Part shown: in pieces, positions 1-64,000 of the stretch
Layout of the letters: every line of letters starts with the position of its first letter
Numbering within the stretch: the first letter of the stretch is position 1
Position numbers and translations under genes: made by a program
The notes under the pieces: model-generated
What the model was told of the DNA's origin: nothing
What the model saw: the letters and a program-made list of their open reading frames with translations, nothing else
Databases searched by the model: none
NCBI GenBank assembly: GCA_030427635.1
Contig: JAUIBA010000003.1
Span: 62,001-126,000, forward strand
Reading direction: 5' to 3'
Source: Bacteroidia bacterium
GTDB taxonomy: Bacteria > Bacteroidota > Bacteroidia > Chitinophagales > Chitinophagaceae
Length of the DNA: 64,000 nucleotides

Positions 1-59
1 AGTGTGCCTATTACCATCCCGGTTATGCAACATTTTATTTTCATTCCGCTCATAGCCAT
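1..59 (-). CDS. 5' end of a hypothetical gene, cut by the window edge
   Basis: On the minus strand an ATG at 59 follows the stop of the gene ending at 69, with a purine-rich GGAAAG just upstream. It stays open to the window edge. A second in-frame ATG at 44 would give a start MKIKCCITG, which could be the beginning of a signal peptide. Too little is visible to name it, and it may not be a gene. Confidence 0.3.
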   Translation of the reverse strand, partial: MAMSGMKIKCCITGMVIGT

Positions 60-68
60 TTCTTTCCG

Positions 69-611
69 TCAGTTATCGGTTTTGTCTGTAGCATCTTCCC
101 ACCACAGTATATCCAGTGCATTTACATCTATAGCTTCCTGTACCAGATTACAGTATTGTTCAGGTATCCATGCATATAGCTTGCTGTTGCGCAGGCATAT
201 CCATGTATCTACCGGGGGCAGGTCTAGCTCATCAATAAATCCTTCCGACTCTGCTTCCGATGCCCCATCCGGTATAGCCTCAGTGTAGCTGCATACCAGC
301 ACTTTTCCCTTGTGGGGTGTGTCTGTTATTCCCTTTACCACTTCCTGCTTTATCTGTAGTTGCTGTAGCCATATATTGGCTATAGTCGTTTCGGTTACAT
401 CCCGGTCACGCCATTTTACATGCCCTCTCTCTTTGTAGATGCATCCATCCTGTTCATACCCGGTTGTTATGGTCCACCAGGTATCTCCCGTAGCAGAGCG
501 TAGTACTGCCGCGGCAGACTGATAGCCCCGTTCTGCAATCTGTATAGCACAGTATTGCTGTGTCAGTTGCCGCAGTTGGTCAAAGGTCAGTATGTCACCG
601 TTTGCGTCCAC
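69..611 (-). CDS. hypothetical protein, 180 aa
   Basis: The frame starts with GTG that shares one base with the TAG stop of hutU, so the two are probably co-transcribed and translationally coupled. The product is soluble, acidic towards the C-terminus and rich in Trp and Tyr (WWTITTGYE, WICLRN, LYAWIPEQY). It has no signal peptide or membrane segment. I do not recognise the family, and nothing in it resembles a known histidine-utilisation enzyme. Confidence 0.6.
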   Translation of the reverse strand: MDANGDILTFDQLRQLTQQYCAIQIAERGYQSAAAVLRSATGDTWWTITTGYEQDGCIYKERGHVKWRDRDVTETTIANIWLQQLQIKQEVVKGITDTPHKGKVLVCSYTEAIPDGASEAESEGFIDELDLPPVDTWICLRNSKLYAWIPEQYCNLVQEAIDVNALDILWWEDATDKTDN

Positions 612-2296
612 TACAGGTTCAGTCCATATTTATCTCCGGTTGCAATAGCTTCATCGTAGCCGGCATCTGCATGGCGTATCACACCCATTGCCGGGTCGTT
701 ATGCAGTACACGGCGCAGGCGCTCTTCCGCATCCTGTGTGCCGTCTGCCACTATCACCATACCGGCATGCAGGCTGTAGCCCATACCCACACCACCACCG
801 TGGTGAAAAGATACCCAGCTGGCACCGCCTGCGGTATTGATGAGCGCATTCAGTATGGGCCAGTCAGCCACAGCATCGCTACCGTCTTTCATAGCCTCTG
901 TCTCTCTGTTGGGCGATGCTACACTACCTGTGTCCAGGTGGTCACGACCTATCACGATTGGTGCTTTTACCTTACCTGTACGCACCAGCTCGTTAAACAG
1001 GAGTCCGGCCTTTTCACGGTCGCCCATACCCAGCCAGCATATACGTGCCGGCAGTCCCTGAAATGCTATGCGCTCTCTGGCCATGGTCAGCCAGCGGTGC
1101 AGTCCCTTATTTTCAGGGAATAGCTCCATCAGTGCCTTGTCTGTTGTATAAATATCTTCAGGGTCGCCACTCAGCGCCACCCAGCGGAAAGGTCCTTTAC
1201 CCTCGCAGAACAGTGGGCGTATATATGCAGGCACAAAACCAGGGAAACGGAAGGCATCTGCCACCCCACGTTTATCATGTGCCTGACCACGCAGGTTGTT
1301 TCCGTAGTCAAATGTGATAGCACCCCTGTCCATCAGCGTCAGCATCTGGCGCACATGGTGCGCCATAGTGTCCAGAGAGCGGCTTTCATATTCTGTGGGA
1401 TTAGCTTCACGCAGCACATTGGCCTCTGCCACAGTCATATGCTCAGGATAGTATCCTATCAGGGCATCGTGTGCCGATGTCTGGTCGGTCAGTGTATCCG
1501 GTGTTACATTGCGGTCTATCAGTCGCTGCAGCAGGTCCACCACATTGCAGCATACGCCTATAGAAAGGCGTTCGCCCTTTGCTTTCGCTTCCAGCGCCCA
1601 GTCTATGCCCTCATCTATATTGCTGGTCCACTTGTCCAGGTAGCGGGTTTCTATACGCTTCAGTATGCGCCATTCTTCCACTTCTGCAGCCAGGCATACA
1701 CCCTCATTCATGGTTATGGCCAGTGGCTGAGCGCCACCCATACCGCCCAGGCCTGCTGTTACATTCAGCGTGCCTTTCAGGGTGCCGCCATAGTGTTTGT
1801 CGGCCAGGCTCATGTAGGTTTCATAAGTACCCTGCACTATCCCCTGCGATCCTATATATATCCAGCTTCCCGCTGTCATCTGTCCATACATCATCAGGCC
1901 CTTGGCATCCAGCTCACGAAAGTGCTCCCATGTAGCCCATTTACCCACCAGATTACTGTTGGCTATCAGCACGCGTGGCGCATCCTTGTGCGAGCGCAGC
2001 ACACCTACCGGTTTGCCGCTCTGCACCATCAGGGTTTCATCCTCATTCAGGTTGCGCAGGCATTCCAGTATCTTGTCAAAGGCAGGCCAGTTACGTGCAG
2101 CCTTTCCTATACCACCATACACTACCAGGTCTTCAGGACGTTCTGCTACTTCCGGGTCCAGATTGTTCTGTATCATCCGGTAGGCAGCTTCTGTTACCCA
2201 GTTCTTACAGTTCAGCTCCGCACCCTTTGGTGCCCTTATCACACGATGTTGTGTATCCATATATGCGTATTTCTGTTTTCTTGTTTCGGTCTTCAA
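611..2296 (-). CDS. hutU: urocanate hydratase (urocanase)
   Basis: Cytoplasmic NAD-dependent enzyme that converts urocanate to 4-imidazolone-5-propionate, the second step of histidine degradation. The 561-aa length matches the family (about 555 aa). Recognisable blocks are the N-terminal [14 protein letters not shown], the nucleotide-fold stretch [14 protein letters not shown], the conserved [11 protein letters not shown] with its cysteine near residue 415, and the C-terminal [15 protein letters not shown]. No hutH, hutI or hutG lies in the window, so the pathway genes must be elsewhere or to the left. The downstream 180-aa gene overlaps its stop codon by one base. Confidence 0.97.
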
Positions 2297-2356
2297 AAAT
2301 AGGCCATAATTCGGCTACATCTATATTTTATTGTATGCCGCCACTAATGCTGGCAT

Positions 2357-2364
2357 TATTTTTG
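2357..2364 (+). promoter_or_regulatory. candidate -7 box (TAnnTTTG)
   Basis: TATTTTTG matches the Bacteroidota housekeeping -7 consensus and lies 25 bases before the ATG of the lipoprotein gene at 2390. A TTG at 2331-2333 could serve as -33, though the spacing is a little long. Confidence 0.4.
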
Positions 2365-2389
2365 CGCCTTATTCGGTAAATATATACTC

Positions 2390-2851
2390 ATGAAAAATAT
2401 CCGCACTTTATCCCTGTTCCTTCTTCTCCTTTCCTGTTTTAGTTGCAGGAAAAACGAAGATGCACGTATCATAACAGACCCTCCTCCTCCGACCACAGCC
2501 ACATCAGGTATGGGAGGCGCGCGCAACTGGCACCGTAGTCATTACTATTATGCAGAAGGGCTACATTATCCAACTCCGGTTTCTGAATCATGGACATTGC
2601 CCGATACTACTTTTGCACTCACTGTAGTAGACGATACTACTATCATGATTGGTACAAAACAATACGTGTTGGATACTATCGATGTTACTGCCGGTGTTCG
2701 ATATTTCGGGAGCGCTTTATTCTACTATTACTACTACTCCGGGAATGGCATCGCATATTTTTATGAGCAGGATAGTCTTGTTTGGTGTTATGGTACATAC
2801 CATCATACAAGTGACTTTATCCAGCAGCAGGACTTATGCTATTCATTCTGA
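2390..2851 (+). CDS. small lipoprotein, paralogue of the gene at 3337
   Basis: The 153-aa product starts with a hydrophobic signal ending in LLSCFSC-RKNE, a lipobox-like site, so it is probably a lipid-anchored envelope protein. The mature part shares clear blocks with the product at 3337-3780: MGG(A/T)R-WHRS, PDT(T/S)FALT(V/I)V-DTT, and (I/V)AYFYE-DSLVW. The two are therefore tandem-type paralogues split by one unrelated gene. Function unknown. The C-terminus is rich in Tyr and aromatic residues and has no catalytic-looking motif. Confidence 0.75.
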   Translation: MKNIRTLSLFLLLLSCFSCRKNEDARIITDPPPPTTATSGMGGARNWHRSHYYYAEGLHYPTPVSESWTLPDTTFALTVVDDTTIMIGTKQYVLDTIDVTAGVRYFGSALFYYYYYSGNGIAYFYEQDSLVWCYGTYHHTSDFIQQQDLCYSF

Positions 2852-2947
2852 TAGAGTTTGTAGCTATCGGGATAATGTAGTTTTGGTATTAAGCGTGTAT
2901 GTGAAGTGCATATTGCTGTATCTTACACCATACAGCAATCATACATC

Positions 2948-3283
2948 ATGCACTACTACCCACCGCACACCGTCCTTCGTCCCCGTCGTTACATACGCAG
3001 TATAGATGTATTGTATGATGGTGGTGCCAATGGCTTTTCTCTCGCCATGATAGATTGGGAGGGAACGCCACACATAGGCATCCGCTGGAATGTAGCCCAC
3101 AAAGAGCATTCCGATGAGCGCAAGCGCACCGGGCTGGATGTATGCCACGGCTCACCGGCTCCCGATGGCCGTCCGTCATGGTTCATCCTGCCACGGGAGC
3201 TGTTTCACCCATCCTTGTTCCATGCAGATAGTGAGCAGTTTATAAAAATGGTGGCAGAGTGGCATGCACGCCCTGCTCAATGA
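2948..3283 (+). CDS. hypothetical protein, about 111 aa
   Basis: I chose the ATG at 2948 (MHYYPPHTV) over the longer frame from 2906 because the upstream residues look non-coding. The visible core reads DVLYDGG-NGFSLAMIDWEG-PHIGIRWN, then a charged stretch and GRPSWFILPREL. This resembles an uncharacterised Bacteroidota protein type found as single small genes. It is soluble, has no signal, and sits between two paralogous lipoprotein genes without obvious functional connection. Confidence 0.6.
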   Translation: MHYYPPHTVLRPRRYIRSIDVLYDGGANGFSLAMIDWEGTPHIGIRWNVAHKEHSDERKRTGLDVCHGSPAPDGRPSWFILPRELFHPSLFHADSEQFIKMVAEWHARPAQ

Positions 3284-3336
3284 TTTCTATTATTTTGGCA
3301 TTATTATTGTGCTGTAAACACCGAAACTATATACCT

Positions 3337-3780
3337 ATGTACAAGATATCCCTCTTGCTGCTATCGTTATTTCTCGTTATCAGCTGTAGAAAAAATGAGC
3401 CTGTATTGCCACCCTCACCACCCGCTGCTCCGGCTCCCGTAGCTGATATGGGCGGTACCCGTCTCTGGCACAGAAGCTTTTATGATTATCATCAGTATCA
3501 TACAGATACAGTACCGGTTACCATATCCTATACCTATCCCGATACCTCATTTGCGTTAACGATAGTAAATGATACTACTGTGCTGCTGAAAGGTAAAAAC
3601 TATGTCTATGACCGTACCGATACGGCTCGCCGTGCGCGCTTCTTTGGCACCATATACACAGCATATGAGTACAATGCCGGTGAGGGTGTCGCCTACTTTT
3701 ATGAGCGGGATAGCCTTGTCTGGTTATACCGTATAGACTCCCGTTATGGTCGGATTCTTGAAACATGGCATACAGATTAA
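3337..3780 (+). CDS. small lipoprotein, paralogue of the gene at 2390
   Basis: The start at 3337 puts a signal peptide (MYKISLLLLSLFLVISC) with a lipobox cysteine at residue 17, followed by RKNEP and a proline-rich linker. The rest aligns block by block with the 153-aa lipoprotein at 2390 (WHRSFYDY, TYPDTSFALTIVNDTT, VAYFYERDSLVWLY). Role unknown, probably an envelope lipoprotein. The TAA stop is also the first arm of the hairpin at 3778-3807. Confidence 0.72.
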   Translation: MYKISLLLLSLFLVISCRKNEPVLPPSPPAAPAPVADMGGTRLWHRSFYDYHQYHTDTVPVTISYTYPDTSFALTIVNDTTVLLKGKNYVYDRTDTARRARFFGTIYTAYEYNAGEGVAYFYERDSLVWLYRIDSRYGRILETWHTD

Positions 3781-3807
3781 TGGAGTAACAAAGTAGTTAC
3801 TCCATTA
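3778..3807. terminator. bidirectional hairpin between convergent genes
   Basis: A perfect 12-bp stem TAATGGAGTAAC / GTTACTCCATTA with a 6-base loop begins inside the stop codon of the lipoprotein gene. It faces the 3' end of the pirin gene. No long T tract follows, so efficiency is uncertain. Confidence 0.65.
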
Positions 3808-3846
3808 TGCATATTATTACGCCCGTTATTACTGTGTGATGGTATC

Positions 3847-4824
3847 CTAATCTTTCAGAAACCCGAACTTCCCTGCATTATAGTCTGCTATGGCCTGGTG
3901 TATTTCATCTTCTGTATTCATTACAAAAGGCCCGTAGCTCACATATGGCTCATTCAGTGGCTGGCCACTCAGCACCAGCAGTACCGTATTTTTATGAGCT
4001 TTGATGTGTATATCACCGGCCTCATTCTTTAGCTGCACATAGTGGTTTTCGGGAGCCTCATGTCCGTTTATATTTACACCGCCATCCACTATCAGTATGC
4101 CGGTATTGAAGTTGCCCGGCACCTCAAAGCGGAAGTCGGCTCCTGCATTCAGGTGCATATCATACATATGTACTGGGGAGAAGGTGCTGGCTATGCCTTT
4201 CACACCCTTATACTCGCCGGCCACCACATATACTGTACCCATGTTGCCCGGCAGGTGTACGGTAGGCTTTTCCGTATGCACTATACTCTGGTACTTTGCC
4301 GGGGTCATTTTATGCGCTTTGGGCAGGTTTATCCATAACTGCAGCATTTCAAATGCGCCGCCCGTTTTGGTATACGTCTGCTCATGATATTCTTTGTGCA
4401 GCACACCGCCTCCGGCGGTCATCCATTGTATATCTCCCGGTTTTATAATACCATGGTTACCCTTGCTGTCATGATGTTCTACCGCACCTTTGTAGGCAAA
4501 TGTGATGGTCTCTATACCCCGGTGCGGATGCACACCCACACCCCTCGATATTTCAGAGGGCGGATAGCTTACCTCGGCATTGAAGTCCAGCAGAAAGAAA
4601 GGACTCATTCGCTCCTCAAAGCCGCGCCCGTTAGGGAAGAAGTTCATTACTTTGAATCCATTCCCCACCATATGGGTATTGGTGGGGGAGAGTACACCCT
4701 CCACGCCTCTGTATCCTGCTGTGCTTACCGCAGCGGCTGCCCGTATAGGCGATGTAAATGCCGACTGTACCCAGGCCAGTGCGCTGGCAAATACTCCCTT
4801 GCGTATGAATTCTTTTCTTTCCAT
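3847..4824 (-). CDS. pirin family protein with N-terminal export-like signal
   Basis: Bicupin of the pirin family, about 325 aa. The N-terminal cupin carries the metal-site motifs HPHRG and GGGVLHKEYH, and the C-terminal pirin domain includes the late GPFVMNTEDEIHQAIADY block. I chose the ATG at 4824 (MERKEFIRKG). The frame extends to a TTG at 4851, but the ATG gives a start resembling a Tat/Sec-type signal (RKEFIRKG, then a hydrophobic run ending about residue 30). Many pirins are cytoplasmic, so an exported form is a point of interest. Some pirins are quercetin dioxygenases; the substrate here is unknown. Confidence 0.9.
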   Translation of the reverse strand: MERKEFIRKGVFASALAWVQSAFTSPIRAAAAVSTAGYRGVEGVLSPTNTHMVGNGFKVMNFFPNGRGFEERMSPFFLLDFNAEVSYPPSEISRGVGVHPHRGIETITFAYKGAVEHHDSKGNHGIIKPGDIQWMTAGGGVLHKEYHEQTYTKTGGAFEMLQLWINLPKAHKMTPAKYQSIVHTEKPTVHLPGNMGTVYVVAGEYKGVKGIASTFSPVHMYDMHLNAGADFRFEVPGNFNTGILIVDGGVNINGHEAPENHYVQLKNEAGDIHIKAHKNTVLLVLSGQPLNEPYVSYGPFVMNTEDEIHQAIADYNAGKFGFLKD

Positions 4825-4951
4825 GTCAATGCTTTTTGAGATGTTACTCAAATTTACATACTAAATCTCATAAATGAATGTATGTACATCTAATAGTGGC
4901 ATTGTCTTAATCTATATAATATGAAGTATGCTTGCGGTATGGTAAGTGGCG

Positions 4952-5386
4952 CTATGGTGCAGCCACATTAAATGTACCACTGTATATAATACCATCTGTA
5001 CCTGTATAGCTGAAGGAGCCTGCTAAGTCTGGCGATATGGATGTAAGGGTAATGGTTCCTGTGGTTGATGTTATCCTTGTACTACCATTCTGGTAGAGGG
5101 CTCCTGTTTCCCCACTCATGGTAATAACACCTGTAGCGCCGGTATACGGATTCAGATGCAGCGTTATATTACGCCCACTGGCATCTTCACCCCATATATC
5201 CACTTTTGCCCCGGTTGCTCCTGCTGCTCCGGTTTCACTTCCTGCTACAGAAAACGTCCCCACAGTACTGGATGTAGCAGAAAAATAATGTGCCGATGTT
5301 GTTTTGGCTGCGGTATCTTTTTTACATCCGGTCAAACCGGAAAATATGGCAAAAGCCAGAATCGGAAGGAGCATGTGCTTTTTCAT
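4952..5386 (-). CDS. small putative lipoprotein, 144 aa
   Basis: The N-terminus MKKHMLLPILAFAIFSGLTGCKK is a clear lipoprotein signal with Cys at position 21. The mature part is low in charge and rich in Gly, Ser and Thr with many short beta-type repeats (TGATG, TGTITLTS). A beta-sandwich envelope lipoprotein fits this. No named family recognised. Confidence 0.7.
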   Translation of the reverse strand: MKKHMLLPILAFAIFSGLTGCKKDTAAKTTSAHYFSATSSTVGTFSVAGSETGAAGATGAKVDIWGEDASGRNITLHLNPYTGATGVITMSGETGALYQNGSTRITSTTGTITLTSISPDLAGSFSYTGTDGIIYSGTFNVAAP

Positions 5387-6153
5387 ATCTATATATCAGG
5401 TGTTTGTTATTATTAAAGACGGCTAATATTTACCCTACGTTTGAATGTCGCAGATTTTATATTGAATATAAGTGGTGTAATGCCCACACGTATTTAGGTC
5501 TGCCGGAATATGGGTCAACGTTTTTTTATGATATGCGCCATACAGGGATATCATATTTCTATTATTTGGTCCTTTTTATGGGTTGTGGCAAATTGCATGT
5601 AGGTATTCGGTTATTTCCGTATTCGTATGTCTTTTGCAGTACCAGGCATCATGTATACCACATATTTACCTGCTTTCCTAAGTCGTATATATCAGCACTA
5701 TGGTTTGTGGGAGTTGTGTCATATGGTAAAAAACACGCGAGCAATTTTTGTAACCTTTTTGTGAAGTTTTGTATTGTTGGTGGTTGTTTTGTTTGTTGAT
5801 TATCAGTATTTTATATGGTTTGGTGTCGTGGTGCAAATAAAACTTCCCACTCTGGTAAAATTGAGAGATTGGCGAGTTCTGTTTATGTCTCACCTGTTGT
5901 TGTCTGGCCGCAGAAATGCGCCTTCTCATGCTGTAGCACCGCCGCCGCCGCCGGGGTTGAAAGGGTCAGGTTTTGAATTCGCGTACAGGCCATTTTTTCA
6001 CATTCTCACATTATCCATACCTTTGCACCAGATATTTATTCCAGCCTTTTTAGTGTCGGGCATGCATTGTCCGGCTATTTACCTTCGACCACCATATCGG
6101 GTTTATACAGGACACTATGGGGTTTGTAACAGGTTAAATACATAATTAAAAAA
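5387..6153. other. intergenic region, no gene seen
   Basis: These 767 bases between a minus-strand lipoprotein and the DEAD-box helicase hold only unconvincing open frames with T-rich, phenylalanine- and tyrosine-heavy translations. AT content rises around 5700-5830. The last 30 bases before the helicase ATG are A-rich, typical of Bacteroidota leaders. A long 5' leader for the helicase is possible; I see no clear riboswitch or RNA gene. Confidence 0.5.
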
Positions 6154-7722
6154 ATGACATTTAATGATCTGGGCCTTATAGAGCCCATTCTCGGCGCATT
6201 GGAGACAGAGGGATACAAAACACCTACTCCTATTCAGCAGCAGGCCATACCTATAGTATTACAGCAGCGCGATGTACTGGGCTGTGCACAGACGGGTACC
6301 GGTAAGACCGCAGCATTTGCTATACCCATATTACAGTTACTCACACAGGTACATGCCGAGCGGGTTCATCACCGTATCAAAGTACTGGTACTTACGCCCA
6401 CACGTGAGCTGGCAATACAGATAGCCGATAGCTTTGCTGCATATGGTCGCAATCTGAAATTGCGTAGCATGGTTATTTTCGGAGGGGTTTCCCAGGTACC
6501 TCAGGTACAGGAGCTCAAGCGGGGAGTAGATATACTCATTGCTACTCCGGGCCGTCTGCTCGATCTTATGCAGCAGGGGTATATCTCTATTTCAGACCTC
6601 AGCATTTTTGTGCTGGACGAGGCCGATCGTATGCTGGATATGGGATTCATTCACGATGTGAAGAAGGTAATTGCAAAACTACCGGCACAGCGGCAGACAC
6701 TGTTTTTCAGTGCCACTATGCCACCCGAGATACAGAACCTGGCCAATACCATCCTTACCCGGCCGGAGCGTATTGAGGTAACTCCGGTATCCTCTACTGC
6801 CGAAACGATTACGCAGTCTGTTTACTTCGTAGATAAGCCCAATAAGCGGCATCTGCTTAAGCATGTATTGCAGGATGAGTCTATAACACGTGTACTGGTA
6901 TTTACCCGTACCAAGCATGGTGCAGATCGTGTGGCAAGAGACCTTACCCGCTCAGGCATAAAGGCAGAAGCCATACATGGCGATAAGTCGCAGAATGCCC
7001 GTCAGCGTGCCCTTGGTAATTTTAAAGACCATAAAATACGGGCGCTCATTGCTACTGATATTGCAGCACGAGGCATTGATGTAGATGACCTTACGCACGT
7101 TATCAACTTTGAGATACCTGAGGTGCCGGAGACATATGTACACCGCATCGGTCGTACGGGAAGGGCAGGTGCCAGTGGCACGGCTATCTCTTTCTGCGAT
7201 GCTGAAGAGCGTGCCGATCTGAAGAATATTATCAAACTAATAGGTCGTCAGATACCTGTAGTGGAGGAGCACCCTTTCCCACTGGGTTCGGCACAAGTGC
7301 CGGAAACGCCTCCACAACCTGTGCAGCAGCAGCGTGGGCGTAATAATGGACATCAGAAAGGGGCACAGCAGCATAAAAAACAGCAGCACAAAGACAGGAA
7401 CAATGGGCAGGGAGATGCCCGGCCGCAAGCTGAAAAACAACAGCAGCAAAAGCCGGCAGCTCAGTCACAGCAGGCTCCTGATGCAAGGCCGGCACAGCAG
7501 TCTGTTCATACCGCACAGCAGCAGGCCAAAAGACATAATAACGAGACCCGGAAAGAACAGCACCAGCAGAAACGTCATAACAGGCATCATGCTGAAAAAA
7601 CAGAGCAGCAACCGGTTAAGAGTACGCCACCACAGGAGCGTAAAGACAACACGCCTAAAAAGGCAGAGTCACCACAGCGTCCATTCCGGCTCGATCTGGA
7701 TGATGTTGACTTATCCTGGTAA
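6154..7722 (+). CDS. rhlE: DEAD-box RNA helicase, RhlE-like, with long basic Q/H-rich tail
   Basis: ATP-dependent RNA helicase, probably acting on structured RNA or ribosome assembly. All core motifs are visible: Q motif (TPTPIQQQAIP), motif I AQTGTGKT, Ia PTRELA, Ib TPGR, II DEAD, III SAT, V ATDIAARGID, and VI HRIGRTGRAG. The helicase core fills residues 1 to about 380. The last 140 residues are a low-complexity Gln/His/Lys/Arg-rich tail, a typical RNA-binding extension in this family. It ends just before the convergent Smr-domain gene. Confidence 0.95.
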   Translation: MTFNDLGLIEPILGALETEGYKTPTPIQQQAIPIVLQQRDVLGCAQTGTGKTAAFAIPILQLLTQVHAERVHHRIKVLVLTPTRELAIQIADSFAAYGRNLKLRSMVIFGGVSQVPQVQELKRGVDILIATPGRLLDLMQQGYISISDLSIFVLDEADRMLDMGFIHDVKKVIAKLPAQRQTLFFSATMPPEIQNLANTILTRPERIEVTPVSSTAETITQSVYFVDKPNKRHLLKHVLQDESITRVLVFTRTKHGADRVARDLTRSGIKAEAIHGDKSQNARQRALGNFKDHKIRALIATDIAARGIDVDDLTHVINFEIPEVPETYVHRIGRTGRAGASGTAISFCDAEERADLKNIIKLIGRQIPVVEEHPFPLGSAQVPETPPQPVQQQRGRNNGHQKGAQQHKKQQHKDRNNGQGDARPQAEKQQQQKPAAQSQQAPDARPAQQSVHTAQQQAKRHNNETRKEQHQQKRHNRHHAEKTEQQPVKSTPPQERKDNTPKKAESPQRPFRLDLDDVDLSW

Positions 7723-7730
7723 GGTGATAT

Positions 7731-8723
7731 TTACCGGTATTTGAATGTTACTTCTGTAGCGCCAAAACCGTATTTACCGCTCCACTCGTTTTTGTAGCGG
7801 GCTACTTCAGGTGTTGCTTTTAGTATGGCATGTACCTCGTCGCGTAGTTTGCCCTTGCCCAGTCCATGTATTACTATCATACGTTCCTGATGGTGTACTA
7901 TGGCGAGGTGCAGGTATCGCTCCAGGGTATCCAGCTGTATCTTTATTATCTCCGCGTTCGATAGTCCGCGCCAGTTACTGCGCAATTGCTCTATGTGGAG
8001 GTCCACAAGCTGTTTGGGTGGTTCTGTCTGCAGGTTTTGTGCTGGTGTAGGCAGCGGCTGTATTTTTATAGGTGGCGGCACAAAAGGTTCTTCCTTTTCA
8101 GGCTCTTTCAGTTCATTGGCCAGCAGATAGCTGAATGATGATTCTTTACCGGCCATGATAGCAGTAATATGCTCAAACAGTTTTGCCGGTTTTATACGCA
8201 GCACCCCTCCTGCCTCTTTGTTGTCTGGTCCCTTCAGGCTCCAGTTCAGCCGGGGCTGGTCGTTCATGTCACCATAGGGAATGCTGTGCAGGTATAAGTT
8301 CCCAAAACTGTGCAGCATCCCTTCGTGCCGGAAGAGGGAGCGGTCCACTATACGGGCATCATAGGTGAATTTTACATTCACAGGTAGCTCATTTATCAGA
8401 AACACTTTTATATGGCTTACCACATCTTCCATATCCTCCGTCCTGAACTCAGGGATAAAGGAAAGGTAAGCCCCTGTAGCCATTCTTTTAGCGTTGGGGG
8501 GTAGTTTCTCTACCGGTAGCTGTTCTGGTATAAATGCTTTACGCTGCGTTGGGGCCTTTTGTGTAAACCATTTCAGATACGGATGATCCATCTCCTCCAT
8601 ATACACGGGGAATATGGTACCGTTCACATCTACCTCGGCCATTTGTTTATTGATTACAGCTACCACGCGACCTTCCTCGCCGGTACGCTTCAGCACCACT
8701 TTATCACCTGGGGAAAACTTCAT
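7731..8723 (-). CDS. DUF2027 / Smr domain protein
   Basis: The first 70 residues form a Tudor/KOW-like segment (FSPGDKVVLKRTGEEGRVVAV). The middle matches the DUF2027 type, and the last 85 residues are a Smr (MutS2 C-terminal) domain with VDLHIEQL and the GKGKLRDEVHAIL motif, preceded by HGLG. Smr domains nick branched DNA or cleave RNA; the role of this Bacteroidota architecture is not established. It lies 8 bases downstream of rdgB on the same strand, so they probably share a transcript. Confidence 0.88.
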   Translation of the reverse strand: MKFSPGDKVVLKRTGEEGRVVAVINKQMAEVDVNGTIFPVYMEEMDHPYLKWFTQKAPTQRKAFIPEQLPVEKLPPNAKRMATGAYLSFIPEFRTEDMEDVVSHIKVFLINELPVNVKFTYDARIVDRSLFRHEGMLHSFGNLYLHSIPYGDMNDQPRLNWSLKGPDNKEAGGVLRIKPAKLFEHITAIMAGKESSFSYLLANELKEPEKEEPFVPPPIKIQPLPTPAQNLQTEPPKQLVDLHIEQLRSNWRGLSNAEIIKIQLDTLERYLHLAIVHHQERMIVIHGLGKGKLRDEVHAILKATPEVARYKNEWSGKYGFGATEVTFKYR

Positions 8724-8730
8724 AATGTTA

Positions 8731-9327
8731 TTATTTATTTCCGGTCACACTTTGAATGAAGTCAACCATTTTTCTTACCGCTTTACCTCTGTGGCTGATG
8801 CTGTTTTTTACTTCCGGCGGCAGTTCTGCAAATGTTTGCTGGTAGCCTTCCGGCGCAAATATCGGGTCATAGCCAAAACCACCTGTACCATGTTTTTCCC
8901 TCAGTATTGTACCATCACATTTCCCTTCAAAGTAGTTCATTTCTCCATCCCATATCAGGCATATCACAGCTTTGTAGTAGGCGCTTCTGTCTTCAGCATC
9001 TTTCATGTTGCTCAGTACCAGTTGCAGGTTAGCTTCATCATCTCTGCTGCCACTATAGTGGGCGCTGTCCACGCCGGGCTTGCCTTCCAGGTAGCTCACG
9101 CATATACCGCTGTCATCTGCCAGTACATTCAGCCCGGTATATTTGTGTATTGTTTCTGCCTTTATCAGTGCATTCTCTTCAAAGGTCTGAAACGGTTCGG
9201 GTATCTCTTGTGTAAAGCCCACATCGCTCAGCGAGAGTAACTCCACATTGGTTATCATCTGTCGCAACTCGTTTATTTTCCCTTTGTTGTTTGATGCTAT
9301 TACCAGCCTGTGTTCACTCGTATCCAT
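8731..9327 (-). CDS. rdgB: non-canonical purine NTP pyrophosphatase (dITP/XTP)
   Basis: Ham1/RdgB family enzyme that hydrolyses dITP, XTP and related nucleotides to monophosphates, keeping damaged purines out of DNA and RNA. The 198-aa length fits the family. Diagnostic motifs are the N-terminal ASNNKGKINELRQM, the metal-binding ADDSGI, GFGYDPIF near residue 150, and the C-terminal SHRGKA. It starts opposite the SAM-hydroxide adenosyltransferase gene with a short divergent promoter region. Confidence 0.96.
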   Translation of the reverse strand: MDTSEHRLVIASNNKGKINELRQMITNVELLSLSDVGFTQEIPEPFQTFEENALIKAETIHKYTGLNVLADDSGICVSYLEGKPGVDSAHYSGSRDDEANLQLVLSNMKDAEDRSAYYKAVICLIWDGEMNYFEGKCDGTILREKHGTGGFGYDPIFAPEGYQQTFAELPPEVKNSISHRGKAVRKMVDFIQSVTGNK

Positions 9328-9390
9328 ACTTCAAAAGTACAGACTAATGCAGATAGGTTTGTACTTTTGTTCTCTCCTTACCGTCTGTCT

Positions 9391-10164
9391 ATGGCCAGTG
9401 TTACCCTTTTATCCGATCTTGGATTGCAGGATGCCTCAGCAGGCATCGTTAAGGGTATTCTGTATAGTACAGTGCCCCAGGTGCATGTAACAGACATTAC
9501 GCATGAGGTGGCTCCGTTCAGTGTTTCACAGGCTGCATACATACTCGGCAGTGTATATGATAGTTTTCCCCAGGGTACGGTACATCTTGTACTTACCGAT
9601 GTATTTTATACCAGTGGGGCAGTAATGTTACTGGCCTCATATGCCGGGCATTATTTCCTTGTCCCTGACAATGGCGTGTTACCACTGGCATTGGGTACCG
9701 TACCTGATGAGTCCTGGCTTTGTTATGGTCCTGTAGATGAGGATGTTTTCGATGCGTGGGTGAGTGCAGCTGCAGCCATTATCGCTCGCCTTGCTATATC
9801 AGCACCGGCAGGCATGGGCTTGCAGCCACGCATACCCTATGTCATGGATATTGAAGCTCCCAGAGATGGCGATACTGTCCGCTGCCGTATTTTGTACATA
9901 GACAACTTTGGCAATATTGTTACAGATATGACTCACAGCCGTTTCGAAAAGCTGGAGGGGGGCAGAGGGTTTTCTATAAGCATTGGTGTTGATAGTATCA
10001 CACGTATCAGCGCCTATTATGCCGATGTGCCACGGGGCGATGCACTCTGTCGCTTTAATGGTAAGGGATATCTGGAGATATGCGTGCACCGGGGCAATGC
10101 CTCAGCATTGCTGGGCTTCAGGGTAGGTGGGCTTTATAACGATATTAAAATTCAGTTCGGATGA
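9391..10164 (+). CDS. SAM hydroxide adenosyltransferase (DUF62 family)
   Basis: Splits S-adenosylmethionine to adenosine and methionine using a water-derived hydroxide. I placed the start at the ATG at 9391, giving 257 aa that begin MASVTLLSDLGLQDASAG, the family start (normally LLTDFG-D-Y). The DITHEV segment, the LVPDNGVL block and the C-terminal YIDNFGNIVTDM are all present. The usual DFG has become DLG here. Its stop overlaps the next gene by 4 bases (ATGA). Confidence 0.9.
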   Translation: MASVTLLSDLGLQDASAGIVKGILYSTVPQVHVTDITHEVAPFSVSQAAYILGSVYDSFPQGTVHLVLTDVFYTSGAVMLLASYAGHYFLVPDNGVLPLALGTVPDESWLCYGPVDEDVFDAWVSAAAAIIARLAISAPAGMGLQPRIPYVMDIEAPRDGDTVRCRILYIDNFGNIVTDMTHSRFEKLEGGRGFSISIGVDSITRISAYYADVPRGDALCRFNGKGYLEICVHRGNASALLGFRVGGLYNDIKIQFG

Positions 10165-10457
10165 TAGTAAGAATAGTACAAATGACATTCAGGGAAGATG
10201 CAGTCGAAGACTTTGTATCCATGTTTGAGGAGCGTAAGGAACGCATAAGGCATTTTGAGGGTTGTTCCCATCTGGAGTTATGGCAGGATAGTACCCGCCC
10301 CAATGTTTTTTTTACATACAGTAAATGGTCCTCACAGGAGGCTTTGGACCATTACAGGTTTTCTGAGTTCTTTAAAGATACATGGGGCAGAACCAGAGCC
10401 ATGTTTGCCGGTGGCCCACAGGCATGGAGTGTGCAGCAGCGATATGTTGTGAATTAG
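10161..10457 (+). CDS. antibiotic biosynthesis monooxygenase (ABM) domain protein
   Basis: A 98-aa stand-alone dimeric ferredoxin-like ABM domain: MIVRIVQMTFREDAVEDFVSMFEE at the N-terminus, the GCSHLELWQD strand, and the FFTYSKWSSQEALDHYRFSEFF helix. Such proteins act as small oxygenases or sensors; the substrate is unknown. It overlaps the SAM-hydroxide adenosyltransferase stop by 4 bases and ends at a strong hairpin, so the two genes form one unit. Confidence 0.88.
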   Translation: MIVRIVQMTFREDAVEDFVSMFEERKERIRHFEGCSHLELWQDSTRPNVFFTYSKWSSQEALDHYRFSEFFKDTWGRTRAMFAGGPQAWSVQQRYVVN

Positions 10458-10459
10458 TA

Positions 10460-10498
10460 CTAAAAAGTACGCCCCGCATTGCGGGGCGTACTTTTTAG
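10460..10498. terminator. strong bidirectional terminator
   Basis: A perfect 18-bp stem CTAAAAAGTACGCCCCGC with a 3-base loop, GC-rich at the apex and with A and T tracts on the two sides, so it works in both directions. It separates the convergent ABM gene and yidC. Confidence 0.93.
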
Positions 10499-10502
10499 TT
10501 AG

Positions 10503-12329
10503 TTAGCTGTTTTTACGTGGAGTCGTACGTTGAGACTGTTGCTTTTGCATCTCTTCCAGTCGTGCCGCCCATTTGGATTGTGTAGGTGGCTTCGTTTTGT
10601 TTTCCTGTATCTGAGCATGGATAGCCTGCTCATTGATGAAGTACTTCTGAATAATGAACTGCTGTGCAATGCTTAACAGGTTGGAGCAGGTGTAGTAGAA
10701 TGTAAGGGCTGCTGCCATCTTGTTAAATACACCCATCAGTATCACAGGGAATATGTACGGCATATATTTCAGCGCAGGGTTGTTGGGGTCCTGCGGCGTC
10801 ATATTTCTGTTGTAAAGAGCCAGGAACAGACTCGATGCCGTCATAAGAAGCGTGAAGAGACTGATGTGGTCACCATAGAATGGTACTTCAAACCCGAAGT
10901 TCAGAATGCTGTCATAGGTAGAAAGGTCTTTTACCCACAGGAATCCCTGCTGACGGAACTCCATGAACGACGGGAATATGTAGTAGATAGAGAGCAGTAT
11001 CGGTAACTGGAACAGCATTGGTAAGCATCCCCCCAGTGGGTTCACACCTGCCGAGCGGTACAGCTTCATCTGCTCCATACCAAACTTCTGTTGGTCATCT
11101 CCTATTTTCGCACGTAGCTCATCCAGTTCCGGTTTCAGCACACGCATTTTGGCGCTGGACAGATAGCTTTTATAAGTAAAGAATGAGAGTACAAACCTTA
11201 TGAATACAGTCATCAGTACTATAAGCAGCGCATAGTTGTTGACGAAGCTGTCAAAGAAGTAGAATATAGGAATGATTATCCAGCGGTTTATATACTTCAC
11301 AAACGACATGATACCGATACCCAATGGCACCATTTCCTCCATGTCTATATCATAAGACTTCAGTGTGCGGTAATCGTTAGGGCCTATATACCAGCGCATA
11401 GATGCCGATTGCGTAGCACCTGCAGCTTTTAATGGCAGGTCCATGGATGCAAGGCTTTGCGCTACTACAGTAGTATCTCCCGGTTTATAGCCGAACTTTG
11501 AGTCCATGCGTGTAAATCCGTCATCAGCTATAAGTGCTGTGCTGAAGTACTGCTTACGGAATCCCAGCCAGTGTGCCGCATTGCTGCCATTATTCAGTGA
11601 CTTCTCTTCCGACTGCACGGTGTAGTAGTCATGGTCTGAGTTTTTATTGCGGTAATATACCTGAGTGGCCATGCGCTCGTTGGTCATGTCCTTTTCAGTA
11701 TGCAGTACATAGGCGTGCCAGGTCAGAGGCAGGGATGAAGCTGCTATCCCGGTCAGGGATATGTTGCAGCTCATCATGTATCCGTCAGCGGGCAGGGTAT
11801 AAACGATGTCTACTCGCTTACCTCCACCCAGGTCTGCTACGAAGTCTACACTTTTATCCCCGTTAGGCAGCTGTTTGCTTACAGGGGTAAAGTACAGGTC
11901 GGCAGTAGAGCGGTTATTGTCAATAGGTAGTATAGCGCTCAGCTGGTTGCCTTTCCCGTTAAAGAGATATAGCGGTTGCTGGCCGTATGTTTTATACGTT
12001 TTTAGCAGTCCCGCAGTTGGGTAGGCGCCTTTTGAGGTAAACTGTACTGATAGCTTATCATTCTCCAGTGTTACCGTTTGTGCCGTGCCGTTAAATGCCG
12101 GAGGCTGCATTGCCTTCAGGGCCAGTGTTGCAGAGTCATCAGTCTGTACTGTGGTTGCTGCTACAGTTTTACTGCTGTCTATAAGCGGACGGGGGTGGGC
12201 TTTGGCGTATGCTACGCTGTCGGCATGCTTTTTGTCGTAGTAGGTCTTCTGCTCATGCTGGTTGTACATGATATAGCCTATCAGTAGCACAGCCAGAAGC
12301 GAAAACCCGATTACCTGGTTACGATCCAT
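10503..12329 (-). CDS. yidC: membrane protein insertase YidC
   Basis: Inner membrane insertase and chaperone for Sec-dependent and Sec-independent proteins. The 608-aa length and architecture fit Gram-negative YidC: an N-terminal membrane segment (VIGFSLLAVLLIGYIMY), a large periplasmic beta domain (residues 50-330), then the conserved membrane core with LLIVLMTVFIRFVLSFFTYKSY, the cytoplasmic hairpin, GVNPLGGCLPMLFQLPILLSIYY, and ALTFYYTCSNLLSIAQQF. The C-terminus is basic, as expected for ribosome contact. A TACCTTTG box at 12367-12374 on the minus strand probably serves as its promoter. Confidence 0.97.
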   Translation of the reverse strand: MDRNQVIGFSLLAVLLIGYIMYNQHEQKTYYDKKHADSVAYAKAHPRPLIDSSKTVAATTVQTDDSATLALKAMQPPAFNGTAQTVTLENDKLSVQFTSKGAYPTAGLLKTYKTYGQQPLYLFNGKGNQLSAILPIDNNRSTADLYFTPVSKQLPNGDKSVDFVADLGGGKRVDIVYTLPADGYMMSCNISLTGIAASSLPLTWHAYVLHTEKDMTNERMATQVYYRNKNSDHDYYTVQSEEKSLNNGSNAAHWLGFRKQYFSTALIADDGFTRMDSKFGYKPGDTTVVAQSLASMDLPLKAAGATQSASMRWYIGPNDYRTLKSYDIDMEEMVPLGIGIMSFVKYINRWIIIPIFYFFDSFVNNYALLIVLMTVFIRFVLSFFTYKSYLSSAKMRVLKPELDELRAKIGDDQQKFGMEQMKLYRSAGVNPLGGCLPMLFQLPILLSIYYIFPSFMEFRQQGFLWVKDLSTYDSILNFGFEVPFYGDHISLFTLLMTASSLFLALYNRNMTPQDPNNPALKYMPYIFPVILMGVFNKMAAALTFYYTCSNLLSIAQQFIIQKYFINEQAIHAQIQENKTKPPTQSKWAARLEEMQKQQSQRTTPRKNS

Positions 12330-12366
12330 TTAAAAGAAACTAATAAATAATACGTTAATTGAGGCG

Positions 12367-12374
12367 CAAAGGTA
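12367..12374 (-). promoter_or_regulatory. candidate -7 box for yidC
   Basis: TACCTTTG on the minus strand matches TAnnTTTG and lies about 38 bases before the yidC start. No convincing -33 TTG was found. Confidence 0.4.
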
Positions 12375-12517
12375 ATTGTTTTGCAGTCAGTACCGTCAGA
12401 CCATGTACTGTTATTCTTGAATTAATATAAAATTATATTAATGTACAGCTCGTTATATCACCCTTGTTTTCACCCTTTATAGGGTTAGGTTATGTCCGGT
12501 GAAGTTTTTTGTATCTG

Positions 12518-12525
12518 TATTTTTG
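12518..12525 (+). promoter_or_regulatory. candidate -7 box for the DUF2911 gene
   Basis: TATTTTTG, 18 bases before the ATG at 12543, fits the TAnnTTTG consensus. It also supports the ATG at 12543 over the upstream frame extension. Confidence 0.4.
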
Positions 12526-12542
12526 CCGGAAACCAGAGTATT

Positions 12543-13637
12543 ATGAAAGTATTTGTTACAGCATCTTTATTTGTTTTTGCAGCATTTCCTGCATTTGCGC
12601 AGCTCACTACACCAGCCGATGGCACCAGTGTACGTGCCAGAGTATCTGAGCGTGTAGGACTCACAGACATTTCTATTGATTATGGCCGGCCGGCAGTGAA
12701 AGGCAGAGATGGTAAAATATGGGGCGAAGTAGTGTATTCTGGTTTCAAAAATCAGGGCTTCGGTAACGGTAAGGATAGTCCGTGGCGTGCCGGGGCCAAT
12801 GAAAATACGGTTATTGAATTCAGTACTGATGTTACTATAGAGGGAAAGACACTGAAAGCCGGTAAATATGGCTTCTTCGTAGCCTATGGGGCAGATGAGT
12901 GTACGCTCATTTTCAGTACTGCCACTTCCAGCTGGGGAAGTTATTTCTACGACCCGGCTGAAGATGTGATGCGGGTGAAGGTAAAGCCGGTAAGCATACC
13001 ATATCTGAAGGAGCGGCTTACGTATGAGTTCAGCGACGAGACAGACAGCACAGCAACCGTTACCCTTTTCTGGGAGCGTAAGGGTATACCATTCAGGGTG
13101 TCTACAGCACTTCATAGTCTTCAGATGGCCTCATTCGACAGAGAGCTGCGGGGTGAGCGTGGATTTGACCCGCATGCACTTGTTCAGGTAGCCAGCTACC
13201 TGCAGGAGCATAATACCCGCATGGATGATGCGCTTGGTTATGTAACCAGAGCATCAGCAAGTATGCCAACATTTGGTGTGCTTTCTCTTAAGGCAGATAT
13301 TCTCAGAAAGATGCATAAGGAGCAGGAGGCAGACAGTACCATGAAGGTAGCTTTGGAGCGTGCTTCGTTAAGAGAGTTACATAATTATGGTCGTACCCTT
13401 TTACGTGAGGAGAAAAATGCCGAGGCGTTGGAAATATTCCGCCTTAATTATGACCGCCACCCACATGCATATACTGCATGTGTGGGTATGATGCGTGGAT
13501 GTGCTGCCAATGGTAAGTCAAAAGATGCAATAAAGTATGGAAAGAAAGCATTACCGGTAGCCCCCGATGATGCAAACCGCAAATATGTAGAGGATGCAAT
13601 AGCATCGCTGAAGGCGGGTAAAGGGCTTGGCCAGTAA
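12543..13637 (+). CDS. secreted DUF2911 protein with TPR-like C-terminus
   Basis: Starts MKVFVTASLFVFAAFPAFAQ, a Sec signal cut after AQ. Residues about 25-190 are the DUF2911 domain, with the typical RARVSERVGLTDISIDYGRP, WGEVV-YG-type and WRAGANENTVIEFSTDV blocks. The last 150 residues are helical repeats resembling TPRs (ALGYVTRASASMPTFGVLSLKADIL, NAEALEIFRLNYDRHP). Periplasmic or outer-membrane associated, function unknown. The longer frame from 12492 would bury the signal peptide, so the ATG at 12543 is preferred. Confidence 0.88.
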   Translation: MKVFVTASLFVFAAFPAFAQLTTPADGTSVRARVSERVGLTDISIDYGRPAVKGRDGKIWGEVVYSGFKNQGFGNGKDSPWRAGANENTVIEFSTDVTIEGKTLKAGKYGFFVAYGADECTLIFSTATSSWGSYFYDPAEDVMRVKVKPVSIPYLKERLTYEFSDETDSTATVTLFWERKGIPFRVSTALHSLQMASFDRELRGERGFDPHALVQVASYLQEHNTRMDDALGYVTRASASMPTFGVLSLKADILRKMHKEQEADSTMKVALERASLRELHNYGRTLLREEKNAEALEIFRLNYDRHPHAYTACVGMMRGCAANGKSKDAIKYGKKALPVAPDDANRKYVEDAIASLKAGKGLGQ

Positions 13638-13712
13638 GCGAAACGGGCAGTATGCAATTATATGTATACTGCCTGCTTTTACAAACTGTAGTATCTTGCA
13701 TGGCTATAGTTC

Positions 13713-15098
13713 ATGATACTTCGCCTCATGTTTACTGGAGCTGTGCTGCTGTCGTCTTTCTCTGTACGGGCACAGGATACAGCCCGTGCAAAGCGGCTGG
13801 TAATAGGTCGTGTAGAGGTAGAGGGGAATCACATTACCCGTAGAGGGGTTATTATGAGGGAGACCGGGATGCGTCCCGGGCAGTCCATCGCTGCCGACTC
13901 AGTAAACGCTCTTGTTACCCGTAGCCGTCTGCGCCTCTTCAATCTGCAGCTGTTTAACGAGGTAGAGCAGGAAGTTGTTCCGCTTACCGGCGATTCTGTT
14001 ATCTGGCGGTTTAAGGTAAAAGAGCGCTGGTATATTATTCCTACCGGTATCCTTCAGTTTGCCGACCGTAATATAAATACCTGGTGGACCGACCAGCGGC
14101 ATGACCTGAATCGGGTATCGGCCGGCCTCACAATTACCGACCGTAATTTCAGAGGCAATCTGGAAACGCTTGCCTTTACGGTACAGGGAGGATATACTCA
14201 GCGTCTGGGGCTTACTTATATGTTGCCTTATATAAACCGCAGTCAGACTCATGGTATAGGCATTACAGGGGCTGTGGCGCGTAGCAGGCAAACCTATTTT
14301 GCTACAATAGACAATAAATTACGTTTTGCCGGAGATTATAATGGCCCGGTTGTGTGGAAGCAGGCAGAGGGTGGTCTGTGTTACATTTTCAGGCCCCGGT
14401 ATGCTAAGCGCCACATATTTCAGCTCAGTTATCGTCAGTTCGATGTCGCCGACACTATTGTGCAGTTAAATGCCGGTTACTTCAGTGACAGCAGCCGTAC
14501 GGCCCGCCTTGCAGAGCTGAATTACCGTTTTGAATATAATGGCGTCGATAACTGGAATTACTCATTGCGTGGCGAAAAGCTGGTCGTAGTATCGGTATTG
14601 CGTACAGGTTTTGAAGGATTGGGTTTTCAGGCTTATGCAGGTTATGAGGCGGGTATATTCAGGCATCTGGGGGGACGGTGGTATGGCTCGGCGGTTTCCA
14701 GAGGTAAGGCGGTACTGCCCGGAGCACAACCATATTATTTCCGTAACGGCCTGGGAACATCAACCGATTATGTGCGCGGGTATGAATATTATGTTACCGA
14801 TGGCTATAGTTACGGGCTGGCCCGCCTTTCTCTGAAGCATGAATTATTCAGTAATACCTGGTCACTACCAGTCAGATATTTCACTTCAGTTCCTGTACGC
14901 ATTTACCCAAAAGTGTTTTTTGATGCGGGTTATATAGATGGCGCCTCCTCATTTTCTAACTCTCTCTCTAATACTGTTATGTATAGCATTGGTGCCGGAG
15001 TAGATATGGTTACATTTTATGATGTGAAGATAAGGGTCGAATTCTCCCGTAATCACCTGGGGCAAAATGGGCTATATTTACACTTCAATAGCGAATAG
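13713..15098 (+). CDS. BamA/TamA-like outer membrane beta-barrel protein with one POTRA
   Basis: Signal peptide (MILRLMFTGAVLLSSFSVRAQ), then a single POTRA-like domain (LVIGRVEVEGNHITRRGVIMRE ... LFNLQLFNEVEQEV) at residues 28-110, then a long run of alternating beta strands to the C-terminus. This is the layout of small Omp85-superfamily surface antigens. It is shorter than BamA (461 aa, one POTRA rather than five), so it is probably a specialised translocator rather than the main insertase. It is followed by nadK after 36 bases. Confidence 0.85.
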   Translation: MILRLMFTGAVLLSSFSVRAQDTARAKRLVIGRVEVEGNHITRRGVIMRETGMRPGQSIAADSVNALVTRSRLRLFNLQLFNEVEQEVVPLTGDSVIWRFKVKERWYIIPTGILQFADRNINTWWTDQRHDLNRVSAGLTITDRNFRGNLETLAFTVQGGYTQRLGLTYMLPYINRSQTHGIGITGAVARSRQTYFATIDNKLRFAGDYNGPVVWKQAEGGLCYIFRPRYAKRHIFQLSYRQFDVADTIVQLNAGYFSDSSRTARLAELNYRFEYNGVDNWNYSLRGEKLVVVSVLRTGFEGLGFQAYAGYEAGIFRHLGGRWYGSAVSRGKAVLPGAQPYYFRNGLGTSTDYVRGYEYYVTDGYSYGLARLSLKHELFSNTWSLPVRYFTSVPVRIYPKVFFDAGYIDGASSFSNSLSNTVMYSIGAGVDMVTFYDVKIRVEFSRNHLGQNGLYLHFNSE

Positions 15099-15134
15099 CA
15101 TGCTGTATATGCATGTAAGGAAAAAACAATCAGT

Positions 15135-16013
15135 ATGTTGATAGCATTGTATAACCGGACTTTTGACGAACAGGATATACCTTTTTTGCAGCGTCTTGTG
15201 AAGCTATTGGAAATGCACCGGTTACAAATGGTCATATTCAGCGACTTTTATGAGCAGCTGAAACAGCATGTCACATTTTCTGAAACTCCCCGTTTGTTTT
15301 CAGGAAAAAGAGAATTACCGCTATCTACGGATATGCTGATAAGTCTGGGCGGGGATGGTACAATGCTTGATGCCGTGTGTTTTGTTGGCAATTCTAATAT
15401 TCCGCTCATTGGGGTAAACCTGGGTCGTTTAGGTTTTCTGGCTGCAATCTCTGAGGATGAAGTGGAAAATGCAATCCTATCCCTCGTTCGTGGCTCATAT
15501 ACATTGGAAAAACGTTCTTTACTGCATCTGGACTCCAGTGTACCGCTGTTTGACGGTTCGCCCTTCGCCCTGAATGAGTTTACTATTCACCGGCTGGATA
15601 CCTCGTCCATGATTAAGATACATACTTATCTCAATGGGGAGTTCCTTAATACCTATTGGGCAGATGGCCTTATTGTTGCTACGCCTACGGGTTCCACCGG
15701 CTACTCGCTTAGTTGTGGTGGGCCTGTTGTTTTTCCGCAGGCCTCCAGTTTTGTTATTACACCGGTAGCCCCTCACAATCTTAATACGCGGCCTATAGTC
15801 GTACCGGACGATAATGTTATTTCCTTTGAAATAGAGGGCCGGTCAGAGCATTTCCTCTGCACGCTCGATTCCCGTACAGAGTCTATACGCAGTAATGTTC
15901 AGCTTGCGGTAAAGCGCGAAAATTTTACCGTTTCACTGGTACGCCCGGATGAGCATAACTTTCTCAATACCATCCGTCAGAAGCTCTACTGGGGTATAGA
16001 TAAGCGTAACTGA
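15135..16013 (+). CDS. nadK: NAD kinase
   Basis: Phosphorylates NAD to NADP with ATP. The 292-aa length fits. Diagnostic motifs are the catalytic SLGGDGTMLDAV near residue 75, GVNLGRLGFLA, LNEFTIHR, and the NAD-binding PTGSTGYSLSCGGPVVFP. It sits directly downstream of the Omp85-type gene, a common Bacteroidota layout in which a BamA-like gene and nadK are neighbours. Confidence 0.96.
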   Translation: MLIALYNRTFDEQDIPFLQRLVKLLEMHRLQMVIFSDFYEQLKQHVTFSETPRLFSGKRELPLSTDMLISLGGDGTMLDAVCFVGNSNIPLIGVNLGRLGFLAAISEDEVENAILSLVRGSYTLEKRSLLHLDSSVPLFDGSPFALNEFTIHRLDTSSMIKIHTYLNGEFLNTYWADGLIVATPTGSTGYSLSCGGPVVFPQASSFVITPVAPHNLNTRPIVVPDDNVISFEIEGRSEHFLCTLDSRTESIRSNVQLAVKRENFTVSLVRPDEHNFLNTIRQKLYWGIDKRN

Positions 16014-16258
16014 TTCCGGAACAGTAGAGAAATATCCGGTGAATTATCTTCATTGCAGTCCAGTAACTATCAGTTAATTTTCCTGCTGTATCTGCATTTC
16101 TGTCAGTTTTTTTGTGGAAAAAGAATAACATCGCCGGTTTGAAATATGGTGCTATTATTATATTTTTGATAATTAATGATATGCATTGTCCAAACATTTC
16201 GGATTTTTATTGCGTCTGTTATTTTTGGTAGGTTTAATATGCATTTTACAAATGGTCC

Positions 16259-19200
16259 ATGGAAACTCCTATAATTAAAAATACCCTCGGTATGTTTAGA
16301 AAAGTGATTGCCTCCTGTGCAGTTGTCTGCATGGCAGCTTTTTCTGCGCATGCACAGATAACTGTCAATCAGAATCAGACAGCAGCAGCTCTGGCAGCAG
16401 CACTTACTGGTTATGGTGTCACCGTACTTAGCCCGGTACTCACCTGTGATACAGGTGCTAATGGTACCTTTACCACTCTAGTAGACCCTATAGGGGTTTC
16501 TGCGGGTATTGTACTCACCAGTGGCTCTGCCAATGGTATCGCTGCTCCTGCCAGTACGTTCGAAACTATAGGTCACACTCCTTCTCTTTCTGATGCAGAC
16601 CTGGCTACACTGGCAGGTGGTACTACAAACGATGCCTGTGTGCTGGAATTTGACTTTAAGGCAGCAGGTGATACTGTCAGGTTCAATTATGTATTTGGTT
16701 CAGAAGAGTATCCGGAGTTTGCATGTTCCGGCTTCAATGATGTGTTCGGCTTTCTTATTTCCGGTGGTGTTACATCGCCCGGCTCCACCTATCCTACTCC
16801 ATATAATATAGCACGTGTGCCGGGTACCAATATCCCGGTTTGTATCAATAGTGTGAATTCTGCCCCTACAGGTACTACTTATCCTATAGGTACCTGTAAT
16901 GCATTAGGCCCTGGCTCACCATTTGCAATGTATTACATTGATAATGCTGCCAGTACTATGCTTGTGTATGATGGCAAGACTACCGTGCTTACTGCAGTAG
17001 CGGCAGTAAGCCCCTGCGATACATATCACCTGAAGCTGGGTGTGGCAGATGTGGGCGACAATGCCTATAACTCCGGTGTGTTCATTCAGGGGGGAAGCCT
17101 TACTTCTTCTGTGCCTACTACCATTACGGCTGTGGGCACCAGTGGTCTGCCATATTGTATACGTGGTTGTAATCCGGGCAACTTCGTTTTTACTATACCT
17201 GATCCTCAGGATACTAACGTAACAGTTCATTTTAATATTCTGGGAACTGCAGTAAATGGTTATGACTATGCCTTTATTGCAGACAGCGTTACTATCCCTG
17301 CTACTACAACTTCTACAATTCTGGATATCAACCCATTGTTGGTTCCGGCTGCCGGCCCTAAAGTGGTAACACTGGAGATTCTTAAAGAAGACCCATGCCA
17401 TCCGGGTGTATTTACTCCTGTTACTACGGCAAGTCTTACTATTCTCGATTCATTTAACTTCCACATAATCACACCTGATACTGCAGTCTGTGCCGGTACA
17501 ACGGTACACATTGTTGCTACCGGGGATACGGATTTTGCGCCTGTGCTCGATTATCACTGGACCCCTTTACCGGTCAGTGACGATACCGCATTGGTTATTG
17601 ATGTGAACCCCACTTCCACTACTACGTATTCACTTACGGTTACCGCAGACCCTGCATTGGGATGCGTACCTCAGGTCAAAACTATTACTATATCAATGGC
17701 ACCCAATCCTGTGCTGTCCATTGACTCTGCTATCGTCAATACGTGTGTAGGTGTACCAGCCCAGCTCAATGTATATGTTGCGCCGGCTGGCACGGCGTAT
17801 ACCTATGTCTGGTCGCCGTCCATTTATTTGTCCTCTACATCTGTCTCCAACCCTGTAGCTACGCCTACAGCAGTGGGGGATGTCATGTATAATGTAACCG
17901 TTTATCCTACAGCCTTGCCGGCATGCGTCAGTGATACAAGTATTATGCTGCATGTAGTACCTGACGACTTTGTCCTGAATAATACAGATACAGCAATCTG
18001 TCTTGGGGAGTCGGTTCAGATAAGTATAGCAGGATGGCCGGAATTCAGTTGGGTATGGACTCCGCCAACCGGAGTTTCAGACCCCTCAATCATGGAGCCG
18101 GTGGTAACGCCTACTACCAATGTTTCCTACACAGTTACAGCATCCTATGCACACTGTCCCGATATGGTGCATAGCTTCTACATAGAAGTAGATACCCCTG
18201 CTACTCAGGTTACGGTGTTCGATACTATCTGTATTCCTATGACTTACAGCATAGATCTTACGGTGCCGGGCAGTACGGGCATAGGTAATGGCTACTACAG
18301 CTATCAGTGGAGCCCTGCTACATGGGTAAGTAACGATACTATCCCTAATCCTGTTATTACGCCGGGCGTAGCAGGTGTGCACGCTTATACAGTCACTGTT
18401 CAGCCACATGCTATTGGTTGTGCGGTAGATGATTACATTAATCTTTATGTACTGCCCAATGCAATTGATCTGATGCCTGATACTGCAATATGTCTGGGAC
18501 GTTCCGTACAGATAGCTGCTTCAGGTGGAGACCCGGTATTTACTTACCAGTGGTTACCTACAGCTGGTATCGCAGTATCTAATGTATTGGCGCCTATAAT
18601 TACGCCCGATACATCAGCGCTTTATAAAGTAAAGGTGTCATTCCATCTTTGTCCTGATTTCTACGACTCTGTATATATAGATGTACAACCCAATCCTGAG
18701 GTATATATAGGTGGTAGCAGATTTGTTTGTGAAGCAGATACGGTAAGACTTATTCCTTCCGTAACGCCAGGCTGGTACGAACACTATATTTATGACTGGA
18801 CACCATCTTCGCACATAGATAAGCCTAATGATGCATCGGCAGTGTATACCGGTGCCAATAGTGAAACAATAATACTTACAGTAAGTACTCCTGCCGGATG
18901 TACCGGTGTGGATTCTGCACAAATGATAGTGCTTCCCGGCAACTTTGCCTCTATTGAGCCGGAAATGACATTCTGTCCGCACGATAGTGCTACACTTATG
19001 CCATCGGGCGGCGTCTCTTATCAGTGGATTCCGTCTATGTACCTGAGCGGAGCCAATGAGGCTATGCCGGTCATAAAGCCTATTACAAACCAGACGTATA
19101 CCATCGTTGCTACCAGTGCAGATGGCTGTAAGGATACACTTACATTTACAGCTACAGTACATCCTGCGGCTATCATATATCTTGAAGATTCGGTTACCCT

Positions 19201-19672
19201 GCATCCGGGAGAAACGTACCAGATAGATCCGCAGACGAACTGTACCTATGCCTCGTGGACTCCTGCAGGTGGCCTGAGCGGGAAGTATATTATTAACCCG
19301 CTGGCATCACCGGAAATCAGCACCAAATATGTGATGACCGGGACCACAGAATATGGTTGTAAAACTAAAGATTCTATTTATGTAAATATATCAGATGAGA
19401 CACTAATTACCGTTCCTAATGCGTTTACACCAGGTAACGGCGTAAATAGTGAATTTAAAATTATAAAGCGCGGTATTGCGACTTTGAATTATTTCCGTAT
19501 TTTCAACCGTTGGGGAAATCTCATATTCGAGACCACGGATATAGACCAGGGTTGGAATGGAGAATATAAGGGAGTACCGCAGCCTGTTGGTGTTTACGTA
19601 TATATGATAGAAGGTAAAGCCAAAAACGGAAAAATATTCAGAAAACAAGGAAACGTAACTTTATTACGATAA
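16259..19672 (+). CDS. large secreted adhesin: choice-of-anchor L domain, PKD-like repeats, CHU_C (T9SS type B) tail
   Basis: The 1137-aa product has a signal peptide ending in AFSAHAQ. The choice-of-anchor L domain follows, with the diagnostic VLEFDFKAAGDTVRFNYVFGSEEYPEF and FNDVFGFLISG blocks (residues about 110-170). The middle consists of repeated Ig/PKD-like beta modules with Y-W-P and DTAIC-G motifs. The last 85 residues (VPNAFTPGNGVN ... FRIFNRWG ... GWNGEYKG ... PVGVYVYMIEGKAKNG) are the gliding-motility CHU_C domain that targets type IX secretion. It is probably a surface adhesin handled by the PorP/SprF protein encoded next. Confidence 0.93.
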   Translation: METPIIKNTLGMFRKVIASCAVVCMAAFSAHAQITVNQNQTAAALAAALTGYGVTVLSPVLTCDTGANGTFTTLVDPIGVSAGIVLTSGSANGIAAPASTFETIGHTPSLSDADLATLAGGTTNDACVLEFDFKAAGDTVRFNYVFGSEEYPEFACSGFNDVFGFLISGGVTSPGSTYPTPYNIARVPGTNIPVCINSVNSAPTGTTYPIGTCNALGPGSPFAMYYIDNAASTMLVYDGKTTVLTAVAAVSPCDTYHLKLGVADVGDNAYNSGVFIQGGSLTSSVPTTITAVGTSGLPYCIRGCNPGNFVFTIPDPQDTNVTVHFNILGTAVNGYDYAFIADSVTIPATTTSTILDINPLLVPAAGPKVVTLEILKEDPCHPGVFTPVTTASLTILDSFNFHIITPDTAVCAGTTVHIVATGDTDFAPVLDYHWTPLPVSDDTALVIDVNPTSTTTYSLTVTADPALGCVPQVKTITISMAPNPVLSIDSAIVNTCVGVPAQLNVYVAPAGTAYTYVWSPSIYLSSTSVSNPVATPTAVGDVMYNVTVYPTALPACVSDTSIMLHVVPDDFVLNNTDTAICLGESVQISIAGWPEFSWVWTPPTGVSDPSIMEPVVTPTTNVSYTVTASYAHCPDMVHSFYIEVDTPATQVTVFDTICIPMTYSIDLTVPGSTGIGNGYYSYQWSPATWVSNDTIPNPVITPGVAGVHAYTVTVQPHAIGCAVDDYINLYVLPNAIDLMPDTAICLGRSVQIAASGGDPVFTYQWLPTAGIAVSNVLAPIITPDTSALYKVKVSFHLCPDFYDSVYIDVQPNPEVYIGGSRFVCEADTVRLIPSVTPGWYEHYIYDWTPSSHIDKPNDASAVYTGANSETIILTVSTPAGCTGVDSAQMIVLPGNFASIEPEMTFCPHDSATLMPSGGVSYQWIPSMYLSGANEAMPVIKPITNQTYTIVATSADGCKDTLTFTATVHPAAIIYLEDSVTLHPGETYQIDPQTNCTYASWTPAGGLSGKYIINPLASPEISTKYVMTGTTEYGCKTKDSIYVNISDETLITVPNAFTPGNGVNSEFKIIKRGIATLNYFRIFNRWGNLIFETTDIDQGWNGEYKGVPQPVGVYVYMIEGKAKNGKIFRKQGNVTLLR

Positions 19673-19689
19673 TTTTACCACATTAATCT

Positions 19690-20742
19690 ATGATAATGAA
19701 TACTAAGAAGATCATAACCCGTCTGAGTGTAGCTGTAGCTATGTCTGTGAGCACCTCTGCAGTATTTGCTCAGGATATTCACTTCACACAGTTTGACATG
19801 GCACCACTTGTGGTAAACCCTGCTTTCACCGGTATGTTTGATGGTACTGCCCGTGTAGGTGGTATTTACAGAAGCCAGTGGGGGAGTGTTACAGTGCCAT
19901 ATGTAACTTATGGAGCTCATGCGGATATGCCTTTATATGCCGACCAGAGCGGTGGTTATCTTGCCGCTGGTGTTCAGGTATTCAATGATAAAGCAGGAGA
20001 TGGTAACCTGTCTAACTTTACAGGACTGGTTTCTGTAGCCTATCACAAAACGGTAGGCCGCAATGCTGAGTTGGCTGTAGGTATGCAGGGTGGTTATGCT
20101 CAGAAGAGTATAGACCTTTCCAAACTTTATTTTGGCGACGAATCTTATAACGGTACGTTTGTTCAGGGTACATCTTCAGAATACGGGCTGGGTATAGGCA
20201 ATCAGGTAAGCTATTATCTGGTAAATGCAGGTGTAAGTCTTGCTGGTGCTAATGATGAGCGTACATTCAGCTACATCATCGGTGCAGGTGCTAACAATAT
20301 CAACCAGCCCAATGATGCACTGCTGAAAAAGCAGACAAGCGCAGTAGGTCTTGATATGAGGTACACAGGCCAGTTAGGTCTTGCTATCATGTCCAATGCC
20401 CGCTTTGCATTGCGTCCGGCACTCTTGTTCCAGTCGCAGGCATCTGCTACTGAAATCATTGGTGGTAATGAGTTTATGTATTATGTTGGTAATGAGCCTG
20501 GTTATAATAACTTTTCTACTGCAGTGTTTCTTGGTGGATGGTACCGTACAGGTGATGCCGTTATGATTACAGGCGGTCTTGAGTTTAAAGGATTCCGCAT
20601 TGGTCTGGGCTATGATTACAACATCTCATCGCTGAATTCTGCCAGCAATGGTAACGGTGGTTTTGAGATTGCTGTACGCTATATAGCGCCTTATCCGCTC
20701 AAGTTTGCAGCTAAACGTGTCGTTCCCTGCACACGTTTCTAA
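19690..20742 (+). CDS. PorP/SprF family outer membrane protein (type IX secretion)
   Basis: The 350-aa protein has a signal peptide (cut after SAVFAQ). The conserved PorP/SprF start DIHFTQFDMAPLVVNPAFTGMFDGTARVGGIYRSQW is followed by beta-barrel strands to the C-terminal RYIAPYPLK. Members anchor or translocate CHU_C-tailed T9SS cargo. It starts 17 bases after the adhesin, so the pair is almost certainly one unit, followed by a hairpin and then an OmpA-family partner. Confidence 0.94.
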   Translation: MIMNTKKIITRLSVAVAMSVSTSAVFAQDIHFTQFDMAPLVVNPAFTGMFDGTARVGGIYRSQWGSVTVPYVTYGAHADMPLYADQSGGYLAAGVQVFNDKAGDGNLSNFTGLVSVAYHKTVGRNAELAVGMQGGYAQKSIDLSKLYFGDESYNGTFVQGTSSEYGLGIGNQVSYYLVNAGVSLAGANDERTFSYIIGAGANNINQPNDALLKKQTSAVGLDMRYTGQLGLAIMSNARFALRPALLFQSQASATEIIGGNEFMYYVGNEPGYNNFSTAVFLGGWYRTGDAVMITGGLEFKGFRIGLGYDYNISSLNSASNGNGGFEIAVRYIAPYPLKFAAKRVVPCTRF

Positions 20743-20763
20743 TATCTACATATTGTATTTTTT

Positions 20764-20805
20764 GAAGGGCTATAGAAAGTTTTTTTTAAAAGCCCTTCTT
20801 TTTTT
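20764..20805 (+). terminator. terminator or attenuator between porP/sprF-like and ompA-like genes
   Basis: An 8-bp stem GAAGGGCT / AGCCCTTC with a 19-base T-rich loop is followed by a run of eight or more T. It could end the adhesin-SprF transcript or lower the amount reaching the OmpA gene. Confidence 0.65.
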
Positions 20806-20849
20806 TAAAACCAATTTATACTTTTATATCCATTAATACGCTCACGCAC

Positions 20850-23105
20850 ATGAGAAAAAATTGGCTGTATCTGTTTTTAGCTACGATAATAGTTGTTATT
20901 GCCCCGTACCATGCCGATGCCCAGAGAAAGATGAAGGAGAAGTACCGGAACAAGGGTAATGATCCTATTTCTGGTATGTCGTACAGTAAAAAAATGAGTT
21001 GGGCCGATCAGTTGTATCTACATGGTAGCTATTTTAATGCAATTGACTATTACCAGCAGTTGAAGCAGCAGGATGAGCGTAACCCATACATAACATGGCA
21101 GCTTGCAGAATGTTACCGCGCTACACGTGACTACGTGCTGGCGGCGCACTACTATACAGAAGTGAAGATAATGGCTAAAAAGGTATATCCTTATGCAGCT
21201 TATTATGCTGGCCTTATGTATAAGCAGCAGTGCGAGTATAACCTGGCGATGGAGTCCTTCAACGAATTCCTTACAGACAATAAAAAGAATGCTGTACGTG
21301 AGGCGCCAAACAAAAATCCTGCGCTTGAAGCCAATGGAGACCGTAAGCTGGATCCTAAAGTGGTAAAGGCACTGAAAAAGCTGATTAAGAGAGAAATAGA
21401 AGGTTGCGAAATGGCAATAGCTTCTCTTAAAGATCCTAAGCCGGCTACACTCATTAATGCAGGACCTAACGTAAACAGTCCTTACACAGAATTGTCTCCA
21501 TATCCACTTGGCGACTCTGCACTTCTGTTCGGTACACTGGGTAGGAATACTGGTACTGGTAATACTTTCATCGGTCGTAAAGACCTTATTGAAACAGATG
21601 CATGGAAAGAAAGTGAGTTCAAGGAGAAATTCATGTATTCTCACAAGCAGGCTGGTTATGTAGATTCTTTCCAGTGGCCTCTGCCTTTCCGTGATGGTGG
21701 CTTTAACGACCCTGAATTTCATACAGCTAATGGCTGCTGGTCTCCGGGTGGACGTAGATTCTACTTCTCTAAGTGCTTTAACGACCCTGCAGATTCTAAC
21801 AAGCGTATGAAGTGCGATATCTATTCTTCTTCATTTGGTGTGAGAGGATGGGAAGCAGCTACACTTGTTGATCTTGGCGAGCGTGGCAGCAATACAATGC
21901 CTTTCGTAGCTAAGGTGGGTAAGAAAGAAGTTCTTTTCTTTGCTTCTAACCGTAAGCTGCAGAGCCGTGGTGGTTATGACCTTTGGTATTCTATCATTGA
22001 TCCACGCGATGGTCGTTATGGTCGTCCGCAGAACTGTGGTAAGGTGGTAAATACACCAATGGATGAGCTGACTCCTTATTATGATTCCCGTACCGGTACT
22101 CTGTATTTCGCATCCAGCGGTCAGGTTTCAATGGGTGGTTTTGATATCTATGCTGCTGATGGTGGTCCTTCTCGTTTCACTAATCTGCACAACATGGGGT
22201 ATCCTTATAATACCTGTGCAGATGAGCTTTATTTCATATTGGACCCTGTAGGAAAGCCTGATGGTTATCTGGTATCAAACCGTATCGGTTCGTATGCCCT
22301 TAAAAATCCTACCTGCTGTAACGATATCTGGCGTATTCAGATTGAACCTCGCCTGGTGGTGATGGGTAAAGTTGTAGATAAGAAAAACGGAGAGTTGGTT
22401 ACCGAAGCGGTAGTGAAAATGACAGATCAGCATGGTGATGTAAAGACATATAACTCTGAAGATGGTAAGTTCCTCTTCAATATGTCCCGTACACATTCTT
22501 ATGTACTTACTTCCGATAAGCCAGGATATACATCATCCAGGGCTACTGTAAGCACAATGGAGATTAAGCGTTCTGATCCAAATGATACTATTACTGTAAC
22601 AATATTCCTGGATAGCATCAGAAATAGTTTCAGTGTTAGCAATATCTATTATGACTATGATAAAGCTACGCTGCGTCCTGAATCAGTTGCATCACTTGAC
22701 TCTGTAGTACAGTTCCTTACAGACAACCCATCTATATCTGTTGAGATTTACTCTTATACAGATGCTAAGGGTAGAGAAGAATATAACCTTGCACTTTCTC
22801 AGCGTCGTGCTCAGGCAGTACTGGATTATCTTGAGAAAAGCGGCATTGAGCGTGGTCGTATGACAGCACGCGGTTTTGGTAGCAAAAATGCTGTTGCTCC
22901 AAACAGTGTACGTGGAAAAGACAATCCTGAAGGTCGTATGCAGAACCGTCGTACTGAGTTCCGCATCGTTACAGATGTTCCTACCCGCAGGGTGCTGTAC
23001 AATAGCGCACTTCCTGGTACTATGGATCAGCAGGACCGCAATCTGCGCATAGAGCCAGAATCTGAAGCATCTTCAAGACCAGGTGCTGATGATGACGATG
23101 AATAA
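20850..23105 (+). CDS. OmpA-family protein with TPR and PD40 repeats (PorE/SprE-like T9SS partner)
   Basis: Signal peptide to about residue 25, then TPR-like helices (residues 45-160, LYLHGSYFNAIDYYQQLKQQDERNPYITWQLAECY). A WD40-like PD40 propeller follows (SPGGRRFYFSKC, GGYDLWYSII, LYFASSGQVSMGGFDIYAA), then a carboxypeptidase regulatory-like fold. The C-terminal OmpA domain is recognisable by IYYDYDKATLRPES, SIEVEIYSYTDAKGREEYN-type and LSQRRAQAVLDYL. It probably binds peptidoglycan and supports the type IX apparatus. The tail ends in acidic residues (DDDDE). It lies downstream of porP/sprF in the usual gene order. Confidence 0.92.
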   Translation: MRKNWLYLFLATIIVVIAPYHADAQRKMKEKYRNKGNDPISGMSYSKKMSWADQLYLHGSYFNAIDYYQQLKQQDERNPYITWQLAECYRATRDYVLAAHYYTEVKIMAKKVYPYAAYYAGLMYKQQCEYNLAMESFNEFLTDNKKNAVREAPNKNPALEANGDRKLDPKVVKALKKLIKREIEGCEMAIASLKDPKPATLINAGPNVNSPYTELSPYPLGDSALLFGTLGRNTGTGNTFIGRKDLIETDAWKESEFKEKFMYSHKQAGYVDSFQWPLPFRDGGFNDPEFHTANGCWSPGGRRFYFSKCFNDPADSNKRMKCDIYSSSFGVRGWEAATLVDLGERGSNTMPFVAKVGKKEVLFFASNRKLQSRGGYDLWYSIIDPRDGRYGRPQNCGKVVNTPMDELTPYYDSRTGTLYFASSGQVSMGGFDIYAADGGPSRFTNLHNMGYPYNTCADELYFILDPVGKPDGYLVSNRIGSYALKNPTCCNDIWRIQIEPRLVVMGKVVDKKNGELVTEAVVKMTDQHGDVKTYNSEDGKFLFNMSRTHSYVLTSDKPGYTSSRATVSTMEIKRSDPNDTITVTIFLDSIRNSFSVSNIYYDYDKATLRPESVASLDSVVQFLTDNPSISVEIYSYTDAKGREEYNLALSQRRAQAVLDYLEKSGIERGRMTARGFGSKNAVAPNSVRGKDNPEGRMQNRRTEFRIVTDVPTRRVLYNSALPGTMDQQDRNLRIEPESEASSRPGADDDDE

Positions 23106-23131
23106 GATAGTTTTGATTTAATATTTTCAGA

Positions 23132-23155
23132 GAGGCTGCACATAAGTGCAGCTTC
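23132..23155 (+). terminator. hairpin terminator after the OmpA-family gene
   Basis: GAGGCTGCAC / GTGCAGCTTC, a 10-bp stem with one G-T pair and an ATAA loop, followed by a T-rich stretch. It separates the surface-protein unit from prmA. Confidence 0.7.
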
Positions 23156-23184
23156 TTTGCATTTCTGCTCATTTTAAGAATATC

Positions 23185-23991
23185 ATGACATACAAAGAGG
23201 TTAAGGTAAATATAGCTGCCGGAGAGGAACGGGACATACTGCTGGCAGTACTTGCCGATGCAGGCTTTGAAGGCTTTGAGGAGACAGACGACACTTTATG
23301 TGCATGTGTGCCTGAAGGTAGTATGGGGGCAGATGATATAGCAGCGTTATTGCAGGGCTATCAGTTCTCGGTAGAGGACGTAGCACAGAGAAACTGGAAT
23401 GCTGAATGGGAGTCTTCTTTTGAGCCGGTGATAGTAGATGGCTTTTGCACCGTACGTGCCCATTTTCATGATATTGATGTCACTACGCCATATTGCATAG
23501 TTATCACACCTCAGATGTCATTTGGTACCGGCCATCATGCTACTACTCAGCTTATGCTGTCAGGTATGAGCAGATTGCCGTTACAGGGGGCTAAGGTATT
23601 TGACTTTGGCACCGGTACAGGAGTATTGGGTATTCTGGCAGCAATGTCAGGTGCCGCATCTGTAATAGCAACTGATAACGATGAGTGGGCTGTAAATAAT
23701 GCTCTGGATAATGTTAAAAGAAATGGTGTGGAAATGGAGGTGGCATTGACAGAGGAATTGCCTTCCGGCACCTTTGATGTGGTGTTGGCAAATATAAACC
23801 GTCATATTCTGCTGCACTATATGGCAGGACTATATGCGGTATGCAGGGCCGGTGCAAAGTTACTTATGAGTGGTCTGCTGGTTGCTGATGAGGAAATGGT
23901 GAAAGATGAAGCCGTAAAGCAGGGATTTATACATATGCGTACTGATACCTTGAATGGATGGATTAGTATATTGGTTGAAAGGCCCTTATGA
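23185..23991 (+). CDS. prmA: ribosomal protein L11 methyltransferase
   Basis: SAM-dependent enzyme that trimethylates L11. I used the ATG at 23185 (MTYKEVKVNIAAG) because the upstream frame overlaps the terminator. Motifs: FGTGHHATTQLML, the SAM-binding DFGTGTGVLGILAAMSGA, and LANINRHILL. Length 268 aa, close to bacterial PrmA. Confidence 0.93.
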   Translation: MTYKEVKVNIAAGEERDILLAVLADAGFEGFEETDDTLCACVPEGSMGADDIAALLQGYQFSVEDVAQRNWNAEWESSFEPVIVDGFCTVRAHFHDIDVTTPYCIVITPQMSFGTGHHATTQLMLSGMSRLPLQGAKVFDFGTGTGVLGILAAMSGAASVIATDNDEWAVNNALDNVKRNGVEMEVALTEELPSGTFDVVLANINRHILLHYMAGLYAVCRAGAKLLMSGLLVADEEMVKDEAVKQGFIHMRTDTLNGWISILVERPL

Positions 23992-24062
23992 AATGTGGAA
24001 AAGAATGTTAAAAGCAATAGCCGGTCTGTGTGGCTGCGCTAGGATTTCTGAAACACAACAAT

Positions 24063-24070
24063 TATATTTG
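24063..24070 (+). promoter_or_regulatory. candidate -7 box for plsY
   Basis: TATATTTG matches TAnnTTTG and lies 27 bases before the plsY start. Confidence 0.45.
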
Positions 24071-24096
24071 TTTCTTACCTCAATAGAATTTAGTTA

Positions 24097-24738
24097 ATGA
24101 TTATAGCAATATTGATTGTTCTGGCTTATTTGCTGGGTTCTGTACCATCAGCGGTATGGGTGAGCAAATGGGTTTATGGCATAGATATACGCGAGCATGG
24201 TAGCGGCAATGCAGGTGCTACAAATACTTTCCGTATACTGGGGCCAAGAGCAGGAGTGGGGGTTATGGTGGCCGATATGATGAAGGGCTTCATCGCAGTA
24301 AAGTTGTCTATACTATCCTCATATACATGGACCAGTGAGCCTTTTGTTAACCTTCAGATATTTCTTGGTCTTGCCGCAGTTGTAGGTCATATATTCCCTA
24401 TCTGGGCCGAGTTCAGAGGGGGAAAAGGAATAGCTACTTTATTCGGTATGATTCTTTCTATTCACCCTATAGTAGCTTTGAGCCTTGTACTTGTTTTCAT
24501 CATGATGTTGTTGCTTACACGTTATGTATCGTTAAGCTCTATAGCAGCCAGTATCGCGTTTCCTTTGCTCATCCTGTTCATTTTTAATGCGCAGGCACAG
24601 GAGCTCAGTTACAGGTTGTTTGCCATAGCTACAGCTTTCCTTGTGGTACTCACGCACCATAAGAATATCAGCAGGCTGCTCAATGGAAGCGAAAGTAAGG
24701 TGCCGCTGTTCCGTAGAAAGAACAGGATGCGACATTAA
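24097..24738 (+). CDS. plsY: glycerol-3-phosphate acyltransferase (acyl-phosphate dependent)
   Basis: Integral membrane enzyme making lysophosphatidate from acyl-phosphate and glycerol-3-phosphate, the first step of phospholipid synthesis. The three signature regions are visible: LLGSVPSAVWV, EHGSGNAGATNTFRILG (residues about 33-50), and GHIFPIWAEFRGGKGIAT. Four to five membrane helices. Length 213 aa fits. Confidence 0.96.
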   Translation: MIIAILIVLAYLLGSVPSAVWVSKWVYGIDIREHGSGNAGATNTFRILGPRAGVGVMVADMMKGFIAVKLSILSSYTWTSEPFVNLQIFLGLAAVVGHIFPIWAEFRGGKGIATLFGMILSIHPIVALSLVLVFIMMLLLTRYVSLSSIAASIAFPLLILFIFNAQAQELSYRLFAIATAFLVVLTHHKNISRLLNGSESKVPLFRRKNRMRH

Positions 24739-24808
24739 GCCGCGCTAATACGCTATTATCAGCATACCTCTTTATAAACGTTTACTCAGTTACCTGATAC
24801 CTGTCCCT

Positions 24809-25399
24809 TTGCGTAAAACGGGCACGGGGTATAGCTATGCCGATCTGGCAATGTTCAGAGGCCGTCTGCAGCTGGGTACTTCCGATGCATTATATTCTGA
24901 CGGTAGCAGGTATATGCCGGCTATTGTGGTTAGAGATGGGTATAAGTCACATTTACCCGCATTCAGGCGCGTACTGTTACTGGGCGCCGGTATGGCCAGT
25001 ACCGCTCATATCCTTACCACAGCAGGGTGTACTGCCAGCTATACACTTGTAGATATAAATGAAGAGATACTACAGTGGGCTATGGAGTACGCTGTCCCTG
25101 AAGTTCAGGCGAATGTGACCCCCATATGTGACGATGCCAAACGCTTTATGAGTACCTGCACAGAACAGTATGACCTGATATTTATAGATATTTTCATAGG
25201 CAGGCATGTGCCCGATTTTGTTACAGGTGCAGACTTTCTTAAGGCATGTTCTCGATGCCTCACTACAGATGGCAGACTTGCTCTGAATTTCATTGTCAAT
25301 GACAAGTTCAGCTGGGAGCTGATGCAGGAGCAGTTTGCAAAAGTATTCCCTGCATATCGTGTGGTAACAAAAGGGGAGAACCGTATTTTACTCACCTGA
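24809..25399 (+). CDS. spermidine synthase-like methyltransferase-fold protein, non-ATG start
   Basis: Rossmann-type PABS domain: RVLLLGAGMASTAHIL (motif I), YTLVDINEEILQWAMEY with an acidic residue at the end of strand 2, ICDDAKRFM, and YDLIFIDIFIG. Similar proteins are annotated as spermidine synthase-like, without proof of polyamine activity. The earliest usual start is TTG at 24809. The frame is open upstream to a stop at 24746-24748, and the residues encoded there (IPLYKRLLSYLIPVP) look like the normal family N-terminus, so the true start may be a rare codon further upstream. Confidence 0.75.
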   Translation: MRKTGTGYSYADLAMFRGRLQLGTSDALYSDGSRYMPAIVVRDGYKSHLPAFRRVLLLGAGMASTAHILTTAGCTASYTLVDINEEILQWAMEYAVPEVQANVTPICDDAKRFMSTCTEQYDLIFIDIFIGRHVPDFVTGADFLKACSRCLTTDGRLALNFIVNDKFSWELMQEQFAKVFPAYRVVTKGENRILLT

Positions 25400-25402
25400 T
25401 TG

Positions 25403-26479
25403 CTATTTCCTGCGCGATGTCATGCGGGAGCGGCGCATACGTATTTCTGCAGCGCGGTGCAGCTTACGGTTATGTAGTACCAGGCCACCTATTACACCTA
25501 TGAGACTACCTATAACTATGTCTATCAGTCTCGCCTTTACCAGACTATCAGCATTCATTTCGGTACGGTTGCCCAGTTCCGCAAGAAATAATGTCATAGG
25601 GGTATAAAACACCATCGCCAGCGCATAATGACGCTTCACAAAAAACTCACCGGTAAACTGTAGCGCGAGGATTATAAGGCATATGCCTCCCACATCGGGC
25701 CTGAACTGGAGTAGCAGCCATGATAAGCCCATACCTACCGTAGTGCCTGTTATGCGATGAAAGCTACGCTGCCGCACCAGTGCTACATTCAGTCCCTGCA
25801 TAATGGCAAGGCAGGATATGGGTATCCAGTAAGGATTAGTGAAATGAAACAGGTGGGCTACACATAACGATAGAAATATGAATAGGCCTATGATAGCTGA
25901 TTCACTGAAGTTGGCATATACCTTTTTTGCAGCCGGTGCTGCCACAGGTTTCAGATCCTGTACCGGTATCATGATAAGGCTGTAGGCAAATGCTACCATA
26001 CAGGCAATGATGGTGCCACAGGCTATAAGCCCGGTTCGCAGTGGTATCTCAGTTACATCAAAGGGGGCACAGCTGGCTATTGATGCCAGCATAATAAAGA
26101 AAAAGTTGCGGGGCGGTGGCAGGCGATAGTAGTTGGTGGTCCAGTTAATGCCAAAGGAAAATGTACCTATGGCAAGGGCTGATAGATAGGGGTGAAAGCT
26201 GAATGTAAGGCCAATAGCATAACTGAATATGAACCCGAAAGAACACGCCAGCATGGTCATCATTCTGTGTGCCAGAGGCGTGTTGGGCAGGTACAGGATT
26301 ACCAGGCACCCCATACAGGCCAGTGTTCCATACTCCATACGCCCCATGTAGTAGCCCGATGCCAGCGATAGTCCGGTACTGATGGCCGCTATGAGCGCTA
26401 TATGCCATGGCCTGTCCGATTCTTTGAGCCGAAAGAACTGTGATATATCACGACGAACTATTGTTGAGAATCTGGACAC
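25403..26479 (-). CDS. FUSC-family membrane protein (aromatic acid exporter-like)
   Basis: The 358-aa protein has two clusters of hydrophobic helices separated by a polar loop (residues 175-190). The second cluster carries the FUSC-type pattern PYWIPISCLAIMQGLNVALVRQRSFHRITGTTVGMG. Full-length FUSC exporters are about twice as long, so this is the compact membrane half. The start codon is GTG. The C-terminus is strongly basic. Substrate unknown. Confidence 0.85.
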   Translation of the reverse strand: MSRFSTIVRRDISQFFRLKESDRPWHIALIAAISTGLSLASGYYMGRMEYGTLACMGCLVILYLPNTPLAHRMMTMLACSFGFIFSYAIGLTFSFHPYLSALAIGTFSFGINWTTNYYRLPPPRNFFFIMLASIASCAPFDVTEIPLRTGLIACGTIIACMVAFAYSLIMIPVQDLKPVAAPAAKKVYANFSESAIIGLFIFLSLCVAHLFHFTNPYWIPISCLAIMQGLNVALVRQRSFHRITGTTVGMGLSWLLLQFRPDVGGICLIILALQFTGEFFVKRHYALAMVFYTPMTLFLAELGNRTEMNADSLVKARLIDIVIGSLIGVIGGLVLHNRKLHRAAEIRMRRSRMTSRRK

Positions 26480-26635
26480 GATAACGCGCTCTTTCTGTTT
26501 GATGATGCAAATGTCTCAAAGAAAAATGTATTTATTATATGCCGGGTATGATACAATCTGATAGCAGGGAAATAAGAGATAGAGCCGACAAGCTGTTCCG
26601 TGACTTATCTTACAGACCGATTATATGGGATTGCC

Positions 26636-26643
26636 TACCTTTG
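26636..26643 (+). promoter_or_regulatory. candidate -7 box for pruA
   Basis: TACCTTTG, 40 bases before the ATG at 26683, matches TAnnTTTG. No clear -33 element. Confidence 0.4.
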
Positions 26644-26682
26644 CAACTCCTGAATCATAAATAAACAGTAAATCTCAATAAA

Positions 26683-28317
26683 ATGAATAACGCATATTTT
26701 GACTTTGCAGAGCCAAAGAATGAACCGGTATTGAATTATGCACCCGGTAGTGCCGAGCGTAAAGCACTACAGGCTGCAATTGCTGAACTGAAAGGTAGCC
26801 TTAGGGATATACCTATGTACATCAACGGACAGGAAGTGCGCAGTAACGACCGTAAGGAGATTCGTCCGCCACATGAAACAGCTCATTTGCTGGGCCATTT
26901 TCATGCCTCTGGCGAGCAGCATGTTCATGATGCTATCGCTGCCGCATTGCATGCCCGGGAAAAATGGGCTGCTATGAGTTGGGAACATCGTGCCGCTATA
27001 TTTCTGAAAGCTGCCGATTTGCTGGCAGGTAAGTACCGTTACCGCATGAATGCAGCTACCATGCTGGGCCAGAGTAAGAATGCATATCAGGCAGAGATAG
27101 ACAGCGCATGTGAGCTTATAGACTTCCTGCGTTTCAATGTTCATTTCTTAAGTAATATCTATAAGGAGCAGCCACTGTCATCGGCAGGTATGAACAACAG
27201 AATGGAATACAGGGCACTGGAAGGTTTTGTATTGGCCGTTACTCCGTTCAACTTTACAGCTATAGGCGGTAATCTGCCTGCAAGTGCTGCTATGTGTGGT
27301 AATGTGGTAGTATGGAAGCCTGCCAATACTCAGGTGTATTCTGCCAGCGTATTTATGGAAATACTTATAGAGGCGGGTCTGCCTCATGGTGTTATCAACC
27401 TCGTATATCCTCCGGGAGCGATGATTGGCGATATCTGTTTTGCTCACCCTGAGTTTGCAGGTGTTCACTTCACCGGCTCCACAGGAGTGTTTCAGAATAT
27501 CTGGAAGAACATTGGTGAGAATATAGCACGCTTCAGGTCATACCCGCGCATAGTAGGGGAGACAGGTGGTAAAGACTTCGTATTTGTTCACCCTACAGCT
27601 AATGCTGATGAGGTTGTGGCTGGTCTGGCACGTGGCGCATTCGAGTATCAGGGACAGAAATGCTCAGCAGCCTCGCGCGCTTATCTACCCGCAAATCTTG
27701 CCGACGAAATCAAGACTAAGCTTGTAGCCGAGATAGCTACCATGAAGATGGGACCGGTGGACGACTTCACCAACTTTGTAAATGCAGTAATAGATGAGAA
27801 AGCATTCAACAGCATTGCCCGTTATATAGACGGTGTTAAGAGCAGCAATGGTGTGGCAAAGATTCTTTGTGGTGGTAATTATGACAGCACAAAGGGCTGG
27901 TTCATCGAGCCTACAGTTATTGAAACCACAGACCCTGCATATGTAACTATGTGCGAGGAAATCTTTGGCCCGGTACTCACTATTTACACATACGAGACTG
28001 ATGCATGGGTGCAGACGCTGGATGTCCTAGACAAAACTTCGCCTTATGCACTTACAGGCGCCATCTTTGCAAGAGACCGTCATGCAATAGAATATATGAC
28101 CAAAGCACTGGTAAACAGTGCCGGTAACTTCTATATCAACGATAAGCCTACAGGTGCGGTTGTAGGGCAGCAGCCATTTGGTGGTGCGCGTGCTTCAGGT
28201 ACTAACGATAAGGCTGGTTCTGTGTTGAATCTGTACCGTTGGCTGAGCCCACGTACAATAAAGGAAACACTGGTACCAGCGGTAAACTACAGATATCCTT
28301 TTCATCAGGCCGACTAA
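26683..28317 (+). CDS. pruA: L-glutamate gamma-semialdehyde dehydrogenase (P5C dehydrogenase)
   Basis: Oxidises glutamate semialdehyde to glutamate with NAD, the second step of proline catabolism. The 544-aa length matches the stand-alone enzyme. Visible are the ALDH cofactor region TPFNFTAIGGNLPA, VVWKPAN, FTGSTGVF, the general base in VGETGGKD, and the catalytic cysteine in FEYQGQKCSAASRAY (near residue 327). The C-terminal GQQPFGGARASGTNDK also fits. No proline dehydrogenase gene lies nearby. Confidence 0.96.
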   Translation: MNNAYFDFAEPKNEPVLNYAPGSAERKALQAAIAELKGSLRDIPMYINGQEVRSNDRKEIRPPHETAHLLGHFHASGEQHVHDAIAAALHAREKWAAMSWEHRAAIFLKAADLLAGKYRYRMNAATMLGQSKNAYQAEIDSACELIDFLRFNVHFLSNIYKEQPLSSAGMNNRMEYRALEGFVLAVTPFNFTAIGGNLPASAAMCGNVVVWKPANTQVYSASVFMEILIEAGLPHGVINLVYPPGAMIGDICFAHPEFAGVHFTGSTGVFQNIWKNIGENIARFRSYPRIVGETGGKDFVFVHPTANADEVVAGLARGAFEYQGQKCSAASRAYLPANLADEIKTKLVAEIATMKMGPVDDFTNFVNAVIDEKAFNSIARYIDGVKSSNGVAKILCGGNYDSTKGWFIEPTVIETTDPAYVTMCEEIFGPVLTIYTYETDAWVQTLDVLDKTSPYALTGAIFARDRHAIEYMTKALVNSAGNFYINDKPTGAVVGQQPFGGARASGTNDKAGSVLNLYRWLSPRTIKETLVPAVNYRYPFHQAD

Positions 28318-28339
28318 AATAACCTGATACATCATACAT

Positions 28340-28375
28340 AAGGGAGTAGCCGTAAGCTGCTCCCTTATTGTTTTC
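28340..28375 (+). terminator. terminator after pruA
   Basis: Stem AAGGGAGTAGC / GCTGCTCCCTT with a 5-base loop and one T-G pair, followed by ATTGTTTT. It lies between the convergent pruA and MBL-hydrolase genes. Confidence 0.75.
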
Positions 28376-29192
28376 AGGAGAATAGCGAAATCTGTTTGTA
28401 TTGTTCTGTGGTCGTAGTAGATGCACTACTGCCAGGTTGAAAGATCTCCGTTTCGCAATACCTGGAGGCTATAGATACCTGCACACTGCCTGCATGCGGC
28501 CTGAATGCTTCCATGGCCACTTCATGGGAGTTGTTGTCTTTGGATAAGTGAGAGAGCCATATATGGCTAAGGTCTGGTGAGCGGTGGTTCTGGAACAGCT
28601 CCACTGCCTGCGCATTGGACATATGGCCCACATCGCTGCTGATACGCTTTCTCAGATGGTAAGGATATTTACCATTTGCCAGCATGTCATCGTCATAGTT
28701 AGCCTCCAGAAATGCTGCATGGCAGCGCCTGAAGTATTCAGTAACATGGGAGCACGGCGCACCTATGTCAGTAAATACCCCTACATTAATGCCGTTTATG
28801 GTTACAACAAAGCTGTGTGGGTCTGCTGCATCATGCAGCTTGGGGAATGGCAGTATGTTTATCTCATTCAGCTGCACCACTTCATGCGCCGTAAAGTTTC
28901 TTACAAGGTAGTCGGGCGGTCTGGTGCGGCTGTTGGCCAGTGTAGCCGGGGTTATATACACAGGTATTTCATAGCGTTTCGATAGTACCTCTACTCCCTT
29001 TATATGGTCTATATGCTCATGAGATATAAACACCGCCCGCACCTTATCAATGCTAAGGTTCAGATTGCGCATGCGATTCAGTATCTCTTTGCAGGATATG
29101 CCGGCATCTATAAGTACTGCATCATGTGCTGTACCTATATAATAGCAGTTGCCATTACTTCCTGAGTTAAGCGAGGCCACATATACCGACAT
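28374..29192 (-). CDS. MBL-fold metallo-hydrolase, YycJ/WalJ-like
   Basis: The 272-aa metallo-beta-lactamase fold begins VYVASLNSGSNGNCYYIG, the WalJ/YycJ-type start, and has the zinc motif HEHIDH near residue 60 followed by further conserved histidines (GHMSNAQAVEL, LSHLSKDNNSHEVA). The family acts as DNA or RNA exonuclease/phosphodiesterase; the exact substrate is not shown here. Confidence 0.9.
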   Translation of the reverse strand: MSVYVASLNSGSNGNCYYIGTAHDAVLIDAGISCKEILNRMRNLNLSIDKVRAVFISHEHIDHIKGVEVLSKRYEIPVYITPATLANSRTRPPDYLVRNFTAHEVVQLNEINILPFPKLHDAADPHSFVVTINGINVGVFTDIGAPCSHVTEYFRRCHAAFLEANYDDDMLANGKYPYHLRKRISSDVGHMSNAQAVELFQNHRSPDLSHIWLSHLSKDNNSHEVAMEAFRPHAGSVQVSIASRYCETEIFQPGSSASTTTTEQYKQISLFS

Positions 29193-29277
29193 GCTGCAAA
29201 GATAGAGAGCAGCAGATAAAGTGCTGTACTGTATGTTTTACGTTTTGCCGTATATTTATCTGTAATAATTGCAGATA

Positions 29278-29943
29278 ATGAACCTTGTCCTGAAGTTGCT
29301 TCTTTTACTTTTTTGTATTGAATCCGGTGCCGCCTGTGCGCAGTATAATGAACGTAACAGGTTGCCAAAGGCTGTCCTCGTAATGCTGAATACAGAAAGT
29401 ACCCGTCTTGCTTATCTGAAACAGCATGGCTATAAGCAGAAATATGAAAAGCTATCCGCCGATGTAAGGAAAGTGTCCCTATGTATGCGTCGGGACTTTT
29501 ATGACAATTTCAGCCTGTACCCGGTTTACTTTTTCGATGATACAAACCTGAATAAAGTAAAACAGGGCAATCTTAAAGGCATATTAAGGAATGCGGAAGG
29601 AGATGTGCTAAACAAAACGGCGCTGAATGATAATACCACTGATTTTTTCATCGTCTATTTTGGTTACCCTACAATGACCGGTGTAAATAAGGAACGCCTG
29701 ATAAAGGAAAATTCTGATGAGTCCAGAACCTTCCATGATGACAGGGGCAAGTACCTGGTGGTATGCAATAATCGCATGGAGCAGATTACCTATGTAGCAA
29801 AACGCCCCTCCGAATACCTTTTAGGGGTGCCGGATGAGGTTCGCCCATACTATTACGTTTCGCGTACTTTCGACTTAAAGTATTGGCCCAATGCAGAAAA
29901 ACTGGTTAACGAACTGGAAGGAATGCCACTCGACTTTTATTGA
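29278..29943 (+). CDS. secreted hypothetical protein, 221 aa
   Basis: The ATG at 29278 gives a signal peptide MNLVLKLLLLLFCIESGAACAQ. The mature part has mixed alpha/beta character (KAVLVMLNTESTRLAYLKQHG, FFIVYFGYP, KYLVVCNNRMEQI). I recall no named family. It ends 7 bases past the 3' end of the convergent PRPP-synthetase-like gene, so the two transcripts overlap. Confidence 0.65.
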   Translation: MNLVLKLLLLLFCIESGAACAQYNERNRLPKAVLVMLNTESTRLAYLKQHGYKQKYEKLSADVRKVSLCMRRDFYDNFSLYPVYFFDDTNLNKVKQGNLKGILRNAEGDVLNKTALNDNTTDFFIVYFGYPTMTGVNKERLIKENSDESRTFHDDRGKYLVVCNNRMEQITYVAKRPSEYLLGVPDEVRPYYYVSRTFDLKYWPNAEKLVNELEGMPLDFY

Positions 29944-30254
29944 GTATCAGGGGCCGGGCGGGACAGCTTCCGAAGTATCTTCTCAGAGAGGGCATCGGCA
30001 TACACGCCATAGCTCGTTACTAAAGTTCCCTTTATGCCTGAAGATGATTCTATGGCGTATACTGCTGCCTCATCTGCAGGGTCGGTATTTCCCTCATAGC
30101 GGTACACATCGGTAATTTCAAATTCCTCCACTCCAAATTTACCGGTGCCGCATATAATGTAATCGCTCTCTATATTGAAGTCGTGGTCATAACCTCTGGC
30201 CTTCAGGCTGTTGATTGCTTCTGAAACTGTACTATAATGAAGTTCTCTTTCCAT
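29937..30254 (-). CDS. small protein often labelled phosphoribosylpyrophosphate synthetase-like
   Basis: With the ATG at 30254 the product is 105 aa: short helix VSEAINSLKARGYDHDFN, then FEITDVYRYEGNTDPADEAAVYAI and GIKGTLVTSYGVYADALSEKI. This pattern is a common small Bacteroidota protein that databases sometimes call PRPP synthetase, although it is far too short for that enzyme and has no PRPP-binding motif. True function unknown. The upstream frame to 30320 looks like untranslated leader. Confidence 0.75.
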   Translation of the reverse strand: MERELHYSTVSEAINSLKARGYDHDFNIESDYIICGTGKFGVEEFEITDVYRYEGNTDPADEAAVYAIESSSGIKGTLVTSYGVYADALSEKILRKLSRPAPDTQ

Positions 30255-30316
30255 GGTGTATATGTTTATACTTAAAGGTACACACATACAGGTTAATGCT
30301 ACCTTAATATTGGGTG

Positions 30317-31096
30317 TCATTTCCTGCCATTAGTCTTATCTGGCCGGAACATAGACTCAAGCATGGCATAAAGTTCAGGGGCGTCTTCCTGCAGCTTATC
30401 GGGTCTTTCAAAGAAGTATTCAGAAATTACGGCAAAGAACTCTGCCTCATTCAGCCCTGCATACGGGTCTATCTTATTGGGGTTACGCCCTCTTATTTCC
30501 AGTATGTTATCTTCCATCATGCGCACCCATGGTATTACAGCGGGTTGCGACAGCAGGTATTCAGGTACACCATCTACACTGCCGTCAGCCTTATCCAGCA
30601 GATGTACAAACTCATGTATCACAGTATTGTCTCCTTCATTATGCCTGAATGCAGATTGTAGAGCCTTGCGCGATAGTATCATTTGCCGGTTCATGGCACC
30701 GTCTCCTACCATCCCGGCTACATTTCTGTTATCACCTGTAGCCCTGAAGTCTTTAGTGAAAGCATCAGCGTATATCAGTACCTCAGAGATATTATTATAG
30801 CGCCAGTCCGGGAAGGAAAAAATGGGGATAATGGCTCCTGCAGCTACCAGTAGCCGGTCTGTATCATCTATATCTGTACCCACGCCACGCACAGTGGTTT
30901 CGGCCAGAAAGTCACGCACCCTGTCTCTGAATACCTGTTGGTCTTCTGCGCTTAGTCTGCGATAAAATGATACCCTGTCATTGAGTATTTCATCAGCATC
31001 AGCAGGCAGCCTGAATTGCTTTTGTTTGCGTGCAGCCGACTGTTTTATACTTATCCAGTATGCCACCAGTGCTGCTATTATGAGTAGTCCGTACAT
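30317..31096 (-). CDS. mtfA: MtfA-like zinc peptidase with N-terminal membrane anchor
   Basis: The 259-aa protein has one N-terminal hydrophobic segment (YGLLIIAALVAYWISI). The zincin motif HEFVHLLD lies near residue 182, and a downstream glutamate (AEFFAVISEYFFE) probably supplies the third zinc ligand. This is the MtfA/DUF980 layout. In enterobacteria MtfA controls the glucose PTS through Mlc; no such partner is visible here, so the role is open. Confidence 0.88.
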   Translation of the reverse strand: MYGLLIIAALVAYWISIKQSAARKQKQFRLPADADEILNDRVSFYRRLSAEDQQVFRDRVRDFLAETTVRGVGTDIDDTDRLLVAAGAIIPIFSFPDWRYNNISEVLIYADAFTKDFRATGDNRNVAGMVGDGAMNRQMILSRKALQSAFRHNEGDNTVIHEFVHLLDKADGSVDGVPEYLLSQPAVIPWVRMMEDNILEIRGRNPNKIDPYAGLNEAEFFAVISEYFFERPDKLQEDAPELYAMLESMFRPDKTNGRK

Positions 31097-31234
31097 GTTT
31101 ATATCTGTGATAGAGTCTGCTAATTTCGGAAAAAATATACGGGTCTTTTGTGGAATATGCTCCTTGCCGGGTCTTTATCAGGTGGGGTGTGCATGCAGCG
31201 AAGTATTATCTTGCATTAAATCAGTATCTGATCA

Positions 31235-31807
31235 TTGTTTCATCATAACCGACATAACGACCTTTCAGATGAGCAGATGTTACGGTTCTACCGGGAAACA
31301 GGCGACAATCAATGGTTGGGAGCGCTGCTGCAGCGCTACACGGTGCTGCTGCTGGGTGTGGCCAGTAAGTATCTGAAAGACCGGGAAATGGCAGAGGATG
31401 CAGTGCAGCATGTATTTGAGACTACATTGACAAGATTACCTGATGGCCCAATCGCTAATTTTAAAGGATGGCTCTATGTGCTCATGCGCAATCATTGTCT
31501 GCAGCAGCTGCGCAGTCAGAACCATATGATGGGCGATGAAGTAATAGCCACCATTGCCGATGATGCTGATAGTGTAGCTGAAGCCCTGTGGAAGGAGCAG
31601 ACACTGGAGCAGATGGCCGAGGCTTTGGGGGAGATAGCAGAAGAGCAACGCACTACTATAAGTCTTTTTTACCTGAAGAAATACAGTTATGAGCAGATTA
31701 TTGAAGCCACCGGCTTTACCTTTATGCAGGTAAAAAGCTACATACAGAACGGTAAGAGAAACCTGAAGAATATACTTTTGAAGAAACTCCGCAACAGTGA
31801 AAAATGA
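31235..31807 (+). CDS. ECF-type RNA polymerase sigma factor
   Basis: Residues 10-75 form region 2 (LLQRYTVLLLGVASKYLKDREMAEDAVQHVFE), and residues 125-180 region 4 (EEQRTTISLFYLKKYSYEQIIEATGFTFMQVKSYIQNGKRNLK). The start is a TTG: the next in-frame ATG at 31277 would remove part of the conserved LSDEQMLRFY helix. It overlaps the following membrane protein by 4 bases, the usual sigma / anti-sigma layout. Confidence 0.92.
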   Translation: MFHHNRHNDLSDEQMLRFYRETGDNQWLGALLQRYTVLLLGVASKYLKDREMAEDAVQHVFETTLTRLPDGPIANFKGWLYVLMRNHCLQQLRSQNHMMGDEVIATIADDADSVAEALWKEQTLEQMAEALGEIAEEQRTTISLFYLKKYSYEQIIEATGFTFMQVKSYIQNGKRNLKNILLKKLRNSEK

Positions 31808-32154
31808 GTGAGAACAGCAACATATCACCTCAGGGTAGCGATAAGCCTCAGCAGCTCACTGATGCTCAGCTGCTTGCTTACCTGGAGGGTAACCTTCCTC
31901 CCGATGAGCAGCGGCAGGTAGAGCTGTGGCTTGCCGATGAGGGCATGGAGAGTGATGCTATAGAGGGGTTGAAGGAGCTGGACATTGACGATACCAAAAG
32001 GTCGGTACACCGGCTCAACCGTAAACTGAAAGGAGGAATGCTGCGCAAAAAGCGCAGAGGCAACCCCGGCACGGATCTGAACGTAATAGCTGCTATTCTG
32101 CTGATATTATTGTTTGCAGTGATGGCTTATGTGGTCATACGGGTCATTAGCTGA
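31804..32154 (+). CDS. putative anti-sigma factor, single membrane helix
   Basis: The 116-aa product has an N-terminal acidic helical segment (LTDAQLLAYLEGNLPPDEQRQVELWLADE), which matches the start of zinc-finger-type anti-sigma domains but lacks their HxxxCxxC cysteines. A basic stretch follows, then one membrane helix (VIAAILLILLFAVMAYVVIRV) at the C-terminus. Its start overlaps the ECF sigma stop, supporting a sigma-binding role. Only a few residues follow the helix, so there is essentially no periplasmic sensor domain. Confidence 0.75.
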   Translation: MSENSNISPQGSDKPQQLTDAQLLAYLEGNLPPDEQRQVELWLADEGMESDAIEGLKELDIDDTKRSVHRLNRKLKGGMLRKKRRGNPGTDLNVIAAILLILLFAVMAYVVIRVIS

Positions 32155-32214
32155 TATTATATCTTAATATGGATACCTCATATCCATTTGCTTTTTCAGT
32201 ATATTGCATACTTC

Positions 32215-32862
32215 ATGCAATCCCCCCGGCAGATGGAACCTGACAAGAGTGGTATACCGGATGATGTACTGAATGCTAGTCTCAGGGCGTTGGTAGACAA
32301 TACAGAAGATCCGCTGTGGCTGGTGAGTACAGATCTCACAATACTGGAATGTAATCCTGCTTTCAGCTTATGGGTAAGCTACTTTACCGGCAGGGAAGCC
32401 CGCAGGGGCGATAATGTATTGCTGGATGGCCAGTATCGTAACTATACCGACAAGTTCGAGATGTGCTACAAGCTGGCGCTGGCCGGTAGCAACTTTCGCA
32501 CGGTAGAGGATATGAACATTAATGGGCAGGTACACTATACCGGCGTTACCTTTCGTCCGGTGAAAGATCATCTGGGAGAGGTGATCGCTGTCAGTTGCTT
32601 TGCCCGTGATATTACAGAACACCGTAAACACCTCTTTAAAATAGAACAGCAGAATGCAGCGCTCCGCGAGATAGCATTCATCGAGTCTCATAAAATAAGA
32701 GGACCGGTAGCTACCATACTGGGGCTTGAGCAGCTATATAATTATGACGACCCGCACGACCCCATTAATCAGACCATACTGGATGGCATTAAGGAAATGG
32801 GGCTAAGCCTTGATGTCATAATACATCAGGTAGTACGCATGACCAATGCAATAGGCGTTTAG
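32215..32862 (+). CDS. PAS plus DHp-like protein without a kinase ATPase domain
   Basis: The ATG at 32215 gives 215 aa. Residues about 15-140 are a PAS domain (ALVDNTEDPLWLVSTDLTILECNPAF ... GVTFRPVKDHLGEVIAVSCFARDITEHRK). They are followed by a coil and an H-box-like segment IESHKIRGPVATILGL, as in histidine kinases. The gene then ends, with no N, G1 or G2 boxes. It sits 60 bases after the anti-sigma gene. It could be a phosphoacceptor served by another kinase, or a truncated kinase. Confidence 0.8.
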   Translation: MQSPRQMEPDKSGIPDDVLNASLRALVDNTEDPLWLVSTDLTILECNPAFSLWVSYFTGREARRGDNVLLDGQYRNYTDKFEMCYKLALAGSNFRTVEDMNINGQVHYTGVTFRPVKDHLGEVIAVSCFARDITEHRKHLFKIEQQNAALREIAFIESHKIRGPVATILGLEQLYNYDDPHDPINQTILDGIKEMGLSLDVIIHQVVRMTNAIGV

Positions 32863-33953
32863 CGCTTCGTCAGTTGCACGTAGGCATATGCTGTACCTGA
32901 TATTACCCGTGCTATATAGGTACCTGATGGCAGTGCACTCAGGTCAGCATCAGCAGTATTGTTCATGCTTAATACAGACTTCCCGTTTACGTCAAATATC
33001 TCTACGAAGTATTGCTTCCAGTGTGCAGGTACATTGATATGTACATGACCGTTGGTTGTAGGGTTAGGCCATGCCGATACCTGTGTGGCAGTGCCTGCCG
33101 TTTCTGATACCGATGTGGCAAATTCAGCGCGGTAGCGGTCTTTATAGCGCACAGTAGTAACAATTTCGGTATCCGCTACCCGTATTGCAGATAGCTGCAG
33201 TGCAGGTTGATGCTCGCCTTTTACCAGCCATTTATACTCTATGGTAGTACGCTCTATGCCAAAGGTGTTGCCGCTGAAACTTACAGAATCTATCTCCGCT
33301 ATTTCAGAGCGTACTCTTATGCAGGGGGTAGGTGTAAAGAAGTAGGGAGTAGTAATCGTACCCCAGCCATCTACACGCCATGTGCGGGTACCTTTCTGTT
33401 CTATACCGCCTACCAGCGGAGAGCCGAATTTCAGATGAAAATTGGCAGTGCCACTGCTGCCATAGGTCATAGGAAAGTGGTAAAGCACATCGGGCTGTAT
33501 ATAGTCGGCACCTACAGGCAGTATGGATATTTTAGCGCTGAATGCCTCAGCCACATAGCTGGATGGTGTTACAAATTTATTATAGTATGTATGCAGGTCC
33601 TCAATCGTGATACCCGATGCTATAAGACCGATGCCCGGTATGCTGTCTGCCATTTTAGGCCCATAGCAATAGGTAGCAGTGATAGTTGTACCGAATGGGC
33701 TACTGGTCAGAGAAGGACTCACCTCTGCCGGATATTTGTATTCATCTACTCCCTGCGACGTAGGAACAAGTATATAGTTCCATGCTTTATTGGCGCCGCT
33801 GTCTGCCGCCCATGCGCTCAAATCTATAGGGCTGGCGTTGGAAAAGCGAAGCGTATCTGCATGTACAGGCATGTCAGATGCATCAATGGTAATCTGTGCC
33901 TGAGCGCTGTGTAGCAGCAGGAGAGCTGCCAGGGTTGTAAACAAACGTGTCAT
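32859..33953 (-). CDS. secreted protein with T9SS type A sorting domain
   Basis: The 364-aa product has a signal peptide (to AHSAQAQ-like site at about residue 20), a central beta-rich domain without recognised motif, and a C-terminal type A sorting domain of about 75 residues: VSAWPNPTTNGHVHINVP ... VEIFDVNGKSVL ... LSALPSGTYIARV. It should be exported by the type IX system and anchored or released at the surface. Its 3' end overlaps the convergent PAS gene by 4 bases. Confidence 0.88.
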   Translation of the reverse strand: MTRLFTTLAALLLLHSAQAQITIDASDMPVHADTLRFSNASPIDLSAWAADSGANKAWNYILVPTSQGVDEYKYPAEVSPSLTSSPFGTTITATYCYGPKMADSIPGIGLIASGITIEDLHTYYNKFVTPSSYVAEAFSAKISILPVGADYIQPDVLYHFPMTYGSSGTANFHLKFGSPLVGGIEQKGTRTWRVDGWGTITTPYFFTPTPCIRVRSEIAEIDSVSFSGNTFGIERTTIEYKWLVKGEHQPALQLSAIRVADTEIVTTVRYKDRYRAEFATSVSETAGTATQVSAWPNPTTNGHVHINVPAHWKQYFVEIFDVNGKSVLSMNNTADADLSALPSGTYIARVISGTAYAYVQLTKR

Positions 33954-33980
33954 AGGAAATGAGATTTTTGCAAATGTATA

Positions 33981-35492
33981 TTATTTAACCCACTTGCCTA
34001 TTAATGGCAGTGCCTTGAGTTCCTCTCGCTCACTCCGCAGCACTATGAGGCCAAACAGGCCCATTAGCACGGTAGCCGATGCTATGTGCAGTATAGATGA
34101 TGCGGTATATCGCATTACTACCTGCTGCACGGCAAACAGTATAGCGGTAGCAAGCGCATACCTGCCCAGTCTGCGCAGCGGGTAGGGTACCGGAAAATAC
34201 TTCTGCCCCAGCAGCCACGACAGCAGCATCATAGACGTATAGGCAGCCAGCGTGGCCCAGGCACATGCATACATGCCATATACTGGTATCAGGGTGTAGT
34301 TGATTACGAGCGTTATCGCAGCCCCGGCCAGTGTTATCAGCATACCCATGTGCATACGGTCGGTAACCTTATACCACACAGCCAGATTATAATACACCCC
34401 CAGCGCCACATTGGCAGCCAGGAGTATAGGTATTACCGGCAGGCCGCTGCGGTATTGCGAGCCTATAAAGTATTGCCATATATCTATATACAGTGCGGTG
34501 AAAAGGAATGCAAAGCACAGCGTTATTACAAACCATTTCATCACCCGTGCATAGGTGGTCGTAGCGGTTCTGTCGGCAGCCTGATTAAAAAAGAAAGGTT
34601 CGGCCGACATGCGGAAAGCCTGAATGAACAGCGATATGAATATGGCTATTTTATAGTTGGCAGAATAGATAGCTACTGCTATTTTCTGCTCATCGGGTGT
34701 GCCGGGTGTGAGTCGGGGCAGCATTAGCCTGTCTATGGTTTCGTTTACCATGCCACCCATACCTACTATAAGCATAGGCCAGCAGTAGGCCAGCAGCTTT
34801 TTCCATAGTGCAGCATCAAACCTGAAGCGGAAACTGCCCCACTCCCGGTACAGCATAAGGAAGGTAAATACAAGCTGTCCCAGATTTGCCATCAGCAGAA
34901 AGCCTACCGGCGTATAGCTTTTATACCATTGTGCAAATGCCGTATCGGGATGTGCCGCCACCTGGCCCGGGCATACTGCTATCAGGTATATGGTGAGCAG
35001 CATATTTACTACAATGCCCATAACCTTTACAAAGGCATACTTACGGGGGCGGCCCTCCTGCCGCAGCCGGGCAAAGGGGATGACCGTCAGTGTTTCTATG
35101 GCTATTACCAGCACTGCCCAGGTAATGTATTCTGTGTGTCCGCCCAGGTCTATATAGTTACTTATAGGCTCCCGCAGGCTTATAAGCAGTGTACTAAGCA
35201 GTATGGTAGTTATAAGCAATGAGGTAAATGTGGTCTGGAACAGGGCTTCCTTGTCCTCCTCCTTCCGTGCGGCAAATCTGAAATAGGCAGTTTCCAGACC
35301 ATATGTGTACACAATGTTTATGAAAGAGATACCGGCATATAACATGGTATAGTTACCATAGTCCACCATCCCCGATGGGTTGTTGAGTATGTAGGTGATA
35401 ATAGGTGTAAGTAGCTGATTCAGCAGCTTGGCTGCTATGTTGCTCACACCATACCACATGGTCTGGCTGGCCAGTTGTTTAAGAGATGCCAT
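33981..35492 (-). CDS. polysaccharide flippase, MOP superfamily (Wzx-like)
   Basis: A 503-aa membrane protein with 12-14 predicted helices starting SQTMWYGVSNIAAKLLNQLLTPIITYIL, the usual oligosaccharide-flippase beginning, and a later basic-hydrophobic pattern FRMSAEPFFFNQA typical of the second bundle. It probably flips lipid-linked glycans across the inner membrane. No glycosyltransferase cluster is adjacent. Confidence 0.9.
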   Translation of the reverse strand: MASLKQLASQTMWYGVSNIAAKLLNQLLTPIITYILNNPSGMVDYGNYTMLYAGISFINIVYTYGLETAYFRFAARKEEDKEALFQTTFTSLLITTILLSTLLISLREPISNYIDLGGHTEYITWAVLVIAIETLTVIPFARLRQEGRPRKYAFVKVMGIVVNMLLTIYLIAVCPGQVAAHPDTAFAQWYKSYTPVGFLLMANLGQLVFTFLMLYREWGSFRFRFDAALWKKLLAYCWPMLIVGMGGMVNETIDRLMLPRLTPGTPDEQKIAVAIYSANYKIAIFISLFIQAFRMSAEPFFFNQAADRTATTTYARVMKWFVITLCFAFLFTALYIDIWQYFIGSQYRSGLPVIPILLAANVALGVYYNLAVWYKVTDRMHMGMLITLAGAAITLVINYTLIPVYGMYACAWATLAAYTSMMLLSWLLGQKYFPVPYPLRRLGRYALATAILFAVQQVVMRYTASSILHIASATVLMGLFGLIVLRSEREELKALPLIGKWVK

Positions 35493-35589
35493 GTTCTGAT
35501 GTCAAAATTAATCCTAATCAGGGGCAAATGATAATCTCTGCTATAAATGTCCTTTCAGTCTGTAAAGACACACTTTTGCGTCTTATTTA

Positions 35590-35749
35590 TCCATAAAATG
35601 GAAATTACGTCCACTGTACGGACAATTGGTATACCGTGTCAAAATATATTTGATTGATTATCAATTACTTAAAATTGTGGCACGCCATTGGTATTACTAC
35701 TGGCATAACACAAACAACAACAAACACAAACAAATAAAAATCAACTACA
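35590..35749 (+). promoter_or_regulatory. 160-bp control region and leader of DUF4402 copy 1
   Basis: This block has the same length and layout as 41343-41502 and 44458-44617. It contains three inverted repeats: TCCAT-N3-ATGGA (35590-35602), TTGGTA-N5-TGTCAA (35626-35642, the weakest copy), and ATTGAT-T-ATCAAT (35653-35665). A CA-rich leader of about 45 bases with no Shine-Dalgarno sequence runs to the ATG. A TATATTTG -7-like box at 35645-35652 is present only in this copy. Confidence 0.75.
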
Positions 35750-36274
35750 ATGAAAAACTTCTTTAAATCTCTCGCAATCGCAGCTGTAGCAACTTTCGGT
35801 TTCGCAACTGCATCTCACGCTCAGGCTACTGCTACTGCTTCTGCCTCTGCTAACATCATCACTCCTATCTCTATCGTTAAGACGGTAGATATGAACTTCG
35901 GTAACGTAGCCGTTTCTGCTACCATAGCCGGTACTGCTATCCTTGACCCTGCCGGTACACGTACTACAGGCGGTGCAGGTGGTGTAACCCTTCCTGCTAC
36001 TACAGGTACTGTTTCTGCTGCCAGCTTCACAGTTTCAGGTCAGGCTTCTTACACTTACGCTATTACATTGCCTACAAGCTGCACTATCTCTGACGGTGCT
36101 TCACATAACATGACTGTTGACAACTTCACATCAGTACCATCTGCAACCGGCACGCTGAGCGCTTCTGGTACTGAAACCCTGAACGTAGGTGCAACGCTGA
36201 ACGTAGCTGCTGCACAGGCAAGCGGTCTGTACACTAACGCAACTGGTGTTCCTGTAACAGTTAACTACAACTAA
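35750..36274 (+). CDS. secreted DUF4402 protein, copy 1 of 3
   Basis: The 174-aa product has a signal peptide (MKNFFKSLAIAAVATFGFATASHAQ), then a beta-rich domain of DUF4402 type: NIITPISIVKTVDMNFGNVAVS, TGTVSAASFTVSGQASYTYAITLP, and a C-terminal VPVTVNYN strand. The family resembles fimbrial or coat-like secreted proteins; the role is unproven. The mature sequence differs from copies 2 and 3 at one residue (AGTAILD instead of AGTAVLD). Composition is extremely rich in Ala, Thr, Ser and Gly, pointing to an abundant surface protein. Confidence 0.92.
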   Translation: MKNFFKSLAIAAVATFGFATASHAQATATASASANIITPISIVKTVDMNFGNVAVSATIAGTAILDPAGTRTTGGAGGVTLPATTGTVSAASFTVSGQASYTYAITLPTSCTISDGASHNMTVDNFTSVPSATGTLSASGTETLNVGATLNVAAAQASGLYTNATGVPVTVNYN

Positions 36275-36328
36275 TCAGTAGATAGTCAGGTAGTAATCTC
36301 TAATCTGGTTTTTGATAAAATGGTTTTG

Positions 36329-36350
36329 AGCGCCTCCGTAAGGGGGCGCT
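36329..36350 (+). terminator. hairpin after DUF4402 copy 1
   Basis: AGCGCCTCC / GGGGGCGCT with a GTAA loop and one T-G pair. The same stem occurs after copy 2 at 42095-42116, so it belongs to the duplicated unit. The T tract is weak here. Confidence 0.6.
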
Positions 36351-36361
36351 TATGTGCTGGG

Positions 36362-37018
36362 CTATATTGTGTACCAATGGCGGGCCAGGTCAAGCTTTAT
36401 TAATTCCCATATTTTGCCTCTGAGGCATATAGGCTCAAAGTCTGCATCGGCATGGGTGAAGTTTGAAAAGCCAGAGCGTATCTGTTCCTCATCGTGCGTG
36501 TAGGGGTAACGCAGCTTGTGCAGATGCAGCATCTGAGCGGGGGTATAGCGGTTAGAGAGCTCGTGTAGATCCCAGAAGTCTTTTTTTCGGCCACCCCGCT
36601 GTACCACGTCCAGCTTCATAGCCACAATTTCATCAATGGTAGCCAGTCGGATTGATTCTGCCTGTTGCAACGGTTGCATAAACGGATCGGTGGTATAATA
36701 CATATCCAGCTTGATGCTGTTGGCAGCACTGTCGCCCACAATATAGCCGTTGCCCATAGCCACAAGGTCAGACCCGGCACCGGTTACGTAACTGAAATGC
36801 TGCTGTAACCAATGTTCTATCGCCTTGAAATCGATACTGCCGTAGGGAGCATCGGTGAACATATCAATGTCTTCGGACATTCTGTGGCCGCAGTGGAGAC
36901 TGAGCGCCGTACCGCCCACCAGCCGGAATGGCTGGAACACAGATGCAGTCATAACTGCCTCCAGTGTACTGCGCAGCAGGGGTGAAACTGTATGCCAGTA
37001 TAGTGATGGATGACTCAA
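36362..37018 (-). CDS. AbiEii/AbiGii-type nucleotidyltransferase toxin
   Basis: The 218-aa product carries the nucleotidyltransferase motif GGTALSLHCGHRMSEDIDMF near residue 35 and the second block EIVAMKLDVVQRGGRKKDFWDLHEL near residue 130. These are diagnostic for the AbiEii family of abortive-infection and toxin-antitoxin systems, which nucleotidylate tRNA or other targets. Its start overlaps the upstream HTH gene stop by 4 bases, the layout of a TA operon. It lies among the DUF4402 copies, 8.5 kb from the prophage. Confidence 0.9.
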   Translation of the reverse strand: MSHPSLYWHTVSPLLRSTLEAVMTASVFQPFRLVGGTALSLHCGHRMSEDIDMFTDAPYGSIDFKAIEHWLQQHFSYVTGAGSDLVAMGNGYIVGDSAANSIKLDMYYTTDPFMQPLQQAESIRLATIDEIVAMKLDVVQRGGRKKDFWDLHELSNRYTPAQMLHLHKLRYPYTHDEEQIRSGFSNFTHADADFEPICLRGKIWELIKLDLARHWYTI

Positions 37019-37467
37019 GGTTTAGATGATTGAGGAGTATGTAACTGGTAGAAGCGTTGTATCTCGGCTTTTTCTGACTCAAGCCCCCTTTCCATTACCC
37101 TTTTTATCACTGCCTCTTTCTGTGCTATCCAGTCAATGCGGTTGATATCTGTATCCCAGAACAGGGCGGGGCGGAGTAGGGATAGGTTGGGTGTTGCGCT
37201 ACCGGTCTGCTTTTTCTTCTCCTGCTCTATATCGTACCACGTCTGTAGTACCATCAGCAGGCCTTCTTCCAGCCCCAGCGCCTTTTCTATTTTCAGCGCC
37301 AGCCCCACATTCATAGCTCTGCGGCCACGAATGATGGCACTGAGGGTTTGCGGATAGGCTCCCAGAGAAAGTGCAAACTGTCCACTTGGCAGTCCCCTTT
37401 CCGTAAGTTCCTTACTTAGAAACAGGCCCGGATGTATTCCCTTAAGCAGCGGCAGCATAGATAGCAT
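37015..37467 (-). CDS. HTH antitoxin with C-terminal DUF6922-like segment
   Basis: The 150-aa product has a HigA-like helix-turn-helix at residues 10-75 (IHPGLFLSKELTERGLPSGQFALSLGAYPQTLSAIIRGRRAMN). Its C-terminal segment (LRPALFWDTDINRIDWIAQKEAVIKRVMERG) resembles the DUF6922 domain that is often a separate antitoxin partner. It is encoded upstream of and overlaps the AbiEii-type toxin gene, so it is probably the cognate antitoxin and autoregulator. Confidence 0.85.
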   Translation of the reverse strand: MLSMLPLLKGIHPGLFLSKELTERGLPSGQFALSLGAYPQTLSAIIRGRRAMNVGLALKIEKALGLEEGLLMVLQTWYDIEQEKKKQTGSATPNLSLLRPALFWDTDINRIDWIAQKEAVIKRVMERGLESEKAEIQRFYQLHTPQSSKP

Positions 37468-37643
37468 ACTACAAAAATAAACAAATTTGTTTAGAGATAA
37501 GTAGAGGGTAATTAGTAGATGGTATATAGTTGTTTTGCAGGAAGTAGGTAGCTCTTTGTAGTAAGCATGAAAAATTCGGTATTTATACCGAGTGCCGGGG
37601 ATGGAGATTGTGGCTAACTTTAGTAGCTGTAAACTTTACCGCC

Positions 37644-38975
37644 ATGTCACTGTTCTATAGCCGGGTCTTTTTATTCTGTTTGCTGCTGCTACCACTATGG
37701 GGCAGCGGGCAGGTTATTGTAACGGTGGCAGGCACGGGAGGAGTTGCCGGTTATAGCGGTGATGGAGGACTGGCCAACCTATGCAGGTTATATGAACCTT
37801 GCTCAATCTGTATTGATAATACTGGCAATATTTTCATTGCAGACGATGGCAATAATGTGATTCGAAAGGTTACTTCATCCGGTATTATTACAACATTTGC
37901 AGGTACAGGAAGTGAAGGTTATTCAGGAGATGGCGGACAGGCTACTAATGCGCAATTAAGAAACCCTACTGGTGTAGCAACTGACGACAATGGTAATGTG
38001 TTCATTGCAGACTACATTAATAACGTTGTCAGGAAAGTAAGTTCGTCAGGCATTATTACTACCATTGCAGGTGCCGGCGTTTCAGGATATAGTGGCGATG
38101 GTGGCCCCGCTACTGCGGCAAAGTTAAGCCTGCCCTATGCGATTATTGTTGATAACAGTGGGAATATATTTTTTTCCGAGGTGGGTAATTATGTTGTCAG
38201 AAAGATTGATGCCAGCGGTATTATTTCCACAATAGCCGGGAATGGCACATTTGGAGATAGTGGGGAGGGTGGCCCTGCTACTGCTGCACAATTAAAGTAT
38301 CCGGGATTTATAGCCATTCATCCTAAAACAGGAGAACTGTACTTACCCGTGTATAGCAATAAGAAGGTAATGAAAGTGAGCCACGATGGTATTATTACCA
38401 CTGTGGCAGGGAATGGTATCTATGCATACAATGGGGATGGCGGCCCTGCTACAGCCGCCAGTATGAAGGCCCCTAATGCTGTATTTTTTGATACTGCCGG
38501 TAATCTATACATAGGAGACAACTATGCTTACACAATTCGGAAAGTGAATACAGCGGGCATTATCTCAACCATTGCCGGAACTGGAACGATGGGATACAAC
38601 GGAGATGGACACCCGGCTACAGCTACGCTATTGAACAGGCCAAACAACGGTTTTTTTGATAAATGGGGTAATCTATACTTTGCAGATGTGGGCAATAACT
38701 GCATCCGCCGCATCAACTACAACCCCAGCGCAGTAGAAAGTATGGATAAGCTGCATGCGGCAATAAAACTTCACCCCAATCCGGCAAAAGAAACCATCAC
38801 CATCACCACCGATGCAAAAGCTGGCCACCTTACCATCCTCAATATGCTGGCTGAGGAGGTGTACCGCACAGCGGTAACGGGTAAAGAAACCACAGTGAAC
38901 ATCAGTCACCTGCCTGCAGGGCTGTATGTAGTGCGAACGGACGGGGGTATAGTGGGGAGATTTGTTGTTGAGTAG
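37644..38975 (+). CDS. NHL-repeat beta-propeller with T9SS type A sorting domain
   Basis: Start at 37644 (MSLFYSRVFLFCLLLLPLWGSGQ, signal peptide). Residues 25-365 contain six repeats of about 55 residues with the pattern GYSGDGG-AT, NVFIAD-NNVIRKV and SGIITTIAG, forming an NHL-type propeller. The C-terminal 75 residues (KLHPNPAKETITI ... LNMLAEEVYRTAV ... LPAGLYVVRTDGG) are a type A sorting domain. It is a secreted or surface protein exported by type IX secretion; the binding partner is unknown. Confidence 0.92.
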   Translation: MSLFYSRVFLFCLLLLPLWGSGQVIVTVAGTGGVAGYSGDGGLANLCRLYEPCSICIDNTGNIFIADDGNNVIRKVTSSGIITTFAGTGSEGYSGDGGQATNAQLRNPTGVATDDNGNVFIADYINNVVRKVSSSGIITTIAGAGVSGYSGDGGPATAAKLSLPYAIIVDNSGNIFFSEVGNYVVRKIDASGIISTIAGNGTFGDSGEGGPATAAQLKYPGFIAIHPKTGELYLPVYSNKKVMKVSHDGIITTVAGNGIYAYNGDGGPATAASMKAPNAVFFDTAGNLYIGDNYAYTIRKVNTAGIISTIAGTGTMGYNGDGHPATATLLNRPNNGFFDKWGNLYFADVGNNCIRRINYNPSAVESMDKLHAAIKLHPNPAKETITITTDAKAGHLTILNMLAEEVYRTAVTGKETTVNISHLPAGLYVVRTDGGIVGRFVVE

Positions 38976-39077
38976 ATGGTTTATAGTAGATAGTCTGTAG
39001 TAGATGGTAGATAGACGATAGTAGAGAGTAGGTGGTGGTTTGTGTATTTATGCGTTAATTTACCACAGCGTTTTGTC

Positions 39078-40088
39078 ATGAATACATCCAGCTATTACCG
39101 TCTGAAACACTTCATACCGTGGACGCGGATGAAGATATACCGCATGCTGGCGGTGAGCATTGTGCCTACTGCTCTTTTCTACTTCCTGCACTGGCACTGG
39201 CTGGCCATACCGTGGGTGCCGGTGGCGCTGCTGGGTACGGCGGCGGCCTTTATATCGGGCTTCCGCAATACGCAGACGTATAACAGGGCATGGGAGGCCC
39301 GGCAGATATATGGCGCTATCATTAACTGCAGTCGCACAATGGGCATTATGCTGCGCGACTTTGTGCGCCCATCGGCCGATGCGCCTGCCGTACACAGGGA
39401 GCTTTTCTACCGGCATTTTGCGTGGCTTACGGCATTACGTTTTCAGCTAAGGGAGACGAAAAGCTGGGAGAACATGAAGACAAAAAGCTACAATCGGGAA
39501 TACCTGCGCTACTACAAGGTGCCGGAGTGGGAGAGTAACCTTGCCGATGAGCTGAAGCCCTACCTGAGTGAGACAGAGCATAGCTACATACTAAGCACAA
39601 AGAACAGAGCTACACAGGTACTGGCAGAGCAGTCGCGCAGATTGCGGGAGCTGCATGAGACAGGGGCGGTGAACGATTATAACTACACCGCGCTGGAGCA
39701 GCAACTGAAAGACCTGTATGACCAGCAGGGTAAGTGTGAGCGCATCAAGAACTTTCCCTACCCGCGCCAGTTTGCCAGCATCAATCTGTACTTTATCAAT
39801 CTGCTATGCCTGCTGCTGCCGTTTGGTTTTCTGGGTGAGTTCTCTAAGCTGATGGATAAATATGGCGATGCTATCATCTGGCTTACAGTGCCCTTCAGTG
39901 TGCTGATAGGCTGGGTGTTCTACTCGCTGGAGCAGATAGGAGAGGTAACGGAAAATCCGTTTGAGGGCAGCGCCAATGATATACCCATCACACAGATAAG
40001 CCGCAACATAGAGATAGATATGCGGGAAATGCTGGGCGAGACCGAACTGCCAGAACCGGTGAAGGCTATCAATGATATACTGATGTAG
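39078..40088 (+). CDS. bestrophin family (UPF0187) ion channel-like protein
   Basis: The 336-aa product from the ATG at 39078 has the bestrophin pattern: two N-terminal helices (MLAVSIVPTALFYFLHWHWLAIPWVPVALLGTAAAFISGFRNTQTYNRAWEARQIYGAIINCSR), PYPRQFASINLYFINLLCLLLPFG, and the late ENPFEGSANDIPITQISRNIEIDMREML. Bacterial homologues form pentameric ion channels in the inner membrane. Ion and role are unknown here. Confidence 0.9.
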   Translation: MNTSSYYRLKHFIPWTRMKIYRMLAVSIVPTALFYFLHWHWLAIPWVPVALLGTAAAFISGFRNTQTYNRAWEARQIYGAIINCSRTMGIMLRDFVRPSADAPAVHRELFYRHFAWLTALRFQLRETKSWENMKTKSYNREYLRYYKVPEWESNLADELKPYLSETEHSYILSTKNRATQVLAEQSRRLRELHETGAVNDYNYTALEQQLKDLYDQQGKCERIKNFPYPRQFASINLYFINLLCLLLPFGFLGEFSKLMDKYGDAIIWLTVPFSVLIGWVFYSLEQIGEVTENPFEGSANDIPITQISRNIEIDMREMLGETELPEPVKAINDILM

Positions 40089-40102
40089 TAGGGAGCGGTT
40101 CC

Positions 40103-41287
40103 TTATAATGGGGTGAAGAATATGGGCAGTATGTGAGCTGATTTTACAGCCTTCCCGTTGAAGGTAGCAGGCCTCCACAGGGGCATAGCATTTATGGCCC
40201 TTACAGCTTCCTCCTCACACCCATTGCCAGGGCCTTCGAGGGCTTTCACCTCTTGTACTTTTCCTGTCTCATCTACGATAAACTGCACGAGCACTATACC
40301 TGATATGTCATTTGCCAGGGCGCTGTCAGGATATTGCATTGCTGTCTCAGCATAGCTGTTCAGGTAAACCGATGGGCGTGCTTTATGAAAGCCGCTACCA
40401 TATATAGAAGGGTGGTGAACCAGCTGCGCCATTTCTCTGTCTGAAAAGGAAGAAACAGGAGTATTATAACAAGCCATTTGTTGCCCGCTTGCATTTTTCC
40501 TGTTTTGTTTAACACGCTGGTATTCCCCGACAGATACCTGCCCCATGACAGGAGTTGTGTGCCTCTTTATGACAGTATGGTGTGCGTCCCGGCCTGTATC
40601 GTACGATGAGATGACGGAGACTCCCCATTCATAATTAAGCGGATAGCGGTATATGGTTACTGGCTGCTCCTGAGTGGTGACAGATAGTTGCAGTGGCTCA
40701 AAAAAGGTACATAGCGCAGCATCACTACTGCCGGGATGTGCCGAGGTGAGTGTGATGGTGGTATGCTGTGCAGTTGTCGGGAGGTTGATACTGAAATGTC
40801 CCTCGTTGTCGGATAGGGTAGACGTGCCTGGCTGAGCAGCCCTCACCATAATGCCGGATAGTGGCTCTCCTGTGATATGGTCTATGACCCTGCCGCGTAT
40901 GGTAATATCATCAGCCTGCCGCGACCGCTGGCCCTGACCGGCATGTGTGGCCTGATGTGCGGTAGCAGACTGGCCCCGTGCAGTGACGGCGGCACCCTGC
41001 AATAGCAGTGCAGCTGCAGCCATGCGGGTAAAGGCGGTATGCAGGACGCCCTTTGGCCGGGGCGGTGGCAATAGCACTTTATTAAGTTGTGCGGTGGTGA
41101 AACGCCCGCAGATGTTGCCCGCCTTTATCTCTCCGGCCATACGGTACAGGTCGGCATCGCTCATGGAGGAGCAGTCTATTATGGTCTTGCTGCATGCGGC
41201 ACAGTGCCGTCCTTTGTCGGTGGGTGTCATATGCTCCCACTGCTCTGTGCAGGGTGTTGCTATGGTAAGTGTTACAGGATTTTTCAT
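40103..41287 (-). CDS. TonB-like energy transducer with CarboxypepD-regulatory-like domain and N-terminal CxxC motif
   Basis: The 394-aa product begins with a Bacteroidota-typical segment C-EQWEHMTPTDKGRHCAACSKTIIDC (putative metal-binding cysteines) ending at about residue 70. A hydrophobic segment follows (AAAALLLQGAAVTARG), then a carboxypeptidase-regulatory-like beta domain (ITIRGRVIDHITGEPLSGIMVRA). The C-terminal TonB domain reads GIVLVQFIVDETGKVQEVKAL ... WRPATFNGKAVKS. It may pass energy or a signal to an outer-membrane receptor, but none is adjacent. Confidence 0.85.
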   Translation of the reverse strand: MKNPVTLTIATPCTEQWEHMTPTDKGRHCAACSKTIIDCSSMSDADLYRMAGEIKAGNICGRFTTAQLNKVLLPPPRPKGVLHTAFTRMAAAALLLQGAAVTARGQSATAHQATHAGQGQRSRQADDITIRGRVIDHITGEPLSGIMVRAAQPGTSTLSDNEGHFSINLPTTAQHTTITLTSAHPGSSDAALCTFFEPLQLSVTTQEQPVTIYRYPLNYEWGVSVISSYDTGRDAHHTVIKRHTTPVMGQVSVGEYQRVKQNRKNASGQQMACYNTPVSSFSDREMAQLVHHPSIYGSGFHKARPSVYLNSYAETAMQYPDSALANDISGIVLVQFIVDETGKVQEVKALEGPGNGCEEEAVRAINAMPLWRPATFNGKAVKSAHILPIFFTPL

Positions 41288-41342
41288 AAGGTAGTATTCC
41301 GCATAACCGGTGTTTTATAAAAGTAGCAAATTTTCATCATTG

Positions 41343-41502
41343 TCCATTTTATGGAAAATGTCTCCATCGTGCGGACAATTGGCATAGTGTGCCAAAATTC
41401 AAATCATTGACTATCAATGACTTGAAATTCCGGCACGCCATTGGTAATACTACTGGCATAACACAAACAACAACAAACACAAACAAATAAAAATCAACTA
41501 CA
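41343..41502 (+). promoter_or_regulatory. 160-bp control region and leader of DUF4402 copy 2
   Basis: Same layout and exact length as the copy 1 and copy 3 regions. Inverted repeats: TCCAT-N3-ATGGA (41343-41355), perfect TTGGCA-N5-TGCCAA (41379-41395), and CATTGA-N3-TCAATG (41405-41419). In the last one both arms have changed together relative to copy 1 and copy 3, which supports a binding site. The last 45 bases are a CA-rich leader. Confidence 0.75.
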
Positions 41503-42027
41503 ATGAAAAACTTCTTCAAATCAATCGCAATCGCAGCTGTAGCAACTTTCGGTTTCGCAACTGCTGCTAACGCTCAGGCTACTGCTACTGCTTCTGCCTC
41601 TGCTAACATCATCACTCCTATCTCTATCGTTAAGACGGTAGATATGAACTTCGGTAACGTAGCCGTTTCTGCTACCATCGCTGGTACTGCAGTTCTGGAC
41701 CCTGCAGGTACACGTACTACAGGCGGTGCTGGTGGTGTAACCCTTCCTGCTACTACTGGTACTGTATCTGCTGCCAGCTTCACAGTTTCCGGTCAGGCTT
41801 CTTACACTTACGCTATAACACTGCCTACTTCATGCACTATCTCTGACGGTGCTTCACATAACATGACTGTTGACAACTTCACTTCTGTGCCATCTGCTAC
41901 CGGCACACTGAGCGCTTCTGGTACTGAAACACTGAACGTAGGTGCAACGCTGAACGTAGCTGCTGCACAGGCAAGTGGTCTTTATACGAACGCAACTGGT
42001 GTTCCTGTAACAGTTAACTACAACTAA
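41503..42027 (+). CDS. secreted DUF4402 protein, copy 2 of 3
   Basis: The 174-aa product has the same domain layout as the copy at 35750. The mature protein is identical to copy 3. The signal peptide differs from copy 1 at three positions (SIAIAAV, ATAANAQ) and from copy 3 at four. Silent changes are spread along the gene, so the copies are not brand-new duplicates. A repeat-rich TAGTAGATGG stretch and then a hairpin terminator follow. Confidence 0.92.
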   Translation: MKNFFKSIAIAAVATFGFATAANAQATATASASANIITPISIVKTVDMNFGNVAVSATIAGTAVLDPAGTRTTGGAGGVTLPATTGTVSAASFTVSGQASYTYAITLPTSCTISDGASHNMTVDNFTSVPSATGTLSASGTETLNVGATLNVAAAQASGLYTNATGVPVTVNYN

Positions 42028-42094
42028 TCAGTAGATAGTAATTAGTAGATGGTAGATAGTCGGTTTATCTGATACTACAAATAGAACATAACTG

Positions 42095-42119
42095 AGCGCC
42101 TCCTGACGGGGGCGCTTTT
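42095..42119 (+). terminator. terminator after DUF4402 copy 2
   Basis: AGCGCCTCC / GGGGGCGCT with a TGAC loop, followed by TTTT. Same stem as after copy 1, with a different loop. Confidence 0.75.
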
Positions 42120-42157
42120 GTGGTGGAGCGGCTGTTATGAAAAAACGATACTGTAGC

Positions 42158-43291
42158 TTATGGGTAGCTGGGAGTACGGTGTACAAACCAGTAGCAGATA
42201 CCCAGTATGGCAGCAGCAATAAGGATGGCGGCGGTAAATATTTTTAATGCGCTGTAAGGGCGGTCGCCGGTAACCTCACCAGTGCAGGCATTTACCGTTA
42301 TCTGATAAGATTTGTCTTTATGGCGGTAGGCACATATCCACACCGGTAGTAGTATATAGCGTAGGGCAGTGTTGTAGTGCTGCGTATGATAACGGCCTAC
42401 GCGCTGCTCATCTCCGCCTATATCATATCGTATAGTATCTTCTATAGTCGGGCGCACCATCTGTGTCATTTCGCTGTAGGCTGTCTTGGCATCCTTCTGA
42501 TAGGTTTCTGAGCGGAACCCACTCAGGTAGCTATCTTCAAACAATACCAGATCCTGAAGCGGCCATGGCTCCAGTACTACGGTTACCTGCTGTGGCAGTG
42601 AGGGGCTGGCAGAGATGAGCACATCGTGAAAGTTGTTACTCACACGGCCGCTCACACTGTACCAGCGGGTGTACCTTACCTGCCGGGTGCCGGTTTTCGT
42701 CTGTCCGTTTTCAGTATAGGTATATGTTTCTGTCTCATAGTAGTATTCTCCCCGCTCTCCTCTGTATTCGGTAATTGTATCAGAGTCATAGCACCAGTGC
42801 GGCACGTACACTCCCTGTAGCCGGTTGGCAGGGTTGGCTATACTCTTTGCCAGGTCTGAGGGGGCAAACCACAATTTGCCTGCCCACTTGCCCAGCTCAG
42901 CTGTAGCATCCTCTTTTTTTACCACAAATGGCAATATGCTGTGCGGCCGCAGGATACGCACATTGGCCGCCATAGATAGCACTACCGGAGAAGCGCAGAA
43001 GGGGCATATGTCTGAGGTGACAGATGTGGGCAGGTCTACCGTAGCGCCGCAGTTGTCACATTTTACCACGGTACCCGTGAGTGCCTCATTACCGCCCTTA
43101 AGCCCCTCCAGAAATTCCTGGTAGCTGTAGGTGCTGCGGAGGTCTCGCTCCATAGGCAGCTCATTTTCAGTACCGCAATAAGCGCATTTCAGATGTTCTG
43201 TTCCGGCCTCAAACATGACAATAGCGCCGCATCCCGCACATTTCAGTGCACAGGTGTCATGTATGGGGGGCGTTGGCGAATTAGCTTCCAT
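42158..43291 (-). CDS. zinc-ribbon protein with C-terminal membrane helix
   Basis: The 377-aa product has two N-terminal zinc ribbons: C-A-C-GAIVMFE ... LKCAYCGTENE (residues 13-45), then VKCDNCGATVDLP ... CPFCASPVVLS (residues 75-105). A long beta-rich domain follows (YVPHWCYDSDTITEYRGERGEYYYETETYTYTENG) and one C-terminal helix (IFTAAILIAAAILGICYWFV). The annotation PriA-like seen for such proteins is not justified. It lies 6 bases downstream of the SPFH gene on the same strand. The two occur together as a membrane-associated pair in many genomes. Confidence 0.82.
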   Translation of the reverse strand: MEANSPTPPIHDTCALKCAGCGAIVMFEAGTEHLKCAYCGTENELPMERDLRSTYSYQEFLEGLKGGNEALTGTVVKCDNCGATVDLPTSVTSDICPFCASPVVLSMAANVRILRPHSILPFVVKKEDATAELGKWAGKLWFAPSDLAKSIANPANRLQGVYVPHWCYDSDTITEYRGERGEYYYETETYTYTENGQTKTGTRQVRYTRWYSVSGRVSNNFHDVLISASPSLPQQVTVVLEPWPLQDLVLFEDSYLSGFRSETYQKDAKTAYSEMTQMVRPTIEDTIRYDIGGDEQRVGRYHTQHYNTALRYILLPVWICAYRHKDKSYQITVNACTGEVTGDRPYSALKIFTAAILIAAAILGICYWFVHRTPSYP

Positions 43292-43297
43292 TAGGGG

Positions 43298-44398
43298 TTA
43301 CTGAGGAGGCAGTGGTGGCGGTACGGTACTGAATAGTGGAGATAAATCGGTAAGCGTGCCTGCGGCGGCCCAGTTGTCCATACCCTGTTTCCATGCAAGG
43401 GTGTCACGGGTTACTGTACCGTTCTGTATCATGTTGCGTAGGGTGTTCATATCATATGGTCCCTGGCGGTTTCCGTTAACGGCAAAATAGTAGCTGGGGG
43501 TAGCATCGGGTACCGGCGGCGGCGTAGCGCCTGCCTGATTGTTGCGGAATATATCGCCTACCTGCCCCATCATACCGGCTCCCATGCCCAGACCCAGTCC
43601 AGCTCCGGCAAGTCCACCACCGGGATTTTCTGCAGCTTTCTCCATGGCATTGGCCGCCTGAAACTGAGCAAATGCACCCAGATTACCTACAATACCCATA
43701 CCGGTTCGCTTGTCCATGATAGCTTCTACTTCGGGCGGCAGCGATATATTCTCTATAAGAAACTTTGTGAGTGAGAGACCCAGTTCGGTAAAGTCGGGCT
43801 GTATCCTGTGCAGGATGGTCTCTGATACATCGTCATAGTTTGCCGTAAGGTCCAGTATACCCAACCCCGACGATGCGATAGCATCCATACCACGGGAAAC
43901 GGCAATGTTGCGTAGCTGGTCGTTTATATCCTCTACCTTAAATTCCGGTTGTGTGGCAGCTACTTCTTTCAGAAACTGTCGGGCATCACTTACCCTGAAT
44001 GCGTAGGAGCCAAAGGCACGAAGGCGCACAGGGCCAAACTCAGCATCGCGTACCATAACGGGATTTTTTGTGCCCCATCTCTGGTCTGTAAACTGGCGGG
44101 TGCTGACGAAGAACACGTCCACCTTGAATGGACTGTTGAACCCATACTTCCAGCCACGAAGGGTTGAAAGCAGCGGCATATTCTCTGTAGATAGGGTATA
44201 CATACCAGGTTGATATACATCGGCTATGATGCCCTCATTCATAAAGATGGCCACTTGCGATTCCCGCACGGTGAGCTTCGCGCCCATTTTTATCTCATCC
44301 TGATACCGGGGAAACTTCCATACAATGGTGTCATGGGTGGTGTCTACCCACTCTATGATATCTACAAATTCGCCCAGCAGTTTATTGAGCAGTCCCAT
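43298..44398 (-). CDS. SPFH-domain protein with C-terminal GYF_2 (DUF4339) domain
   Basis: I use the start at 44398 (MGLLNKLLGEFVDIIEWVDTT). Residues 10-220 are the virion-core / YdjI-type SPFH region (IVWKFPRYQDEIKMGAKLTVRESQVAIFMNEG, FGPVRLRAFGSYAFRVSD). A Gly-rich linker follows, then a GYF_2 domain (YYFAVNGNRQGPYDMNTLRNMIQNGTVTRDTLAWKQGMDNWAAAGTL). The protein probably forms membrane-associated oligomers with the zinc-ribbon partner next to it. It is transcribed away from DUF4402 copy 3. Confidence 0.88.
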   Translation of the reverse strand: MGLLNKLLGEFVDIIEWVDTTHDTIVWKFPRYQDEIKMGAKLTVRESQVAIFMNEGIIADVYQPGMYTLSTENMPLLSTLRGWKYGFNSPFKVDVFFVSTRQFTDQRWGTKNPVMVRDAEFGPVRLRAFGSYAFRVSDARQFLKEVAATQPEFKVEDINDQLRNIAVSRGMDAIASSGLGILDLTANYDDVSETILHRIQPDFTELGLSLTKFLIENISLPPEVEAIMDKRTGMGIVGNLGAFAQFQAANAMEKAAENPGGGLAGAGLGLGMGAGMMGQVGDIFRNNQAGATPPPVPDATPSYYFAVNGNRQGPYDMNTLRNMIQNGTVTRDTLAWKQGMDNWAAAGTLTDLSPLFSTVPPPLPPQ

Positions 44399-44457
44399 AG
44401 TTATATTATTTACTGCCAATTTAGGGAATTATAGTGTACCGCCAGATGTTCATTTTG

Positions 44458-44617
44458 TCCATTTTGTGGAAATTACCTCCACCGTGCGGACAGTTGGCAT
44501 AGTGTGCCAAAATGCAAAACGTTGATTATCAATATCTTAAAATTCCGGCACGCCGTTGGTAATACTACTGGCATAACACAAACAACAACAAACACAAACA
44601 AATAAAAAGCAACTACA
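44458..44617 (+). promoter_or_regulatory. 160-bp control region and leader of DUF4402 copy 3
   Basis: Third copy of the shared block. Inverted repeats: TCCAT-N3-GTGGA (44458-44470, one arm base changed), perfect TTGGCA-N5-TGCCAA (44494-44510), and TTGAT-T-ATCAA (44522-44532). The CA-rich leader is unchanged except for one base just before the start region. Confidence 0.75.
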
Positions 44618-45142
44618 ATGAAAAACTTCTTCAAATCTCTCGCAATCGCAGCTATAGCAACTTTCGGTTTCGCAACTGCATCTCACGCTCAGGCTACTGC
44701 TACTGCTTCTGCCTCTGCTAACATCATCACTCCTATCTCTATCGTTAAGACTGTAGATATGAACTTCGGTAACGTAGCCGTTTCTGCTACCATCGCAGGT
44801 ACTGCCGTTCTGGACCCTGCAGGTACACGTACTACTGGCGGTGCAGGTGGTGTAACCCTTCCTGCTACTACAGGTACTGTTTCTGCTGCCAGCTTCACAG
44901 TTTCTGGTCAGGCTTCTTACACTTATGCTATTACACTTCCTACTTCCTGCACTATCTCTGACGGTGCTTCACATAACATGACTGTTGACAACTTCACTTC
45001 TGTACCATCTGCTACAGGTACGCTGAGCGCCTCAGGTACTGAAACTCTGAACGTAGGTGCAACGCTGAACGTAGCTGCTGCTCAGGCAAGCGGTCTTTAT
45101 ACTAACGCAACTGGTGTTCCCGTAACGGTGAACTACAACTAA
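44618..45142 (+). CDS. secreted DUF4402 protein, copy 3 of 3
   Basis: The 174-aa product has the signal peptide MKNFFKSLAIAAIATFGFATASHAQ and a mature sequence identical to copy 2. It ends just left of the prophage and is followed by a different terminator from copies 1 and 2, so the duplicated unit stops at the coding region in this copy. Confidence 0.92.
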   Translation: MKNFFKSLAIAAIATFGFATASHAQATATASASANIITPISIVKTVDMNFGNVAVSATIAGTAVLDPAGTRTTGGAGGVTLPATTGTVSAASFTVSGQASYTYAITLPTSCTISDGASHNMTVDNFTSVPSATGTLSASGTETLNVGATLNVAAAQASGLYTNATGVPVTVNYN

Positions 45143-45172
45143 GATACATTGTAGTGCCTATAGAGCCTATCT

Positions 45173-45201
45173 AACCAGCGACCTCAGTCGCTGGTTTTTT
45201 T
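45173..45201 (+). terminator. terminator after DUF4402 copy 3
   Basis: Perfect 10-bp stem AACCAGCGAC / GTCGCTGGTT with a CTCA loop, followed by a run of seven T. Last clear host feature before the prophage. Confidence 0.92.
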
Positions 45202-45602
45202 ATGCCTGGCCTCCACGGTAATTGTTGTTCTTCACTTACAACCAGCACATGGTAAATGATACATCAGAGATATGAGGCTTCCCCCCTTCATCAACAACCA
45301 ACCTACTGGCTCAGCCACCATCTACCGCATCTGTTTCGTATCTTTGTGTCCTGTTTTAAACCCGCTACCGCTATGACACTACATTTCTCCTCATCCTCTC
45401 TCTCTCATTACCCATCGCCATCATCATATAAATAAATTTCCGCGAGTAATTTATAGGGGGTAAAACAGACCGTATACAAACAAAGAAGTAAAAAAAGTGC
45501 GAAAAATGCACAACTAGCGCGGGTTTCAGCCGATTTGACCTGTAATCGGGGAAAATTCGCAGCGTTTAATTAGGTTGAATTTCAGTTGAATTTCAGGGGT
45601 GG
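45202..45602. other. host-prophage junction region without a clear gene
   Basis: The left half looks host-derived: a TATCTTTG -7-like box at 45339-45346 is followed at 45373 by an ATG that opens only 20 codons to a TAA at 45433. The right half looks phage-derived: an inverted repeat ATAAATT-N9-AATTTAT (45432-45454), GTGC-N7-GCAC (45497-45511), CCGATT-N8-AATCGG (45530-45549), and a tandem TTGAATTTCAG pair (45574-45595) just past the repressor stop. The exact left end of the prophage is somewhere in this stretch. Confidence 0.5.
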
Positions 45603-46511
45603 TTATTTAGGGGGCATTAAAGCGGCTTTTAATGCCTCTACATCTTTCAATAACTGGAACTGGTTTATCTCAAAGTCATTGATTTTTTTGTAAAGCTCTG
45701 AAGGCTCCCGGAGATTACCTGTAATACGCATAACTACATACCATATCTCCAAAATATCTGCCGGGTCTATCTCAATAGTAGGGAAATCTGAGCGGTGGAC
45801 AATGGTATCTGATTTCAGGTAGATCACACCCCTCTCTTTTATGCGGTTTACTACACGTTTTACGGCTACTCCACCCCTGTGAACTACAATATAGACGCGG
45901 TTTTCACGTATATCTTCCAAATTTTCAACCCACTCTCCTATTACCCTATCATTATGCTCAATTGTGGGGCTCATGGATGGGCCTTCTACCTCAAACATGC
46001 GGTAGGTTTTACCGCTAAGACCGGGCATGCGGAAAGATGGCAGCTGCTCTATATAGCCAGTATCTCCATAGCCTAAAAGATAGCCCGCACGGGCCTTTAC
46101 CGGCACAAATACAATGTTCTCATTGCCCTGCTGATCTGTAACAACTACAGACGGCATTACAGCTTTCAAATAGTGCCTGTCAGGCTCATTCAGGTTATGA
46201 ATATTTTGCTCTATTTCGGTGAATGGGTTACCGTTTACCTTACCTTTTAGGTTACCTTTTTTCTCAATTTCCTTGGTGTTTTGCAATTTTGATAGGTTAC
46301 CTTTTGATAAATCTACCTTCAGTAAATCGTCTATTGATACCCAAAAAAGTTGAGATAGCGAGACTAGCTCGCTTATGTTTGGCTCTGACACACCTTTTTC
46401 CCAATTCCCGATTGTTGTGCTGCCCTTATTCACTACTGACGCTACTTTCGCCTGATTAAATGAATTTTTTTTGCGTAAAAAACTCAGGTTTTTACCCAGT
46501 AAATTGCCCAT
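45603..46511 (-). CDS. prophage repressor, HTH plus LexA-like S24 peptidase
   Basis: The 302-aa product has an N-terminal helix-turn-helix (LLGKNLSFLRKKNSFNQAKVASVVNKGSTTIGNWEKGVSEPNISEL) and a C-terminal S24 domain. Self-cleavage features are visible: an Ala-Gly bond in VPVKARAGYLLGYGD, the serine in EGPSMSPTIEHNDRVIG, and the lysine in GVAVKRVVNR. This suggests RecA-dependent induction of the prophage, unlike the classical Mu repressor, which is not a LexA-type protease. It is divergent from the early operon, with operator-like repeats between. Confidence 0.93.
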   Translation of the reverse strand: MGNLLGKNLSFLRKKNSFNQAKVASVVNKGSTTIGNWEKGVSEPNISELVSLSQLFWVSIDDLLKVDLSKGNLSKLQNTKEIEKKGNLKGKVNGNPFTEIEQNIHNLNEPDRHYLKAVMPSVVVTDQQGNENIVFVPVKARAGYLLGYGDTGYIEQLPSFRMPGLSGKTYRMFEVEGPSMSPTIEHNDRVIGEWVENLEDIRENRVYIVVHRGGVAVKRVVNRIKERGVIYLKSDTIVHRSDFPTIEIDPADILEIWYVVMRITGNLREPSELYKKINDFEINQFQLLKDVEALKAALMPPK

Positions 46512-46520
46512 TGTAAAAAA

Positions 46521-46567
46521 ATTATCTCAATTTATTTGGTATTCTCAATTTTCTTGGGATATATTTG
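46521..46567 (+). promoter_or_regulatory. early promoter with tandem operator-like repeats
   Basis: Two direct repeats 18 bases apart, TCTCAATTTATTTGG (46525-46539) and TCTCAATTTTCTTGG (46543-46557), match at 13 of 15 positions. They overlap a promoter with TTTG at 46535-46538 and the -7 box TATATTTG at 46560-46567. A repressor bound to the repeats would block the early operon and could act on its own divergent gene. Confidence 0.75.
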
Positions 46568-46607
46568 TAGTGCGCTTTAAGCGAACAAATAAGGAGAAAA
46601 TAAAGGT

Positions 46608-46889
46608 ATGGATAAAAAGGGTAAAAGAGACGCACATCATGCCTCTATAGTTCAAAAGGTGGCTGAAATAGCAGGGGTAAGTGAACGGTATGTTTACATG
46701 GTATTGAAAGGAGATAGAGTGAATGATAATATCATGCTTGTGTATATGGAGCTGGAGGAAGGTGCCAATAAGCTGGTAGCGGCAGTGAAGAAGTTAGTAC
46801 CATTTGAACCCAAAGACCGTGAACTAATTATGAATTATGCCCCTGGTACAGAGGCAGACAGAATGAAAGCAGAGGGTATAGCAGTATAA
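46608..46889 (+). CDS. small HTH protein (Ner/Cro-like position)
   Basis: The 93-aa product is the first gene of the early operon. The segment HASIVQKVAEIAGVSERYVYMVLKGDRVNDNIMLVY looks like a helix-turn-helix. In Mu this position is held by Ner, which turns down early transcription; the sequence similarity is not enough to call it Ner. It is followed by the transposase after 13 bases. Confidence 0.75.
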   Translation: MDKKGKRDAHHASIVQKVAEIAGVSERYVYMVLKGDRVNDNIMLVYMELEEGANKLVAAVKKLVPFEPKDRELIMNYAPGTEADRMKAEGIAV

Positions 46890-46902
46890 AAAGCAGTAAC
46901 GT

Positions 46903-49110
46903 ATGAAAATTGTTGATAGTAGGTTATATCTGGAGTTTGATGAGATGGTGGAGTGTGGCGTGAGCGGAAACTACCTGAGTAAAGCAAAAAGTGCCGGAAC
47001 AGGATGCTGGACATTTATCAATGACCCTGCTGATAAGCGGAGGGTACTGGTGGATTATGAGGACCTGCGCCCTGTATATAAAAAGATGGTGCTGGATAGG
47101 TTTGGTAATCCATGGGAGCATGTGGCACGGGAGCCGATACTGGCAATGGTGGTGAATGACTTTGCTGCGGAAAGCTACTTTAAAAGCTACCGGTACCAGA
47201 ACCTGACACTGGCAACCGGTGAATGTGAAAAGTACCTGCCTATAGATACGGTGAATAAATACACACGGGCGGCGGGATGGCTGAACCTAATCATACAGGT
47301 GGTGCATGATGGTGATATCGTAAAAAAGAGCATAGGGTTACAGATAAAAGACTTCTATAAGCATGTGCAGGCACTGATATGCATAGAAAAAGAGCGGGGT
47401 AAACTAGAGGGGTACGCGGGTATAGATGTACTGCCGGGGGATTTCCCCAGCAGCTACCAGCGACTAATGGCAAAGGCAAAGAAGTATGATGCAGAGGGAT
47501 ATGATGCCATTGTTGCACCGGAATTTGGCAATAAGCAGGCTGCGAAAATAGGGAAAGTGGTATCTGAAAGCAGCCTGCTATTGCCAGCCGGAGGGCATGA
47601 TAACGGGGAAATGTTACCTGAAATGAGCCCCAAAAGCGCGAATAAAGTGGGGGCTTTTGACCCTGAACTTTATAGCCGTCAGATGGCTGTAATCCGCGCC
47701 ATTGCTGAAAAGCACAACAATTTTGATGCAAAGCAGGTGCGTGATTTTGCGAAAACAATTTTTGACGCGGCTGGATGGGAAATGGTGAGTGTGGAACGGG
47801 TGCGCCAGATAATGAATGAAAACAAGATGTTACTTACAGCCGGACGGCGCGGCAAGCGGGTACACGACAGCACGGTAGCCCGTCAGATAAAGCGTAAAGT
47901 AACTGAAATGCCGATGGTGTACTGGACTATGGACGGCTGGACGGTGGAGCTGATGTATCAGGAGCAGGGAAGCAAAGGTGTAGACTATAAACGCATGGTG
48001 GCGGTAATAGTGCTGGACGCCTGGACAAAGTACCCGGTAGGCTATGCTACAGGTGAGCGTGAAACGCCGGAGCTGATAAGGGAGGCATTAAGGAGTTCTC
48101 TTCTGCATACAAAAGAACTATTTGGGGAGGTGTATCGCCCCGGGCAGCTGCAAAGTGACAATTACCAGATAAAAAACCTTACCCCATTCTATAGTGCAGT
48201 AGCTAATATGCATATACCGGCTGCGGTAGGTAATGCAAAGGCGAAAGTGATAGAGCCCTACTTCAAAGACCTGAATAAAAACTACTGTCAGAAACTGCCG
48301 AACTGGACGGGTTTCAATGTGAACGCCAGTAAGAAAAATCAGGTAAATAGCGAGTTTACCAATAAAATAAAACACTCATTTCCGGATAAGGATGGTGTGA
48401 TGCAGCAAATAGCGCTCATCATAGCCCGGGAGCGTGCCGCTAAACGTGAGCGGTATGTAAGTAAATGGCCTGACCTTCCTGCTGACCGCCGGTACCGAAT
48501 GGATGAGCTACAGTGGCTGGAGATATTTGGTGTGCCGGTAGGCAAAACAAACAGGCTGACCGGAGAGGGTATCGTTAAGCAGATAGAGGGGCAGAAATAC
48601 TGCTGGGATTCTTTGGATTTGGAATTCAGAAAGCAAATGCATGTGGACTGGCAAATAGTAGCCGACCTTACAAATATGAGCAAGGTGCTGGCTGTGAGCC
48701 CTGATGGCACAAAAAAGTATATACTGGAGCAAACCCGGGTGGTGCCAATGGACATAATGAGCAGTACTGAGGAGGACCATACATACCGGGCAATGGTGAA
48801 CGGCTATAATAAGAACCTGACCCAATATATAACTAACCAATACGGACAGGATGCTGATATAGCCCGTGAGGTGGTAAACTCTCTGCCACTGGATATGACC
48901 GACCCGGAGGAGCTGAACCTGAAACTGATGCTTACTATAGGTGGCCAGCAAAAAGAACGGATACAGGATGCCAAACGCCTGGGCGGACCTAAAGAAAACA
49001 GGAAAGCTATAGCTGCAGCAGCAAAAAGTGAAAGGGAACGTGCAGATGAGTGGGAGGATATGCAGGACAGACGTGCAGAGGATATAGTTGATTTTTCAGT
49101 CTATAAATAA
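46903..49110 (+). CDS. MuA-type DDE transposase
   Basis: The 735-aa product has an N-terminal DNA-binding region (residues 1-250), an rve-like catalytic core, and a C-terminal Mu-type domain. The catalytic triad can be placed: Asp344 in YWTMDGW, Asp419 in LQSDNYQIKN, and Glu451 in AKVIEPYFKDL, a D-D-31-E spacing. It should assemble on the prophage ends and carry out replicative transposition together with the ATPase encoded next. The basic, helical C-terminus fits MuB interaction. Confidence 0.95.
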   Translation: MKIVDSRLYLEFDEMVECGVSGNYLSKAKSAGTGCWTFINDPADKRRVLVDYEDLRPVYKKMVLDRFGNPWEHVAREPILAMVVNDFAAESYFKSYRYQNLTLATGECEKYLPIDTVNKYTRAAGWLNLIIQVVHDGDIVKKSIGLQIKDFYKHVQALICIEKERGKLEGYAGIDVLPGDFPSSYQRLMAKAKKYDAEGYDAIVAPEFGNKQAAKIGKVVSESSLLLPAGGHDNGEMLPEMSPKSANKVGAFDPELYSRQMAVIRAIAEKHNNFDAKQVRDFAKTIFDAAGWEMVSVERVRQIMNENKMLLTAGRRGKRVHDSTVARQIKRKVTEMPMVYWTMDGWTVELMYQEQGSKGVDYKRMVAVIVLDAWTKYPVGYATGERETPELIREALRSSLLHTKELFGEVYRPGQLQSDNYQIKNLTPFYSAVANMHIPAAVGNAKAKVIEPYFKDLNKNYCQKLPNWTGFNVNASKKNQVNSEFTNKIKHSFPDKDGVMQQIALIIARERAAKRERYVSKWPDLPADRRYRMDELQWLEIFGVPVGKTNRLTGEGIVKQIEGQKYCWDSLDLEFRKQMHVDWQIVADLTNMSKVLAVSPDGTKKYILEQTRVVPMDIMSSTEEDHTYRAMVNGYNKNLTQYITNQYGQDADIAREVVNSLPLDMTDPEELNLKLMLTIGGQQKERIQDAKRLGGPKENRKAIAAAAKSERERADEWEDMQDRRAEDIVDFSVYK

Positions 49111-49120
49111 AAACACATAT

Positions 49121-50074
49121 ATGCAACAGGAACTGATAAACAGGATAATAGACGGCGCTCAGGAATATATGCGCCAGCATGAACTGACGCAGGCTGAACT
49201 ATGCCAGCAGGCAGATATACCACCTGCTTACCTGAGTAATATGCTCAATGGCCGTACCACTATAGGCAATACGGCTATACATGAGCAGTACTGGATAAAA
49301 CTATCAAACAGTGTAGGTGTAACCATCAGTGATGATACGGCTGAATGGAAACTGGTGATGACACCCCAGTTTAAAAGGATAATAGCTACGCTGGAGACAT
49401 CCCGCACCCGCCAGACTGCCAAAGTAATAATAGGTGACCCGGGCACCGGCAAAACCCTTACTATAGAAAAATACAGGGCTGCTAACCCCAAATACACCTA
49501 TGTGCTGACGATGCATGACCTCATTAGTGTAGTAGACATCATCAATATGCTGATAGATAAGACAGGGTGCCCAGCAACAGGCAGCAAGGCAATGCGATTG
49601 GCTAACCTTATAATCAAGTTTCGTGAGCTGCACCTGAAAGGATACCAGCCGATGATAATCATAGATGAGGCTGAGAACCTAAAGCCTCATACAATGAAAT
49701 TATTAAAGGGGCTTTTTGACGGGATTAATAAATACTGCAGTATAGTGCTGGTCGGGACTAACCAGTTGATTACCAAAATGACTGCTGCAAAGAAAAAGGA
49801 TAAGGATGCGGCGCCGCAGTTTTACCGGAGGTTTATGCCCGGCGCTGTGACGCTACCAGAGCCGAAGCATGGACTACAGCGATTCATGCAAGAAATATAC
49901 ATAACCGACACCGGCCTGCAAAAGCTGCTCTTAGAGCTTTGCGAAAACTACGGTGAACTGAATGCATGGCTGGAGCCAGTAATTGTAGAGGCGGCAGCAA
50001 AGGGTGTAAAAGTTGATGAGGAATTTTTCAGAACATATCATAACCTGCCTGTGGCGAACAGGCGCAGAGCATAG
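49121..50074 (+). CDS. MuB-type AAA+ ATPase, transposition target selector
   Basis: The ATG at 49121, 10 bases after the transposase stop, is preferred over the overlapping frame start at 49088; it gives 317 aa. An N-terminal HTH (MRQHELTQAELCQQADIPPAYLSNMLNGRTTI) precedes the AAA+ core with Walker A GDPGTGKT and Walker B MIIIDEAENL. MuB-type proteins coat target DNA, deliver it to the transposase and give target immunity. Confidence 0.94.
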   Translation: MQQELINRIIDGAQEYMRQHELTQAELCQQADIPPAYLSNMLNGRTTIGNTAIHEQYWIKLSNSVGVTISDDTAEWKLVMTPQFKRIIATLETSRTRQTAKVIIGDPGTGKTLTIEKYRAANPKYTYVLTMHDLISVVDIINMLIDKTGCPATGSKAMRLANLIIKFRELHLKGYQPMIIIDEAENLKPHTMKLLKGLFDGINKYCSIVLVGTNQLITKMTAAKKKDKDAAPQFYRRFMPGAVTLPEPKHGLQRFMQEIYITDTGLQKLLLELCENYGELNAWLEPVIVEAAAKGVKVDEEFFRTYHNLPVANRRRA

Positions 50075-50111
50075 AAGCTGCGAATGAGGTAACACTTCAC
50101 AATCCATATAT

Positions 50112-50579
50112 ATGAAAAAAGGATTTACACAGGCCGTGAGGCTGGGTGCACGGATGGCTGCATGCCGTATAGAAGCTACAGAGCTGCTGGAATGGAGGGA
50201 TACTGAGTATGAGAGCTTCCGCTACAGGCAAGGTGTGCTGTATCTGAAAGCGACCCTAAACAGCGATAGTGATGTAGCAATAATGCTGGCAAGCAATGAG
50301 TACTGGGGATGGTGGCGACTGAGGTGGTATATGCGGGAACAGGAATGGCTGGAGCAATGCAACAGGTCTTATGTGCCGACCATGTTTATAGAGAATATGG
50401 GAGCGCTGAAGGATAAAGGTGAGCGGATAGGTGGCACTGTGACGGCGATATACAGCCCTAATGCCTTCCGTACCGTAACCGGCAGGCGCAGGACGTATAC
50501 CGCACTGCATGATGCCCGGAGGCTGGCTGAATGCCCTGAAATGGAGGTGAGTTATGCCCGTGATTTAAAACTAAAATGA
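50112..50579 (+). CDS. hypothetical early prophage protein, 155 aa
   Basis: Not recognised. A basic N-terminus, a Trp-rich middle (EYWGWWRLRWYMREQEWLEQC), and a conserved-looking end (FRTVTGRRRTYTALHDARRLAE). Its stop overlaps the ATPase gene start by 4 bases, so they are coupled. No signal or membrane segment. Confidence 0.7.
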   Translation: MKKGFTQAVRLGARMAACRIEATELLEWRDTEYESFRYRQGVLYLKATLNSDSDVAIMLASNEYWGWWRLRWYMREQEWLEQCNRSYVPTMFIENMGALKDKGERIGGTVTAIYSPNAFRTVTGRRRTYTALHDARRLAECPEMEVSYARDLKLK

Positions 50580-51253
50580 TGAGTGAAGCAGTAAAGCGGA
50601 AAAAACCAAAGGTGATAGGGTTGAAGCAGTTTTTCCAGAAGAAGTATGCATCACTGACCAATATGCCGGAACACTTACGGAGGAGCTTCGGTGAGCTGGT
50701 GATGAACTTCAGTATGATCATCTGGGGACAGAGTGGGAATGGGAAGAGCAATTTTCTGTATCAACTGATTGCATTCCTGGTATCCTATGGCAATGTGCTA
50801 TACATATCACTGGAAGAGGGGACGGAAAAGAGTGCGCAGCTCACAGCACTGAGACACCTGAATGAGGAGACGCATAGTGGCAAGATACTGTTTGCAGACC
50901 ATGAGATGAATTTTGAGGAGGCTAAACTATACCTGCGGCGTAAGAAGAGCCCTCAGTTTATAGTAATCGACAGCCTCCAGTACTGGGGTATCACATACAG
51001 CCAGTATCAGGAACTAAAGGAGCTGTTCCCTAAGAAGTCATTCATATTCGTGAGTCATGCTAAAGGAAAAAATCCTGATGGCGCCACAGCGCAGAAAATA
51101 CGCTACGATGTGGGTATCAAGGTGCATGTGAACGGATTTGTAGCATTCCCGATATGCAGATATGGCGGTAACAGGCCGTACATCATATGGGAAGATGGCG
51201 CGATAAGCGTGCATGGCAGAAAGAAAGTAAACCAATATAAAAAAGCAGCCTAA
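50576..51253 (+). CDS. RecA-fold phage ATPase
   Basis: The 225-aa product has Walker A IWGQSGNGKS at residues 56-65 and Walker B FIVIDSLQYWG at about 125, followed by FIFVSHAKGKNPDG, a sensor-type strand seen in RadA/DnaB-like and KaiC-like ATPases. It could be a helicase-loading or recombination ATPase for phage replication. It directly precedes the DnaA domain IV protein (TAATG overlap). Confidence 0.82.
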   Translation: MMSEAVKRKKPKVIGLKQFFQKKYASLTNMPEHLRRSFGELVMNFSMIIWGQSGNGKSNFLYQLIAFLVSYGNVLYISLEEGTEKSAQLTALRHLNEETHSGKILFADHEMNFEEAKLYLRRKKSPQFIVIDSLQYWGITYSQYQELKELFPKKSFIFVSHAKGKNPDGATAQKIRYDVGIKVHVNGFVAFPICRYGGNRPYIIWEDGAISVHGRKKVNQYKKAA

Positions 51254-51699
51254 TGAGTGAAAGGAGGAGACAGGTTAATGCAGTAAACACCATACTGTGT
51301 GCCGCCGAAAAGGACATATTTATAGCAACCGGATTGCGCATGCGCCTGATATCTGTTGGTGATCTGCCGGATTATGGAGATGCAGCTACGACTAAGCCAC
51401 AAATGATGCTGAAGGTTATAGCTGATGCGCTGGAGATGGACTATTCAGCATATACAGACAGGAACCGGACGCGCAGGCTTGTGCGACTGAGGCAGATAGG
51501 CTGCTATATGCTACATACCTATTACCCTGACATGACACAGTCTGAAATAGGTTCTCTGATAGGCCCATACGACCACACAACAGTAATACACTGTATAAAA
51601 GCTGTGACAAACAGGTATGAGTCATATAACCAGATGCTGATATCAGAACATGAGATAGCGCTGGAAGCAGTAACCCAATTAATAGCCATAACTGAATAG
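51253..51699 (+). CDS. DnaA domain IV-like DNA-binding protein
   Basis: The 148-aa product ends in a DnaA C-terminal domain: RLVRLRQIGCYMLHTYYPDMTQSEIGSLIGPYDHTTVIHCIKAV carries the DnaA signature DHTTV-H, the recognition helix that reads DnaA boxes. It lacks the AAA+ domain. It may recruit host initiation proteins or bind a phage replication site. The combination with the RecA-fold ATPase before it is typical of many Bacteroidota phages but unusual for Mu itself. Confidence 0.88.
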   Translation: MSERRRQVNAVNTILCAAEKDIFIATGLRMRLISVGDLPDYGDAATTKPQMMLKVIADALEMDYSAYTDRNRTRRLVRLRQIGCYMLHTYYPDMTQSEIGSLIGPYDHTTVIHCIKAVTNRYESYNQMLISEHEIALEAVTQLIAITE

Positions 51700-51703
51700 T
51701 ACT

Positions 51704-51934
51704 ATGAGCATCATGTATAAAAAACTACTGACTGAGCAGACTGCAGGTGAGCTACTAAGGCTATACCACCAACATGGGACGCAGTATGTGCCGGACGAAA
51801 GCGACCCACATGAGGTGCTTCTTTCTGAGCATCTGAAACACATGCTGGGCAAGGTGATGCTGAAGGGAATTTTCCGGCAAAGTAAGATGCACCCGCCCGG
51901 TGTAGTGCCGGGCGGGTTATTAAAGAGATTTTAG
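51704..51934 (+). CDS. hypothetical early prophage protein, 76 aa
   Basis: Helical, charged protein (LLTEQTAGELLRLYHQHG ... LLSEHLKHMLGKVMLKGIF). A second start at 51713 (MYKKLL) is equally good. Its C-terminal codons contain a perfect 10-bp hairpin (ACCCGCCCGG / CCGGGCGGGT, 51891-51917). Function unknown. Confidence 0.65.
   Translation: MSIMYKKLLTEQTAGELLRLYHQHGTQYVPDESDPHEVLLSEHLKHMLGKVMLKGIFRQSKMHPPGVVPGGLLKRF
51891..51917 (+). terminator. GC-rich hairpin at the end of the early operon segment
   Basis: ACCCGCCCGG / CCGGGCGGGT with a 7-base loop lies inside the last codons of the 76-aa gene and just before the DGR module. No T tract follows, so it may be an attenuator or RNA-stability element rather than a full terminator. 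Confidence 0.5.
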
Positions 51935-51957
51935 TGTGTTTTTAATATAGCAGATAC

Positions 51958-52007
51958 ACTGGTTGTATCTACAGCTGGTAAATGACTGGCCGTTTCTACG
52001 GCTGGTA
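51958..52007 (+). repeat. tandem 23-bp repeat with two small hairpins upstream of the first DGR target
   Basis: Units at 51958-51980 and 51985-52007 share ACTGG, TCTAC and GCTGGTA. Each can form a 5-bp stem with a 4-base loop: GTTGT-ATCT-ACAGC and GCCGT-TTCT-ACGGC. The stems differ in sequence but both pair, so the changes are compensating. They lie 36 bases before the start of the first DGR target gene. Confidence 0.6.
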
Positions 52008-52042
52008 TTATTTGAAAAAGAGGACATTTTAATCAATATACA

Positions 52043-52561
52043 ATGAGTACAACAATTGAAATCAAACCTGACAATCTGAGACTTGCATGGCTGAAAGCCG
52101 ATGATAATGGCAAGTTAGTACTGGAGACGTTGTTTGGCAGTGAACTGGTAAAGTCTGACCGTGAGCCCAAAGAATGGGTGAAGACATTTGGCGATGTGTG
52201 TATGGCTGCAGGAGTGGATGAAGATGACTATGCGCTGGATGGTGATGACTGCCATTATAATGTGGGAATGTGCCTACGCAGGCTGAAGCTGATAGCGCAG
52301 GTGTTTAATGGCGACTGGAGGCCCAGTATAGCCAATACGGGCCAGCCGAAGTACTACCCCTGGTTTGATATCATTAAAGACGAGGCTGCGGCTGGGGGCT
52401 TCCGGCTGTCGTATCACGGCTACGACTTCGTTTTCTCGTTTACGTACCTCGGTGCCCGACCCTACTTTAAGGATGCTGACACTGCGATACATGTGGGTAA
52501 GCTGTTTATTCAGGAGTATGAGCAGCTGCTGCGCTGGGAGGATAAGACTTTTGAAATCTGA
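52043..52561 (+). CDS. DGR target protein 1, 172 aa
   Basis: Longest of the three targets, with an N-terminal extension of about 45 residues that shares little with the other two. The common part starts near WRPSIANTGQPKYYPWFDI. The VR covers residues 117-138 (AGGFRLS then the variable segment YHGYDFVFSFTYLG). A conserved tail follows (GARPYFKDADTAIHVGKLFIQEYEQLL), so the VR is internal. All nine core differences from the template are at adenines. No signal or membrane segment. The fold is not a recognised C-type lectin by eye. Confidence 0.93.
   Translation: MSTTIEIKPDNLRLAWLKADDNGKLVLETLFGSELVKSDREPKEWVKTFGDVCMAAGVDEDDYALDGDDCHYNVGMCLRRLKLIAQVFNGDWRPSIANTGQPKYYPWFDIIKDEAAAGGFRLSYHGYDFVFSFTYLGARPYFKDADTAIHVGKLFIQEYEQLLRWEDKTFEI
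52391..52457 (+). repeat. variable repeat VR1
   Basis: 67 bases aligned without gaps to the TR at 53404-53470. The first 21 bases are identical to the TR. In the following 39 bases nine differences occur, all at template adenines. The 3' end reads CTCGGTGCCC where the TR has CTCAGTGCCC. Confidence 0.95.
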
Positions 52562-52590
52562 TTTTTAAACATAAAACAACAAAAAAAACA

Positions 52591-52962
52591 ATGAATTACG
52601 TGTCAACATTTGAGGATGCATGTGCCCGACTGGGACGCAAAGCGGAACTGCCTGATGTGAGCCAGTTTCCGGAAAAGATACAGAAACACCTGATAGCCGG
52701 TATAAAGCTGGATGCGATACTGGAGGTGAATAATGAGGGATGGGTGCCGGATATGGGCAATACCAGCCAGTGGAAGTACTATCCGTGGTTTAATATAGTA
52801 GCGGATAAAGCTGCGGCTGGGGGCTTCCGGCTGTCGGCTTACGGCTTCGTCTACGATTTCTCGCATTCGTACCTCGGTGCCCGCCACGCCTGCAGGAGCG
52901 GTGAGCTGGCAAGGTGGATGGGAAAGAACTGTGCTGAGCTGTATGATGATATGCTGCGATAG
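52591..52962 (+). CDS. DGR target protein 2, 123 aa
   Basis: Close paralogue of target 3: KLDAILEVNNEGWVPD, KYYPWFNI and the tail CRSGELARWMGKNCAELY are shared. The VR lies at residues 76-97 (variable part AYGFVYDFSHSYLG). In the core ten template adenines are changed, and one non-adenine (T to G at the first core base). It begins 29 bases after target 1 and precedes target 3 by 43 bases. The tail resembles a family common in Bacteroidota phages and plasmids (S-LCFKS-ELA-Y-GKQF-ELY); its function is not known to me. Confidence 0.93.
   Translation: MNYVSTFEDACARLGRKAELPDVSQFPEKIQKHLIAGIKLDAILEVNNEGWVPDMGNTSQWKYYPWFNIVADKAAAGGFRLSAYGFVYDFSHSYLGARHACRSGELARWMGKNCAELYDDMLR
52816..52882 (+). repeat. 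variable repeat VR2
   Basis: 67 bases aligned to the TR; first 21 identical. Ten of 15 core adenines changed plus one non-adenine change. Ends CTCGGTGCCC, like VR1. Confidence 0.95.
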
Positions 52963-53005
52963 GGGCTTTTATAATCAACTTAATAAATAACTACAATATC
53001 ATAAA

Positions 53006-53377
53006 ATGGAACTTGTAAAGTCATTTGAAGCCGCTTGTGAGCGCCTGAACCGTAGCACTGACCTTCCGGATGTATCAATGTGGCCTGAGCGGCTGCAAAA
53101 GCACCTGACGGCATTGTATAAGCTGGATGCGATACTGGAAGTAAATAATGATGGCTGGGTGCCGGATATATCAGATACTGATCAGGGTAAGTATTTCCCG
53201 TGGTTTGATATCATTAATGATGAGGACGTGGCTGGGGGCTTCCGGCTGTCGTCTTCCGACTACGAATTCGGTCGCTCGTATACGCGCCTCGGTTCCAGCC
53301 TCGCCTGCCGGAGCGGTGAGCTGGCAAGGTGGATGGGAAAGAACTGTGCTGAGCTGTATAAGGAGCTGCACAGCTAA
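53006..53377 (+). CDS. DGR target protein 3, 123 aa
   Basis: Same layout as target 2, with the VR at residues 76-97 (variable part SSDYEFGRSYTRLG) and the tail SLACRSGELARWMGKNCAELYKEL. Ten of 15 core adenines are changed plus one C to A. Its stop lies 26 bases before the template repeat, so this target is the one closest to the TR, as in single-target DGRs. Confidence 0.93.
   Translation: MELVKSFEAACERLNRSTDLPDVSMWPERLQKHLTALYKLDAILEVNNDGWVPDISDTDQGKYFPWFDIINDEDVAGGFRLSSSDYEFGRSYTRLGSSLACRSGELARWMGKNCAELYKELHS
53231..53297 (+). repeat. variable repeat VR3
   Basis: 67 bases aligned to the TR; first 21 identical. Ten adenine changes and one non-adenine change in the core; two further non-adenine differences in the last seven bases (GGTTCCA). 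Confidence 0.93.
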
Positions 53378-53403
53378 GTAATGTAGTGGGCTGCGCATTG
53401 CCA

Positions 53404-53470
53404 GCTGGGGGCTTCCGGCTGTCGTATAACGACTACGACTACGATAACTCGAATACGAACCTCAGTGCCC
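53404..53470 (+). repeat. DGR template repeat (TR)
   Basis: Non-coding template between target 3 and the RT. After 21 bases shared with all VRs, the core (53425-53463) is built from AAC, AAT, TAC, GAC and similar codons; in the target frame it would read YNDYDYDNSNTNL. It holds 15 adenines, all placed at first or second codon positions, so mutagenesis varies amino acids and cannot create stop codons. Confidence 0.95.
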
Positions 53471-53577
53471 ATCTTGTTTAAACATTGCAATGCGGGCCTT
53501 GCCTCTTGGCAAAAAATCACGATAAGTAAAAAGGGGGCGCTGGTAGCATGTGCGAAAGCGACCCGAAAAACAAAGGC
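53471..53577 (+). ncRNA. TR-RT spacer with a small stem-loop, probable part of the DGR RNA
   Basis: In characterised DGRs the RNA downstream of TR is needed for cDNA priming. Here the spacer contains TTGCC-TCTT-GGCAA (53499-53512), a perfect 5-bp stem followed by an A tract. Its extent as an RNA gene is inferred from position only. Confidence 0.5.
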
Positions 53578-54561
53578 ATGAAACGTCACGGAAACCTGTT
53601 TGAAAATATGTGCAGCACTGAGCGGCTGGAGCTGGCCGATAAGGAGGCCAGAAGGGGTAAGGGGCCAAGAGCAGACATAAGGCTGCATGATGCCAACCGT
53701 GAAGGCAATATCGCCCTGCTGCGTGAGCTGCTGCTGAACCGGGAATACAGGACATCTGCGTACAGGGTGTTTAAGGTGTATGAGCCTAAAGAGCGGGATG
53801 TATATATGCTGCCATTTTTCCCGGACCGTATAGTACACCATGCCCTGGTAAAGAATGTGCTGGAACCGGTACTGGTGCCAACCTTCACAAGGGATACTTA
53901 CAGCTGTATAAAGGGACGTGGGATACATGCAGCATTTGAGCGGCTGAAAGCGGCACTGAAGGACCGGGAGGGTACAAGGTATTGCCTGAAGCTGGACATT
54001 AAGAAGTTTTACCCATCTGTAGACCATGAGGTACTGAAGGTGCTGCTGCGCAGAAAGATAAAGGATGCTGATATGCTGTGGCTGATGGATGAGATAATAG
54101 ACAGTGCCCCGGGCCTGCCGATAGGCAACTATACGAGCCAGTACTTTGCCAACTATTACCTGAATGGATTTGACCACTGGATAAAGGAGGTGAAGGGTGT
54201 GCGGTACTACTTCCGCTATGCGGATGATATAGTAATACTGGGGCCGGATAAAAAGGAGCTGCACCTGCTACTGGCTGATATAAAGACTTACCTGAAGGTG
54301 GAGCTGCGGTTGAAGGTGAAAGAGAATCATCAGGTGTTTCCTGTGGAAAAGAGAGGTATTGACTTTGTAGGGTATGTGACCTACCCGACTCACAGCCGGG
54401 TGCGCAAGAGCATAAAACAAGCCTGCGCCCGTAAGCTGAAACATAACTGTAGCCCTGCAACCATTGCCTCATATATGGGATGGTTTACACACTGTAACTC
54501 AAGACACTTAACGAAAAAGCTATTACGTGAAAAACTTCAAGGAACTGGGTATAAAAAGTGA
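53578..54561 (+). CDS. DGR reverse transcriptase
   Basis: Copies the TR RNA into adenine-mutagenised cDNA that replaces VR sequence. From the ATG at 53578 the protein (327 aa) starts MKRHGNLFENMCSTERLELA, the common start of DGR RTs; the frame extends to an ATG at 53548. Palm motifs: LKLDIKKFYPSVDH, the DGR-type motif GLPIGNYTSQYFANYYL (group II RTs have QG-xxx-SP), and the catalytic YADD at residues 214-217. The thumb region has FVGYVTYPTHSRVRKSIK and SYMGWFTHCNS. It overlaps the next gene by 35 bases. Confidence 0.96.
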   Translation: MKRHGNLFENMCSTERLELADKEARRGKGPRADIRLHDANREGNIALLRELLLNREYRTSAYRVFKVYEPKERDVYMLPFFPDRIVHHALVKNVLEPVLVPTFTRDTYSCIKGRGIHAAFERLKAALKDREGTRYCLKLDIKKFYPSVDHEVLKVLLRRKIKDADMLWLMDEIIDSAPGLPIGNYTSQYFANYYLNGFDHWIKEVKGVRYYFRYADDIVILGPDKKELHLLLADIKTYLKVELRLKVKENHQVFPVEKRGIDFVGYVTYPTHSRVRKSIKQACARKLKHNCSPATIASYMGWFTHCNSRHLTKKLLREKLQGTGYKK

Positions 54562-54817
54562 GGCGAAGGGGTTTGTAGGGGATAAGATAAAAATCAACAA
54601 AATATTAAACAGGGAGATAGTGGTGACGGACTACAGAATAGCACCATCCCCGTACACAGAAAAGAGACTGGACCTGCAGATAGAGCTGAATGGTACAAAG
54701 TATGTGGTGTTTACCGGCTCAAAACACCTGATAGAGCTGATAGTGCAGGTGGCAAAGGAGGACTTCCCATTTAAAACAACGATAGTACAAGAGAATGAGC
54801 GATACGAATTTACCTGA
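54527..54817 (+). CDS. small protein coupled to the DGR reverse transcriptase, 96 aa
   Basis: GTG start 35 bases inside the RT gene. The product looks beta-rich (GDKIKINKILNREIVVTDYRIAPSPYTEKRLDLQIELNGTKYVVFTGS) with a C-terminal PFKTTIVQENERYEF. It is not a four-helix Avd-type protein. I recall similar proteins following DGR RTs in other Bacteroidota prophages but cannot check. A nucleic-acid-binding accessory role is possible and unproven. Confidence 0.75.
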   Translation: MKNFKELGIKSEAKGFVGDKIKINKILNREIVVTDYRIAPSPYTEKRLDLQIELNGTKYVVFTGSKHLIELIVQVAKEDFPFKTTIVQENERYEFT

Positions 54818-54980
54818 CTGGCGGGATGGATATACGCCTGAGGAGCTGGCGGTAATAGCGCAGAGCTGGAAAGATGCTCCACCGAATGAGTGTAGCGGGA
54901 AGTGTGAGCTGAAAGAAGGGTGTGGGGTGATGTGGTGTAACTGGTGTGGATGGGATGATGTGGGAGTGCCGGTGCAATAA
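54795..54980 (+). CDS. small cysteine-rich protein, 61 aa
   Basis: Overlaps the previous gene by 23 bases. Six cysteines fall in two clusters (ECSGKCELKEGCG and WCNWCGW), suggesting a small metal-binding or redox fold. Acidic, no signal. Unknown function. Confidence 0.6.
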   Translation: MSDTNLPDWRDGYTPEELAVIAQSWKDAPPNECSGKCELKEGCGVMWCNWCGWDDVGVPVQ

Positions 54981-55017
54981 CCTGAAAAATAACTGTTAAC
55001 AGAAAAAGCAATATAAG

Positions 55018-55476
55018 ATGCCAGCATTTTCATTTAAAGAGCGATTTGTAACATGGGTAAAAGATGGTAGCAAGCCCGGGACAATCAGGTCATTCAGGAA
55101 ATATCCTATTAAGGCCGGACAACCAGCTCACCTGTATTATGGAATGAGGACCCGGCACTGTACCAAAATAGTAGACCCTTCACCAATGATCAGGGAGGTG
55201 AAGTGCATCTTAATAAGAGCCGATGGCCGGTGTGTCATCTTTGAAACGGGATGGATTGCACCAATTGACAGAGAGCGGGTATTACAGGGTGCTGTAGATA
55301 TAGCCCCACATTGGGAGCTGAACATTGATGAGCTGGATAGTCTTGCATGGAAAGATGGCTTCCGGCATCAGGATGCTCCAGAGCAAAAGGAAGGGTGCCG
55401 GGAACTGATGTTTGCGTGGTGGAAGGAAGTAAACGGACTCCCATTTCTTGGTAACCATATAATATGGGGTGAATAA
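55018..55476 (+). CDS. ASCH-domain-like protein
   Basis: The 152-aa product starts MPAFSFKERFVTWVKDGSKPGTIRSFRKYPIKAGQPAHLYYGMRTRHC, the pattern of small phage ASCH-like proteins with a K-TIR core. ASCH domains are RNA-binding folds related to PUA; some have amidohydrolase activity. Stop and next start overlap (ATAATG). Role in the phage unknown. Confidence 0.75.
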   Translation: MPAFSFKERFVTWVKDGSKPGTIRSFRKYPIKAGQPAHLYYGMRTRHCTKIVDPSPMIREVKCILIRADGRCVIFETGWIAPIDRERVLQGAVDIAPHWELNIDELDSLAWKDGFRHQDAPEQKEGCRELMFAWWKEVNGLPFLGNHIIWGE

Positions 55477-55949
55477 TGATAAGGATATTAGTTACAGCGC
55501 CGGACGGGCAGACAGGGTTTAGTGGAAGCATAGAGCTGGTGTATGGCATGATGGCTACCGGTGGTGCTGGCAGGCCACTGCTACGGGTAGACATGAGTGC
55601 TGCCGCCATCAATGACCGGCAGCGGGAGTATATACTGGCAAAGGTTCCGAGATATTATGGTGAGGGGTTTGAACAGCAGTGGGGAACCGATAAGCTGCGG
55701 TTTGCAGAGGGGGATATTGAGTATGACTTTGATAGTGATTTCTGGGTGCCGTATGACAAGAAGGTAAACAGGATACGGTGTGTAAAGCTCTGGAGTAAAA
55801 TGAGCAAAGCGGACAGGGCAATGGCGGTAATAGGGCTTGCAGCATACTTCCGCTATCTGGTACGCACAGGTTACCGGGCAAAAAAAGACCCGGAAAATTA
55901 CCTGAAAAACAGAATGTGGGAAACCGACTGGGATAATTTAAAAGAGTAA
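55476..55949 (+). CDS. hypothetical early prophage protein, 157 aa
   Basis: The N-terminal half is unremarkable. The C-terminal half (DRAMAVIGLAAYFRYLVRTGYRAKKDPENYLKNRMWETDWDNL) is helical and resembles the end of some phage replication-accessory proteins. The 5' end overlaps the ASCH-like gene by one base. No named family assigned. Confidence 0.65.
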   Translation: MIRILVTAPDGQTGFSGSIELVYGMMATGGAGRPLLRVDMSAAAINDRQREYILAKVPRYYGEGFEQQWGTDKLRFAEGDIEYDFDSDFWVPYDKKVNRIRCVKLWSKMSKADRAMAVIGLAAYFRYLVRTGYRAKKDPENYLKNRMWETDWDNLKE

Positions 55950-55954
55950 TAACT

Positions 55955-56362
55955 ATGAATATAACTAAAGCACAACTGGTGTGTATAAAAGTACTGGTGA
56001 AAAAGCTGGCCGTAGCCGGTGATGCGATGGCATTGGGGTATAGTGGCGGCAGGACAAAGCATATAAGCGAACTGACCAGCGATGAAGCGCGGATGATGAT
56101 AAAGGAGCTGAAGAAGATGGACCCGGATGAGGTGGCAGCGGAAAAGATGCGCAAGAAGATAATAGGCATGGCCTATACCCGTGCCGGCCTGCCGCGTAGT
56201 GCCAGTAAGGCCCAGAAACAAGGTGTGGTGGATTGGCTGAACGGGTGGTGCAAACAGTACGGATTTAAACATAAGCCGCTGAACAGTTATACAAACAATG
56301 AACTACCGAAGCTTGTGAGCCAGTTTGAAGCGGTTTTAAACAACCTTATAATATCAATATAA
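55955..56362 (+). CDS. GemA-like protein (Mu gp16 / DUF1018-type)
   Basis: The 135-aa product starts MNITKAQLVCIKVLVKKLAVAGDAMALGYSGGRTKHISELTSDEARMMIKEL and has a middle motif MAYTRAGLPRSASKAQKQGVVDWLNGWCKQYGF, matching the small DUF1018/GemA type found in Mu-like phages, where GemA modulates host gene expression and DNA topology. It lies at the end of the early operon, the expected place. Confidence 0.78.
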   Translation: MNITKAQLVCIKVLVKKLAVAGDAMALGYSGGRTKHISELTSDEARMMIKELKKMDPDEVAAEKMRKKIIGMAYTRAGLPRSASKAQKQGVVDWLNGWCKQYGFKHKPLNSYTNNELPKLVSQFEAVLNNLIISI

Positions 56363-56363
56363 G

Positions 56364-56699
56364 ATGAGTAAACGGGGGCATGCTATATACAGGGCGATGC
56401 AGCTGTGGGAGGTGCCAGAGCCGCAAGAGGTGGCCGGAGAGCCCGACAGGCCGGGGCGCAGCGCTGAGCTTCATGAAGCACGCAATGAAAGGCTGTGGCA
56501 CCGGTTTGTGTACTGGACGCGGACGCATCCACAGTACCAGTATGAGGCGCACCTTAAACAGCTGTCTGCAGAGTTTGACCTGAGTGAGGTAACGATAGGA
56601 GAGCTGATACAGGATAACCGGTATGAGATAGCGAGGGTGCGGAAGGATTTCCCTTCTACCGAAGAGCTGCGTGCCCGATGGTGGTGGATGGTGTGGTAG
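56364..56699 (+). CDS. putative DNA-binding protein of Mu-like phages, 111 aa
   Basis: The C-terminal half (RNERLWHRFVYWTRTHPQYQYEAHLKQLSAEFDLSEVTIGELIQDN) has an HTH-like pattern seen in a small protein family of Bacteroidota transposable phages. It could be the middle regulator (Mor-like position), but sequence similarity to Mor is not visible. It follows the GemA-like gene after one base. Confidence 0.6.
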   Translation: MSKRGHAIYRAMQLWEVPEPQEVAGEPDRPGRSAELHEARNERLWHRFVYWTRTHPQYQYEAHLKQLSAEFDLSEVTIGELIQDNRYEIARVRKDFPSTEELRARWWWMVW

Positions 56700-56702
56700 G
56701 TG

Positions 56703-56730
56703 CCTCCCCCGGCCCCTCCCGGGGAGGGGA
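56703..56730. repeat. GC-rich palindromic element
   Basis: CCTCCCCCGG / CCCGGGGAGG with a CCCCT loop and one mismatch. Similar C-rich palindromes occur as scattered intergenic repeats in Chitinophagaceae. It separates the early operon from two accessory genes with host-like character. Confidence 0.55.
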
Positions 56731-56787
56731 GATATGGTGTGTTTGTTTTTTGTAATATTGTCGAACTTAAAAATCTATTTAATCAGT

Positions 56788-57192
56788 ATGGAAAGCTTTT
56801 CAAAATGGTGGGCAAGTTTGCCCGGATGGGTTAAGGTAGCTTTGGTTCTGATTGTGCTTGGGGTGTTTGGAAAGATGGTGGGTAAGGAAGAGCCGATAAG
56901 CCCTGCTCCGGAATATGCACCGGCACCTGCTCCTAAAAAGAACTACGATGCGTACGGGATGGCATGTGAGTTTGTAAAAAGGCAACTGAATACATCTGCT
57001 CCGGTTAAGTTTATATGGACTGATGAGGTTGAAGATTTTGGCGATAACGAGTGGTTTGTAAGTGGTGATCTGGAGACACAGAATGACTACGGTGCAACGG
57101 TGTACTTTCATTGGACTGTACAGATTACACGTGATGGTTCGGATAAATGGTCATTAGTGTATCCAGCGGTGATAAGGCCGGGAAGAAAATAG
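56788..57192 (+). CDS. membrane-anchored accessory protein (moron-like), 134 aa
   Basis: The ATG at 56788 gives a short amphipathic start, one membrane helix (VKVALVLIVLGVFGKMV), a proline-rich linker (PAPEYAPAPAPKK), then a soluble domain with AYGMACEFVKRQLNTSAPVKF and YFHWTVQITRDG. This resembles small stress-type periplasmic domains. It has its own AT-rich upstream region. A role in the lysogen rather than in phage growth is plausible. Confidence 0.7.
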   Translation: MESFSKWWASLPGWVKVALVLIVLGVFGKMVGKEEPISPAPEYAPAPAPKKNYDAYGMACEFVKRQLNTSAPVKFIWTDEVEDFGDNEWFVSGDLETQNDYGATVYFHWTVQITRDGSDKWSLVYPAVIRPGRK

Positions 57193-57234
57193 AATGAAGC
57201 AAACTTTCTTTATACAATCAAACAAAAAAATACT

Positions 57235-57747
57235 ATGAAAAAGGTAATGATACTAATGCTAAGCCTGTACGGAGGGGAGTTAAGCGCACAGAGTACTGCT
57301 GCGATTAAGCCTTCATATTTTGTGGGCGGCAATGAAGTTTCATCTGTGGACAGTTTTAATAGACTTATTTTATCTATTTTGCCAGATTACCATCCTATAA
57401 ATATGGATTCTTCTGGTAAAAAATACTGGAATTTCGGTTACAGGAATACAGCAGGAGATAAACTGGATATTAACTATGCAATAACGGTAGCTGGTGGTAA
57501 TGCCGAGCTGAAGGTGTCTGGTATGCGGGTTATTGAGAATGTTACCGTAAATGGTCAGTTTCTTACCATGCTTAAGTTGTACAATGGAATTTTTAAAAAC
57601 AATGTAACGGCAGAAGTGCTACGTGGTGATGGTGGTGTCCATGCCCCATTAAACTATCACAGCCAATTCGGTGCATCGTATTGGTTTGTATTTGAACCAA
57701 CAGCCACGCCCGCTGGGTATTGGTGGATGTTGTTCCGGCATAATTAA
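57235..57747 (+). CDS. secreted hypothetical accessory protein, 170 aa
   Basis: Signal peptide MKKVMILMLSLYGGELSAQ, then an alpha/beta mature part (DSFNRLILSILPDYHPINM, YWNFGYRNTAGDKLDINYAI). No family recognised. The codon use and AT content look more like host accessory genes than the neighbouring phage genes. Probably a lysogenic-conversion gene. Confidence 0.65.
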   Translation: MKKVMILMLSLYGGELSAQSTAAIKPSYFVGGNEVSSVDSFNRLILSILPDYHPINMDSSGKKYWNFGYRNTAGDKLDINYAITVAGGNAELKVSGMRVIENVTVNGQFLTMLKLYNGIFKNNVTAEVLRGDGGVHAPLNYHSQFGASYWFVFEPTATPAGYWWMLFRHN

Positions 57748-57760
57748 TAAAAATTCTTAC

Positions 57761-57856
57761 ATGCGGAAATACGAAAACATAAAGGGTAACATGTTAATGG
57801 CTCTGATACTACTAGTGCTCTATGGGCTATGGGAGTTTATAAAATGGCTGATGTGA
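57761..57856 (+). CDS. 31-aa single-helix membrane peptide
   Basis: MRKYENIKGN followed by a hydrophobic stretch LMALILLVLYGLWEFIKWL. It lies between the secreted protein and the terminator. Could be a small membrane effector or chance; too short for certainty. Confidence 0.4.
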   Translation: MRKYENIKGNMLMALILLVLYGLWEFIKWLM

Positions 57857-57871
57857 CTTGATAATAAATAC

Positions 57872-57904
57872 AAAGCCCCGGGTGGAAACCCGGGGCTTTT
57901 TTTT
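57872..57904. terminator. strong bidirectional terminator between convergent phage modules
   Basis: Perfect 12-bp stem AAAGCCCCGGGT / ACCCGGGGCTTT with a GGAA tetraloop and T tract. It ends early-side transcription and, from the other strand, the structural module that stops at 57912. Confidence 0.95.
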
Positions 57905-57911
57905 GTGCCTG

Positions 57912-58472
57912 TTAATCTGTGTCGAAAGTGGTGGTGAGGTTGATGGCGGAGGGGGTGAGCTGGAGGCGGTGTTTGGTGGAGTAATCTTCAAAGGCGATGG
58001 TGTAGGTGATGACGCGGACGCGGATAAGGTCTTCCCGGGCCTCGGTGCTGGCACTGGTGCGCTGGAAGTGGCCAAACACATCGGCAAGTATATCCTCATC
58101 ATCTACCGTGAGCTGCGGGGCTTTCCCCTGTAATGCCTGATGCAGTATCTGCTCGAGCTGATAGTAATAGATGGCCTTGTCGCGGGAATCAGAGGGGGTA
58201 ATATTGCTACTGTGGCTGTAGGGCGGGAAGCCGAGTCTGAAAATAACGGTGGCGATGGCGGTCTGCGCATTTTCGCCGATGGGCTGGTAGGTTATATTGT
58301 CAATGTCAATCAACACACACGGCCACGATACGGGAGGGCGACCGCCGGGGGTGTATGCCTCCAGCTGGCCCAATTCCTGATCGACATATGGAAAGTATTT
58401 TTTGCCATCGCCATCGGTGAGGGCAGATATAAGGTTCTGTAATGCTATAAAGAGATTGGCTGCGTGACTCAT
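57912..58472 (-). CDS. hypothetical structural protein, possible tail terminator
   Basis: The 186-aa product follows the G-like gene in the structural module. The layout (NLFIALQNLISALTDGDGKKYFPYVDQELGQLE, WPCVLIDIDNITYQP, ATVIFRLGF, DLIRVRVITYTIAFEDYSTKH) is mixed alpha/beta, as in small tail-completion proteins that join head and tail. The assignment rests on position and overall pattern. Confidence 0.65.
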   Translation of the reverse strand: MSHAANLFIALQNLISALTDGDGKKYFPYVDQELGQLEAYTPGGRPPVSWPCVLIDIDNITYQPIGENAQTAIATVIFRLGFPPYSHSSNITPSDSRDKAIYYYQLEQILHQALQGKAPQLTVDDEDILADVFGHFQRTSASTEAREDLIRVRVITYTIAFEDYSTKHRLQLTPSAINLTTTFDTD

Positions 58473-58514
58473 TTTTGTATGGTATTTGGTAGTTAGTAGA
58501 TGGTAGATGGTGTG

Positions 58515-59060
58515 TTATGATGGGATACGTGCTATAATTACTTGCAATACTGCTTTTTCGCACATATTTGATAGTACCGGTGATGGCCCCATGAAGCGGC
58601 GCTGCGGCATCCTGACTGTGTGCTCCGGGACTGTGGCGCGTCTGATTTCTTTTGTACGGCGCTGCTGGGCTTCAGTTCTTGTTTTTGCCAGTCGGAGCTT
58701 GCCGCCTTTGGCCCCCCGGTAGCTGAGAATGATGCTACGGGAAGGGTGTCTGATATCCATCCCTTCGTTATGAGCCTGTGCATAGGGCACATCTGTACTG
58801 ATGGTGACATGATCGGAATGGTTTGTCTGCTTCATGGACCGGCGTAGCGTAGCAGTATCTACCAGTATCTTACGAGCTTTGCCTTTGGGCCGCTTCTTAA
58901 GACGAGGCCATGGCTGGAAGGTGTCTCCCTGAAAACCCTGCTTTGCGAAGTTGTCATCAATGAACTCCAGTGCAGCAGCTCCCATCGCATCAATAATGGC
59001 AGGCTTTGCCTGGACGATGGCGCGGTAGATCTGGAAGAGTGACTTTTCGAGGGGATTCAT
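58515..59060 (-). CDS. Mu G-like virion morphogenesis protein
   Basis: The 181-aa product has the pattern of the phage virion morphogenesis family: AALEFIDDNFAKQGFQGDTFQPWPRLKKR, ILVDTATLRRSMKQTNHSDHVTISTDVPYAQAHNEG, and MPQRRFMGPSP near the C-terminus. In Mu, gpG acts in tail or head-tail assembly. It lies directly after the F-like gene as in Mu. Confidence 0.88.
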   Translation of the reverse strand: MNPLEKSLFQIYRAIVQAKPAIIDAMGAAALEFIDDNFAKQGFQGDTFQPWPRLKKRPKGKARKILVDTATLRRSMKQTNHSDHVTISTDVPYAQAHNEGMDIRHPSRSIILSYRGAKGGKLRLAKTRTEAQQRRTKEIRRATVPEHTVRMPQRRFMGPSPVLSNMCEKAVLQVIIARIPS

Positions 59061-59163
59061 TTTTTAGTATATGGTAGTTAGTATATAGTAAATAGTTGTT
59101 ACCTTTGTATCCGGACCGGCTATAGGCCGGTACACCTACAAGCGGCAGTCCTCGGATTGTCGC
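59061..59163. other. 103-base gap between F-like and G-like genes with hairpins
   Basis: Holds a TAGTATATGG-type repeat tract (59065-59098), a 6-bp stem ACCGGC / GCCGGT (59117-59133), and an imperfect palindrome reaching the F stop (AAGCG ... CGCTT). Could stop or process the transcript after F. No gene seen. Confidence 0.4.
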
Positions 59164-60345
59164 TTATTTTTTTGTAAATCGTTTGTACTTCCCACTCTGC
59201 CTGAACTCAATCTTCTGTAAATTCTTTGAATTTCTGAACCTGTCTTTTGCCAGCTTTTTCATTTCTGCCTTAGACAGCCCCTGTGTTTGTATAATAACAT
59301 GATCTGCCTGACTTGCAGCCTTATGGATAATATTGTCAATACTGTTTTGACCGTAAGGATATCTTGGCTCTTTTATTTCAACATATTCCCCATTGACCCG
59401 CAGGTCGGGGTGCTTTCCGGGTTTTGCTCCGGGGAAAAGTTTTCCATGTAATGATGCCGGTGTATTATTGGGCAATAGCTCTACACGGTAACCCTTATCT
59501 GCCAGCTCTCTGCCGATAGTTTCTACCAGCGGATAGTCGGCTGTAGTAGTGGCAACATCAATATGCCTCCAGACGGTGCCGGGCTGGCCTGCTTTGTTTT
59601 TGGTGGTGCTGGTATGTATTTTTTCAAAGCGGCGCTCATAGGGGCGCATGTTCAGTGCCTGCCTCAGTACCTCAGGAGGGCAATCGGTATAATAGGCGCT
59701 ATTGTCCGGAAAAACGAAGCCTTCCTTTGCGAGATTGCGTGTGAAGCCTTTCTGAGGTACCGCATCGGCCATAGCACGATTGGTATCTGTATCGGTACTG
59801 GCATGGCCGGTAGTGGTGCGGACGGTAGTGCAGCGACAGTTCCAGCCGTTGGGCGGGTAGTATGTTTTCCAAAAATCATCTGATACCGGGCGGGTGATGC
59901 GGTTAAGCGCTGCGTGGGAATCGCGGACACGGGCATCTTCCTGCGTGCGGTACTGGAGGAGCGGCTCATCAATGCCCTGCTCAGTGGCCAGCACTGCTGC
60001 CTTTTCATAATCCACCCACTTACTGGCCATCTGTGCACCGGCTACTGCTGCATTGTACTCGGTGCGCAGGTGCCGCTGATCGTACTCGTCCAGTATGTTT
60101 ATTGCTTTTTGCCGGAAGTCGCGATAAGTGCGGATGTTTTCGCCATCGCGGACGGCCCGGGTGAGCTCGCGCAGCATCTGATAATTCTTAGCACCTGAGA
60201 ACTGGTACACATTTGCCTCAATATGGGCCATTTTGTCATAGTCGGGAGTGTTGTAGGCTATGGTGCCGAATGTGCCGCCAAAGCCGCTATATACGCCCTG
60301 CATGAGGCGCTCTGCCGTGTGCCGGGTAGTGGCCTCATCAATCAT
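59164..60345 (-). CDS. Mu F-like head protein fused to a CdiA-type nuclease domain
   Basis: Residues 1 to about 230 form a phage Mu F-type minor head domain, with the diagnostic RTQEDARVRDSHAALNRITRPVSDDFWKTYYPPNGWNCRCTTVR. The last 120 residues match CdiA C-terminal tRNase-type toxins: LPNNTPASLHGKLFPGAKPGKHPDLRVNGEYVEIKEP contains a PD-(D/E)XK-like pattern (PD, then EIK), followed by AASQADHVIIQTQG. In such phages the domain may enter the host with DNA or act on rivals. The frame is open upstream to 60480 without ATG, GTG or TTG; see findings. Confidence 0.85.
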   Translation of the reverse strand: MIDEATTRHTAERLMQGVYSGFGGTFGTIAYNTPDYDKMAHIEANVYQFSGAKNYQMLRELTRAVRDGENIRTYRDFRQKAINILDEYDQRHLRTEYNAAVAGAQMASKWVDYEKAAVLATEQGIDEPLLQYRTQEDARVRDSHAALNRITRPVSDDFWKTYYPPNGWNCRCTTVRTTTGHASTDTDTNRAMADAVPQKGFTRNLAKEGFVFPDNSAYYTDCPPEVLRQALNMRPYERRFEKIHTSTTKNKAGQPGTVWRHIDVATTTADYPLVETIGRELADKGYRVELLPNNTPASLHGKLFPGAKPGKHPDLRVNGEYVEIKEPRYPYGQNSIDNIIHKAASQADHVIIQTQGLSKAEMKKLAKDRFRNSKNLQKIEFRQSGKYKRFTKK

Positions 60346-60476
60346 ACCTGTATTGCCCTTATAAACCTTCTTTAAAAGGGTTTTATAAAGTGCGTCCAGT
60401 TCGGGGTCTGGCTGCTGAGCGGTGAGGTCTGGCAGGTGGCCACCACAAGAAGGGCACGGTTTATAGGCCCTCTGAA

Positions 60477-61817
60477 TCAGAGGGCCGGGCCGAAAAAATC
60501 TTTCAGGATGGCTTTGAGCTGGCCGATGGTTACATGCTCACTGTCATCTGAAAGGTTGGGAGTGTCTTTGGATGGCTCTTTTTTATCCTCGGGAGGTGCT
60601 TCCTGCTGCACTGCTGCTGGCCGTGCAATAATGTCGTCAGGCTCCGGCTCGTCTATTGCATATGTTTCATACATGTATTTACGGCCTATGCCCAGCCCCA
60701 TTTCCCTTGCGGCTTTATCAACCTCAATCTTAGCCTGCATGTAAGCAATGTCAACTTCCCGATCATATTCAAAGTAGCCGCCCTTTACCGGGTAGCCGTA
60801 TGATTCCAGTATTTTTAGGAAGTGGTCAGTGTTGAGGTAGTCCAATACGTCCACCATATCAGACTTGGTAATCTGCAGCTGCTGGTCGGCATGTGTTCTT
60901 GACTGAGCATAACCGGAGGATTTACTACTTGTAGAGGTTTCTGTATTGCCCAGGACGATGATAGACATTTCGGCATTCATAGCGTTACGGAATGTGTCCT
61001 GCAGTTTTCCATCTCCATTACTGGCCTTGCCGTCTTTGACATCAAGCCCGGCCTGTTTTGGCATTTTAATGCGGGTTGAATTGCCGATGGTGTCCAGCAC
61101 ATCATCAATCTTCAGCTCTGTCTGCCTGTCACCAGCATCATACGTCATTGTAATGATGGGAGAGCCGAATATTTCAATGTACTCTGCCCAGTCGCCGATA
61201 ACTCCTTTTTTAAGAAGGGCGTAAAAACCGCATTTCAGCAATAATCCCAGATCGTCAGGGTCGCCAATGATCCAGACGTTAGAAAGGTCGGAATAGCTGA
61301 TGCCGGTGGTGGCGTGCTCATCCAGTGTAATTATCTGCCACTTAGGCTTTATATGCTTGCGGGGTATGCGTTTGAACCACATTTGCTCTCCGGGCTGGAA
61401 TTCAATGCCGGAAATACCCCACATCTTAGACAGCAGTATCTCTGTGATAATGTCGCGGAATACTTTTGAGTTTATTACCCGCTCCATTTCAGGTACCGGC
61501 ACCTCTCCTTTTTTGAATAGCAGCCGTTTGTTCAGTACGGTATCAATGCGCTTACCTATAATGCCGGAAAGGTGACCATCCAGCATGACATCTTCATACA
61601 CATTGTAGAGCTGACTACGATTAGGGTATGTAACAGACTCAGCAGCCACCAGTGATCTGCGCCATGTGTCAACATCTTTGCTGCTACGGTCATTGGAGCG
61701 GAGTGTAATATTATGACTGACCAACTGCACCTGAGTGCCCTGAACAGGGTCCTGTTTTGTCTGTGTATTGCTGGCAATGTCTATTTCGTTGATTATCTCA
61801 TTATTCTCGTTGCGCAT
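60477..61817 (-). CDS. portal protein, DUF935 family (Mu gp29-like)
   Basis: The 446-aa product shows the DUF935 pattern: ALIDGHLSGIIGKRIDTVL-like (MLDGHLSGIIGKRIDTVLNKRLLF), MWGISGIEFQPG, WFKRIPRKHIKPKW, WAEYIEIFGSPIITMTYDAGDR, and SIIVLGNTETSTSSKSSGYAQSRTHADQQLQI. Forms the ring at the capsid vertex through which DNA passes. The end is acidic and proline-rich. Its TGA stop overlaps the possible CTG start of the F-like gene (CTGA). Confidence 0.92.
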   Translation of the reverse strand: MRNENNEIINEIDIASNTQTKQDPVQGTQVQLVSHNITLRSNDRSSKDVDTWRRSLVAAESVTYPNRSQLYNVYEDVMLDGHLSGIIGKRIDTVLNKRLLFKKGEVPVPEMERVINSKVFRDIITEILLSKMWGISGIEFQPGEQMWFKRIPRKHIKPKWQIITLDEHATTGISYSDLSNVWIIGDPDDLGLLLKCGFYALLKKGVIGDWAEYIEIFGSPIITMTYDAGDRQTELKIDDVLDTIGNSTRIKMPKQAGLDVKDGKASNGDGKLQDTFRNAMNAEMSIIVLGNTETSTSSKSSGYAQSRTHADQQLQITKSDMVDVLDYLNTDHFLKILESYGYPVKGGYFEYDREVDIAYMQAKIEVDKAAREMGLGIGRKYMYETYAIDEPEPDDIIARPAAVQQEAPPEDKKEPSKDTPNLSDDSEHVTIGQLKAILKDFFGPAL

Positions 61818-61837
61818 GCTAAAAAAGTTGAAAGATG

Positions 61838-62284
61838 TTAGTACCTATTGTTACGGCGTGGGTGTGAGGATATGGATACAGATATGCCCGGTGGCGTGGT
61901 GAGGCCGGTGGTGTCCTGATACGGCCAGCGAGGGTCGGCTTCACCCTTCATTATGGATTTCAGTGACTTTATTGCATCCTCATAGCAAGTGCGGATGTGA
62001 TCATACTGAATATTGGTATTAGACAGCCTGATTACATGCCAGCAGATAACATCTTTCACCAACGATGAGAGGTACTCATCGGTAAAGGTGGCGGCGATAT
62101 CTTCTGTCTGGTCGCCAAACAACTGGGTGAGATCATAACGGGATAGGTATATTTTAACCTCAGATATGCCATTAGCTATAGCTGTATTCAGTATGCTGTC
62201 ATTGCTCCTGCTGATTTCATCAAGTATCTCAGGATAAATGTTTGTGTGCAGGTCCTCTATAGATATTATGGGAGTGTAGGCCAT
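61838..62284 (-). CDS. Mu gp36-like (DUF1320) protein
   Basis: The 148-aa helical protein has DLHTNIYPEILDEISRSNDSILNTAIANGISEVKIYLSRYDLTQLFG and DVICWHVIRLSN, typical of DUF1320, usually a head-tail connector type. In Mu the gene lies much further downstream; here it sits between terminase and portal, as in other Bacteroidota Mu-like phages. Confidence 0.8.
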   Translation of the reverse strand: MAYTPIISIEDLHTNIYPEILDEISRSNDSILNTAIANGISEVKIYLSRYDLTQLFGDQTEDIAATFTDEYLSSLVKDVICWHVIRLSNTNIQYDHIRTCYEDAIKSLKSIMKGEADPRWPYQDTTGLTTPPGISVSISSHPRRNNRY

Positions 62285-62286
62285 AA

Positions 62287-63897
62287 TTAGTATGATTTTG
62301 ATTTTGAGCGTGAACGTTTAATTGTGCGGATAGAATTGGGAGAAATTTCCCCTGCTTTCTGATCCACTATGAAAACTGCACCTTCTATACAGTCGGGGCC
62401 GTCCATTTCTCTGCTTGTAGGCTTTGCCCCTTTAAACTGGGCTTCTAACCGCTGCATGTGAGGGTTGCCCTTTTCCTCTTCATTAAATATGAGATCGCCC
62501 CGGGCATTAATGGGTTGCAGACAGGCTTCAATACGGAACCATTTCTCAGGTTTCTTACGTGTGTCAGGTACTACACCCAGCACATTGCCGCCCCGTTCAT
62601 TACCTCTCTCCAGTATGAGTGGCCGATATACCTGGTCATAAAAAGGGTCCTGAAGGGAGTTGTTTTCTATGTATGTGTATATGATGGTGCGCTGCGCCAC
62701 ATAGTCACTGCAGGAGTAAAGTGCGGTGATGAATGTGTCGCTGCCCATGACATCAAGAAAGCCGGTGTATATATAATAACGGGTGCCTTTTCGGCCAACA
62801 ATAAATACAGCCTTACGGGAATTGCCCTGAGTAGACCTTGCCCCGGGCTTGTCTTTATTGCTGGGTGCGGGGTCGGCATAGATGACAACAAAAGGAAGCT
62901 CATCTAAAGGGGGGCATTTGCCCCATGTTACTTCGGGGAATGTCTTTCCGGTGGAAATGGGGTTATTGAAGTATTCTTTCTGCTGTGATGCGTAAGATAT
63001 TTTGCTTAGTACCCGGTCAATGTCTGCTTCAGAATTCTTTTCCGGCCATGTGCTTTTGCCGTTTTCATCCCGAATATTGATAATGTCAACATGATCGGCA
63101 CGCTCCTGCGCACGCACAACACAGCAATCTTCTGCAATAATGTTGCCACAATAGATAACCAACAAGTGGCCTGAAATAGAACGTGTAGGCATCAGCGCCT
63201 GCTCTACCCACTCCCAGCGTTTATCTATTATGTCCTTGTTGCGGCAGTCCTCATCAGTATCCATATCGTCAATGAGGATGCAGTCTGGTCGTATGGCTTC
63301 ATTTCGGGTGCCTCGTGGAGACTGCCCAGCGCCTACGGCCCGGTAGGCTACCCCTTTTTTTGTGATAAACTCACCGGTGGTCCATGAGCCGATATTATAC
63401 TGCTCGCCATAGTCGTTAATTATGCGGGCATTCTTTTCCAGATTGGACTGGTAAGGTGCAAGTAGGCGGTCTGCATTATCCTTACTGTTGCTGACCATGA
63501 GAATGTTCCGCTTGCGGAGCTTGCCACCTCCTTTCAGGTCTGCGGCATATTTATCTTCCATCTCTGGTGTGATGCGGGGATAACCAGCCAGTGACAGGTA
63601 TAATACTTCCATCATGGTGCGGGTGCTTTTGGCCAGCTCCCGGCTCCAGCTGCGTACCTCATACCATTCAGGGTTTGAGATAATCCTGCGAGTAGCTTTT
63701 ATATGAAATGTAGCCGGTGTAGATCTGGCGTAAGCTGAAAAGTAGTATTTAAACCATGCTTCAGGGTCTGCCTCCAGCATGGCAATGCGTTTGCGCTTTT
63801 GCGCCGGTGTCTCGGATAAGTTAACCGGTGCGGCAGATGCAAGGGCATCATGCTGCGCCTTGAACTTATCGTATAAAATTTTTGTTTGCCTATCCAT
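62287..63897 (-). CDS. terminase large subunit (Mu gp28-like)
   Basis: The 536-aa product has an N-terminal ATPase with a Walker A-like WSRELAKSTRTMM (residues about 80-92) and Walker B CILIDDMDTDED, and a C-terminal RNase H-type nuclease beginning FVVIYADPAPSN. Packages phage DNA into the procapsid. The ATG overlaps the preceding gene stop by one base (TAATG). Confidence 0.93.
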   Translation of the reverse strand: MDRQTKILYDKFKAQHDALASAAPVNLSETPAQKRKRIAMLEADPEAWFKYYFSAYARSTPATFHIKATRRIISNPEWYEVRSWSRELAKSTRTMMEVLYLSLAGYPRITPEMEDKYAADLKGGGKLRKRNILMVSNSKDNADRLLAPYQSNLEKNARIINDYGEQYNIGSWTTGEFITKKGVAYRAVGAGQSPRGTRNEAIRPDCILIDDMDTDEDCRNKDIIDKRWEWVEQALMPTRSISGHLLVIYCGNIIAEDCCVVRAQERADHVDIINIRDENGKSTWPEKNSEADIDRVLSKISYASQQKEYFNNPISTGKTFPEVTWGKCPPLDELPFVVIYADPAPSNKDKPGARSTQGNSRKAVFIVGRKGTRYYIYTGFLDVMGSDTFITALYSCSDYVAQRTIIYTYIENNSLQDPFYDQVYRPLILERGNERGGNVLGVVPDTRKKPEKWFRIEACLQPINARGDLIFNEEEKGNPHMQRLEAQFKGAKPTSREMDGPDCIEGAVFIVDQKAGEISPNSIRTIKRSRSKSKSY

Positions 63898-64000
63898 TAC
63901 TTAGATTTTGCAATCTGCTCGTCAATGAACAGTTTGAACCAGTGAGAGAATTGTTTTGCAAAAACAGGGTCTTCTGAGGTCATGAAATTGATAAACAGCA
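63897..64000 (-). CDS. 3' end of the gene upstream of the terminase (partial)
   Basis: An open frame runs from the right edge to a TAA at 63897-63899 and ends LFINFMTSEDPVFAKQFSHWFKLFIDEQIAKSK. By position it could be a small-terminase or gp27-like protein. Too short to assign. Confidence 0.6.
   Translation of the reverse strand, partial: LFINFMTSEDPVFAKQFSHWFKLFIDEQIAKSK

Follow-up and report, generated by a model that had tools for sequence, protein, structure and literature searches.

Why would a phage diversify several small proteins side by side from a single template? The question is raised by a locus within a window of 64,000 nucleotides (the whole stretch of DNA analysed; Table 1), where a first-pass annotation had placed a complete diversity-generating retroelement (DGR) inside a Mu-like prophage. 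That description stands: the reverse transcriptase (RT), template repeat (TR), variable repeats (VRs), 3' TR/VR differences, and MuA/MuB-like genes are all present, and the cassette is a DGR by every test run. The RT frame is open and carries both annotated motifs, IGNYTSQ at residue 182 and YADD at residue 214; an IGNYTSQ-type motif is a mark of DGR RTs. Profile searches match the protein to RVT_1 (1.9e-17) and to the phrog_1423 reverse transcriptase family (1.8e-127).

Table 1. Features of the DGR cassette and of the transposition genes upstream, in window coordinates
Feature	Position	Strand	Basis
MuA-like transposase	46903..49110	+	phrog_310 transposase 1.2e-25
MuB-like DNA transposition protein	49088..50074	+	phrog_296 2.8e-41; AAA_22, TniB
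Target gene 1, 172 aa, upstream type	52043..52561	+	phrog_11581 8.4e-15; tree group
Variable repeat 1	52391-52457	+	0 non-A mismatches vs TR
Target gene 2, 123 aa, proximal type	52591..52962	+	phrog_11581 9.1e-18; tree sister of target 3
Variable repeat 2	52816-52882	+	1 non-A mismatch vs TR
Target gene 3, 123 aa, proximal type	53006..53377	+	60% protein identity to target 2; tree
Variable repeat 3	53231-53297	+	3 non-A mismatches vs TR
Template repeat, 67 nt	53404-53470	+	Gapless alignment with three VRs
Structured RNA, RT-17-like, between TR and RT	53495..53583	+	RF03020 match; covariation
DGR reverse transcriptase, 327 aa	53578..54561	+	RVT_1, phrog_1423, motifs
Candidate accessory protein, 96 aa, predicted OB fold	54527..54817	+	phrog_19665 2.2e-10; AlphaFold2 pLDDT 91.8

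Computed alignment placed the three 67-base VRs against the one TR without gaps, at the positions first annotated. Over the 67 nt, 32 of 48 adenine cells are changed versus 4 of 153 non-adenine cells (Fisher p 6e-21). Without the last template adenine the adenine count is 29 of 45, and the recount agrees with the earlier core figures (29 of 45 adenine and 2 of 72 non-adenine sites), two of the four non-adenine changes lying inside the core (VR2 position 22 and VR3 position 36) and two outside it (VR3 positions 64 and 67). Fifteen template adenines precede the 3' anchor; the sixteenth and last is G in all three VRs. This fixed A, read as G in the VRs, is held in an IMH*-like TR 3' end, about CTCAGTGCCC, and a fixed TR/VR 3' difference (IMH* versus IMH), one of the criteria for DGRs, is present in the window. 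Among relatives, the base matching the fixed A is G in 168 of 213 VRs, and the anchor is found in 98 of 108 loci. No TR codon can reach a stop codon by A-to-N change. Searching all 4.25 Mb of the genome at the DNA level, with the TR as query, returned no TR/VR copies beyond these four and so no additional VRs elsewhere.

Related genomes provide a view of the process over short distances. The first-pass annotation had called for a search for the same prophage with different VRs, and near-identical cassettes with different VRs were found in relatives, their differences falling almost only at template adenines; adenine-specific variants among near-identical cassettes, a further DGR criterion, were seen in relatives only. 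Shared VRs are identical in 13 and different in 5 of the 18 compared pairs with identical RTs, and some of the 13 are probably the same strain in two collections. L011 and L148, whose RTs and 150-nt VR flanks are identical, show 10 and 11 differences over 22 A sites in the respective VRs and none over the 67 other sites of each. A pair with 98.8% RT identity (L013 and L014) shows 13 and 10 differences over 22 A sites and none over the 66 others of each VR, with flank differences of 11/150 and 16/150. Between L129 and L130 only the farthest VR has changed (13 of 23 A sites, and 0 in the other two VRs), and between L124 and L126 only the proximal one (12 of 23 A sites), so the VRs of one cassette can change separately. 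In the middle VR of L128, 9 of 23 A sites and 2 of 69 other sites are unlike those of its kin.

The arrangement of targets was compared across the best 80 of 202 loci from one search and the best 80 of 486 from another, of which 30 genome loci with RT identity below 45% were dropped, leaving 130 (50 and 80). TR/VR pairs are found in 117 of these, with two VRs in 83, three in 25, and one in 9; 12 of the 13 loci lacking a pair have less than 350 nt upstream of the RT. With near-copies removed and 1600 nt or more required ahead of the RT, a dereplicated set of 86 loci remained, in which 61 have two VRs, 22 have three, and 3 have one. With two or three in 83 of 86, side-by-side targets are, as judged by these loci, the rule in this RT clade, and tandem targets as an oddity of the window can be rejected. 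The annotated view that multi-target DGRs are less common holds for DGRs overall, where several side-by-side targets occur in about a seventh (PMC3521204), but fails for this clade. Of the three loci with a single target, L048 and L052 are distant, at 49% and 47%, and have large targets. Spacing among relatives is regular, the TR ending about 95 nt and the VRs about 375 and 765 nt before the RT, and the targets have median lengths of only 129 and 154 aa, with the VR ending about 77 nt before the stop. L041 and L102 have a single target by the RT and others 3-9 kb upstream, and L086 and L145 have one extra remote VR. In all four loci the remote VRs, at 3-9 kb ahead of the RT, belong to small members of the target family, which indicates that the DGR also reaches distant targets.

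A tree built from the constant parts of the targets (182 of them, from 82 loci plus the window; few columns) divides them largely by position. One part holds 79 rows (62 next-to-proximal, 13 third, and 4 proximal) and the other 103 (79 proximal, 21 next, and 3 third); the deep split between them is weakly supported (29/92). Position labels change 22 times on the tree for proximal targets versus 60.5 when shuffled, and 34 versus 59.9 for next targets. The upstream and RT-proximal targets thus appear mostly to be two paralogous groups, subject to that weak deep split. Targets 2 and 3 of the window are sisters at 100/100 and target 1 lies in the other tree part; by this placement the third target arose late, by duplication of the proximal one. 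The idea that the three genes serve as three equal alternatives is accordingly not favoured: there appear to be one upstream-type gene and a duplicated proximal-type gene, and VRs of one cassette can change singly. Natural fusions also occur. Two targets of L086 are encoded in one frame as a fused doublet, and 15 of 120 listed homologues are two-domain fusions of 247-300 aa, a figure that gives no rate because the list is ranked by score, which favours two-domain proteins. Comparison of relatives suggests that the DGR usually acts on a matched pair of small proteins, and the targets look like a two-part binder whose parts vary separately.

Two further elements belong to the cassette. The 96-aa gene overlaps the RT 3' end, is present in 121 of 128 loci, and has an RT directly upstream in all seven loci found by the accessory alone. 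Its conservation marks it as a component of the cassette, a point missing from the first-pass annotation, whose interval ends with this gene; the RNA element between TR and RT was missing there too. The Avd protein of BPP-1 is helical, and an Avd-type protein has four helices. PF05635, which we take to be the family covering Avd, has no match in 10 IMG/VR records or in cr55_1, and its matches in the window's own genome are on other contigs (C39 and C41). An Avd hidden nearby was rejected, there being no PF05635 match by the cassette. An accessory shared with the crAss-like cr55_1 cassette was likewise rejected, as the gene after the cr55_1 RT gave no match. Two new DGR accessory genes were reportedly described by Wu et al., and the 96-aa gene may already be among them. 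A literature search that left out Wu et al. 2018 found no OB-fold DGR accessory.

The spacer RNA matches the Rfam RT-17 family (RF03020) with 38.5 bits (E 3.9e-5), just below the gathering score of 40.4, which is passed by 2 of 22 loci searched (L151 at 43.6 and L013 at 43.5). Covariation gives separate evidence of structure. In 81 aligned spacers 11 pairs were predicted, 10 with changes on both sides, a count reached by 48 of 500 shuffles. Paired cells amount to 96.2% versus 75.1% when shuffled and at most 54.2% when slid; cells changed on both sides number 181 versus 47.5 when shuffled, with a sharp loss on sliding. No tie of RT-17 to DGRs was found in a literature search that left out Weinberg et al. 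2017.

The host element is by homology a Mu-like prophage, with MuA/MuB homologues ahead of the cassette and head and tail genes after it. The genes that follow include those for the portal, terminase large subunit, major head protein, tail sheath, and baseplate hub, and the cassette therefore lies between transposition and structural genes. An AAA ATPase and a DnaA C-terminal domain protein sit between the MuA/MuB-like genes and the cassette. The early region of the prophage includes a 148-aa protein (51253-51699) with a match to Bac_DnaA_C (domain IV) alone (1.2e-12); by eye, the L086 frame directly after the accessory resembles it. Other features were seen around the prophage: a DNA methyltransferase gene (phrog_56) at L166:6717-7343, after the prophage tail genes, and five plus-strand ORFs of exactly 174 aa (35750-36274, 41503-42027, and 44618-45142; L166:7990-8514 and 10806-11330). 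In six hand-picked relatives the neighbours include helicase, primase, DNA polymerase, exonuclease, methyltransferase, terminase, and portal genes. For a wider scan, 230 ORFs (150-1150 aa) in the flanks of 59 loci were collected; it covered 210 of them, from 54 loci, and left out the 20 from L045-L050. Families such as ATPase, methyltransferase, primase, HNH, terminase, and RecT made up the 25 commonest of each half; a tail completion/neck family appeared at 2 of 101 in one half, among those 25 families only, and rarer families may include tail genes. Nameable neighbours thus seem mostly to be genes of DNA replication, methylation, and packaging.

The target model is helical, and its VR part has low pLDDT. 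Foldseek gave the target no PDB match at E 0.001 or better, and the absence of a C-lectin match by Foldseek or VIA is uninformative. A sequence search for solved relatives of the targets or the accessory gave nothing convincing, and structure search against viral models matched the target to uncharacterised phage proteins. By a crude test, none of 224 distinct targets has a hydrophobic segment (KD19 >1.6) and one has a strongly hydrophobic N-terminus. The VR segment aligns with tail-type VRs over 29 columns, at 95% probability for the L048 target and 83% for a cr55_1 protein of phrog_5302 'tail protein'; the variable piece is therefore probably shared with tail-type targets and the scaffold different. 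The targets are probably not tail fibres. A target relative of 26% identity in Bacteroides phage Versailles (L178:5863-6444) is annotated 'tail protein'; it adjoins recombination and replication genes, and its phage has an RT about 44 kb away. This target cluster may already be listed in the supplements of Roux et al. 2021.

Where such proteins act can be read in more than one way. The small targets may join the virion, for example at the tail tip, with the DGR switching host tropism as in BPP-1 and the hankyphage. We regard this as quite possible, if short of an even chance, given the VR segment alignable with VRs of tail-type targets, the 'tail protein' label of the Versailles relative, and the targets of viral-clade phage DGRs, mostly annotated as tail proteins in PMC8144416. 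Against it stand the target size of only about 13-19 kDa, the location of the Versailles gene itself beside recombination and replication genes, and the placement of the cassette among replication, methylation, and packaging genes in the scanned loci, position being no proof of function. Alternatively, the targets may be soluble proteins made early, whose binding partners are changeable molecules of the host or of competitors, for instance defence proteins or incoming phages. This can be advanced tentatively: the crude hydrophobicity counts (0/224 segments and 1/224 N-termini) and a position among early and replication genes agree with it, but a similar VR segment occurs in tail proteins. The virion reading is slightly ahead of the inside-cell reading because of the known phage DGRs and the shared VR segment. 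A bolder proposal, which we consider doubtful, is that this widespread clade left the tail fibre, the pair of small soluble proteins, expressed along with replication genes, forming a changeable two-headed intracellular binder, perhaps against host defence or rival phages, with the OB-fold protein replacing Avd and the RT-17 RNA acting as a priming platform.

A joint role for the targets could also be denied altogether. The several genes might be interchangeable copies, kept since duplication is easy; target 3 duplicates target 2, VRs change one at a time, and multi-VR DGRs are attributed to gene duplication in PMC3521204. The clustering of position labels on the tree (22 changes versus 60.5 shuffled for proximal targets) and the recurrence of fused doublets make this unlikely. 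Far more improbable is a dead cassette, a relic with old VR differences. Four non-adenine changes, three of them in VR3, could be cited for it, but the RT is open and retains its motifs, non-adenine changes are few, and the accessory gene and RNA element are intact.

The preferred account, of an active or recently active DGR that varies a two-part binder, can be set out as follows. A single transcript would span the TR and the folded RNA immediately 3' to it. The RT, probably assisted by the small OB-fold protein rather than by Avd, would make a cDNA of the TR, with errors falling at adenines. The cDNA would then replace one VR at a time in the small upstream target genes. Two ancient target paralogue types, the proximal one duplicated here, would most likely work jointly, forming a two-part binder whose scaffold is soluble and mainly helical. 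That the DGR is active or recently active, that its clade occurs mainly in Bacteroidota phages, and that it works through an OB-fold helper and a two-part binder is, taken together, likely. Host-range switching on tail fibres is the usual explanation of phage DGRs; if true, the existence of a common clade whose small paired targets lie outside the tail module would broaden the purpose of DGRs. For DGRs that lack Avd, the gene with the predicted OB fold is a candidate accessory that can be tested, and the RNA element offers a concrete, testable boundary for the template RNA.

Known systems share parts of this design. The Bordetella phage BPP-1 DGR likewise has an RT, a TR, a VR, adenine-specific change, and a structured spacer 3' of the TR (for the role of that spacer, see PMC12875486), but there one tail-protein target is accompanied by Avd, whereas here there are several small targets and a predicted OB-fold protein. 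The hankyphage, a Mu-like Bacteroides phage, also carries a DGR in a transposable Bacteroidota prophage. Its single 117-bp VR, covering residues 2188-2225 of one large protein (PMC6199706), contrasts with three 67-nt VRs in proteins of 123-172 aa. The two-target phage DGRs nd4/nd12 (tentaclins) likewise have one TR, but their targets differ in topology and are predicted to bind receptors (PMC10743442).

The nearest named phage RTs (44-54% identity) are those of crAss-like phages, which share the order target-TR-RT and the lack of Avd; PMC7290462, citing Wu et al., places their DGR RTs in lineage 3. They differ in having a 486-aa tail-collar target in LMMB (PMC7290462) and, after the cr55_1 RT, a gene without a match to the 96-aa accessory. 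Rfam RT-17 RNA resembles the spacer in its place just ahead of an RT gene and in its matching structure; here, in contrast, the RNA directly follows a DGR template repeat. What sets the cassette apart from the model systems is its paired small targets, its candidate OB-fold helper, and where it sits in the phage genome.
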